This document shows, in pieces, positions 1 to 34,087 of a stretch of DNA of 34,087 nt. The DNA is from Aquificaceae bacterium (GTDB lineage Bacteria; Aquificota; Aquificia; Aquificales; Aquificaceae). Each line of letters opens with the position of its first letter. The stretch's first letter is position 1. The notes beneath the pieces are model-generated. The model made no database searches. It was not told the origin of the DNA and saw only the letters and a list, made by a program, of their open reading frames with translations. Position numbers and translations under genes: made by a program. Where the stretch lies: contig WFYI01000018.1 of NCBI GenBank assembly GCA_015490155.1, positions 1 to 34,087 on the forward strand, given 5' to 3'.

Positions 1-111
1 AAGCGATGGTTTGGGGAGTATGTGGTGAGCAGGGGATTTGAGAATATGAGGAAGGAGCTTGTGTTTAAGGTAGGGATAATGAACACGTTAATGATGGCTG
101 GAGTGGTATGA
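1..111 (+). pseudogene. C-terminal tail of a probable DDE transposase (partial at window edge)
   Basis: An open frame enters from the left edge and stops with TGA at 109-111, giving 36 residues. The run KRWFGEYVVSRGFENM, then RKE, K and a late N, resembles the C-terminal end of IS4/IS5-type DDE transposases, where a K-R-x-F-G-E element is followed by an arginine-rich helix and the last catalytic-region glutamate and asparagine. Only the tail is visible, so the family is inferred and the gene may be intact or broken outside the window. The following 170 bp lacks a credible gene and carries a repeated 16-mer, which fits the end of an insertion sequence. Residue pattern seen; identity is inference. 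Confidence 0.45.
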
Positions 112-175
112 GGGTAGGCATGGAAGGATATGTGGAAAGAGGAAGATACTTAGGTCAGGAAGAAATCTAATGCCT

Positions 176-274
176 TTTTTGGACAAAGCAGTTTGAGGTG
201 GAAGTAGGTCTACATGGAAAGCTTGGAGATGAAGCGGAGATGGGATGTTGTAATTTAGTTTTCGGACAAAGCAG
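176..274. repeat. Pair of 16-bp direct repeats, possible IS end
   Basis: The 16-mer TTTTYGGACAAAGCAG occurs at 176-191 (Y = T) and again at 259-274 (Y = C), 83 bp apart in the same orientation. The second copy ends 7 bp before the accD stop codon. Read inward from the right, it begins CTGCTTTGTCCGAAAA, which looks like an insertion-sequence terminal repeat. Together with the transposase tail at 1-111, this suggests the right boundary of an IS. The gene-free stretch 112-281 holds nothing else I can support. Confidence 0.4.
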
Positions 275-281
275 ATGTTCT

Positions 282-1094
282 TTACAATTTTTGTAACAAG
301 GAATGTATAGTGGCTTTTAAGTCCTTTCTGTGAACCACCATGTCTATCTGTCCCTTTTCGAGGAGAAACTCGGAGCGTTGGAAACCTTCGGGGAGCTTTT
401 GTTTTATCGTCTGCTCTATGACTCTGGGACCTGCAAAACCTATGAGGGCTTTCGGTTCCGCGAGTATTATGTCTCCTAGAAAAGCATAGCTTGCAGATAC
501 TCCACCCATAGTTGGGTCTGTAAGAACGGTGATGAACGGTACTCCCTTTTCCCTCATAAGTCCCACGCCAAAAGAGGTTTTTGCCATCTGCATAAGGGAT
601 AAAATTCCTTCTTGCATTCTTGCCCCGCCGGAGCTTGTTATAGAAACGTGAGGGATTCCTTTCTCAATTGCCCTCTCACAGGCTCTAAAGAACCTTTCCC
701 CTACGACCGTTCCCATGCTTCCGCCTATGAACTTGAAGTCAAGCGTAGAGAGTATAACTCTTTTACTGTTGAGGTTACCTTCCACTACGTAAAGAGCCTC
801 GGTAAGCCCTGAAGATTCTTGAGCTTTCTTAAGCCTGTCCTTGTAGCTTTTAGTGTCTTTGAAATTCAAAGGGTCTGTAGGAAGCATGTTCTCAAAGAGA
901 ACCTCTCTGTTATCCTTCTCCAAGAGTGAGTCAACCCTTTCTTTTGCACCCATGGGGAAGTGGTAGTCGCATTTCGGACACACCTTCAAGTTCTTGTTCA
1001 GGTCTGGTACATACAGCAGGGTTTTACAGTCCGGACACTTAGTCCAAAGGTTCTCCTGCTCCCTCTTTTTGAAAATCCTATCGAGTATTCCCAT
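282..1094 (-). CDS. accD: Acetyl-CoA carboxylase carboxyltransferase, beta subunit
   Basis: The beta chain of the carboxyltransferase moves carboxyl from biotin-BCCP to acetyl-CoA, the committed step of fatty-acid synthesis, in an alpha2beta2 complex in the cytosol. At 270 aa it has normal bacterial length. An N-terminal C4 zinc ribbon is visible (CPDC near residue 20 and CPKC near 39), followed by the crotonase-like carboxyltransferase domain with the oxyanion-hole glycines in SSGGARMQEG and the later GGVSASYAFLGD. The start is ATG at 1092-1094. No Shine-Dalgarno precedes it, but TATAAT lies 9 bp upstream on this strand. The gene is monocistronic here: accA is not adjacent, and the divergent neighbour is an exported ChaN-like protein. 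Confidence 0.96.
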   Translation of the reverse strand: MGILDRIFKKREQENLWTKCPDCKTLLYVPDLNKNLKVCPKCDYHFPMGAKERVDSLLEKDNREVLFENMLPTDPLNFKDTKSYKDRLKKAQESSGLTEALYVVEGNLNSKRVILSTLDFKFIGGSMGTVVGERFFRACERAIEKGIPHVSITSSGGARMQEGILSLMQMAKTSFGVGLMREKGVPFITVLTDPTMGGVSASYAFLGDIILAEPKALIGFAGPRVIEQTIKQKLPEGFQRSEFLLEKGQIDMVVHRKDLKATIHSLLQKL

Positions 1095-1103
1095 ACACTA
1101 AAG

Positions 1104-1109
1104 ATTATA
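1104..1109 (-). promoter_or_regulatory. -10 box (TATAAT) of accD
   Basis: A perfect TATAAT on the minus strand ends 9 bp before the accD ATG. No convincing TTGACA-like element sits 16-18 bp upstream. Transcription would start at or within a few bases of the start codon, so the mRNA may be leaderless. Confidence 0.5.
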
Positions 1110-1163
1110 CGAGTGTAATTCAGAGTTTCGTTGGCAAAGCACGGGGTTATATTAGATGTTCTT

Positions 1164-1976
1164 ATGGTAGTAGTTCTTGTGTTGCTCTTTTTTTGCATGT
1201 CCTTAGCTCAAGAGCCGAGGTTCTTTAGGGAGAGTTCCTTTGAGGAGATTATGGATAAGGTGAAATCCTCTAAGGTCATATACCTTGGAGAGACACATAC
1301 GAGCAAGAGAGACCACGAGCTTCAGCTTAGGGTTCTGCAGGCTTTGAAGGATTCGGGTGTGGACTTCGTTCTACTTATGGAAGCGTTTCAGATACCGTTT
1401 CAGGAACATATCGATGACTACATAAATTGCTGGATAGATGAGAGGGAGATGATTGAGCTTACCGAGTACAAAAGACGGTGGAGGTTTGACACGAAACTTT
1501 ACTCTCCTCTGTGGAGGTTTGCGAAGGAAAACTCAGTGCCACTTTACGCCCTAAACATACCTTCCGAGCTTTTGAGGGAGGTTAGAAAGAAGGGATTGGA
1601 GAATGTAATATCTAATTACCTACCGCCGAAGGCGGTGAGACCTAATAAAGAATACGAGGACTTTCTGATTGACATGCTCGGCAAACATAAAAAGGACATA
1701 GATAGAAATAGGTTTCTGGAAATTCAAACGGCGTGGGACAACGGCATGGCTTATAGGATACTTAAGATTATGCTGGCTCATCCCGATAAGAAACTGGTTG
1801 TAATAGTCGGGAAGGGTCATCTTTTCAAAGGATACGGCATACCGTACGTACTCTCAAAGTGGAGCGGTGTTTCCCAGAGTGTCCTTTACTCTACGGAAGA
1901 AGGGTTTTACTTCCTGTTCTCTATTGATTTTTCCAAAGAAAGCTCGTCCGACACCTCTATGAGAGAACCGAACTGA
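1164..1976 (+). CDS. Exported ChaN/DUF399-like (haem-binding-protein family) protein
   Basis: This 270-aa protein has an N-terminal hydrophobic signal (MVVVLVLLFF, then CMSLAQ with a likely signal-peptidase site after SLA). The body carries hallmarks of the ChaN_2/EreA-like family: LGETHTSKRDHE near residue 41, LLMEAFQ in the middle, and VGKGHLFKGYG near the C-terminus. E. coli ChaN is an iron-regulated haem-binding lipoprotein; the function here is only inferred. A TTG at 1131 would add 11 residues, including K and H. I prefer ATG 1164 because it begins the hydrophobic core and has TATATT 10 bp upstream. No lipobox is present (LFFC does not fit). The 3' end overlaps convergent recR by 70 bp. 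Confidence 0.75.
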   Translation: MVVVLVLLFFCMSLAQEPRFFRESSFEEIMDKVKSSKVIYLGETHTSKRDHELQLRVLQALKDSGVDFVLLMEAFQIPFQEHIDDYINCWIDEREMIELTEYKRRWRFDTKLYSPLWRFAKENSVPLYALNIPSELLREVRKKGLENVISNYLPPKAVRPNKEYEDFLIDMLGKHKKDIDRNRFLEIQTAWDNGMAYRILKIMLAHPDKKLVVIVGKGHLFKGYGIPYVLSKWSGVSQSVLYSTEEGFYFLFSIDFSKESSSDTSMREPN

Positions 1977-2515
1977 AGCCCGTAAGATATTCTGGTCGTT
2001 TTTATCTGCGGGAAGCGTCCGTTCAGGAGCTTTATTATGTAGTTTGCGGTAGCCTCACCCTCAACGTTCGGGTTTGTGGCTACGATAACTTCCTTTACCT
2101 TGTTTTCCTGTATCCTTGCAAGTAGGCTGTCTATCGTTAAGTCCTGTGGAGATATACCCTCAAGTGGGGCTATCCTTCCCCCGAGCACATGGTAAACCCC
2201 AGAGTATCTCTCCAGTTTTTCAATAGCGTAGGCGTCTTGAGATTCCTCAACGACACATATAAACCTTCTGCTTCTTTTTTTATCGGAACACACTCTACAT
2301 AACTCTCCGTCGGTGATTAGGTAGCATTCCTTACAGGGCTTGAGGAGTTCCACTGCCGAAAGTAGCTTCCGGGCAACTTCCCTTCTCTCCTCAAGGGGTA
2401 GTTTAAGTAAGTTGTATATAAGCCTGTTAGCTCCCCTCTCACCGTAGGTGGGGATTTTGGTTATTCTCTCGACAGCTTCCCTTAGAGCTTCAGGGAATAC
2501 ATCTTCAAAAGCCAA
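1907..2515 (-). CDS. recR: Recombination mediator protein RecR
   Basis: RecR acts with RecF/RecO to load RecA on SSB-coated gaps. The 202-aa length is typical. It shows an N-terminal helix-hairpin-helix region (IPTYGERGANRL), a C4 zinc finger with cysteines 61, 64, 73 and 76, then a Toprim domain starting at RFICVVEESQDA and containing YHVLGGRIAPLEGISP. The gene starts inside the end of ebfC (11-bp overlap), the conserved ebfC-recR pairing, although the usual upstream dnaX is missing. Its last 70 bp are also the end of the convergent ChaN-like gene, so the final ~23 codons are read on both strands. It is the last gene of the unit that begins with mtaB. Confidence 0.95.
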   Translation of the reverse strand: MAFEDVFPEALREAVERITKIPTYGERGANRLIYNLLKLPLEERREVARKLLSAVELLKPCKECYLITDGELCRVCSDKKRSRRFICVVEESQDAYAIEKLERYSGVYHVLGGRIAPLEGISPQDLTIDSLLARIQENKVKEVIVATNPNVEGEATANYIIKLLNGRFPQIKTTRISYGLQFGSLIEVSDELSLEKSIENRK

Positions 2516-2810
2516 TTCCCAAGCCTCCCAGTAATCCCCCGAACTTTTTGTTAAATTCTTCCTTAGCCATGTTCCTCGATAGGTCTTGGGCTTCGTTTAT
2601 CAAGTCTATGAGTACGGGTTTGAGTTTGCTCCAGTCCTCCTTCAGCTCGGGGTTCTTTATGTCTATGTCTATAATCTCTCCGAGTCCGTTGAAGATTATC
2701 TCCACACCGTCCCGCTCGAGTATTTCCTTCCTAAGCCTCAGCTCCCTTTTTATGTCCTCCACCGAGGCTTGAAAGTCCTTAAACTGCTTCATCATATCGT
2801 ATATGTTCAT
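2505..2810 (-). CDS. ebfC: YbaB/EbfC family nucleoid-associated protein
   Basis: This small 101-aa protein fits the YbaB/EbfC family, dimeric DNA-binding proteins that often precede recR. The sequence opens MNIYDMMKQFKDFQASVEDI, has a charged helix of the family kind (RELRLRKEILERDGVEIIFN), a beta segment with the GEIIDIDI motif, and ends in a glycine-rich tail (FGGLLGGLGIGF) like that of other YbaB proteins. Its start overlaps the end of the phosphatidyltransferase gene by 4 bp (ATGA), and its end overlaps recR by 11 bp, so the three are probably translationally coupled. Confidence 0.9.
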   Translation of the reverse strand: MNIYDMMKQFKDFQASVEDIKRELRLRKEILERDGVEIIFNGLGEIIDIDIKNPELKEDWSKLKPVLIDLINEAQDLSRNMAKEEFNKKFGGLLGGLGIGF

Positions 2811-3421
2811 AGCGTCCTCCTGTCAAGGTACTTCTTAACCTCATAAATTCTGTAAATGGCGGTAGAGAAAGCTCCCAGGGTAATTATAAGAAGTGCCAGC
2901 GGTATAAGTCCGGCAAGTATCCCCAAAAGTAGGATTACCCATCTCTCGGTTCTTTCAAAGAAACCTCCTAAGCCGTAAACTCCCAACGCTTCAGCCCTTG
3001 CTCTCGTATAGCTAACCGAGTAAGAACCTATGACCGCGAGGAAGGAAAGGAGAACTCCCTCTTCTTGTCCTTGACCTCCGTACAACGCCCCAAGAGCAAC
3101 AAAGGGTGCCGCATCGGAAAACCTGTCCACTGTGGAATCTATAAAAGCTCCGAAGTCCGAGGTTATGCCCCTTTTTCTGGCGAGCGCTCCGTCTACCGCG
3201 TCAAGGGTAGCTCCGAACCCGAGGACAAAAAAGGCTAAGATGAACTCCTCTAAGTACAGAAAAAAAGAGCCTACTATTACCAAGGACAACCCGCCGAAGG
3301 TAATCAGGTTGGGGTCAACATTCTTTCTGGCAAGGACTTCTATCACAGGTGATATTCCGCGCTCGAAAACAGGTTTAACTTCTCTCGTTATGAAGCTCAT
3401 TCGCAAGTTATATACTATCAC
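2807..3421 (-). CDS. CDP-alcohol phosphatidyltransferase family membrane enzyme
   Basis: The enzyme transfers a phosphatidyl (or similar) group from CDP-diacylglycerol to an alcohol. The family signature D-x2-DG-x2-AR-x8-G-x3-D-x3-D is perfect: D74, D77, G78, A81, R82, G91, D95 and D99. Several hydrophobic segments surround it, and the C-terminus is basic. The alcohol cannot be told from sequence. Glycerol phosphate (PgsA-like) and inositol phosphate (PIS/AIP-synthase-like) are both possible, and from memory Aquificales are reported to contain inositol lipids. The GTG start at 3421 overlaps the preceding permease stop (GTGA) and has AGGAG 9 bp upstream. ATG at 3400 is an alternative with a poorer ribosome site. 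Confidence 0.85.
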   Translation of the reverse strand: MIVYNLRMSFITREVKPVFERGISPVIEVLARKNVDPNLITFGGLSLVIVGSFFLYLEEFILAFFVLGFGATLDAVDGALARKRGITSDFGAFIDSTVDRFSDAAPFVALGALYGGQGQEEGVLLSFLAVIGSYSVSYTRARAEALGVYGLGGFFERTERWVILLLGILAGLIPLALLIITLGAFSTAIYRIYEVKKYLDRRTL

Positions 3422-4671
3422 ACACCTCCGCTCCTGAATATATCTACGGGGTTTAGCTTTGAAGCTCTATAAGCGGGATATATGGAGGCTATCAGGGACA
3501 TAACTAAAGCGAACATGAAAGATATGTAGTAGTAAACTTCTGACCTGTCCAGTATGAAACCCTTGGCTCTTAGTATTCCCTCCAAGTCAAGCTCCACGTT
3601 GGTAAGGTACTCTTGCATAAGGTAAGCTCCGAAGGAGCCGGCGATACTTCCTGCTATACCTATGAGAAGCCCCTGAATAAGAAAGATTAGGGTTATGTCC
3701 CTATGGGAGTAGCCTATGGCTTTAAGTATCGCTATGTCCCGCTTCTTCTCAAGTACCGTCATCATGAGTATGTTAAATATCCCGAAGGCTGATACTATGA
3801 GTATTGCTCCTACCACAAGAAAAGTAATTATCCTCTGTATCTTGAAGAGCTGTAAGAAGTTGCTGTAAGCCTCCTGCCAGCTTTCAGCATCGTAGCCGGT
3901 CTGCCTCTCTATAATATTTGCCACGCGAACAGCTCTGTTAACGTCTGCAAGCTTTACGACGAGCTCGTTCACTCCGTCGGGGTTCTCCGTTATTTTCTGC
4001 ATCGTTTTTATGTGTATATATGCCCTCGTCTCGTCTATGGTGGTAATATTGGAGTTAAAGAAGTCTAAAACCTCAAATACTTCGGACACACCCTTCGAGC
4101 TGACCAAGAGAACTTTCTGCCCTGCTTCCTTGATGCCCAAGTCCCTTGCTACGAGCTTCCCGAGAATAATGCCCCTTCTATTGGTCTTTAGTTTTTCAAG
4201 CCCGTTCCCTTCAACGTACCTCTGTATACTCGTGGCTGCTCTTTCCAATTCTGGTTCTATACCAAAGAGTTTTACGGGCACTTCCCGGTTTCCGTACCTA
4301 ACTATAGCGTTCCCGTTCAGATGGGGAGATACTCCGAGTATCCCGTACCTACCTGTGAACCTCTCTATGAAGCCACGATAGTCCCTTATGTTCTCTCTTA
4401 CGACTTTTGGTTTGGAGCCGAGAACTTCAAAGAGAGAGTCTTTATAGTAATCCCTCAAGATTCTATCTTCTTCGTAAACACCTTTCGGCTTTACGGATAT
4501 GTGAGCGTCGAGGTCTATAACCTGTTTTATAAAGTGTTTCTGAAAGCCGAGCATAAGGGAACTCATAACCACAAAGGCGGCAACACCTATGGAGACACCT
4601 GCCACTGAGACTACGCTCTGCCTCTTTCTCTCAAAGAGCAGCTTAAAACTTATAAAAAGTACGTGAAACAC
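3418..4671 (-). CDS. FtsX/LolC-like ABC transporter permease
   Basis: This 417-aa inner-membrane permease has the MacB/LolC/FtsX plan. One N-terminal membrane segment follows a basic stretch (KRQSVVSVAGVSIGVAAFVV). A large periplasmic MacB-PCD-like domain spans about residues 50-265, and three C-terminal membrane segments enclose the conserved EKKRDIAILKAIGYSHRDI coupling helix and end SKLNPVDIFRSGGV. Family members move lipoproteins, macrolides or peptides across the envelope using a cytosolic ATPase. The gene starts with GTG 3 bp after the end of the upstream HlyD-like adaptor. No ATPase gene is present in this unit, so the energising subunit must be encoded elsewhere. Confidence 0.88.
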   Translation of the reverse strand: MFHVLFISFKLLFERKRQSVVSVAGVSIGVAAFVVMSSLMLGFQKHFIKQVIDLDAHISVKPKGVYEEDRILRDYYKDSLFEVLGSKPKVVRENIRDYRGFIERFTGRYGILGVSPHLNGNAIVRYGNREVPVKLFGIEPELERAATSIQRYVEGNGLEKLKTNRRGIILGKLVARDLGIKEAGQKVLLVSSKGVSEVFEVLDFFNSNITTIDETRAYIHIKTMQKITENPDGVNELVVKLADVNRAVRVANIIERQTGYDAESWQEAYSNFLQLFKIQRIITFLVVGAILIVSAFGIFNILMMTVLEKKRDIAILKAIGYSHRDITLIFLIQGLLIGIAGSIAGSFGAYLMQEYLTNVELDLEGILRAKGFILDRSEVYYYISFMFALVMSLIASIYPAYRASKLNPVDIFRSGGV

Positions 4672-4674
4672 GGC

Positions 4675-5781
4675 TTACTTTTCCTCGATTAGGCATTCGC
4701 TACCTACGGGAACCCTTAACACTTCCGCATAGTTGCCGTATACCTTCCTGACTTTGAGCCTTTTCCACCTGTCTCCGTCTCTTACCTCTGCGTATCCTTC
4801 CCGAACCGCCTCTACTGGAATAACCTTCGCCTTGCGCTTTTCCACAATCACGTTCCCTTCCACGAGGGAGTTTACGGGTATCTCACTGGGAATTTGAGCA
4901 TCTACCTTAACTTCTACGAGCCTCTTCGATGTATCGCTTTCAAGGGACACCGACGATACAAAACCCTTAAATGTCCTGTCGGGAAAGGCATCGCTCCTCA
5001 GAAGAACCTCCTGACCCACCTCTATTAACGGCGAGAACTCCTCGTCCACCTTCAGTACCACTTCTCTATCCTCAGAACCTACGGAGAACATAACGTTTTT
5101 CACGCTCAGGTGGTTCATGTAGTCCCCTTCCTCCACGAACCTTTTCAAAACAATTCCCTCGACGGGGCTTCGGATTTTATACCTGTCCAATTCCTTCTCA
5201 AGAGCCTCTTTCTCCCTCTCGAGGGCTTCCAATTCCTTTTCCATACCCAGAAGTGTGTCCCTAACCTTTGTTTCCGTAGCGTCCAGCTCCTTGTGAGCCA
5301 ATTTTAGTAAACGTTCGTACTCCTCAAGGGTTTCTTCTGGTATAACGCCCTTCTTAAAAAGCTCCTTTCTCCTCGTGTACTTTCTCTGAAGGTTTATTAG
5401 GTTTACCCTTTTTACCTCAAGCTCAGCTTCCAGCCTCTTTCTAAAGTCCGAGCCTTCCCTGAGCCTCTTCTCCAAAAGCTCTATTTTTCTGCTCAAGGCC
5501 TCTATCTTTGAACTTAGCCCTGAGCTTTCAATAAGAGCAAGCAAGCTACCTTCCCTAACTCTATCTCCCTCATCGGCGTAAATTTCCCTTACGTATCCGG
5601 ATACCGGGGATTTAACGAGAACCTGTTTCTTACTCCGTACGTTCCCGGAGCCATACACCGCCTTTACAACTTCTCTCTCCTGAACGAAACAGGGCTTTTT
5701 TTCTCTTTCCAGGTTTAGAAACTCAAACACAGAAAGCCCCACGATAACGAGCAATATACAGAGTAAAAGAAATCTCTTCAT
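4675..5781 (-). CDS. HlyD/MacA-type periplasmic membrane-fusion protein
   Basis: This 368-aa adaptor has an N-terminal membrane anchor (KRFLLLCILLVIVGLSVFEF). Two half-lipoyl motifs, SPVSGYVREIYADEGDRV near residue 58 and SPVEGIVLKRFVEEGDYM near 212, flank a long charged coiled-coil hairpin (about 88-205). Beta-barrel and membrane-proximal domains follow. Such proteins bridge an inner-membrane transporter to an outer-membrane channel. It sits 5 bp after mtaB and 3 bp before the FtsX-like permease, which points to a MacAB-like efflux or lipoprotein-trafficking pair. No TolC-like or ATPase gene is adjacent. Family assignment is firm; the substrate is unknown. Confidence 0.88.
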   Translation of the reverse strand: MKRFLLLCILLVIVGLSVFEFLNLEREKKPCFVQEREVVKAVYGSGNVRSKKQVLVKSPVSGYVREIYADEGDRVREGSLLALIESSGLSSKIEALSRKIELLEKRLREGSDFRKRLEAELEVKRVNLINLQRKYTRRKELFKKGVIPEETLEEYERLLKLAHKELDATETKVRDTLLGMEKELEALEREKEALEKELDRYKIRSPVEGIVLKRFVEEGDYMNHLSVKNVMFSVGSEDREVVLKVDEEFSPLIEVGQEVLLRSDAFPDRTFKGFVSSVSLESDTSKRLVEVKVDAQIPSEIPVNSLVEGNVIVEKRKAKVIPVEAVREGYAEVRDGDRWKRLKVRKVYGNYAEVLRVPVGSECLIEEK

Positions 5782-5786
5782 GTAAA

Positions 5787-7019
5787 TTAAATGATAACCT
5801 CTACCAAATCACCGGACTTCCAATTGCCTCTGCGGTGTAAGTCTATATAGTTCTCGGTAAGTAATCTTTCTGAAGATAAAGCCACAGCCCGTAGCCTTTT
5901 GCCCCGGTTCGCCTTCAGAAATTTCTCTCTCTTTTCCGCGTCCAGCTCCCTAAGCAATCTTACCCTTTCCCTCTTGACACTCTCCTTTACCTTATCTCCC
6001 ATCTTTGACGCCTTTGTGAGCGGCCTATCCGAATAGGGAAACACGTGCAGGTATGCAAAGGGAGTCTCCTCCAGAAATTTATAACTTTCCTCAAAATCCC
6101 TATCGCTTTCAGAAGGAAAGCCTACTATAACATCGGTACCTATAGCTGTAATACCCCTCTTTGAGAGAATGAACTCCACCACTCTCAAAAATTCTTCCTT
6201 TGTGTACCCCCTTTCCATAAGGGAAAGTATCTTGTCTGAACCACTTTGGAGTGAGAGGTGAAAGTGAGGAGCTATCCTTTCTTCGGAAACCATTAGCCCT
6301 AAAAGCTCCCGGCCTATTTCCTTTATGTGCATAGAAGAAAGCCTGAAAAGCTCTATCCCTTTCACGCTCAGGAGCCTGTTAAGGAGTTTGTAAAGTGAGC
6401 TTCCCAAATCCCACCCGTACTGTGAAAGCTGAGTTCCGGAAAGGACTACCTCCTTGAAACCCGCTTCAGCGAGACTTCTTACCTGTTCAAGAACTTTATC
6501 CTCAGGAACGCTCCTTACCTTCCCCCTTGCAAAGGGTATCACACAGAAGGAACAGAACTTATTACATCCCTCCTGTATCTTCAGAAAGGGTCTTGAGTTC
6601 TCGAAGTACAGAACAGTATCGAAGTCCTTTACCTCCTTCTCCCTGAATATTTCCCCCACCACGGAGCGTTTTTCTCTTTTTTCCAGAAACTCCTCAACTA
6701 TCTTGAGTATCTCTCCCCTGTGTGTGTTTCCTACGACCAAATCCACCTCGTCAAGCTCGACGAGGTCTTTGGGTTTTACCTGAGCGTAACAACCGGTTGC
6801 CACCACCACAGCGTTGGGATTTTTCCTCTTAGCCTGATATATAGCCTGCCTTGAGGCTCTGTCCCCGCCGGAGGTAACCGTACATGTATTAACTATGTAT
6901 ATGTCCGCAAGCTCTTCGAAACTAACCCTCGTGTAACCATTTTTTACAAACTGCTCCGTTATGAGGCTGGTATCAAACTGGTTCATTCTGCAACCGAGAG
7001 TTTTCACTGCAACTTTCAT
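5787..7019 (-). CDS. mtaB: tRNA N6-threonylcarbamoyladenosine methylthiotransferase (MtaB type)
   Basis: A radical-SAM methylthiotransferase that converts t6A37 to ms2t6A37 in tRNAs reading ANN codons. The N-terminal UPF0004 domain holds the auxiliary-cluster cysteines C10, C46 and C77, with the MtaB-type run NTCTVTSGGDRASRQ. The radical-SAM cluster is C152, C156 and C159 (CNKFCSFCVIPFARG). A short TRAM domain ends the protein. The opening VKTLGCRMNQFDTSLI separates it from MiaB. At 410 aa it is somewhat shorter than B. subtilis MtaB. It is first in a six-gene leftward unit. The ATG has no good Shine-Dalgarno: TAAATT 9 bp upstream is a possible weak -10. Confidence 0.9.
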   Translation of the reverse strand: MKVAVKTLGCRMNQFDTSLITEQFVKNGYTRVSFEELADIYIVNTCTVTSGGDRASRQAIYQAKRKNPNAVVVATGCYAQVKPKDLVELDEVDLVVGNTHRGEILKIVEEFLEKREKRSVVGEIFREKEVKDFDTVLYFENSRPFLKIQEGCNKFCSFCVIPFARGKVRSVPEDKVLEQVRSLAEAGFKEVVLSGTQLSQYGWDLGSSLYKLLNRLLSVKGIELFRLSSMHIKEIGRELLGLMVSEERIAPHFHLSLQSGSDKILSLMERGYTKEEFLRVVEFILSKRGITAIGTDVIVGFPSESDRDFEESYKFLEETPFAYLHVFPYSDRPLTKASKMGDKVKESVKRERVRLLRELDAEKREKFLKANRGKRLRAVALSSERLLTENYIDLHRRGNWKSGDLVEVII

Positions 7020-7120
7020 AGCTTGAATAATTTACTCCAAATGCAAAAATTCTCTACAGGTATTTACTTAGCACTTTCATTTATATACCTACGGTTGAAA
7101 TTCAGTAAGATATTTAAACC

Positions 7121-7519
7121 ATGGAGTTTCAATTAATCTTAGTTTTAATCATAGCTTTCATAATTCTGGGTCCCGAGCGGATGATGGACTTGGCTTTCAA
7201 AATGGGGGAGGCTCTGAAAAAGGTCAGGGAAGTATGGGACGAGATAAGAATGCAAGCTTACGTAGAAAACATAAATAAAAGCATCATGGAGGGGGAACAG
7301 AAGGAGTTAGAGGGAAAGGAGGAGGACTACGAATCAGTTCCGGAGGAGCTGGACGAGGAGCTTTTAGACGACGGCTTTGATGAGGACTTTGAAACTGAAG
7401 AAAGTTTAGAGGAAGGCACATCCGAGGAGGAAATTAAAGAAGATGAGCGAGAAGAGCGACCAACTTCAAGCGATGCCCCTAACGGAGCATCTGAGGGAGC
7501 TCCGAAGCAGGCTGATTAA
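7121..7519 (+). CDS. tatB: Sec-independent translocase TatA/TatB-like subunit with long acidic tail
   Basis: The protein has a single N-terminal membrane helix, the hinge LGPERM and an amphipathic helix (MGEALKKVREVWDEIRMQ), the TatA/B plan. The GPER hinge is TatB-like, whereas TatA usually has FG. After residue ~60 the chain becomes extremely acidic, with runs of E and D up to the stop. It is 132 aa long. The gene overlaps tatC by 77 bp in another frame, so the last 25 residues of this tail come from DNA that also encodes the TatC N-terminus. No separate tatA is nearby, so this subunit may do both jobs or tatA may lie elsewhere. tatA/tatB naming is uncertain. Confidence 0.82.
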   Translation: MEFQLILVLIIAFIILGPERMMDLAFKMGEALKKVREVWDEIRMQAYVENINKSIMEGEQKELEGKEEDYESVPEELDEELLDDGFDEDFETEESLEEGTSEEEIKEDEREERPTSSDAPNGASEGAPKQAD

Positions 7520-8207
7520 GTCAATAATTGCCTTTCTGATAAGCTCCGGAGCATCCTTTTACTTTGCCAAGTACGTCTTTGAAATTCTACAAGAGCCTGT
7601 AAAACAATCCTACCCCGATGTTGAGCTGATTACCCTGTCTCCAACGGAGCCTCTTTTTATACTGATAAAAATTTCTCTCACGGTGGGGCTTATACTTGCC
7701 TCTCCGGTGATACTCTTCCAGCTCTGGAGGTTCGTAGAGCCTGCCCTGTATCCCCATGAAAAGAAGCTCTTTATCCCCCTACTACTATCATCGATATTTC
7801 TGTTCCTTTTAGGCGGGGTCTTTGCATACTTTGCGGTTCTACCTTTGGCGTTGAAGTTCCTGCTCGGGCTGGGCTACTCCCAACTTGCAGCCACACCGTA
7901 CCTATCGGTCAATATGTACATAACCTTTGTCCTCAAAATGATTGTAGCCTTCGGCATAGCTTTCCAAATCCCCATAGTTCTTTACATGCTCCAAAGAGCC
8001 GGTATAGTTACGGAAGAGCAACTTAAGAAGTTCAGAAGGTACTTCATAGTTGTGGCTTTCCTCGTGGGAGCTGTGATTGCGCCGGACGTTGCTACGCAGG
8101 TGCTTATGGCTATACCCCTTTTGATACTCTATGAGATTTCCATACTGCTCGGAAAGAGCGCAAGAAAGAAGAAAGAGAAGTCTATAAAAAAAGTGGAGGA
8201 AGATTAG
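7443..8207 (+). CDS. tatC: Sec-independent protein translocase subunit TatC
   Basis: TatC is the twin-arginine signal receptor in the inner membrane. The 254-aa chain has six hydrophobic segments, the N-terminal motif MPLTEHLRELRSRL and the conserved FQLWRFVEPALYPHEKK loop. The C-terminus is lysine-rich. The ATG at 7443 has GGAGG 12 bp upstream. A second ATG at 7473, directly at MPLTEHL, has no ribosome site, so I keep the first. The reading frame starts inside the tatA/B gene and ends directly against the next start codon. Cofactor-containing Tat substrates are expected in a sulfur/hydrogen-oxidising organism, but none is encoded in this window. Confidence 0.95.
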   Translation: MSEKSDQLQAMPLTEHLRELRSRLIKSIIAFLISSGASFYFAKYVFEILQEPVKQSYPDVELITLSPTEPLFILIKISLTVGLILASPVILFQLWRFVEPALYPHEKKLFIPLLLSSIFLFLLGGVFAYFAVLPLALKFLLGLGYSQLAATPYLSVNMYITFVLKMIVAFGIAFQIPIVLYMLQRAGIVTEEQLKKFRRYFIVVAFLVGAVIAPDVATQVLMAIPLLILYEISILLGKSARKKKEKSIKKVEED

Positions 8208-9221
8208 ATGATTACATACAAGGATTTTGAGGGCTTAAGGCTCTCGGAGATGGGTATAGGGACTTACTTAGGAGACCCAACGGACGAGGTTGACAGCAGT
8301 TACGCACGCGTAATTGAAAGAGCTTTACGCTCGGGAATCAATGTGGTGGACACGGCAATCAACTACAGATTTATGAAGAGTGAGAAGGCGGTGGCAAAGG
8401 CTCTAAAGAATTTTGACAGAAAAGATGCCGTGATTTCCACGAAGGGAGGTTACGTTCCCTTTGACGCTGACTCCGGCGAAGACCCAAAGGATTACTTTAT
8501 TAAGAACTTTGTAGAGACGGGTGTGCTAAAACAAGAGGAGATGACACCACAGGGACACTGCATAGGTAAGGAGTTCCTGAAGTGGTGCTTCAACAAGAGC
8601 TTAGAGAACTTAGAAAGCGATTACGTAGACATTTACTTTATACACAATCCGGAGGAACAGTTCCTCTTCTTCGAACGGGAGGTGGTTTTCCAAAGGCTTT
8701 CGAAAGCCTTTGAACTTATGGAAAGTCTTGCCGAGAGTGGGAAGCTCAGGTATTACGGAGTAGCCACGTGGAACGCCTTTAGGATATCAAAGGGAGCCAG
8801 ACAGTACATATCTCTCGAGGAGCTCGTGAACTTAGCGGAGGGTGTAGCAGGGAAAGAACACCGTTTTAGAGTCATTCAACTCCCCTACAACATGGGAATG
8901 CACGAGGCTTATACCCTTAAAAACCAAGAGGTGAAAGGTAGGTTACTCTCTCCTCTGGAAGCCTGCGAAGAACTGGAACTTTACCCTTACACAAGCGCAA
9001 CTCTATATCAGGGGAACGTAGTGGGGAGAATACCTCAGGAGATAAAGACCGCTTTCGGTCTTGAGCTTGACATTCACGTAGCTATACAGTTTGTAAGAAG
9101 CACCCCAAAAATAGGCACCTATCTAATAGGAACTGGTAGGGAGGAACATCTTGAAGAGAACCTTAAGTTGTTAAATTCTACTCCTCCAACGCCGCAGGCG
9201 TTTTTATCGCTATTTAAATAA
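8208..9221 (+). CDS. Aldo/keto reductase family oxidoreductase
   Basis: A 337-aa (beta/alpha)8 NAD(P)H-dependent oxidoreductase. The catalytic tetrad is visible: D48 and Y53 (VVDTAINYRF), K79 (ISTKGG) and H146 (YFIHNP). The C-terminal part ends with a cofactor-binding region containing YLIGTGREEHLEENL. Substrate is unknown. The ATG follows the tatC stop with no gap, so the gene is cotranscribed with the tat genes, but a functional link is not evident. It ends 89 bp before dnaA. Confidence 0.88.
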   Translation: MITYKDFEGLRLSEMGIGTYLGDPTDEVDSSYARVIERALRSGINVVDTAINYRFMKSEKAVAKALKNFDRKDAVISTKGGYVPFDADSGEDPKDYFIKNFVETGVLKQEEMTPQGHCIGKEFLKWCFNKSLENLESDYVDIYFIHNPEEQFLFFEREVVFQRLSKAFELMESLAESGKLRYYGVATWNAFRISKGARQYISLEELVNLAEGVAGKEHRFRVIQLPYNMGMHEAYTLKNQEVKGRLLSPLEACEELELYPYTSATLYQGNVVGRIPQEIKTAFGLELDIHVAIQFVRSTPKIGTYLIGTGREEHLEENLKLLNSTPPTPQAFLSLFK

Positions 9222-9250
9222 CTTTCTTTCGAGTTTCGTAAGTTTATCAA

Positions 9251-9272
9251 TTCTCCGATTTAATTCGGAGAA
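9251..9272. other. Perfect 8-bp inverted repeat upstream of dnaA
   Basis: TTCTCCGA and TCGGAGAA, separated by 6 bp (TTTAAT), form a perfect hairpin between the aldo/keto reductase stop and dnaA. No run of T follows on the plus strand, so it is a poor intrinsic terminator. It could be a weak terminator, an mRNA 3' end or a protein-binding site 40 bp before the dnaA start. I see no DnaA-box consensus in this gap. Confidence 0.5.
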
Positions 9273-9310
9273 GTATCCTGTCGGCGGTCGTGTAATATAG
9301 AAAACTGCTG

Positions 9311-10552
9311 ATGGGGGGAGTAAGCAAAGCAGAGCTTTTCAGCCTTGTAGAGAAGGTAGATAAATTTGCCCTCGGGGTGTTGCAGAACTTTGAGTTTATA
9401 GAAACTCCCGGCGGAATGGTTATAGTCGCTCCTACCGAGGAGTATAGGCAGTGGATAACTAAATTCCTAAGCTCAAACTTTAAGTACCTATTGGATAAGG
9501 GTCTCGTAGAGATTTCTATTGAGGTGCCGCAAGAGGAGACTACAGACCCCTTGCAGTGTATTACCTCGGAGGGAAGTCACAACGTAAACAAGAGATATAA
9601 GTTCTCAAACTTCATAGTGGGAGAGGGCAACCGAATAGCTTACGAGGTTTGCCGTCAGGTAGTTCAAGCTCCGGGAAGTGGCTACAACCCGCTTTTCCTT
9701 TACGGCAAGGTAGGTCTTGGAAAAACACACCTCCTTCATGCGGTAGGCAACGAGGCTATTTCACAGGGATTTCGTGTGTGCTACATGTCTGCGAGCGACT
9801 TTTCCGAAGAGATGGTAGAGTTCCTACGCTCCGGAAAACTCAAGGAGTTCAGAATTAAGTACAAGTCCTTAGACTTTATACTTATAGACGACGTTCAGTT
9901 TCTATCCGGCAAGAACAGGACTCAGATAGAGTTCTTCAACATATTTAACCATCTATATTTAAAGGACAAGCAGATAATCCTTGCCGGTGATAGACCCCCG
10001 GACGAGCTTAGCGATGTGTCAGATAGGCTGGTAAGCAGGTTCGAGGGCGGGCTCGTAATAGAGCTGGGACTTGATGAAGAAACTAAGATAAAGATAATAG
10101 AGTACAAGTTAAAGGAGTTGGGTGTAGAGCCTACGGAAACGGTCGTAAACTACATATACAACAACACCGCATCGAACGTAAGAGAAATAGAGGGAAGGAT
10201 AAAGAGGTTCAAGATAAAGGGTTTTGAAAAAGAGAGGGTTAAGCCCTCCCAAACTCCTGCGAACCAAATAGAAAGGATAAAGAGGCATGTAGCCTCTTAC
10301 TTTAATATTGATGTGGAAGAGCTTTCAAAAAAGAAAACTACAAAGAAGGTGAACATGGTAAGACACATAGCCATATATCTCTGTAGGGAGTTGACGGATG
10401 CATCTATGTCGGAGATAGCCAAGGCGTTCAACCGCAAAGACCACTCCACCGTGATTAATTCTATAAAGAGAATAATGGAGGACTCAAAGAGGGACAGGAA
10501 ACTTGCCCGGATAGTTTCCTTACTCCACGGCAAGCTTAAGAAAAGAATTTAG
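9311..10552 (+). CDS. dnaA: Chromosomal replication initiator protein DnaA
   Basis: DnaA melts the replication origin as an ATP-bound filament. In this 413-aa protein, domain I plus linker take up ~95 residues. The AAA+ domain has Walker A GKVGLGKTH (132-140) and Walker B LIDDVQF with D193/D194. The C-terminal helix-turn-helix carries the signature KDHSTVINS (376-384). Domain II is very short, as in Aquifex DnaA. ATG 9311 has no upstream Shine-Dalgarno; TAATAT at 9293-9298 may be the -10 of a nearly leaderless message. dnaN and gyrB, common dnaA partners, are absent, and no obvious DnaA-box cluster is seen. The stop overlaps the convergent FBP gene by 4 bp. Confidence 0.97.
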   Translation: MGGVSKAELFSLVEKVDKFALGVLQNFEFIETPGGMVIVAPTEEYRQWITKFLSSNFKYLLDKGLVEISIEVPQEETTDPLQCITSEGSHNVNKRYKFSNFIVGEGNRIAYEVCRQVVQAPGSGYNPLFLYGKVGLGKTHLLHAVGNEAISQGFRVCYMSASDFSEEMVEFLRSGKLKEFRIKYKSLDFILIDDVQFLSGKNRTQIEFFNIFNHLYLKDKQIILAGDRPPDELSDVSDRLVSRFEGGLVIELGLDEETKIKIIEYKLKELGVEPTETVVNYIYNNTASNVREIEGRIKRFKIKGFEKERVKPSQTPANQIERIKRHVASYFNIDVEELSKKKTTKKVNMVRHIAIYLCRELTDASMSEIAKAFNRKDHSTVINSIKRIMEDSKRDRKLARIVSLLHGKLKKRI

Positions 10553-11694
10553 TCCATATCCTCTTTTTCCATAATCTTATCCTGGTCTAACTTATGCTCT
10601 TCTATGTCGTAGAACCTATTCTCGAGTTTTTTAAGGATTTTCGGAAGCGTGGTATACTCCATCTCCTCGGTAGGGAGCCTGTGAGGTTCAAATATACCTT
10701 GTCTCCTCAGCGTATCTGCCATTCTTTGAGCCTTTCTCCTCGCGCTGTCGAACGCAGGGTCGTAGAACAGGTCTGCGGGTCCTATGAGTTTACCTTCCGC
10801 TATTTGGAAGCCCGCAGCTATAACCCTTGGGGGACCGTCAAAGCGTGAGGGTCTTGCATCTTTAAAAGACACGGGCATCAAGGGTCCGTTGTGAGAACCT
10901 CTCATCCACCCTTCAACTATCCAAGGTTTTGCGAAAGGCTCGAGTATTTCCCCGACCGCAGGGAAACCGCTTTGCGCCCTAACTATCATAACGGGGTCGT
11001 CCTTGCCTACGTACTGTCCTGCTATCAGAGAAAGCCTCTGCGTAGATGCGGTAGCAGCTATTTCACCGTCGAAGTTCCTGTAAACACTTTTTACCACGTA
11101 CTTTTCCACGGAGCCTATTAAAGCCAAGAGGTCGTAAAGCTCTGCAGGGGTCGTTAGCTTAACGGCTTTACCGGAAAAGAGGTCTAATACCTCAAAGGAG
11201 AATCCGTCGTGCATCTTTGGGTCTATAACCAAGCCTGCTGTAGTCATCGGGTCTGCGAACATCTCATAGAGGGGAAGGTTCCAAGCACTGGGAGATGTTT
11301 TGTCTGCAAAGAACACTATAACCGGCTCCGAGGGTCTCTCTTCGAACTCCATCTCAGCCACGCCGGGACCCATGCCCTTTATATTTCCGCTAAAGGCATC
11401 TGTCAGCAAGTCCTGACCAGCCCCGTAGAGTTTGAGCTTTTTGGCAACTTCCGTACCGGCTTCAAAGGCTTCCCACGCTATTCTGTGAACAATTTCACTG
11501 TCCGTTCCGTGGGTGTGGGTAACCACCATAGCTATATCGTCTCCACAAGTGAGCATTTTCAAGTCCATCAATGTTCCTTTATCTACCTCTTTTCTTACGT
11601 AATTTTCAACTTCGGCAACAACTTCCGGGTGGGTTGCAGAGTGACCAACATAACCTCCTATATCAGCCTTTATCACGCTCAGGGTAATCTTCAT
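10549..11694 (-). CDS. fbp: Fructose-1,6-bisphosphate aldolase/phosphatase (bifunctional, class V)
   Basis: This heat-stable enzyme condenses triose phosphates and dephosphorylates the product to fructose 6-phosphate, driving gluconeogenesis. It is found in archaea and deep-branching bacteria. The 381 residues carry the family features: MKITLSVIKADIGGYVGH with metal ligands D11 and H18, CGDDIAM with D52/D53, the EKYVVKSVYRNFDG region near 190-205, and the conserved RGSHNGPLMPV segment. It suits an autotroph that fixes CO2 by the reductive TCA cycle and must build hexoses. The start is ATG at 11692-11694, with GGAGG 6-7 bp upstream and TATAAT at 11733-11738 on the same strand. The last 4 bp are shared with the end of dnaA. 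Confidence 0.95.
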   Translation of the reverse strand: MKITLSVIKADIGGYVGHSATHPEVVAEVENYVRKEVDKGTLMDLKMLTCGDDIAMVVTHTHGTDSEIVHRIAWEAFEAGTEVAKKLKLYGAGQDLLTDAFSGNIKGMGPGVAEMEFEERPSEPVIVFFADKTSPSAWNLPLYEMFADPMTTAGLVIDPKMHDGFSFEVLDLFSGKAVKLTTPAELYDLLALIGSVEKYVVKSVYRNFDGEIAATASTQRLSLIAGQYVGKDDPVMIVRAQSGFPAVGEILEPFAKPWIVEGWMRGSHNGPLMPVSFKDARPSRFDGPPRVIAAGFQIAEGKLIGPADLFYDPAFDSARRKAQRMADTLRRQGIFEPHRLPTEEMEYTTLPKILKKLENRFYDIEEHKLDQDKIMEKEDMD

Positions 11695-11725
11695 TATTCA
11701 CCTCCTAACACTTATCTTTTGGGTT

Positions 11726-11738
11726 TAGAATGATTATA
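11726..11738. promoter_or_regulatory. Overlapping divergent -10 boxes for fbp and the DppC-like gene
   Basis: On the minus strand TATAAT (11733-11738) would serve fbp, leaving a ~30-nt leader with a good GGAGG. On the plus strand TAGAAT (11726-11731) ends 11 bp before the ATG of the permease, which has no Shine-Dalgarno. The two hexamers lie back to back in a 48-bp gap, so the two promoters should compete for polymerase. Neither has a clear -35. Confidence 0.45.
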
Positions 11739-11742
11739 GCAC

Positions 11743-12720
11743 ATGAGGTCTGGAGCCTATTTACCCCTTGCCATAGTAAGTATCTTTGTTCTTTTAGCTG
11801 CATTTGCGGACTTCTTTGCCCCCTATCCTTACGATTTACAGAACAGGAAAAAGCCCTATCACCCGCCTACAAAGGTTCACATATTCCACGAAGGAAAGCT
11901 CACGCTTCCTTACATAAACCTCTATGAGCTTAAAGACCCTTTATTCAAGGTTTATGAAGAAAACAAAGCTGTAAGGTGCAGGTTAAAGTTCTTTGCCATG
12001 ACCGACTACGGGTTCAGGTTCATAGCCGTCGAAAAGCCCTGCAGACTTTACCTGCTGGGCGGTGATAAACTCGGCAGAGATATAATGTCAAGGCTTATAT
12101 ACGGGGCGCGCATATCCTTGAGTATAGGTGTACTAGGAACTCTCATAACTTTCCTAATAGGGGCCGTCGTGGGTGGTGTGTCTGGATACTTCGGGGGCAA
12201 GGTAGACAACCTCACCATGAGACTCGTAGAGGTTCTGATGGCTATCCCAACCTTTTACCTGATGCTCTCCCTAAGAGCAGTATTTCCTCTTGACATGACG
12301 AGCCTTGAGATTTTTCTAATGATAATCTTTATCCTTTCTTTCTTAGGCTGGGCAGGTCTCGCACGCGTGGTTAGGGGAATGGTTCTATCCATAAGGGAAA
12401 AGGAGTTCGTCCTTGCCGCTAAAACCTACGGAAGTCCGACGCTGAGAATTCTCAGAAAACATATACTACCAAACACCTACCACTATCTCGTGGTGTCTGC
12501 CACACTCTCTATACCCGCTTACATACTCGGGGAAGCGGCACTGAGCCTGCTCGGGCTCGGCATACAGGAACCTTTCCCCTCCTGGGGGAATATGCTCTCC
12601 GAGGTTAGGAACATAAACGTCCTCAGTAATTACCCGTGGACTTTGTCCCCGGGAATAGCTATATTTTTGATAATACTTGCCTTCAACCTCCTGGGGGATA
12701 ATCTTCTGAAAAAGAGATGA
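11743..12720 (+). CDS. DppC/OppC-type ABC transporter permease
   Basis: This 325-aa inner-membrane permease belongs to the peptide/nickel family. An N-terminal hydrophobic segment is followed by a ~75-residue extracytoplasmic stretch (about 30-105). The signature entry LGRDIMSRLIYGARISLSIG, several membrane helices and the EAA loop EFVLAAKTYGSPTLRILRKHILPN (contacting the ATPase) come next. It ends with the usual SPGIAIFLIILAFNLLGDNL. Partner genes (DppB, DppD/F, binding protein) are not nearby, so its system is scattered in the genome. It overlaps the DUF58 gene by 4 bp (ATGA). Family is clear; the substrate (peptide, nickel or other) is not. Confidence 0.88.
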   Translation: MRSGAYLPLAIVSIFVLLAAFADFFAPYPYDLQNRKKPYHPPTKVHIFHEGKLTLPYINLYELKDPLFKVYEENKAVRCRLKFFAMTDYGFRFIAVEKPCRLYLLGGDKLGRDIMSRLIYGARISLSIGVLGTLITFLIGAVVGGVSGYFGGKVDNLTMRLVEVLMAIPTFYLMLSLRAVFPLDMTSLEIFLMIIFILSFLGWAGLARVVRGMVLSIREKEFVLAAKTYGSPTLRILRKHILPNTYHYLVVSATLSIPAYILGEAALSLLGLGIQEPFPSWGNMLSEVRNINVLSNYPWTLSPGIAIFLIILAFNLLGDNLLKKR

Positions 12721-13574
12721 AAGTAAAGATAAAAAAATCGGGAACCCTATTCATAGGGCTAACCATATTCTTAGGAGCTGCGGCGGTTAACACCGGTAAT
12801 AACCTTCTCTACATGGTGGTTTCTGCCCTACTTTCCTTCATGTTTTTTTCCGGAACATTTTCTATACTTAACCTTAGAGGTATATATATATCACTCGTAC
12901 CTCCTTCGGAGGTGTTTGCCGGTAGGGAAAATAAGTTCAAAGTTTTATTGAGGAAAATCTCTCCCATACCGTCGTTCCTTATAAAAGTCTCTTGCGGAGA
13001 TAGCTATTCGCTTTTCACTATGGTATCTTCGAAGGACTCCATATCGACTATTTCCATAAACTTCCCCCGTAGGGGGCTGTACGAAAGCGTAGAGGTAGAA
13101 ATTTCCTCTTCCTTTCCCTTCGGGCTGTTCGTAAGAAGCTACAAAAAGGAAGTTAAACTTAACCTGCTCGTATTTCCTAAGCCCATTCCGACACGCCTGA
13201 GTTCTGTGTTACATGCCCAAGAGGAACAAGGTGAGTCCAAATCCACAACTATCCGAGAGGGTTACGAAGATATAAAGAGCATCAAAGAGTACAGCGGTGA
13301 ACCTATGAAATTGATACACTGGAAACTATCCGCAAAAAGGGACACACTACTTGTAAAGGATATGGTGGCTGAGGAACAGGCACCTGTTATATTAAGCCTC
13401 GATTCTGTTAAGGGTAATATTGAAGAAAAGCTCGGAAGACTCACCTATCTCGTGATAGAGTTGGAAAAAAGGGGAATACCCGTTGGTTTGGAACTCAATG
13501 GTAGGGAAATTCCCCCGGGAACGGGGGAACCCCACAGAAGGCTGCTTTTAAGAGAGTTAGCCCTCTTCGCCTAA
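12717..13574 (+). CDS. DUF58 domain membrane protein
   Basis: A 285-aa protein with two N-terminal hydrophobic segments ([20 protein letters not shown] and the next ~20 residues), then a soluble part with DUF58 features: the FPRRGLYE and SSFPFGLF turns, a VFPKP element, and the hallmark [23 protein letters not shown] near 190. DUF58 proteins often accompany MoxR ATPases and VWA proteins in envelope or complex-assembly roles, but neither is present here. The ATGA overlap with the DppC-like gene suggests coupling. The last 18 bp overlap the convergent cold-shock gene. Confidence 0.85.
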
Positions 13575-13775
13575 TACGACTACGTTCTTAGCTCTGGGTC
13601 CCTTTGTGTCTTCGTCTATCTCAAAGGATACCTTTTGACCTGCCTCAAGAGTTCTGAAGCCTCTTTTTTGAATGGCTGTAAAGTGGACGAAAACGTCCCC
13701 TTCGTTGTCATCACGGGTAATAAACCCGTAACCCTTGTCTTTGCTGAACCATTTTACTGTGCCTGTGACCGACAT
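13557..13775 (-). CDS. csp: Cold-shock domain protein (CspA family)
   Basis: This 72-aa single cold-shock domain is an RNA/ssDNA chaperone. RNP1 (KGYGFI) and RNP2 (VFVHF) are both intact, and the opening [18 protein letters not shown] is typical. GGAGG lies about 10 bp before the ATG. A promoter with TTGAAA and TATAAT separated by 16 bp sits in the 3' end of hslV, giving an untranslated leader of ~90 nt, long for this genome and characteristic of csp genes. The 3' end overlaps the DUF58 gene by 18 bp. Confidence 0.95.
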
Positions 13776-13900
13776 GTTGCTAAAACCTCCATAAATTACT
13801 TCTGCGGACTAAAGCTTACGATGGGTTTAAAGGGCGCCCTCTCCCCATTCGTAAAACTTATGTCCAACCATTATTATACACCTTTAATAAACTTTTTCAA
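13776..13900 (-). promoter_or_regulatory. csp promoter and structured ~90-nt leader
   Basis: On the minus strand TTGAAA (13895-13900) and TATAAT (13873-13878) are separated by 16 bp, the best promoter match in the window. The -35 lies within the last codons of hslV. The start site would be near 13866, leaving ~90 nt before the csp ATG. The leader contains the perfect palindrome AGGGCGCCCT (13831-13840), nested inside ATGGG/CCCAT arms, and ends with GGAGG at 13786-13790. The structure may make expression temperature-responsive; that part is inference. Confidence 0.65.
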
Positions 13901-14417
13901 TAATAATATTGGAGTTCGTATATATGCATATCTCCGCGGCTATCTCTAAAGACTTTCTAACTATACTTTCCGCGTCCATATCCGTGTTCCTATAAAGTGC
14001 AAGCGCAGATGCTCTCGCGTATTCACCCCCCGAGCCGATGGCTAATATGGGTTCTTCAGGCTCTATTATGTCCCCGTTCCCGGATATAAGGAGCATATTT
14101 TCTCTGTCCACGGCAAGTAGCAAAGCCTCCAACCTTCTGAGATACTTATCCGTTCTCCAGTCCTTGGCAAGCTCAACACAAGCCCTCAAAAAGTTCCCTC
14201 TGAACTCTTCCAGTTTACTTTCCAACCTTTCCATAAGAGCAAGCCCATCGGCAGCACTACCGGCAAAACCCACTACGACCTGCTCTTTGTATATTCTCCT
14301 TATCTTCTTAGCCGAGTGCTTGATAACCGTATTGCCGAGCGTAACCTGCCCGTCACCACCTATTACAGTCACACCGTCTTTCCGTACGGCAAGTATTGTG
14401 GTAGATATACTTTTCAT
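13884..14417 (-). CDS. hslV: ATP-dependent protease proteolytic subunit HslV (ClpQ)
   Basis: The threonine protease core of the HslUV complex. The 177-aa chain begins [16 protein letters not shown]. By analogy with other HslV proteins, a five-residue leader is removed to expose catalytic Thr6. Proteasome-beta features follow: [41 protein letters not shown] and [18 protein letters not shown]. The unfoldase gene hslU, usually directly downstream, is absent from the window. hslV overlaps the preceding small gene by 4 bp (ATGA) and belongs to the tetR-led leftward unit. Confidence 0.95.
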
Positions 14418-14770
14418 GCAATTTCCCCCGTTATTTTTTTCAGGTCTGAAAAACTATCAATCTCAAAGGACAGCCCCTTTTCAGGTTCGTTCACTATAAC
14501 CTTTAAGTTTAATCCCTTCTCCTTATCCATACCCTCGGAGATGAACTCCTGCGCGGTGCCGGCTTGCCCGAGAGATAGGTGTATAAGGGCAAGTAGCAAG
14601 TACTTTTCGTAAGAGTCTTCCGCAAGTAAAAGCCACTTTGTAGCCTCAAGATACTTAAACTCTGTTATGTACCTGATACCTATCCACAGAGGTTCTTTCC
14701 TGTCCAAAAGCTCCTTTTTCCTTAGCCTGCGGTCTCCTACGTATAAGAAAATTCTGAACTTTAGCCTCAT
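14414..14770 (-). CDS. Small helical protein of unknown function, possibly TPR-like
   Basis: A 118-aa soluble protein that I do not recognise. No signal peptide or membrane segment is seen. Residues ~38-75 (the stretch around [20 protein letters not shown] and [16 protein letters not shown]) look like a pair of TPR-type helices: small residues at packing positions and an LxxALxxLxxG-like rhythm. The C-terminus may add a short beta-alpha element. It lies between tetR (15-bp gap) and hslV (4-bp overlap), so it is cotranscribed and may be a partner or adaptor of the protease. That link rests only on position. Confidence 0.7.
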
Positions 14771-14785
14771 GAAGACCTACGGGGT

Positions 14786-15367
14786 TTACTTGCACTTTTC
14801 TGACAAACCCTCTAAAAACACTTTCTTTACTGTTTCCGGGTCTCTTATTATGGGTCCCTTCCTATCCCTAAGGAACCACATGACCACCCTTGATTGCATA
14901 AAACCTATAAAGGACAGAGAAACCTCGGATATATCAATATCTTTGCGTATAAGCCCCTCCTCCATACCTTCCACGAGTATGCCCGATATTTTCTCCGCGT
15001 ACTCGTTCAGAAATGAAAAAATCCTCGTCTTTATCTCCTCGTTACTGCTTCTGGAAAACTCGAAACAGAGTATAGGTATAACTCCCCTCGTGTCCTCGAG
15101 GAGCTGTATATGTGTGTCTATAACCCTTGCCAATTTTTCTATAGCGTTTCCTCCTTCCTCTATCGCCTTATCTATGTTGTACATACACTCCAACGTGTAC
15201 CTGTCTATTATCTCTATGGCAAGGTGTTCCATGGTGGGGAAGTGCTTGAATACAGCCGCGTCCGATATGTTAAGCTTGTTCCCGAGATTCTTAGCAGTGA
15301 AATTCCTAAGCCCCTCTAAGGCTATAACCTGCGCTCCTACCTCTATCAGCTTCTCTCTCGTTTTCAT
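14786..15367 (-). CDS. TetR/AcrR family transcriptional regulator
   Basis: A 193-aa regulator. Residues ~1-50 form the TetR helix-turn-helix domain (TREKLIEVGAQVIALEGLRN, then KNLGNKLNISDAAVFKHFPT). The rest is a helical ligand-binding domain with no recognisable ligand. It heads a unit with the small helical protein and hslV. The start is ATG 15367, with TAGGAG ~10 bp upstream and TATAAT at 15399-15404 on this strand. It may autoregulate the unit; sqr ends just upstream and is separated by a strong hairpin. Confidence 0.9.
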   Translation of the reverse strand: MKTREKLIEVGAQVIALEGLRNFTAKNLGNKLNISDAAVFKHFPTMEHLAIEIIDRYTLECMYNIDKAIEEGGNAIEKLARVIDTHIQLLEDTRGVIPILCFEFSRSSNEEIKTRIFSFLNEYAEKISGILVEGMEEGLIRKDIDISEVSLSFIGFMQSRVVMWFLRDRKGPIIRDPETVKKVFLEGLSEKCK

Positions 15368-15411
15368 GAAAATACAACTCCTACCTAGCGGAACTTTAAT
15401 TATAAATTGTA

Positions 15412-15431
15412 ACGGGCGGTAAACCGCCCGT
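15412..15431. terminator. GC-rich hairpin between sqr and tetR
   Basis: ACGGGCGG and CCGCCCGT with a TAAA loop form a perfect 8-bp stem, 9 bp after the sqr stop codon. In the direction of sqr transcription it is followed only by TTACAATTTAT, a weak U-tract. It probably ends or attenuates the sqr transcript just before the tetR promoter; it could also be a regulator-binding palindrome. Confidence 0.6.
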
Positions 15432-15439
15432 AAACTTCT

Positions 15440-16732
15440 CTAACACCTGGAACCTGGAGAACCGTTACAGTCCGAGCACGGCTCTATGAGGCGAAGATGT
15501 AAAAAGACCTCTAAAGCCTTTTCTTCAAAGGCGGGAGACATATCGCCCCTCTTCACCTTCCACAGGAAGTATTTCTCAAAGCCACTTTTCAACAGGTGCA
15601 TCCACCTCGATTTGTTAGTTTTAACCCATGCCCGTGGGGGTATCACAGGGTTGGCTATAAAGCCCGCCGCCTCATTTCCCATGTCAGCTATACATATAGC
15701 CGCAAGTGTGGGTGCGTACCTGTCAGTTGAGTTTCTCATATCGCCTATTATGTTGTGGGCTACCGCCATGGCCATACCCTCTATCATCTGCCCCGTCTTG
15801 GGAGCGCCAGTAGGTACAGGTGTTTTTTCCACCGGAGGGATAGCCGTCACGACGCCGACACCGTATATGTTCTTATAAGTGGGGTTTCGGAAACACCTAT
15901 CCACTATAACCATCTTGTTCATTGGATTTGCGACCTTGTCCCCCGCAGAGGCAACCACATCGGGACCCATGAACCTCGGCATCAACATAGACAAAGAAGA
16001 TGGCGACTCAAAGGTATTGCCGTCTAGGTCTTCGTAAACGACTTTGTCCGCTTCAACCTTGGTTATCTTTACATTCGTTACATACTTTATGTCCTTTTCT
16101 GCGAACAGGTCTTCCATAAGCCTACGGGAAGGTCCTACACCTCCCAGTCCGAGGTGTCCCAAGTAAGGCTCAGAGGTTATGTAGGTTATGGGAACCTTGT
16201 GTCTTATTCCTCTCTTTACAAGCTCGTGGTTAAGCATAAAGGCGAATTCGTAAGCGGGACCGAAACAGCTAACGCCCGGTATCGCTCCAACTACGACCGC
16301 TCCCGGATTTTGGTAAAAACTTTCAAGCTTTTTATTAAGCTCTACGGCATGCTCCGCAGTACATACTGAGCTTGAGTACTCCTCCTGCCCTTCTGCACCG
16401 AACACCAGCTTAGGACCCGTTGCTATTACCAGATAGTCGTAATCGATTTTATTGCCGGACTTAAGCTTTAACCTGTTCTCTTCCGGCTCTATACTTTCCG
16501 CCGCCTCGTTTACGAACTCTATGTCGAACTTAGGTAGGAGCGGTGCAAGGGGGACGCTAATTTTCTCAAATTTTCTCCAGCCCAGAGCCAAATGGGGAAA
16601 GGAGGGCGTAAACCCGAAGTAGGGTCTGTTGGACACCACAGTTATTCTTACATTCTTGTCCAGTTTTCTCAGATTGTAGGCTGTGGCTAAACCTCCTACG
16701 CCACCACCTATTATCACTACCCTTTTGCTCAT
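15440..16732 (-). CDS. sqr: Sulfide:quinone oxidoreductase (Aquifex type I)
   Basis: A monotopic membrane flavoprotein that oxidises sulfide to polysulfide/S0 and reduces the quinone pool. From ATG 16732 it is 430 aa, as in Aquifex aeolicus SQR. It begins with the FAD dinucleotide fold (KRVVIIGGGVGGLATAYNL). The catalytic cysteines match those of the Aquifex enzyme: C124 (SSVCTAEH), C156 (GVSCFGPAYEF) and a third in AAICIADMG. The amphipathic C-terminus ends with a cysteine-rich CSDCNGSPGSRC. A start 60 bp further upstream is possible but lacks support; ATG 16732 is preceded by GGAGGT. Divergent from the oxidase genes, it probably shares control with them. Confidence 0.95.
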   Translation of the reverse strand: MSKRVVIIGGGVGGLATAYNLRKLDKNVRITVVSNRPYFGFTPSFPHLALGWRKFEKISVPLAPLLPKFDIEFVNEAAESIEPEENRLKLKSGNKIDYDYLVIATGPKLVFGAEGQEEYSSSVCTAEHAVELNKKLESFYQNPGAVVVGAIPGVSCFGPAYEFAFMLNHELVKRGIRHKVPITYITSEPYLGHLGLGGVGPSRRLMEDLFAEKDIKYVTNVKITKVEADKVVYEDLDGNTFESPSSLSMLMPRFMGPDVVASAGDKVANPMNKMVIVDRCFRNPTYKNIYGVGVVTAIPPVEKTPVPTGAPKTGQMIEGMAMAVAHNIIGDMRNSTDRYAPTLAAICIADMGNEAAGFIANPVIPPRAWVKTNKSRWMHLLKSGFEKYFLWKVKRGDMSPAFEEKALEVFLHLRLIEPCSDCNGSPGSRC

Positions 16733-17002
16733 TCCTTTCACCTCCGGTAAGTTTTCACTTCCTAACCAAATTACACCTCTTAATAATATCACAAATCCAA
16801 GGCTTGCGTTTTGAGTTAAATTAAGTAAGTGATGATTAAGTAAATAATATGATATATGCTGATAAGAATAAATACATAGTATTATAAGCTCTACTTATTC
16901 TATTATAATTACACCTGCTAACGCTTATGAGAGTAAACACTTAAAATCATGATATAGGTCAAGTTGTATGTTATTTATCATTTTTCTACCGGGAGGTGAA
17001 AG
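16733..17002. promoter_or_regulatory. AT-rich divergent control region between sqr and the oxidase operon
   Basis: These 270 bp are the largest non-coding stretch after the left edge and are strikingly AT-rich. Toward the oxidase genes I see TATAAT (16904-16909), a second TATAA-like site near 16882-16887, and GGGAGGTG 6 bp before the subunit III ATG. Toward sqr I see GGAGGT and AT-rich -10 candidates around 16790, but no consensus -35. Other structure includes the direct repeat TTAAGTAA (16821-16828 and 16836-16843), AATACATAGTATT (16871-16883) and ATCATGAT (near 16947-16954). These could bind a redox or sulfide regulator. No gene is supported here. Confidence 0.5.
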
Positions 17003-17776
17003 ATGGCACATGAGGCTGCTCATCACGAGGAGGTAAGTACCTGGCCGGTGATAGCCGGTATAGGTACATTTTTAGCACCTTTAGCCTTCACAGCTTACTT
17101 CGCATGGAACGCTCAAATGGCCGGTCTCGTTCTCGGAGGTGTTTCCCTTGTCCTACTTCTTATATCCGCCGCAGGCTGGGCTAACGAGCATTTTTCAACT
17201 GAAAAGGAAGAGGGCTTCGGGTGGATAGGGATATTCGCCTTCATAGTGTCCGAGATAGTTATATTCGGAACGCTCTTTGCCGGGTTTTGGATGGCACGGA
17301 CAACGCACGCCAGCGAATGGGCAAGTTGGATTCCGGAGGGTATAAACCTCGGGATGGCAGGGATACTCACCTTGATACTCTGGGCTTCGAGCTTTACGAT
17401 TTGGAAGGCTGAGGTAGCCCTTGAAGAAGAGGGAAATAACGGAAAGGCTATGACTTGGACTTTTATAACCCTCATACTCGGTGGACTGTTCGTAGTCCTG
17501 CACGTAAGCGAGTGGGTTCACCTATGGAACGAAGGGTTCACTCTGATGTCCAACATGTACGGAACCGGCTTTTACGCACTTACAGGTCTCCACACATCTC
17601 ACGTTATAGTCGGGCTTCTGTCTCAGCTTTATGCCATATGGCTCCTGGCTTCCGGAAAGATGACCAAAGAAAAGCCCACCATGATGAAAGCGGTATCCGC
17701 TTACTGGCACTTCGTTGATGTAATGTGGATGCTCGTTGCCGGAACAGCCTACGTTGTGGGAACCTTAGGGGTATAA
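17003..17776 (+). CDS. ctaE: Cytochrome c oxidase subunit III
   Basis: A 257-aa polytopic membrane protein with about seven hydrophobic segments. After a histidine-rich N-terminus (HEAAHHEE), family residues appear in FIVSEIVIFGTLFAGFW, GLHTSHVIVGLLSQLYAIWL and the closing YWHFVDVMWMLVAGTAYV. Subunit III stabilises the oxidase and its oxygen path. Having subunit III first in the operon is an uncommon order. It has a strong ribosome site (GGGAGGTG) and ends 2 bp before the Sco gene. Confidence 0.93.
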   Translation: MAHEAAHHEEVSTWPVIAGIGTFLAPLAFTAYFAWNAQMAGLVLGGVSLVLLLISAAGWANEHFSTEKEEGFGWIGIFAFIVSEIVIFGTLFAGFWMARTTHASEWASWIPEGINLGMAGILTLILWASSFTIWKAEVALEEEGNNGKAMTWTFITLILGGLFVVLHVSEWVHLWNEGFTLMSNMYGTGFYALTGLHTSHVIVGLLSQLYAIWLLASGKMTKEKPTMMKAVSAYWHFVDVMWMLVAGTAYVVGTLGV

Positions 17777-17778
17777 AC

Positions 17779-18561
17779 ATGCACAGATTGCTTCTTATAA
17801 GCGTCATGCTTTGGGCCTTTGCCCTTCCTTCTTTTTCTTTTTACAAACCTAAGGCAACCTACTTTGACCAAGATTACCTTAAGATAGACGAGACTAAGCA
17901 TCTGGGTACTTTCGTACCTGACGTAAACCTGATTTTGGAAAATGGTAGCAAGGTAAAGCTTTACGATGTTATCTCCCAAAGGCCCAACATAATATTTCTC
18001 GCCTACTTCACGTGTAATGCCTCCTGCCCTATCAGAACCACAAACCTCATAAAGGCTCTTGAGCCTCTTAAAAAGAGGGACTTTAATGTCTTGGTACTAT
18101 CCTTTGACGAGAAGGATACACTCGAAACCCTTAAAGAATACAAGAATAGGTACGGCAAGTACCCGGGTAACTGGATATTTGCTCTTATAGAGAAAGACGA
18201 CATACAGAGGTTTACGGAAGCTGTGGGATTTAGGTTCTTTTACTCGGAGGCCGACGATATGTTCGTCCACCCCAACGTTTATGTATTTGTATCTCCGGAC
18301 GGTAGGCTAACGAGATACATATACGGCGTGAACCCCAAGACACAAGACCTTCGGATAGCCCTTGCAGAAACAGAAACCAACAAGGTTACGCTCAGCTCAA
18401 TTATAGACACTGCGCTCCTCGTGTGCTTCAAGTACGACCCCTCAAGGAGTACCTACGTTGTAAACCCTGTAGTTTTTCTGGGAGGCATAGGTTTTGCCTC
18501 CTTCGGAGCTTTGATGCTCTACCTGCTTGTAAGTAAGAAACTCGCCAAAAGGGAGGTGTAA
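17779..18561 (+). CDS. sco: Sco1/SenC copper chaperone for the CuA site
   Basis: A 260-aa periplasmic thioredoxin-fold protein that delivers copper to subunit II. It has an N-terminal signal/anchor (HRLLLISVMLWAFALPSFS), the copper motif CNASCP (C79, C83) and the distal ligand H164 in FVHPNVYVFVSPDG. A C-terminal membrane helix (VVFLGGIGFASFGALMLYLL) is followed by basic residues. The double anchor is longer than the classic Sco plan. ATG 17779 begins the signal sequence; an upstream in-frame start inside ctaE would add a polar extension and is unlikely. The position between subunits III and II supports a role in CuA assembly. Confidence 0.9.
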   Translation: MHRLLLISVMLWAFALPSFSFYKPKATYFDQDYLKIDETKHLGTFVPDVNLILENGSKVKLYDVISQRPNIIFLAYFTCNASCPIRTTNLIKALEPLKKRDFNVLVLSFDEKDTLETLKEYKNRYGKYPGNWIFALIEKDDIQRFTEAVGFRFFYSEADDMFVHPNVYVFVSPDGRLTRYIYGVNPKTQDLRIALAETETNKVTLSSIIDTALLVCFKYDPSRSTYVVNPVVFLGGIGFASFGALMLYLLVSKKLAKREV

Positions 18562-18564
18562 GTG

Positions 18565-19278
18565 ATGGAACAGGTGTTTGCTCTGCCAGCCGCATGGTGG
18601 TTTGATGCGGTCAAGGTGTGGTTGGTAGTTGCGGTGGTCATTTACATAGTGACCGCTATACCGGGTGTTTACTTCATCATGAAGTACCGCTACAAGCCCG
18701 GGGAAAGAGAAATGGGCGACCACGAAAGGGAAGGACACTGGGGCTTGGAGGCAGCTTGGACTATTATCCCCACAATAATAGTTCTATTCTTGGCAACTTA
18801 CTCCTTTACAATCTTCAAGCTCCAAAGAACACCCCCAAAGGACGCTATGACCATAAAGGTCTACGGTTTCATGTGGGGCTTCCAAACGGACTACCTCGAC
18901 GATAACGGTAAGGTAATTAAAACGGTTTACTCCTTCTACAAGCCCGACAACTACGATGCGGGGGAAAACGAGAAGATAGTCGTCCCCGCAGGTAAACCTG
19001 TAAAGGCACTTCTAACCTCTAAGGACGTAATACATTCCTTCTACGTCATGCCTGCCAGAATCACAGAGGACATGGTTCCCGGTAGGATTACCCACCTGTG
19101 GTTCCAGATAAACAAGCCGGGCGAGTACTGGATATTCTGTAGGGAGTTCTGCGGAACAGGACACTCCCACATGTTCGCAAAGCTCAAGGTGGTTCCGCCA
19201 GAGGAGTTCACCGCTTGGCTTAAAGGAGATAACAAGGGTCTGGCAGAAAAAAACACTGAAACAAAAGAAAGCTTGTAA
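18565..19278 (+). CDS. ctaC: Cytochrome c oxidase subunit II (CuA)
   Basis: Subunit II accepts electrons from cytochrome c at the binuclear CuA centre. The 237-aa chain has two membrane segments (about 17-39 and 64-84) and a periplasmic cupredoxin domain. CuA ligands are H157, C192, C196, H200 and M203, seen in VIHSFY and CREFCGTGHSHM. There is no C-terminal haem c domain, so it is not a caa3 fusion. The start is ATG 18565, with GGGAGG 9 bp upstream; a GTG directly before it could add one residue. The C-terminus is a charged tail. It precedes subunit I by 12 bp. Confidence 0.94.
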   Translation: MEQVFALPAAWWFDAVKVWLVVAVVIYIVTAIPGVYFIMKYRYKPGEREMGDHEREGHWGLEAAWTIIPTIIVLFLATYSFTIFKLQRTPPKDAMTIKVYGFMWGFQTDYLDDNGKVIKTVYSFYKPDNYDAGENEKIVVPAGKPVKALLTSKDVIHSFYVMPARITEDMVPGRITHLWFQINKPGEYWIFCREFCGTGHSHMFAKLKVVPPEEFTAWLKGDNKGLAEKNTETKESL

Positions 19279-19290
19279 GGAGGTGGTAGT

Positions 19291-20907
19291 ATGAGAGAAG
19301 CTATTCCGGCAGAGAAGCCCTATTTCTTAGCTTCTCTGAGAGAGTGGATTTTTACTACCGATCATAAAAAGATCGGTATTATGTACTTCGTTACTTCCTA
19401 CATATTCTTCCTCGTAGCAGGAGTATTCGGACTCGTAATAAGGGCAGAGCAAACCCAACCCGGGTTCCAATTCGTAAGTCCCGAGTTTTACAACTATCTG
19501 CTTACGGGACACGGAGCTGTGATGCTTCTGTGGTGGGCTATAGCTGCCCACATAGGTGGGTTCGGTAACTTCCTGCTCCCTCTGATGATAGGGGCAAGAG
19601 ACGTTGCATTTCCCAGACTTAACGCCTTTAGCTTTTGGTCTTTCTTCGGTGCCAGCTTGCTCGTTCTTTTAACCCTTATACCCGGGAACCACATAAAGAT
19701 GATGTGGACTGGGTACCCTCCTTACTCCGCTACCGGTGATGCAGGTCCTACGGCTCTTTACGTATTCATAATTCACCTGATAGGTATATCATCCATAGCG
19801 GGTGCGGTGAACTTCATCACCACTTATATAAAGATGAGAGCACCCGGCATAGGTTTCTGGAATACCAACATGTTCGTCCACTGTCTAATAGGGGCAAACG
19901 TTATCCAGCTCATAGGTGTTCCTTCTCTTGCGGGTGCGGTTACGATGCTACTGCTGGACAAGTACCTCGGAACGAACTTCTACAACCCTGCAAAGGGTGG
20001 AGACCCCCTCCTTTACCAGAACGTCTTCTGGTTCTACTCCCACCCGGTTGTCTACGTTCAGGTTCTTCCTATATTCGGCTTTTTCTCTGAAATACTCCCT
20101 ACCTTCGCAAGAAGGCCGCTCTTTGGATACGTCTCTATGGTTTTCGCCGTTTGGGGAATAGTTATCTTGAGCTTTGAGGTTTGGATACACCACATGTTTG
20201 TCTCCGGTGTTCCCGATTGGGCAAGGGTGATAATGTCTTACACAACCATTCTTATAGCAGTTCCCACAGGGATAAAGATTTTTAACTGGATTGCCACCCT
20301 CCACGGAGGTGCCATAATACTCAGAACACCCATGCTGTACGCACTGGGGGGAATATTTATGTTTCTCATAGGTGGTCTTACGGGAATACCCAACGCTATG
20401 GTCGCTATAGACCTCGGTATATCCGATTCCCTATTTATAGTCGGTCACTTCCATTACGTTCTCGCTATGGCTGTCACGCTCGGAATACTCGCTGCGATAA
20501 CCTACTGGTATCCGAAAGCTACCGGAAGGATGTTCCCAGAAGGTTTAGGTAAGCTTAGCTTCTGGCTCACATTCATAGGAGCGAACCTCCTCTTCTTCTT
20601 CCAGATGGTAGTTGGTATGCTCGGAAATCCCAGAAGGTACCCGGACTACCCTGCCATACCCGAGTGGGTAATGCTCCACCAGATACAGACTGTAGGAGGT
20701 ATAATCCTCGGTCTTGGAATACTCGTGTTTACAATAGCTATGATAAAAGGGCTTAAGGGTGAAAAAGCCCCCGCAAACCCGTGGCAGTCCCCTTCCCTTG
20801 AGTGGAGGATAGATTCCCCCGCACCGGCACACAACTTCGGTGACAAGCCCCCCAAAGTAGAGCCTGACTACCACCCCTACAAGTACGGCGCACCTCCCGC
20901 TTTCTAA
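19291..20907 (+). CDS. ctaD: Haem-copper oxidase subunit I, A2-type
   Basis: The catalytic subunit, 538 aa with about 12 membrane helices. Haem ligands are H74 (TGHGAVMLLWW) for low-spin haem and H386/H388 (VGHFHYVLAM). CuB ligands are H251 plus H300/H301, with the cross-linking Y255. The D-pathway glutamate of A1 oxidases (GHPEVY) is replaced by the FYSHPVVY form. The YS pair makes this an A2-type enzyme (Pereira classification). K-pathway residues are present (AVPTGIKIFNW, K329). GGAGGTGG precedes the ATG. The operon runs III-Sco-II-I and is followed by a good terminator. Confidence 0.95.
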   Translation: MREAIPAEKPYFLASLREWIFTTDHKKIGIMYFVTSYIFFLVAGVFGLVIRAEQTQPGFQFVSPEFYNYLLTGHGAVMLLWWAIAAHIGGFGNFLLPLMIGARDVAFPRLNAFSFWSFFGASLLVLLTLIPGNHIKMMWTGYPPYSATGDAGPTALYVFIIHLIGISSIAGAVNFITTYIKMRAPGIGFWNTNMFVHCLIGANVIQLIGVPSLAGAVTMLLLDKYLGTNFYNPAKGGDPLLYQNVFWFYSHPVVYVQVLPIFGFFSEILPTFARRPLFGYVSMVFAVWGIVILSFEVWIHHMFVSGVPDWARVIMSYTTILIAVPTGIKIFNWIATLHGGAIILRTPMLYALGGIFMFLIGGLTGIPNAMVAIDLGISDSLFIVGHFHYVLAMAVTLGILAAITYWYPKATGRMFPEGLGKLSFWLTFIGANLLFFFQMVVGMLGNPRRYPDYPAIPEWVMLHQIQTVGGIILGLGILVFTIAMIKGLKGEKAPANPWQSPSLEWRIDSPAPAHNFGDKPPKVEPDYHPYKYGAPPAF

Positions 20908-20922
20908 CGGGACTCCAAAAAC

Positions 20923-20954
20923 CGGGGAGCCTTCGGGCTTCCCGAAAATTTTTT
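20923..20954 (+). terminator. Intrinsic terminator of the oxidase operon
   Basis: A GC-rich stem of about 9 bp (one G.U pair) capped by a TTCG tetraloop lies at 20923-20944, 15 bp after the ctaD stop. GAAAA and six T residues follow. This is a textbook intrinsic terminator. It is placed just 12 bp before the ATG of a small membrane ORF. Confidence 0.88.
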
Positions 20955-20966
20955 AAAATTAGAGCT

Positions 20967-21143
20967 ATGGAGAGAGAGAAGAAAAAAAGAGACCTTTCGG
21001 TACTTATAGTGGGGCTCCTTCTGGGGCTTATAGCCTTGGCTTCCTTCAGTTTCACCCTTTACAAGTACATAACCAACGAGAAAGACAGGGAGTACTTTAA
21101 GTACAGGCTTAAGAACATAAAGAAGATAGGTCCCTTTGAGTAG
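20967..21143 (+). CDS. 58-aa single-span membrane peptide after the oxidase operon
   Basis: An ORF of 58 codons from ATG 20967 to TAG 21141-21143. It begins with a basic cluster (MEREKKKRDL), crosses the membrane once (SVLIVGLLLGLIALASFSF) and ends in a charged helix (YKYITNEKDREYFKYRLKNI). The basic N-terminus puts the N-terminus inside. This size and plan is that of accessory oxidase subunits (subunit IV or IIa), and it directly follows subunit I. The oxidase terminator lies just upstream, so it depends on read-through or its own promoter: TAAAAT (20953-20958) is 8 bp before the ATG. No Shine-Dalgarno is seen. Function is inferred from position only. Confidence 0.65.
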   Translation: MEREKKKRDLSVLIVGLLLGLIALASFSFTLYKYITNEKDREYFKYRLKNIKKIGPFE

Positions 21144-21253
21144 GGATAGGGAATAAAATCTCGCCAAAATCTCGGTTTTTCCAAAATTTCCTCTTCACCG
21201 ACATTTTATATCCCTTAGATTGTTATGTAGCACTTTCAAAGGAGGGACTTACA

Positions 21254-21664
21254 ATGAACAAAGCTTCTCTGGGAAAGGTCGCCGTCGCACTCTCTATCCT
21301 GACTTTTCTATCAAGCTGCGCTACTGTTACGCGAGGCACAAAGGAGGCGCTGGTAATAGAAACCGAACCCTCAGGAGCCAGCGTAACTCTGAATGTAGAG
21401 GGTGAGGGAAGTTCAAGATTCTGCACAACACCTTGCAGCGTTCTGCTACCGAGAAAACACAGCGTCCGGGTAAAGATAGAAAAAGAAGGATACAAAACGG
21501 TTGACACAACCGTAGTTTCCGCTGTTTGCGGAGCCGGTGCCGCAGGAATGGCAGGAAACGTTATAGTGGGTGGGATTATAGGAGCCGGTGTGGACGTAGC
21601 AACGGGAGCTACGAAGTGCTTTAACCCAAACCCGCTAAAGGTTACACTCGAACCGGTCAAGTAA
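21254..21664 (+). CDS. PEGA-domain lipoprotein
   Basis: A 136-aa lipoprotein with signal MNKASLGKVAVALSILTF and lipobox LSSC (modified cysteine at residue 22). A PEGA-like beta domain follows (VIETEPSGASVTLNVEGEG, then CTTPCSVLLPRKHSVRVKIE and KEGYKTV). A glycine/alanine-rich hydrophobic stretch (around GAGAAGMAGNVIVGGIIGAG, ~95-118) may insert in or lie along a membrane. Extra cysteines (around 58, 63, 92 and 117) may form disulfides. GGAGGG precedes the ATG. It is probably an envelope structural or carbohydrate-binding lipoprotein of unknown precise role, monocistronic, with a clear terminator behind it. Confidence 0.82.
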   Translation: MNKASLGKVAVALSILTFLSSCATVTRGTKEALVIETEPSGASVTLNVEGEGSSRFCTTPCSVLLPRKHSVRVKIEKEGYKTVDTTVVSAVCGAGAAGMAGNVIVGGIIGAGVDVATGATKCFNPNPLKVTLEPVK

Positions 21665-21668
21665 TACG

Positions 21669-21699
21669 GAGGAGGGACTATCGCTCCCTCCCTCTTTTT
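21669..21699 (+). terminator. Intrinsic terminator of the PEGA lipoprotein gene
   Basis: GGAGGGA (21671-21677) pairs with TCCCTCC (21685-21691) across a 7-nt loop, followed by CTC and TTTTT. It lies a few bases after the lipoprotein stop. Confidence 0.82.
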
Positions 21700-21743
21700 C
21701 CCTTTCTCGGTCATATATCAGGGACTAACCACAAAAACTATCC

Positions 21744-21749
21744 TAAAAT
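21744..21749 (+). promoter_or_regulatory. -10-like box (TAAAAT) of dxr
   Basis: TAAAAT ends 9 bp before the dxr ATG. There is no Shine-Dalgarno between the lipoprotein terminator and the start codon, so a leaderless transcript is likely. No clear -35. Confidence 0.42.
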
Positions 21750-21758
21750 ATTCCCAGC

Positions 21759-22895
21759 ATGGAAAAAATCTCCGTACTCGGTTCCACAGGTTCCGTAGGA
21801 AAACAAACCCTCGAGGTCATAAAGGAGTTCAGAGATAAGTTTCAGGTATCCGCCCTACTGGCACGCAGGGCATCTGATACGCTTTTAAATCAGGCTTTAG
21901 AGTTCAAGCCCAAGCTCGTAGTTTCTTACGAAGAACCGAGTAAAGATTGGCTAAGTAAACTTCCCGAGGGAACGGAGTACCTGCAGGGAGATGAGGGGCT
22001 TACTGCGGCGGTAGAACTGGCAGACAGAGTTATGAACTCCGTATCGGGAATTTACGGTATAAAGCCCGCCTTTCTCACCCTCAAGCTGGGAAAGGTCTTA
22101 CTTGCCTCCAACAAGGAATCTATAATATGCTTGGAAAAAGAGGTAATAGAAAACAGAGAAAGGATAATCCCCGTTGACAGCGAACACAACGCCCTATTCC
22201 AGCTTATAAATCTCTTAAAGAGAGATTACTTGAAGAATATATATCTAACCGCCTCCGGCGGTCCCTTTAGAAATAAATCCCTTGAGGAGATGAAATCCGC
22301 CACAGTTGAGGAAGCCCTGAACCACCCCAGATGGTCTATGGGAAAGAAGATAACGATAGACTCCGCTACACTCATGAACAAAGGCTTTGAGATATTAGAA
22401 GCAAAGCACCTCTTTGGGGTTCCCCTTGACAACATAAAGGTAGTGGTGCACCCTCAGAGTCTTGTTCACGGTGCGGTGGAACTGATAGACGGGAGCTTTA
22501 TAATGCATTTGTCCCCCACGGACATGAGAGTTCCCATACTCCACGCCCTCTTTTATCCAAAGAGGCAGAAGTACCCCTTCGGAAAGCCGAAGATAACTGA
22601 CTTCTCTCCCATAGAGTTTGAGGAAGTGGATACAGAACGATTCAAGAGCTTATACCTCGCAAGGTGGGCTGGTGAGATGGGTGGTGTTTACCCGGCAGTT
22701 TTGGTGGGCGCGGACGAGGAGGCTGTAAATCTCTTCCTCAGCGGTAGGATAGGATTCTTAGACATAGCGGACATAATAGAGGAAGTCTTAGGCAGTGTAG
22801 ACATAAAAGACCCAAAAAGTGTAGAGGAGATACTGGAAAGTATAGAATGGGCAAGGGATAAGGCAAGGGAAACGGCAGAAAGGCTAAAGGGTTAA
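21759..22895 (+). CDS. dxr: 1-deoxy-D-xylulose 5-phosphate reductoisomerase
   Basis: DXR makes 2-C-methyl-D-erythritol 4-phosphate, the committed step of the MEP isoprenoid pathway (quinones, carotenoids). The 378-aa protein has the NADPH fold LGSTGSVGKQTLEVI, the LLASNKESI segment, the metal/substrate motif PVDSEHNALFQ, the loop TASGGPF and the signature NHPRWSMGKKITIDSATLMN. Length is near the family norm. It has its own promoter-like box and no ribosome site. The last 4 bp (TTAA) are shared with the stop of the convergent leuA gene. Confidence 0.96.
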   Translation: MEKISVLGSTGSVGKQTLEVIKEFRDKFQVSALLARRASDTLLNQALEFKPKLVVSYEEPSKDWLSKLPEGTEYLQGDEGLTAAVELADRVMNSVSGIYGIKPAFLTLKLGKVLLASNKESIICLEKEVIENRERIIPVDSEHNALFQLINLLKRDYLKNIYLTASGGPFRNKSLEEMKSATVEEALNHPRWSMGKKITIDSATLMNKGFEILEAKHLFGVPLDNIKVVVHPQSLVHGAVELIDGSFIMHLSPTDMRVPILHALFYPKRQKYPFGKPKITDFSPIEFEEVDTERFKSLYLARWAGEMGGVYPAVLVGADEEAVNLFLSGRIGFLDIADIIEEVLGSVDIKDPKSVEEILESIEWARDKARETAERLKG

Positions 22896-24463
22896 ACCGT
22901 TCCCTCTCTCCTCACGTTTGACTTTTGCAGAATGTAGTCCTTTCTTAGGATAGCCCTGTTCAGCGCATCTACGAAGGCTTTTACACTCGCCTTTATTATG
23001 TCGGTATCTACGCCCCTGCCGGAGGCTCTAACCCCGTCAAGCTCTAACACCATGCGCGCTTCCGCCTGCGCGTCCGTGTTTGGAGTTAAAGCCTTTATGG
23101 AATAATCAACTAAGCTGGAATTTATGTTCAGAGCCTTCTGGATAGCCTTTATGGTAGCGTCCACGGGACCGTTGCCCGTAGAGGTAGCAGTTCTCTCCTC
23201 TCCCTTGAAGTAGAGTTTTACCGTCGCCGTGGGAACGAGATTGTCCCCGCTCTGAACCTGAAAGTGTTCAACCTCTATAGGCTCTTGGTCTTCTAACTTC
23301 ATAAACTCCTGATAAATCAGAGCCTCTATGTCCTCGTCGTAGATTTCCTTCTTCTTGTCCGCCAGCTCCTTTAGCTTTGCGAATATCCTTTCAACGTCCT
23401 CTTCGGTGTAGTTTATACCGTACTCGTTCAGCTTTAGCTTTAGGGCATGCCTTCCGGAATGTTTACCTAATACTATGTTCCTGCTCTTAGGAAAGCCCAC
23501 GTCCTCCGCGCTCATTATCTCGTAGGTGAGCCTGTGACTGAGAACCCCGTGCTGGTGGATACCCGACTCGTGGGCGAAGGCGTTATCCCCTACGATAGCT
23601 TTATTGGGCGGCACAAAGGAGCCGGTAATCCTGCACAGGAGCCTTGATGTCTTATAGATTTCCTTCGTATTTACGTTTGTATACAGCTCTCCGAAGTAAT
23701 CGTGCCTTACCCTCAGAGCCATCACGATTTCCTCAAGAGCGGCGTTTCCCGCCCTCTCACCTATGCCGTTTATGGTGCACTCCACCTGCCGGACTCCGTT
23801 CTTAACTCCCGCAAGGGAGTTGGCTACCGCGAGACCCAAATCGTCGTGGCAGTGAACGCTCAGGATTGCCTTGTCTATGTTGGGAACGTTCTCCATTATG
23901 TCCCTTATGAGCCTGCCGAACTCCTCCGGTATGGCGTAGCCCACGGTGTCAGGAATGTTTATAACCTTAGCTCCAGCCTTTATTACCTCTTCTATTATCT
24001 TGTATAGAAACTCTCTCTCGCTTCTGGTAGCGTCCTCGCAGGAGAATTCCACGTCATCGGTGAAGTTTCTCGCAAAGGCTACAGCACTTTTTGCTATCTC
24101 AAGAACCTCTTCGGGCTTTTTCTTTAGCTTGTATTCCATGTGTATGGGAGATGTGGCTATGAAGGTGTGTATCCTCTTCCTTTCTGCCGGCTCTATCGCC
24201 TGCGCCGCAGCCTCAATGTCCCCGTGGTTAGCCCTTGAGAGGGAGCATATCACGGGACCCTTAACCTCTTGGGCAATTCTCTTTATAGCCTCAAAGTCTC
24301 CCTTGGACGCCGCGGCAAAACCCGCCTCTATGACGTCAACACCCAAGTTGGCAAGCTGGTGAGCCATCTGGAGCTTTTCCTCGGTGGTCATAGAGAATCC
24401 CGGTGCCTGCTCGCCGTCCCTTAAAGTGGTATCAAATATGTAAACCCTCTTGCCGTCTTCCAT
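22892..24463 (-). CDS. leuA: 2-isopropylmalate synthase
   Basis: LeuA condenses acetyl-CoA with 2-oxoisovalerate, the first step of leucine synthesis. The 523-aa protein has the catalytic opening [16 protein letters not shown], metal ligands in [31 protein letters not shown], and a C-terminal allosteric domain (~390-515) for leucine feedback. GGAGG precedes ATG 24463. A promoter with perfect TTGACA overlaps the stop of the upstream diguanylate cyclase gene, and a Fur-like palindrome lies inside it. No other leu genes are adjacent. Homologous citramalate or homocitrate synthases are shorter or lack these features, so LeuA is preferred. Confidence 0.93.
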
Positions 24464-24486
24464 AGCTTTCCTCCGAAAACCCGTTT

Positions 24487-24519
24487 AATTGAAAATAATT
24501 CTCAATTAGATTTTGTCAA
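24487..24519 (-). promoter_or_regulatory. leuA promoter with embedded Fur-box-like palindrome
   Basis: On the minus strand TTGACA (24514-24519) and TATTTT (24492-24497) are spaced by 16 bp. Between and over them lies TGAGAATTATTTTCA (24490-24504), which matches the 7-1-7 Fur-family consensus TGATAATnATTATCA at 12 of 14 positions and has outer arms AATTGA/TCAATT (24487-24507). A repressor bound here would block the promoter directly. Which member (Fur, PerR, Zur) or another dimer binds is not known. Confidence 0.6.
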
Positions 24520-25532
24520 CCTACAACCCTATTTTTACCAAGCTTTTTGGCTTTGTACAGATTTCTATCGGCCGCTTTGAACAACTCTTCTGGAGAATCT
24601 ATAGAGCTGTCCACTTCCGCAACTCCGAAGCTCGCGGTTATACCGTAAGTCTTACCGTCGTCCGATGTAAAGCTCTGGTTCTCTAAAATAGTCCTCAACT
24701 TCTCCGCAACGCGTATAGCCTCTTCTCTCGTGGTTCCCGGCAGGAGTATGGCAAACTCCTCACCGCCCCATCTTGCCACTATGTCCCTCGCTCTTAGGTA
24801 GTTCCTGAGTATAGAACCCACCTTTATGAGAACTTTGTCCCCCTCAAGGTGTCCGTAGGTATCATTCACATCTTTGAAGTTGTCTATGTCCATGATTATC
24901 AAGCTCAAGGGAAACTTATTCTCCTTTGAGTACCTGAACAGCTCCTTAAGAGACCTCTCAAAAGAACGGCGGTTCCTCAAGCCCGTCAGCAGGTCGTAGC
25001 TCGATTCCTTTTCCTTCTCTCCCAACAACCGCCGCAAAGCTTTAAGCTCTTGTGTTTGTTTCTCAAGCTTGTCAACGAGGGATTTGTTTTGCTCCCGTAA
25101 CCCGTTAAGCGTGTCGAGGATTCCCTTGAGGTCTGTTTTTATATCTTGATACCCTTCTAACTTTTTACCCTCCTCCTCTATAGACTTATCAAAGTCCTTT
25201 ATATTGCTGACGGTAATGTTTAAGCTGCCTATTACCTCTGAAAATATATTATGAAGTGTAATAAGCTTAGTACTCGAGTTAGAGTCTTCAGAGAAACTCT
25301 TTATGTAAAGGTCTAAAATCTCGTCGTCGGAGGGTTCTATGTTAAGCTCGACTATGTGACAAAATATATAAAACCACCTCTCGAAGTTTCTTGGAGTAGG
25401 CAAAATATTCTTACGGATTATAAACTCTAACTCCTTTCGGAGTATCTCTTTTATCCTCCTCTCGTCCCCTTCGGTTAGCTCTTCCCCTTCCTCAATCTTT
25501 TCTAATATGCTGCACTTCAGCTTGTAGTTCAT
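24516..25532 (-). CDS. Diguanylate cyclase (GGDEF domain) with coiled-coil linker
   Basis: It makes cyclic di-GMP from GTP. The 338-aa protein lacks membrane segments. Residues 1-110 form a helical N-terminal region I do not recognise. Residues ~112-178 form a charged coiled coil, probably a dimerising signal stalk. The GGDEF domain starts at YDLLTGLRNRRSFERSL, has MDIDNFKDVNDTYGH, the active GGEEF (256-260) and an inhibitory I-site RARD (247-250) exactly five residues before it. An active, product-inhibited cyclase is therefore expected. TAAAAT (25541-25546, minus) is 8 bp before the ATG and no ribosome site is seen. It ends inside the leuA promoter. Confidence 0.93.
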   Translation of the reverse strand: MNYKLKCSILEKIEEGEELTEGDERRIKEILRKELEFIIRKNILPTPRNFERWFYIFCHIVELNIEPSDDEILDLYIKSFSEDSNSSTKLITLHNIFSEVIGSLNITVSNIKDFDKSIEEEGKKLEGYQDIKTDLKGILDTLNGLREQNKSLVDKLEKQTQELKALRRLLGEKEKESSYDLLTGLRNRRSFERSLKELFRYSKENKFPLSLIIMDIDNFKDVNDTYGHLEGDKVLIKVGSILRNYLRARDIVARWGGEEFAILLPGTTREEAIRVAEKLRTILENQSFTSDDGKTYGITASFGVAEVDSSIDSPEELFKAADRNLYKAKKLGKNRVVG

Positions 25533-25595
25533 GGGTTTATATTTTAAATCGGTTTGGAGTTATAATTTTTAGTAAGTTTTAAAGCCCACAAGCCT

Positions 25596-26237
25596 ATGGA
25601 AAAATCGGATATCGAGAAAGTTATAAGCATTCTTCGCGAGAACTATGACAAGTGGGAAGCTCCCGTAGTTACGCTCGTTGCCCAGCACACGAACGACCCT
25701 TTTAAGGTTCTCGTATGCGCCTTCCTTTCCACGAGAACCCGTGACGAGACTACCGCCGAGGTTTGCAAAAGGCTCTTTAGCAGAGTTAAATCTACAAAGG
25801 ATATACTCGAGCTAACTCAGGAGGAACTTGAAAAACTCATATACCCGGTGGGGTTTTATAGAAACAAAGCAAGGCAGTTAAAGGAATTAGCCCGCATACT
25901 TGAAGAGGATTACGGAGGTAGGGTTCCCAACTCTTTAGAGGAGCTTCTAAGACTTCCGGGAGTGGGTCGTAAGGTCGCAAACCTAGTCCTTGCGGACGGT
26001 TTTGGTATACCAGCTATATGCGTAGACATACACGTTCACAGGATAACCAATAGGTGGTGCTTGGTGAAAACTAAAGAACCCAACCAGACTGAAAAAGAAC
26101 TTATGAGGATACTCCCTAAAAAGTACTGGATAGAGATAAACCGTCTGCTCGTTGCCTTCGGGCAGAGGATATGTAAACCCCAAAAGCCGCAGTGCCATGT
26201 ATGTCCTATAGAGGAGTTCTGCGGTAAGTGCCTTTAG
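25596..26237 (+). CDS. nth: Endonuclease III (DNA glycosylase/AP lyase)
   Basis: A base-excision repair enzyme removing oxidised pyrimidines. The 213-aa chain has the helix-hairpin-helix LPGVGRKVANLVLADGF with catalytic K126, then D144 in CVDIHVHRITNR. The C-terminal [4Fe-4S] loop uses C193, C200, C203 and C209. The N-terminal FLSTRTRDETT replaces the LSAQ-type motif of E. coli, as in thermophile homologues. TATAAT (25561-25566) lies 29 bp before the ATG; no good ribosome site. It converges on tRNA-Ser with a 9-bp gap. Confidence 0.95.
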   Translation: MEKSDIEKVISILRENYDKWEAPVVTLVAQHTNDPFKVLVCAFLSTRTRDETTAEVCKRLFSRVKSTKDILELTQEELEKLIYPVGFYRNKARQLKELARILEEDYGGRVPNSLEELLRLPGVGRKVANLVLADGFGIPAICVDIHVHRITNRWCLVKTKEPNQTEKELMRILPKKYWIEINRLLVAFGQRICKPQKPQCHVCPIEEFCGKCL

Positions 26238-26246
26238 GTTGTTATA

Positions 26247-26334
26247 CGGAGGGGGAGGGATTCGAACCCCCGGTGGGCTGTGAACCCACAAGTGATTTCA
26301 AATCACCCGCCTTCGTCCACTCGGCCACCCCTCC
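26247..26334 (-). tRNA. tRNA-Ser (anticodon UGA)
   Basis: An 88-nt class II tRNA. The acceptor is GGAGGGG paired with CCCCTCC and discriminator G. The D arm is GCC...GGC. The anticodon loop is TTTGAAA with TGA at positions 34-36, reading UCN serine codons. A long variable arm (GTGGG...CCCAC) and the T loop TTCGAAT complete the fold. CCA is not encoded. Confidence 0.95.
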
Positions 26335-26393
26335 TGCGAAACATATATTTTAACCCGATGTGCAGACCGCGTAGAAGGGGCATAACTGATAGT

Positions 26394-29155
<2,762 letters not shown>

Positions 29156-29156
<1 letters not shown>

Positions 29157-29740
29157 CAAGTCCGCAGGGAGACACTTATGTCAAGGAAGTTCTTGAGTAT
29201 GTCCATACCGCATTCCGATAGAACGGACTCAGGGTGAAACTGTATCCCGAATACGGGGTAATCCCTGTGCTGGACACCCATTATATCCTCGTCCTCAGCC
29301 CACGCCGTAATTTCCAAAACATCGGGAAGGCTCTGTTTATCAATCACGAGCGAGTGATACCTTACAGCGGTAAAAGGACTCGGCAGCTCCTTAAACACAC
29401 CTTTCCCCGTGTGGTAAATCTGTGAGGTTTTACCGTGCATAAGCCTCTTAGCCTTTACAATCTTTCCACCGAAAGCCACACCTATGGACTGGTGACCTAA
29501 GCACACACCGAGAATCGGAAGCTCTCTATAGAACTCCCTTATGACCTCAACGGATACTCCCGCCTCGTTGGGAGTACAAGGTCCCGGTGATATAACTATA
29601 CAGTCCGGCTCAATATCCCTAACATCTTCCGTATTGAGCTTATCGTTTCTTTTTACGATTACCTCACACCCGAGAACCCCGAAGTACTGAACGAGGTTAT
29701 AGGTGAAGGAGTCGTAGTTATCTATCATCAAGAGCCGCAA
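29156..29740 (-). CDS. trpG: Anthranilate synthase/ADC synthase glutamine amidotransferase subunit
   Basis: A class I glutamine amidotransferase supplying ammonia to anthranilate or aminodeoxychorismate synthase (TrpG/PabA). The 194-aa protein has LLMIDNYDSFTYNLVQYFG, the nucleophile Cys in GVCLGHQSIGVAFGG, and the catalytic His and Glu in IQFHPESVLSECG. The TTG start at 29740 has GGAGG 7 bp upstream and reproduces the usual N-terminus; an ATG 12 bp later would remove four conserved residues. trpE or pabB is not adjacent, so TrpG versus PabA cannot be settled. Confidence 0.92.
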
Positions 29741-29742
29741 GG

Positions 29743-30087
29743 CTAATCCTCCTCAACGGTAAACACGCTCAGAATTGTCTCTATTATCGAGAGCAGAACC
29801 GATATTACGTTCGCCGCAAGGGCGCCTACCGATAGGCTGATGGCTTCCTGCGGGTCTCCGAGGAAAAATAGGAACAGTGCAGGAACAAGATGTAAATCTG
29901 CCACCAAGCTGGCCGCCATGAGTTCGGTAGAGAGAATCCTACCCTCTCCTATCTTTAGTATAGTTGCTGCAAGGTTGGCCGCAACCGTTATCACGAGTTC
30001 GTAGGGATTAGGTGTAACTATAAAGCTTATGTTTGTGGTAAGAGCCATAAGTATAAAGAAGTCCGTAAAAATCTTCTTAAACCTCAA
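29743..30087 (-). CDS. Small conserved membrane protein of the K+ channel operon
   Basis: A 114-aa protein with four hydrophobic stretches (FFILMALTTNISFIVTP, ELVITVAANLAATIL, a third around LHLVPALFLFFLG, and a fourth, LSVGALAANVISVLLSIIET). It resembles small proteins I recall being annotated as DUF6394, found next to potassium channels; this is memory only. The TTG at 30087 has GGGAGG just upstream and gives an 11-bp overlap with the channel gene. A longer frame from TTG 30120 would overlap 44 bp. It may be a channel partner. Confidence 0.7.
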   Translation of the reverse strand: MRFKKIFTDFFILMALTTNISFIVTPNPYELVITVAANLAATILKIGEGRILSTELMAASLVADLHLVPALFLFFLGDPQEAISLSVGALAANVISVLLSIIETILSVFTVEED

Positions 30088-31228
30088 CCTTTCCTCCCAA
30101 GAGCCTTTCAACCCTTTCAAAGTTTCCTAAAATCCTCTGCGCCCTGCGCAGGTTCTTAGGTGAACCGAAGAGTATAAGGGTATCTCCCTCTTCTATTTGC
30201 GTATCCCCGGTGATGTTTATGTCAAGCTCCCCGGTAGTTCTCCTTATGGCAATTATGGTAACGCTTAACTTTCTCCTAAAGTCTATCTCTTTCAACATCT
30301 TACCCACGAGAGGTGAGCCTCCGCTAACCCCGAACTCAAGTATGTCTATGTCGCTCTCCTCACCGAAGGCTATCCTGTCAAATAGGTCGGATATGAAAGC
30401 AGAGCCTATGTGGAATATGTAGGCGGATATCCGCGTTGCCAAGAGCCGTGCCGGGACTATAGCCCTGTTTGCCCCTAATTCCTCAAGTTTCTGGGCAGTT
30501 TCCTCAGTGGGAGCAAAGGAGTATATAAGGAAGTTATCTCTTTCAGGTCTAAGCAGTCTTGCAGTCACTATAACCGCTATATTCCTTGCATCGTCCTCGA
30601 GATTGACTATCAAACCCTTAGCCTTCATTATGCCTGCGGATATAAGTACCGAGCGCTTAAAAGGCTCTTCGAGTACAAAGTACTTAACGTTATCCTCTTG
30701 GAGTCGTACCGCTACTTCGCTTCTTCCGTCTATGACCACGAACTCTATCTTCCTTTTCCTTAAAAGCTTAATTAACCTTGCGGTTATCTCGTTGTATCCA
30801 CAAACTATAAAGTGGTTCGATAGGTTCTCTATCTCCTTGAGCATCCTTATAGCCCTGTAAAGATTAATTATATCTTCCTTAAAGATTAACCTTACGGTTA
30901 TGGTAACGCTGGTGGTGAATATACCTATACCCGAAAGTGCGAGGAAAGAGGTAAAAATCCTACCTACAAGGGTATCGCTACCCTCGACTATCTCCCCAAA
31001 CCCTATGGTTCCTATGGTTATGACGGTCATGTAAAAGGAGTTTATAAAGTCTCCTCCGGAAAGCACCATGTACCCTAATGTTCCTACCGTAAGGGCAAAG
31101 TGGAGCATTAAAACGGGTAGCCTCAGCTCTTTTAAAGCCTCTATGAGCTTTCGTTGATACAAATCCAGTAATTGGTTTTCCTCCCTCTTTCCAATCTTTA
31201 ACCTTCTTAGCTTCCGCTTCTTCTTCAT
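30077..31228 (-). CDS. RCK-type potassium channel
   Basis: A 383-aa two-helix potassium channel with a cytosolic gating domain. An N-terminal basic region precedes TM1 (LMLHFALTVGTLGYMVL), the pore helix and the selectivity filter TIGFGE in VITIGTIGFGEI, and TM2. RCK-N/TrkA-N follows at about 138-260 and RCK-C at about 300-370. The nucleotide loop is VCGYNEITARLI, lacking the later glycines of GxGxxG, so the ligand may not be NAD. It overlaps the upstream gene by 4 bp and the downstream small membrane protein by 11 bp. Confidence 0.9.
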   Translation of the reverse strand: MKKKRKLRRLKIGKREENQLLDLYQRKLIEALKELRLPVLMLHFALTVGTLGYMVLSGGDFINSFYMTVITIGTIGFGEIVEGSDTLVGRIFTSFLALSGIGIFTTSVTITVRLIFKEDIINLYRAIRMLKEIENLSNHFIVCGYNEITARLIKLLRKRKIEFVVIDGRSEVAVRLQEDNVKYFVLEEPFKRSVLISAGIMKAKGLIVNLEDDARNIAVIVTARLLRPERDNFLIYSFAPTEETAQKLEELGANRAIVPARLLATRISAYIFHIGSAFISDLFDRIAFGEESDIDILEFGVSGGSPLVGKMLKEIDFRRKLSVTIIAIRRTTGELDINITGDTQIEEGDTLILFGSPKNLRRAQRILGNFERVERLLGGKVEV

Positions 31229-31734
31229 GATGTAGCGCTTAGGAATTTATATCTCAGAGAGTTTATTCTCTCAAGGTTAGAGATTATCAAGTCCTCGAGA
31301 AACGGATTAAAGGATATAACTACCACATCTCTGGCAAATCCGGACTTTTCCATAGCAGCCCTTGCGGAGTTCAGGAACTCCCTCAGAACATCGTCCGCTT
31401 CGACCTCAAAGGGCGCTCCGAGAAAATGGTGACTAATACCGAGGTAGCTCCCGGGCTGGTTTTTTACCATAAGCCTTATGGGGTTTAAGTTTTCTATAAC
31501 TTCCTGTTTGTCCCTAACATGTTCAAGCCCGAACATGAGCATAGCATCTGTTATAAGGTATTTTGATGATACGCTTACGAACTGGCGAAAGCCGGTTTCT
31601 TTCATATCCATCTTTAGATTATCCTTTTGGGTTTCTATCCAATGGGGATGGGGCGTGTACACGAGCCACAGAACTTTGTCGGGTAAGAACCTTTCTTGTT
31701 CAAGCTCCCCCCACATCATCACGACGTCTGCCAA
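31225..31734 (-). CDS. Unrecognised soluble protein heading the K+ channel operon
   Basis: A 169-aa protein I do not recognise. There is no signal or membrane segment. Mixed alpha/beta character is seen, with elements such as WLVYTPHPHWIETQ near 23-36, RLMVKNQPGSYLGISHHF near 87-104 and VVVISFNPFLEDLIISNLER near 137. The start is TTG 31734, with GAGGTG 8 bp upstream; an out-of-frame ATG lies between. It overlaps the channel by 4 bp. It is the first gene of the seven-gene operon, so it could regulate the channel, but that is guilt by position. Confidence 0.7.
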   Translation of the reverse strand: MADVVMMWGELEQERFLPDKVLWLVYTPHPHWIETQKDNLKMDMKETGFRQFVSVSSKYLITDAMLMFGLEHVRDKQEVIENLNPIRLMVKNQPGSYLGISHHFLGAPFEVEADDVLREFLNSARAAMEKSGFARDVVVISFNPFLEDLIISNLERINSLRYKFLSATS

Positions 31735-31854
31735 TTCATTCTCACCTCATCTTCAAGTTAAATTTTAAAGATATACCCTCCATGCTCCGATGCCTTACGG
31801 AAAGCCTGCAGAGGTTATAGTCCACATTATTTGAGATTAACATATCTTTAAATT
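31735..31854. promoter_or_regulatory. Divergent control region with mirrored TTAAAGATAT elements
   Basis: Between the two divergent units, TTAAAGATAT (31765-31774) and its inverse ATATCTTTAA (31842-31851) flank a ~67-bp core. Each carries TATCTTTAA toward its own gene, and each could be part of a -10 or an operator. The rightward copy lies 3 bp before the ATG of the ADP-ribosylglycohydrolase, which has no ribosome site; the leftward gene has GAGGTG. Confidence 0.45.
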
Positions 31855-32841
31855 ATGGAAGAGCTAAGGGAACGGTTCAGGGGTACGGTCATAGGAGCTT
31901 CTTTGGGAGATGCTATAGGCAAAGCTGTTGAAGATATAACCGATGACGACGTTTTTGAGTTTTACGGGAAGAGAATAGAGGGCTTTGTTCCCCCTCATCC
32001 TCTAAGTCCGGCGTACGGACAGCTTCCGGAGGAAACCTCGGACGAAACTACGGTCTTCAGGATACTGTTGGAAAGCCTAACTTACCGTAAAGAGCTGGAC
32101 GTCAGAGACTTTTTGAACAGGTTGATTTTATGGTACGAGGACGAGGCATCCCACCGTTACCCCGACCCTGCCCTGATAACCTCCATAGACCTGTTTGCCA
32201 GCGGAAGCAGTCCCGCCGTACACGATATAAAGTCCTCTTCGGTTGAAGGAATTTTAAGAAGTGTGGCGGTAGGAATGTTTCATTACTACAATACAGAACT
32301 TGCCGCGGAGGGGAGCAGACTCGTGTCATTGCTGACACATAGGAGCGACGAGGTTTCGGAAGGCTCAGCGGTTCTGGGAGGTGCTATCGCACTTTTGCTC
32401 TCAGAAGAGTTTGAGTTGGAGGAGTTCCGAGAAAAGCTAAGGTTTTTAGAGGCTTTGGAGAATTTAGTTCACGTTGACAGGTTCAGGAGAGTGTTTGAAA
32501 GGATTGAGAACTTACTTATAGAAAGCCAGCCCCTTGATAGAGCGATAGAAACTCTCGGTAACGGCTCTTACGTTCTTGAGGCTCTACCTCTGTCTCTGTA
32601 TATATTCCTCTCAAATACACACGCTCCTATTGAAGCCTTGTGGCAGGCTGTAAACTCTTACGGTTCCTTTGGAGGGGATACGGACTCCATAGGTTTTATC
32701 ACGGGAGCATTAGTGGGGGCTTACGCAGGTGTGGAAGTGTTCCCCCAACATCTAATTGAAGAATTGGAAAAATCAGAGTATTATATAGAACTTGCAGACA
32801 AGCTTTACGATATAACTCAAAATACGATAATAAGGAGGTAA
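31855..32841 (+). CDS. ADP-ribosylglycohydrolase family protein
   Basis: A 328-aa DraG/ARH-like protein. These two-metal enzymes cleave ADP-ribose from proteins or small molecules. The opening RGTVIGASLGDAIGKAVE is typical. The N-terminal metal motif reads ETSDETTVF, where the usual form is TDDT, and the C-terminal motif is FGGDTDSIGFITGALVGAYAG. Carboxylates are kept at each position, so activity is likely. Substrate is unknown. No DraT partner is seen. The gene ends 5 bp before hfq and probably shares its transcript. Confidence 0.88.
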   Translation: MEELRERFRGTVIGASLGDAIGKAVEDITDDDVFEFYGKRIEGFVPPHPLSPAYGQLPEETSDETTVFRILLESLTYRKELDVRDFLNRLILWYEDEASHRYPDPALITSIDLFASGSSPAVHDIKSSSVEGILRSVAVGMFHYYNTELAAEGSRLVSLLTHRSDEVSEGSAVLGGAIALLLSEEFELEEFREKLRFLEALENLVHVDRFRRVFERIENLLIESQPLDRAIETLGNGSYVLEALPLSLYIFLSNTHAPIEALWQAVNSYGSFGGDTDSIGFITGALVGAYAGVEVFPQHLIEELEKSEYYIELADKLYDITQNTIIRR

Positions 32842-32846
32842 AGAGG

Positions 32847-33089
32847 ATGCCATACAAATTACAGGAAAGCTTCCTTAACACCGTAAGGAAGAGAAGGGTA
32901 AAGGTCTCAATCTACATAGTCAACGGAGTTAGACTTCAGGGAAGGATAAGGTCTTTTGACCTTTACACGATACTGCTTGAGGACGGGAGACAACAGACCC
33001 TTATATATAAGCACGCCGTTACGACCATAATACCCCACGAGCATGTAGATATAGAATTTGAAGAGGAAGGGGTCCCGGGACAGGCTTAA
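32847..33089 (+). CDS. hfq: RNA chaperone Hfq
   Basis: Hfq forms a hexameric ring that pairs small RNAs with mRNAs. The 80-aa protein has Sm1 (VKVSIYIVNGVRLQGRIRSF) and Sm2 (LIYKHAVTTIIP, the YKHA motif), with a short acidic C-terminal tail (EFEEEGVPGQA). AGGAGGTAAAGAGG precedes the ATG. The usual neighbours miaA and hflX are missing; it follows an ADP-ribosylglycohydrolase instead. The stop overlaps the stop of the convergent ferredoxin gene (TTAA). Confidence 0.97.
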   Translation: MPYKLQESFLNTVRKRRVKVSIYIVNGVRLQGRIRSFDLYTILLEDGRQQTLIYKHAVTTIIPHEHVDIEFEEEGVPGQA

Positions 33090-33418
33090 AGCATCCCGGG
33101 GGGCTTGCCCTTAGATACAACCAGTCTTTCTACAGGCTCACCACCTTTAAGGTGTTTGTCCACAATTTCGTCGATGTCCTCGGGCTTCAGGTTTCCGTAC
33201 CACACGCCCTCAGGATACACGACCATCGTGGGTCCCATCATACACGGTCCTAAGCACCCTGTAGGGGTAACCGCCACGCTCATAAAAAGCTCAGGGTCCA
33301 TCTGTAGCTTTTCCATAAAGGACTGGTAAATCTCTCTACTTCCTTTATCCGCACAGGAACCTTGTGGATGTCCGGGCGGTCTCTGGTTCACACAAATGAA
33401 CACGTGTCTAAAGCTCAT
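33086..33418 (-). CDS. Thioredoxin-like [2Fe-2S] ferredoxin (Shethna type, Fd4-like)
   Basis: A 110-aa electron carrier with a thioredoxin fold. Cluster cysteines C9, C22, C55 and C59 sit exactly as in the Aquifex aeolicus Fd4 protein, in HVFICVNQRPPGHPQGSC and TPTGCLGPCMMGP. The C-terminus EPVERLVVSKGKPPGM is also family-like. The cellular partner is not known. GGAGAAGAG precedes the ATG. TTGACA occurs upstream (33486-33491, minus), but its -10 is unclear. An imperfect palindrome at 33435-33455 may be an operator. Confidence 0.95.
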   Translation of the reverse strand: MSFRHVFICVNQRPPGHPQGSCADKGSREIYQSFMEKLQMDPELFMSVAVTPTGCLGPCMMGPTMVVYPEGVWYGNLKPEDIDEIVDKHLKGGEPVERLVVSKGKPPGML

Positions 33419-33496
33419 CTCTTCTCCTCCGCAAGAATTTCTAAGTTAGAGAATTTTATCACCTGACGGGTAATCCCCTTTATGAGTTCTGTCAAA

Positions 33497-34087
33497 TTAC
33501 TTTAGAACCTTCTTTGTTTTTATATAAAAGATGTAGAGGTCTAATTCAGACTGCCTTAGTCCTATGCTATCACAAACCTGCTGAAGCTTTTCTTCCGCTT
33601 TGATGTACACCTTCGGTGTCAAAGTTTTAACCTCCTCTATAAGTCCGTTCTCCACCAAAAACCTGTATATGTGTCTATCTATTATGGCGACATCGTGAAA
33701 ACCGATATTTCTTAGAAAGTGAGACGCCTCTTTGAAGCCGAAGCCCTTTATTTTGTAGGGAGACTTTGCGTCAGCTATAAGCTCCCTAAGAGCCTTACCA
33801 CTATCGGCTTGCTTGATAATTCCCTCGAGGCTACTCCACCTGTCTCTAACAAGAGCTATCCTCTCCGCCCTCTGGTACGCAAACCTATGCCCAAAGCTTT
33901 GAATTTTCCGGGCTAACAGTTCTACCGGCAGTTCCGTAAAACCCTTTTCCCCGAGGGCAGCTTGTATTTTTATTCCCATCACCGCGGAAGAATTAGCCGT
34001 TAGGATACAAAAGCACAGCTCCGAAAAGGTCGTAGCCTCGTAATCTATATCCACAAAGGGACGGAGGTCAAAGTGGGTTTTTCCCTC
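33497..34087 (-). CDS. ogg: 8-oxoguanine DNA glycosylase/AP lyase (Ogg2-type), 5' end beyond window
   Basis: A HhH-GPD repair enzyme. The frame stays open to the window edge. The family usually has ~20 residues before the FSELCFCILTANSSA block, so the GTG at 34054 is probably not the true start and the gene continues outside. Seen: GHRFAYQRAERI near the middle, the hairpin KGFGFKEASHFLRNIG with the catalytic Lys, and IIDRHIYRFL with the Asp. No iron-sulfur cysteines are present, which fits the Ogg2 class rather than Nth. Confidence 0.9.
   Translation of the reverse strand, partial: EGKTHFDLRPFVDIDYEATTFSELCFCILTANSSAVMGIKIQAALGEKGFTELPVELLARKIQSFGHRFAYQRAERIALVRDRWSSLEGIIKQADSGKALRELIADAKSPYKIKGFGFKEASHFLRNIGFHDVAIIDRHIYRFLVENGLIEEVKTLTPKVYIKAEEKLQQVCDSIGLRQSELDLYIFYIKTKKVLK

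Follow-up and report, generated by a model that had tools for sequence, protein, structure and literature searches.

CcoQ/FixQ is a small single-helix protein of cbb3 oxidases with a basic tail, subunit IV is a one-helix accessory subunit of the A-type oxidases of Alphaproteobacteria, and Coa3 and Cox14 are mitochondrial Cox1 assembly factors dedicated to subunit I. Subunit IIa, according to the portions of two reports drawn on here, is a small single-helix protein of the B-family (ba3) oxidases of A. aeolicus and T. thermophilus that is easily missed in annotation, is encoded upstream of subunit II and replaces the helix missing from a one-helix subunit II (PMC3128077; PMC8251803). Our analysis of a 34,087-nt stretch of DNA from an Aquificaceae bacterium (contig WFYI01000018.1; hereafter the window) indicated that a 58-aa protein, here called PEP, is encoded behind an A-type oxidase locus with the following features:

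17003..17776, + strand: coxC, oxidase subunit III (PF00510, E 3.1e-21)
17725..18561, + strand: SCO1/SenC-like gene (PF02630, E 1.6e-7)
18562..19278, + strand: coxB, subunit II with two N-terminal helices (Pfam/NCBIfam models, hydrophobic segments)
19291..20907, + strand: coxA (ctaD), A-type oxidase subunit I and probable partner of PEP (PF00115, E 1.1e-141)
20967..21143 including the stop codon, + strand: PEP, gene for a 58-aa single-span membrane protein (ORF, Aquificaceae relatives, purifying selection, helix-break-helix model)

The genes from coxC to coxA occupy 17003-20907 and are preceded by a sulfide:quinone-reductase-like gene on the opposite strand; the true start of the SCO1/SenC-like gene is probably downstream of its first GTG (17725). 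The best NCBIfam model for the window CoxA was TIGR02891 CtaD_CoxA (E 6.2e-178, under that model's cut-off). In CoxB, a first hydrophobic segment starts near residues 8-24 and a second near residues 60-69, and residues 21-84 match the Pfam family COX2_TM. The PEP ORF starts with an ATG 60 nt past the coxA stop codon (20905-20907), and its product has a single hydrophobic stretch (best Kyte-Doolittle 19-mer 2.48, residues 10-28), with N- and C-terminal net charges of +2 and +3, respectively. The single-sequence AlphaFold2 model (mean pLDDT 79.8) predicted a helix at residues 2-36, a break at 37 and a second helix at 38-54. Four residues, R41, E42, F44 and L48, are invariant across 18 aligned members of the PEP family, and the helical moment of residues 39-53 was unexceptional, being reached by 18% of shuffles.

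PEP resembles IIa in being a small single-helix protein of an oxidase locus that is readily overlooked. It is unlike IIa, a B-family protein, in that its partner is A-type, its gene comes after subunit I and the subunit II of its locus has two helices. When the PEP family was compared with 10 Aquificaceae IIa-like ORFs, hhalign returned a probability of 4.7%, and IIa is a separate ORF in genomes that carry the PEP family (e.g., G004, G009 and G006). In the portion of the A. aeolicus report drawn on here subunit IIa is placed at 1541953-1542075 (PMC3128077), and at this position (~1541953) the genome of A. aeolicus VF5 (G004) has a 41-aa ORF behind coxA; the same genome also carries the PEP family elsewhere, at 92.7 kb, beside ctaA. 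The identification of PEP as IIa was rejected on the A-type partner, the two-helix subunit II, the separate IIa gene and the hhalign result. PEP is also like subunit IV of the Alphaproteobacteria in being a one-helix protein of accessory type; no Pfam subunit-IV family was among the matches listed for the window PEP or for the 18 aligned members at E up to 1, and this identification was rejected as well. The first-pass annotation of the window had likened the ORF to subunits IIa and IV, and as a statement of membership in either the likeness was unsupported: similar size and a single helix notwithstanding, these results make it very improbable that PEP is a divergent IIa or subunit IV. The closest model in role is CcoQ/FixQ (PF05545), which PEP resembles in its single helix and basic tail and from which it differs in that its oxidase is A-type, not cbb3; none of the 18 members matched PF05545.

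PEP and its counterpart in the sister genome G001 were compared over 52 codons, beginning at residue 7. The codons that differ comprise 16 synonymous and 4 non-synonymous changes, and the base differences by codon position were 5/1/19, i.e., 19 of 25 at the third position. The dN/dS ratio was 0.035 by NG86 and 0.072 by YN00. Given this synonymous excess and third-position bias, the protein is under purifying selection. Absence of the frame from relatives, which the first-pass annotation had named as grounds for dismissing the ORF, was not what we observed, since conservation of the frame extends to 38 of 136 genomes; its description of a basic, single-span 58-aa ORF at 20967-21143, after subunit I, was likewise borne out, both by selection and by co-occurrence with CoxA (see below). 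That PEP is a chance ORF without a product, as its short length and the lack of a Shine-Dalgarno-like motif might suggest, is next to impossible with a dN/dS of 0.03-0.07 and a frame so conserved. Together, these data indicated that PEP is a real gene whose protein is under selection, overlooked by annotation and conserved within Aquificaceae.

A single-protein search with PEP found relatives in close genomes. A profile (A1) of 18 rows was made from 20 loci, of which L027 was missed by the motif filter and L033 and L035 were omitted as near copies of L031. With a threshold of E 0.001, the A1 search matched 40 of the 136 Aquificota genomes; two with weak matches were then excluded, namely G050, where the match falls within a 605-residue frame, and G008, where it is partial (E 7.9e-4). 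The remaining 38 all belong to Aquificaceae (family f1), a heat-loving bacterial family, a restriction that holds within the 136 Aquificota genomes searched. A-type CoxA was detected in 48 of the 136 genomes at E 1e-60. Of the 38 genomes that have an alpha or beta CoxA, 34 carry the PEP family, as do 1 of the 10 whose only A-type CoxA is of the gamma, delta or g3 class and 3 of the 88 without A-type CoxA (G061, G027 and G086; 82, 89 and 70% complete); this amounts to 34/38 genomes with the matching CoxA clades versus 4/98 other genomes. CoxA classes were hand-assigned from identities and a 57-row CoxA tree, genome relatedness is uncorrected, and the alpha/beta assignment of G035, G078, G080, G008 and G005 relies, in part or in full, on fragments at contig edges. 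The alpha/beta genomes without the family were G070, G078, G008 and G005, with completeness of 79, 94, 76 and 69%, respectively. The PEP family is tied to particular A-type CoxA clades, as would be expected of an accessory protein dedicated to A-type CoxA. Searches for known relatives were negative: no Pfam or NCBIfam model matched the family above cut-off, a solved-structure search with PEP gave one match attributable to chance (E 0.15), no homologues were found on plasmids, the sole match in a contig scan was a sister MAG (Aquificaceae MAG JALWEG010000023.1), and a description of the family was not found in the open-access literature as judged by title or abstract start. PEP is best read as belonging to an unnamed family of accessory proteins that would be dedicated to CoxA.

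Among 54 CoxA loci, a PEP-family member lies downstream in 15 (directly in 12, with intervening genes in L024, L026 and L032), a gamma small ORF in 15, a delta small ORF in 4 and a 42-aa g3 ORF in 4; a ba3 IIa-coxB2 pair is found instead behind 9 alpha loci, and neither behind 7 loci. The non-alpha/beta A-type CoxA clades mostly have a small one-helix ORF of their own at the same position. In the gamma and delta small ORFs, as in the PEP family, a single helix is followed by a brief interruption and then a tail rich in Arg and Lys. Their profile (A2) matched 20 genomes with E values no higher than 1.4e-13, and each of these matches lies just behind a gamma/delta CoxA. All 20 genomes with gamma/delta CoxA had such an ORF, a count that is partly circular because A2 was built from loci adjoining CoxA; this circularity does not affect the co-occurrence of the PEP family with CoxA. 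By hhalign, the PEP family matched the gamma profile with 95% probability over 31 columns and gamma matched delta with 97%, against 4.7% (PEP family), 0.4% and 0.5% for the IIa negative control, and the PEP, gamma and delta families are therefore probably one superfamily. Four PEP-family loci (G063, G061, G014 and G027) were also matched weakly by A2, at E 0.001-0.008, in a search where chance matches, chiefly in long frames, were numerous. For the g3 42-aa ORFs, hhalign returned only 11.4% and 1.6%, which does not establish a relationship. A FixQ link of the gamma members was considered and rejected as too weak, PF05545 matching 2 of 16 gamma/delta members with a best E of 0.08 and 13.3 bits against a cut-off of 29. 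In a peptide tree, built from short sequences and with long-branch warnings, the window PEP groups with g7/g9/g11 peptides and not with the second copy of its own genome, and the window CoxA does likewise. PEP may represent one branch of an Aquificaceae superfamily of which most A-type CoxA lineages would have their own version.

Between coxA and PEP lie three further elements:

20923..20944, + strand: GC-rich terminator-like hairpin at the coxA 3' end (9 pairs, 7 of them G-C; conserved among relatives)
20949..20954, + strand: T6 run, with four A between it and the hairpin stem
20954..20959, + strand: TAAAAT, a -10-like hexamer 7 nt before the PEP ATG (five of the six bases of TATAAT)

A terminator 12 bp before the ATG had been reported in the first-pass annotation, and both the hairpin and the T6 run were found, the latter ending 12 nt before the ATG; to this we add the four intervening A residues and a different ground for crediting the structure. 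A terminator scan of the 7-kb region gave 9 terminator-like sites versus 8.0 expected in shuffles, and the hairpin is credible because it is conserved among relatives, not because of the scan. A GC hairpin at most 75 nt past the coxA stop codon was present in 52 of 58 loci, compared to 5.3% of shuffled and 4.2% of random same-locus stretches (1160 of each). It is present also behind most alpha coxA genes that have no adjoining small gene, and therefore belongs to the 3' end of coxA. Because it lies behind this hairpin, PEP would be made apart from the core subunits: its message would come from read-through, although in g1/g4/g6 a promoter at the start codon may supply it. The earlier proposal of a leaderless promoter of its own is plausible in these related genera, and the evidence at the window is weaker. 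Of 18 g1/g4/g6 members, 11 have an exact TATAAT 7-11 nt upstream of the ATG, 15 have a hexamer there with five or more of its six bases, and 1 has a Shine-Dalgarno-like motif, while g2/g7/g9/g11 members have TATAAT in 0 of 14 and the Shine-Dalgarno-like motif in 13 of 14, counts that are not independent since the genomes are related. The control, long ORFs of the g1/g4/g6 loci, had the exact hexamer in 5 of 167 and at least five of six bases in 27 of 167. With TATAAT so near the ATG, a nearly leaderless message would result in g4/g6. At the window, TAAAAT was equalled in 2 of 300 shuffles, but its like also precedes the 27 of 167 long ORFs noted above; the window scan listed neither a sigma-70-type promoter before PEP nor a -35-like partner, and no Shine-Dalgarno-like motif was found before the ATG. 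As a promoter element the hexamer is suggestive only. The gamma small ORFs (L076-L090) are without a Shine-Dalgarno-like motif too, and the coxA hairpin ends a few nt before the start codon of many of them.

The genetic context of the small gene also connects it with ctaA, the gene for heme A synthase. In g6, and at the second copy of the window's own genome (C20), the small gene stands behind coxA and before ctaA, which it abuts in g6; in g4 and some g6 genomes the order is tlpA, small gene, ctaA, ctaB, away from coxA. In g2/g7/g9/g11 the small gene is followed by a gene for a membrane protein with a YHS-like tail, and an orphan copy in G002 adjoins the YHS-tail protein gene, away from its coxA. 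This orphan, together with the lack of a family match above cut-off, would fit a membrane protein with another function, e.g., as a small regulator that controls respiration or membrane proteolysis, whose gene only accompanies those of the oxidase. The pattern of co-occurrence, and the recurrence of the small gene next to coxA or ctaA in differing gene orders, argue against this reading, which we consider improbable. That the small gene has CoxA as its partner is favored by two cases of natural loss. G013 (89% complete) has kept tlpA-ctaA-ctaB with no small gene among them and no A-type CoxA detected. In G001 the second coxA is separated from ctaA by a 99-nt gap in which the small gene is missing, and the window-type copy behind coxA has been kept.

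The neighboring genes suggest that PEP might be an assembly factor, holding new CoxA during heme A and copper insertion and then leaving, like mitochondrial Coa3/Cox14. The ctaA and tlpA arrangements, with a TlpA-like thioredoxin gene on one side, point that way, as do the YHS-like-tail protein downstream, the hairpin that separates PEP from the core subunits and the frequent occurrence of one PEP-family copy per genome beside two A-type oxidases. In contrast, the gamma/delta versions lie only behind coxA with no assembly gene adjoining those read (an rpsB-like gene is next in L076, L079 and L084), and G013 keeps ctaA without the small gene. PEP is like Coa3 (PF09813) and Cox14 (PF14880) in being small and single-helix, and these are possible functional analogues. 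The Coa3 model gave E 0.018 and 15.1 bits (cut-off 27) with the window PEP, matched 2 of 18 members at E <1 and exceeded its cut-off in 0 of 61 genomes, with no PEP locus among the matches listed; the Cox14 model matched 1 of 18 members (E 0.053). Coa3 homology, prompted by the Pfam E of 0.018, was rejected, since the genome and member tests fell short of the cut-off. An assembly role is a real possibility, if on the doubtful side.

We lean towards a permanent subunit over an assembly factor, although the data separate the two poorly, and give close to an even chance to the reading that PEP is a small accessory protein that docks on subunit I (CoxA) and remains with the enzyme as a stabilising subunit. 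One helix would span the membrane, with the basic second helix at or near the membrane surface, and we infer that PEP contacts CoxA physically and stays in the complex, working like CcoQ or subunit IV without detectable kinship to either. The subunit reading is supported by selection, co-occurrence, the gamma/delta counterparts, the G013 and G001 losses and the matched groupings of PEP and CoxA. Against it stand the alpha coxA genes, 15 of 17 alpha rows of the CoxA tree having no adjoining small gene, and the copies beside tlpA/ctaA in g4 and some g6; in addition, the hairpin before PEP would cut its dose and therefore suits a stoichiometric subunit less well.

If PEP is such a subunit, the A-type oxidase of Aquificaceae may contain a chain overlooked by annotation, as happened with IIa of the neighboring ba3 enzyme. 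Small partners matched to their CoxA clades could serve as natural swaps for probing the function of small oxidase subunits, and the hairpin-then-small-gene layout offers a simple case for asking whether partial termination sets subunit ratio. More broadly, a single unnamed superfamily might supply a separate one-helix partner to most of the A-type CoxA lineages in Aquificaceae, with a conserved hairpin dividing its gene from those of the core subunits and fixing its dose. Such proteins would form a new class of partners dedicated to CoxA, found in a deep-branching lineage of bacteria, with a role comparable to that of the mitochondrial Cox1-dedicated assembly proteins; taken as a whole, we regard this proposal as rather unlikely.

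Several other features were observed at these loci. The window CoxA (19291-20907) contains the motif YSHPVVY, which we take to be an A2-subtype feature; many A-type oxidases have a glutamate in GHPEVY. Behind PEP, 21254-21664 encodes a 136-aa PEGA-domain protein (E 3.6e-8) with a lipoprotein-like start, which is kept behind PEP in G001 at 83% identity. The YHS-tail protein is ~175 aa long with a C-terminal CPVC motif (weak YHS match, E 0.026; L024:8334-8861, L026:9692-10222, L038:8559-9080). Behind ctaA-ctaB in g4 and in g1/g6 relatives lies a gene for a polytopic protein of ~386-429 aa with no Pfam match (L036:11649-12809, L037:6649-7917, L039:11058-12317), which is possibly a divergent oxidase subunit I; the L039 protein has weak CoxA similarity (22%, E 2e-7). 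In g7, a V4R-domain gene lies between coxA and the small gene (L026:8714-9516, L034:9653-10153), accompanied in L026 by a hemerythrin-like gene, and in L024 a 507-aa ORF (9092-10615) occupies this place beside a coxA, that of G023, with an internal TAG. In A. aeolicus (L036:9435-9904) the small gene is present in two tandem copies, the first of which is shorter, has a TTG start and shares the C-terminal part of the second.
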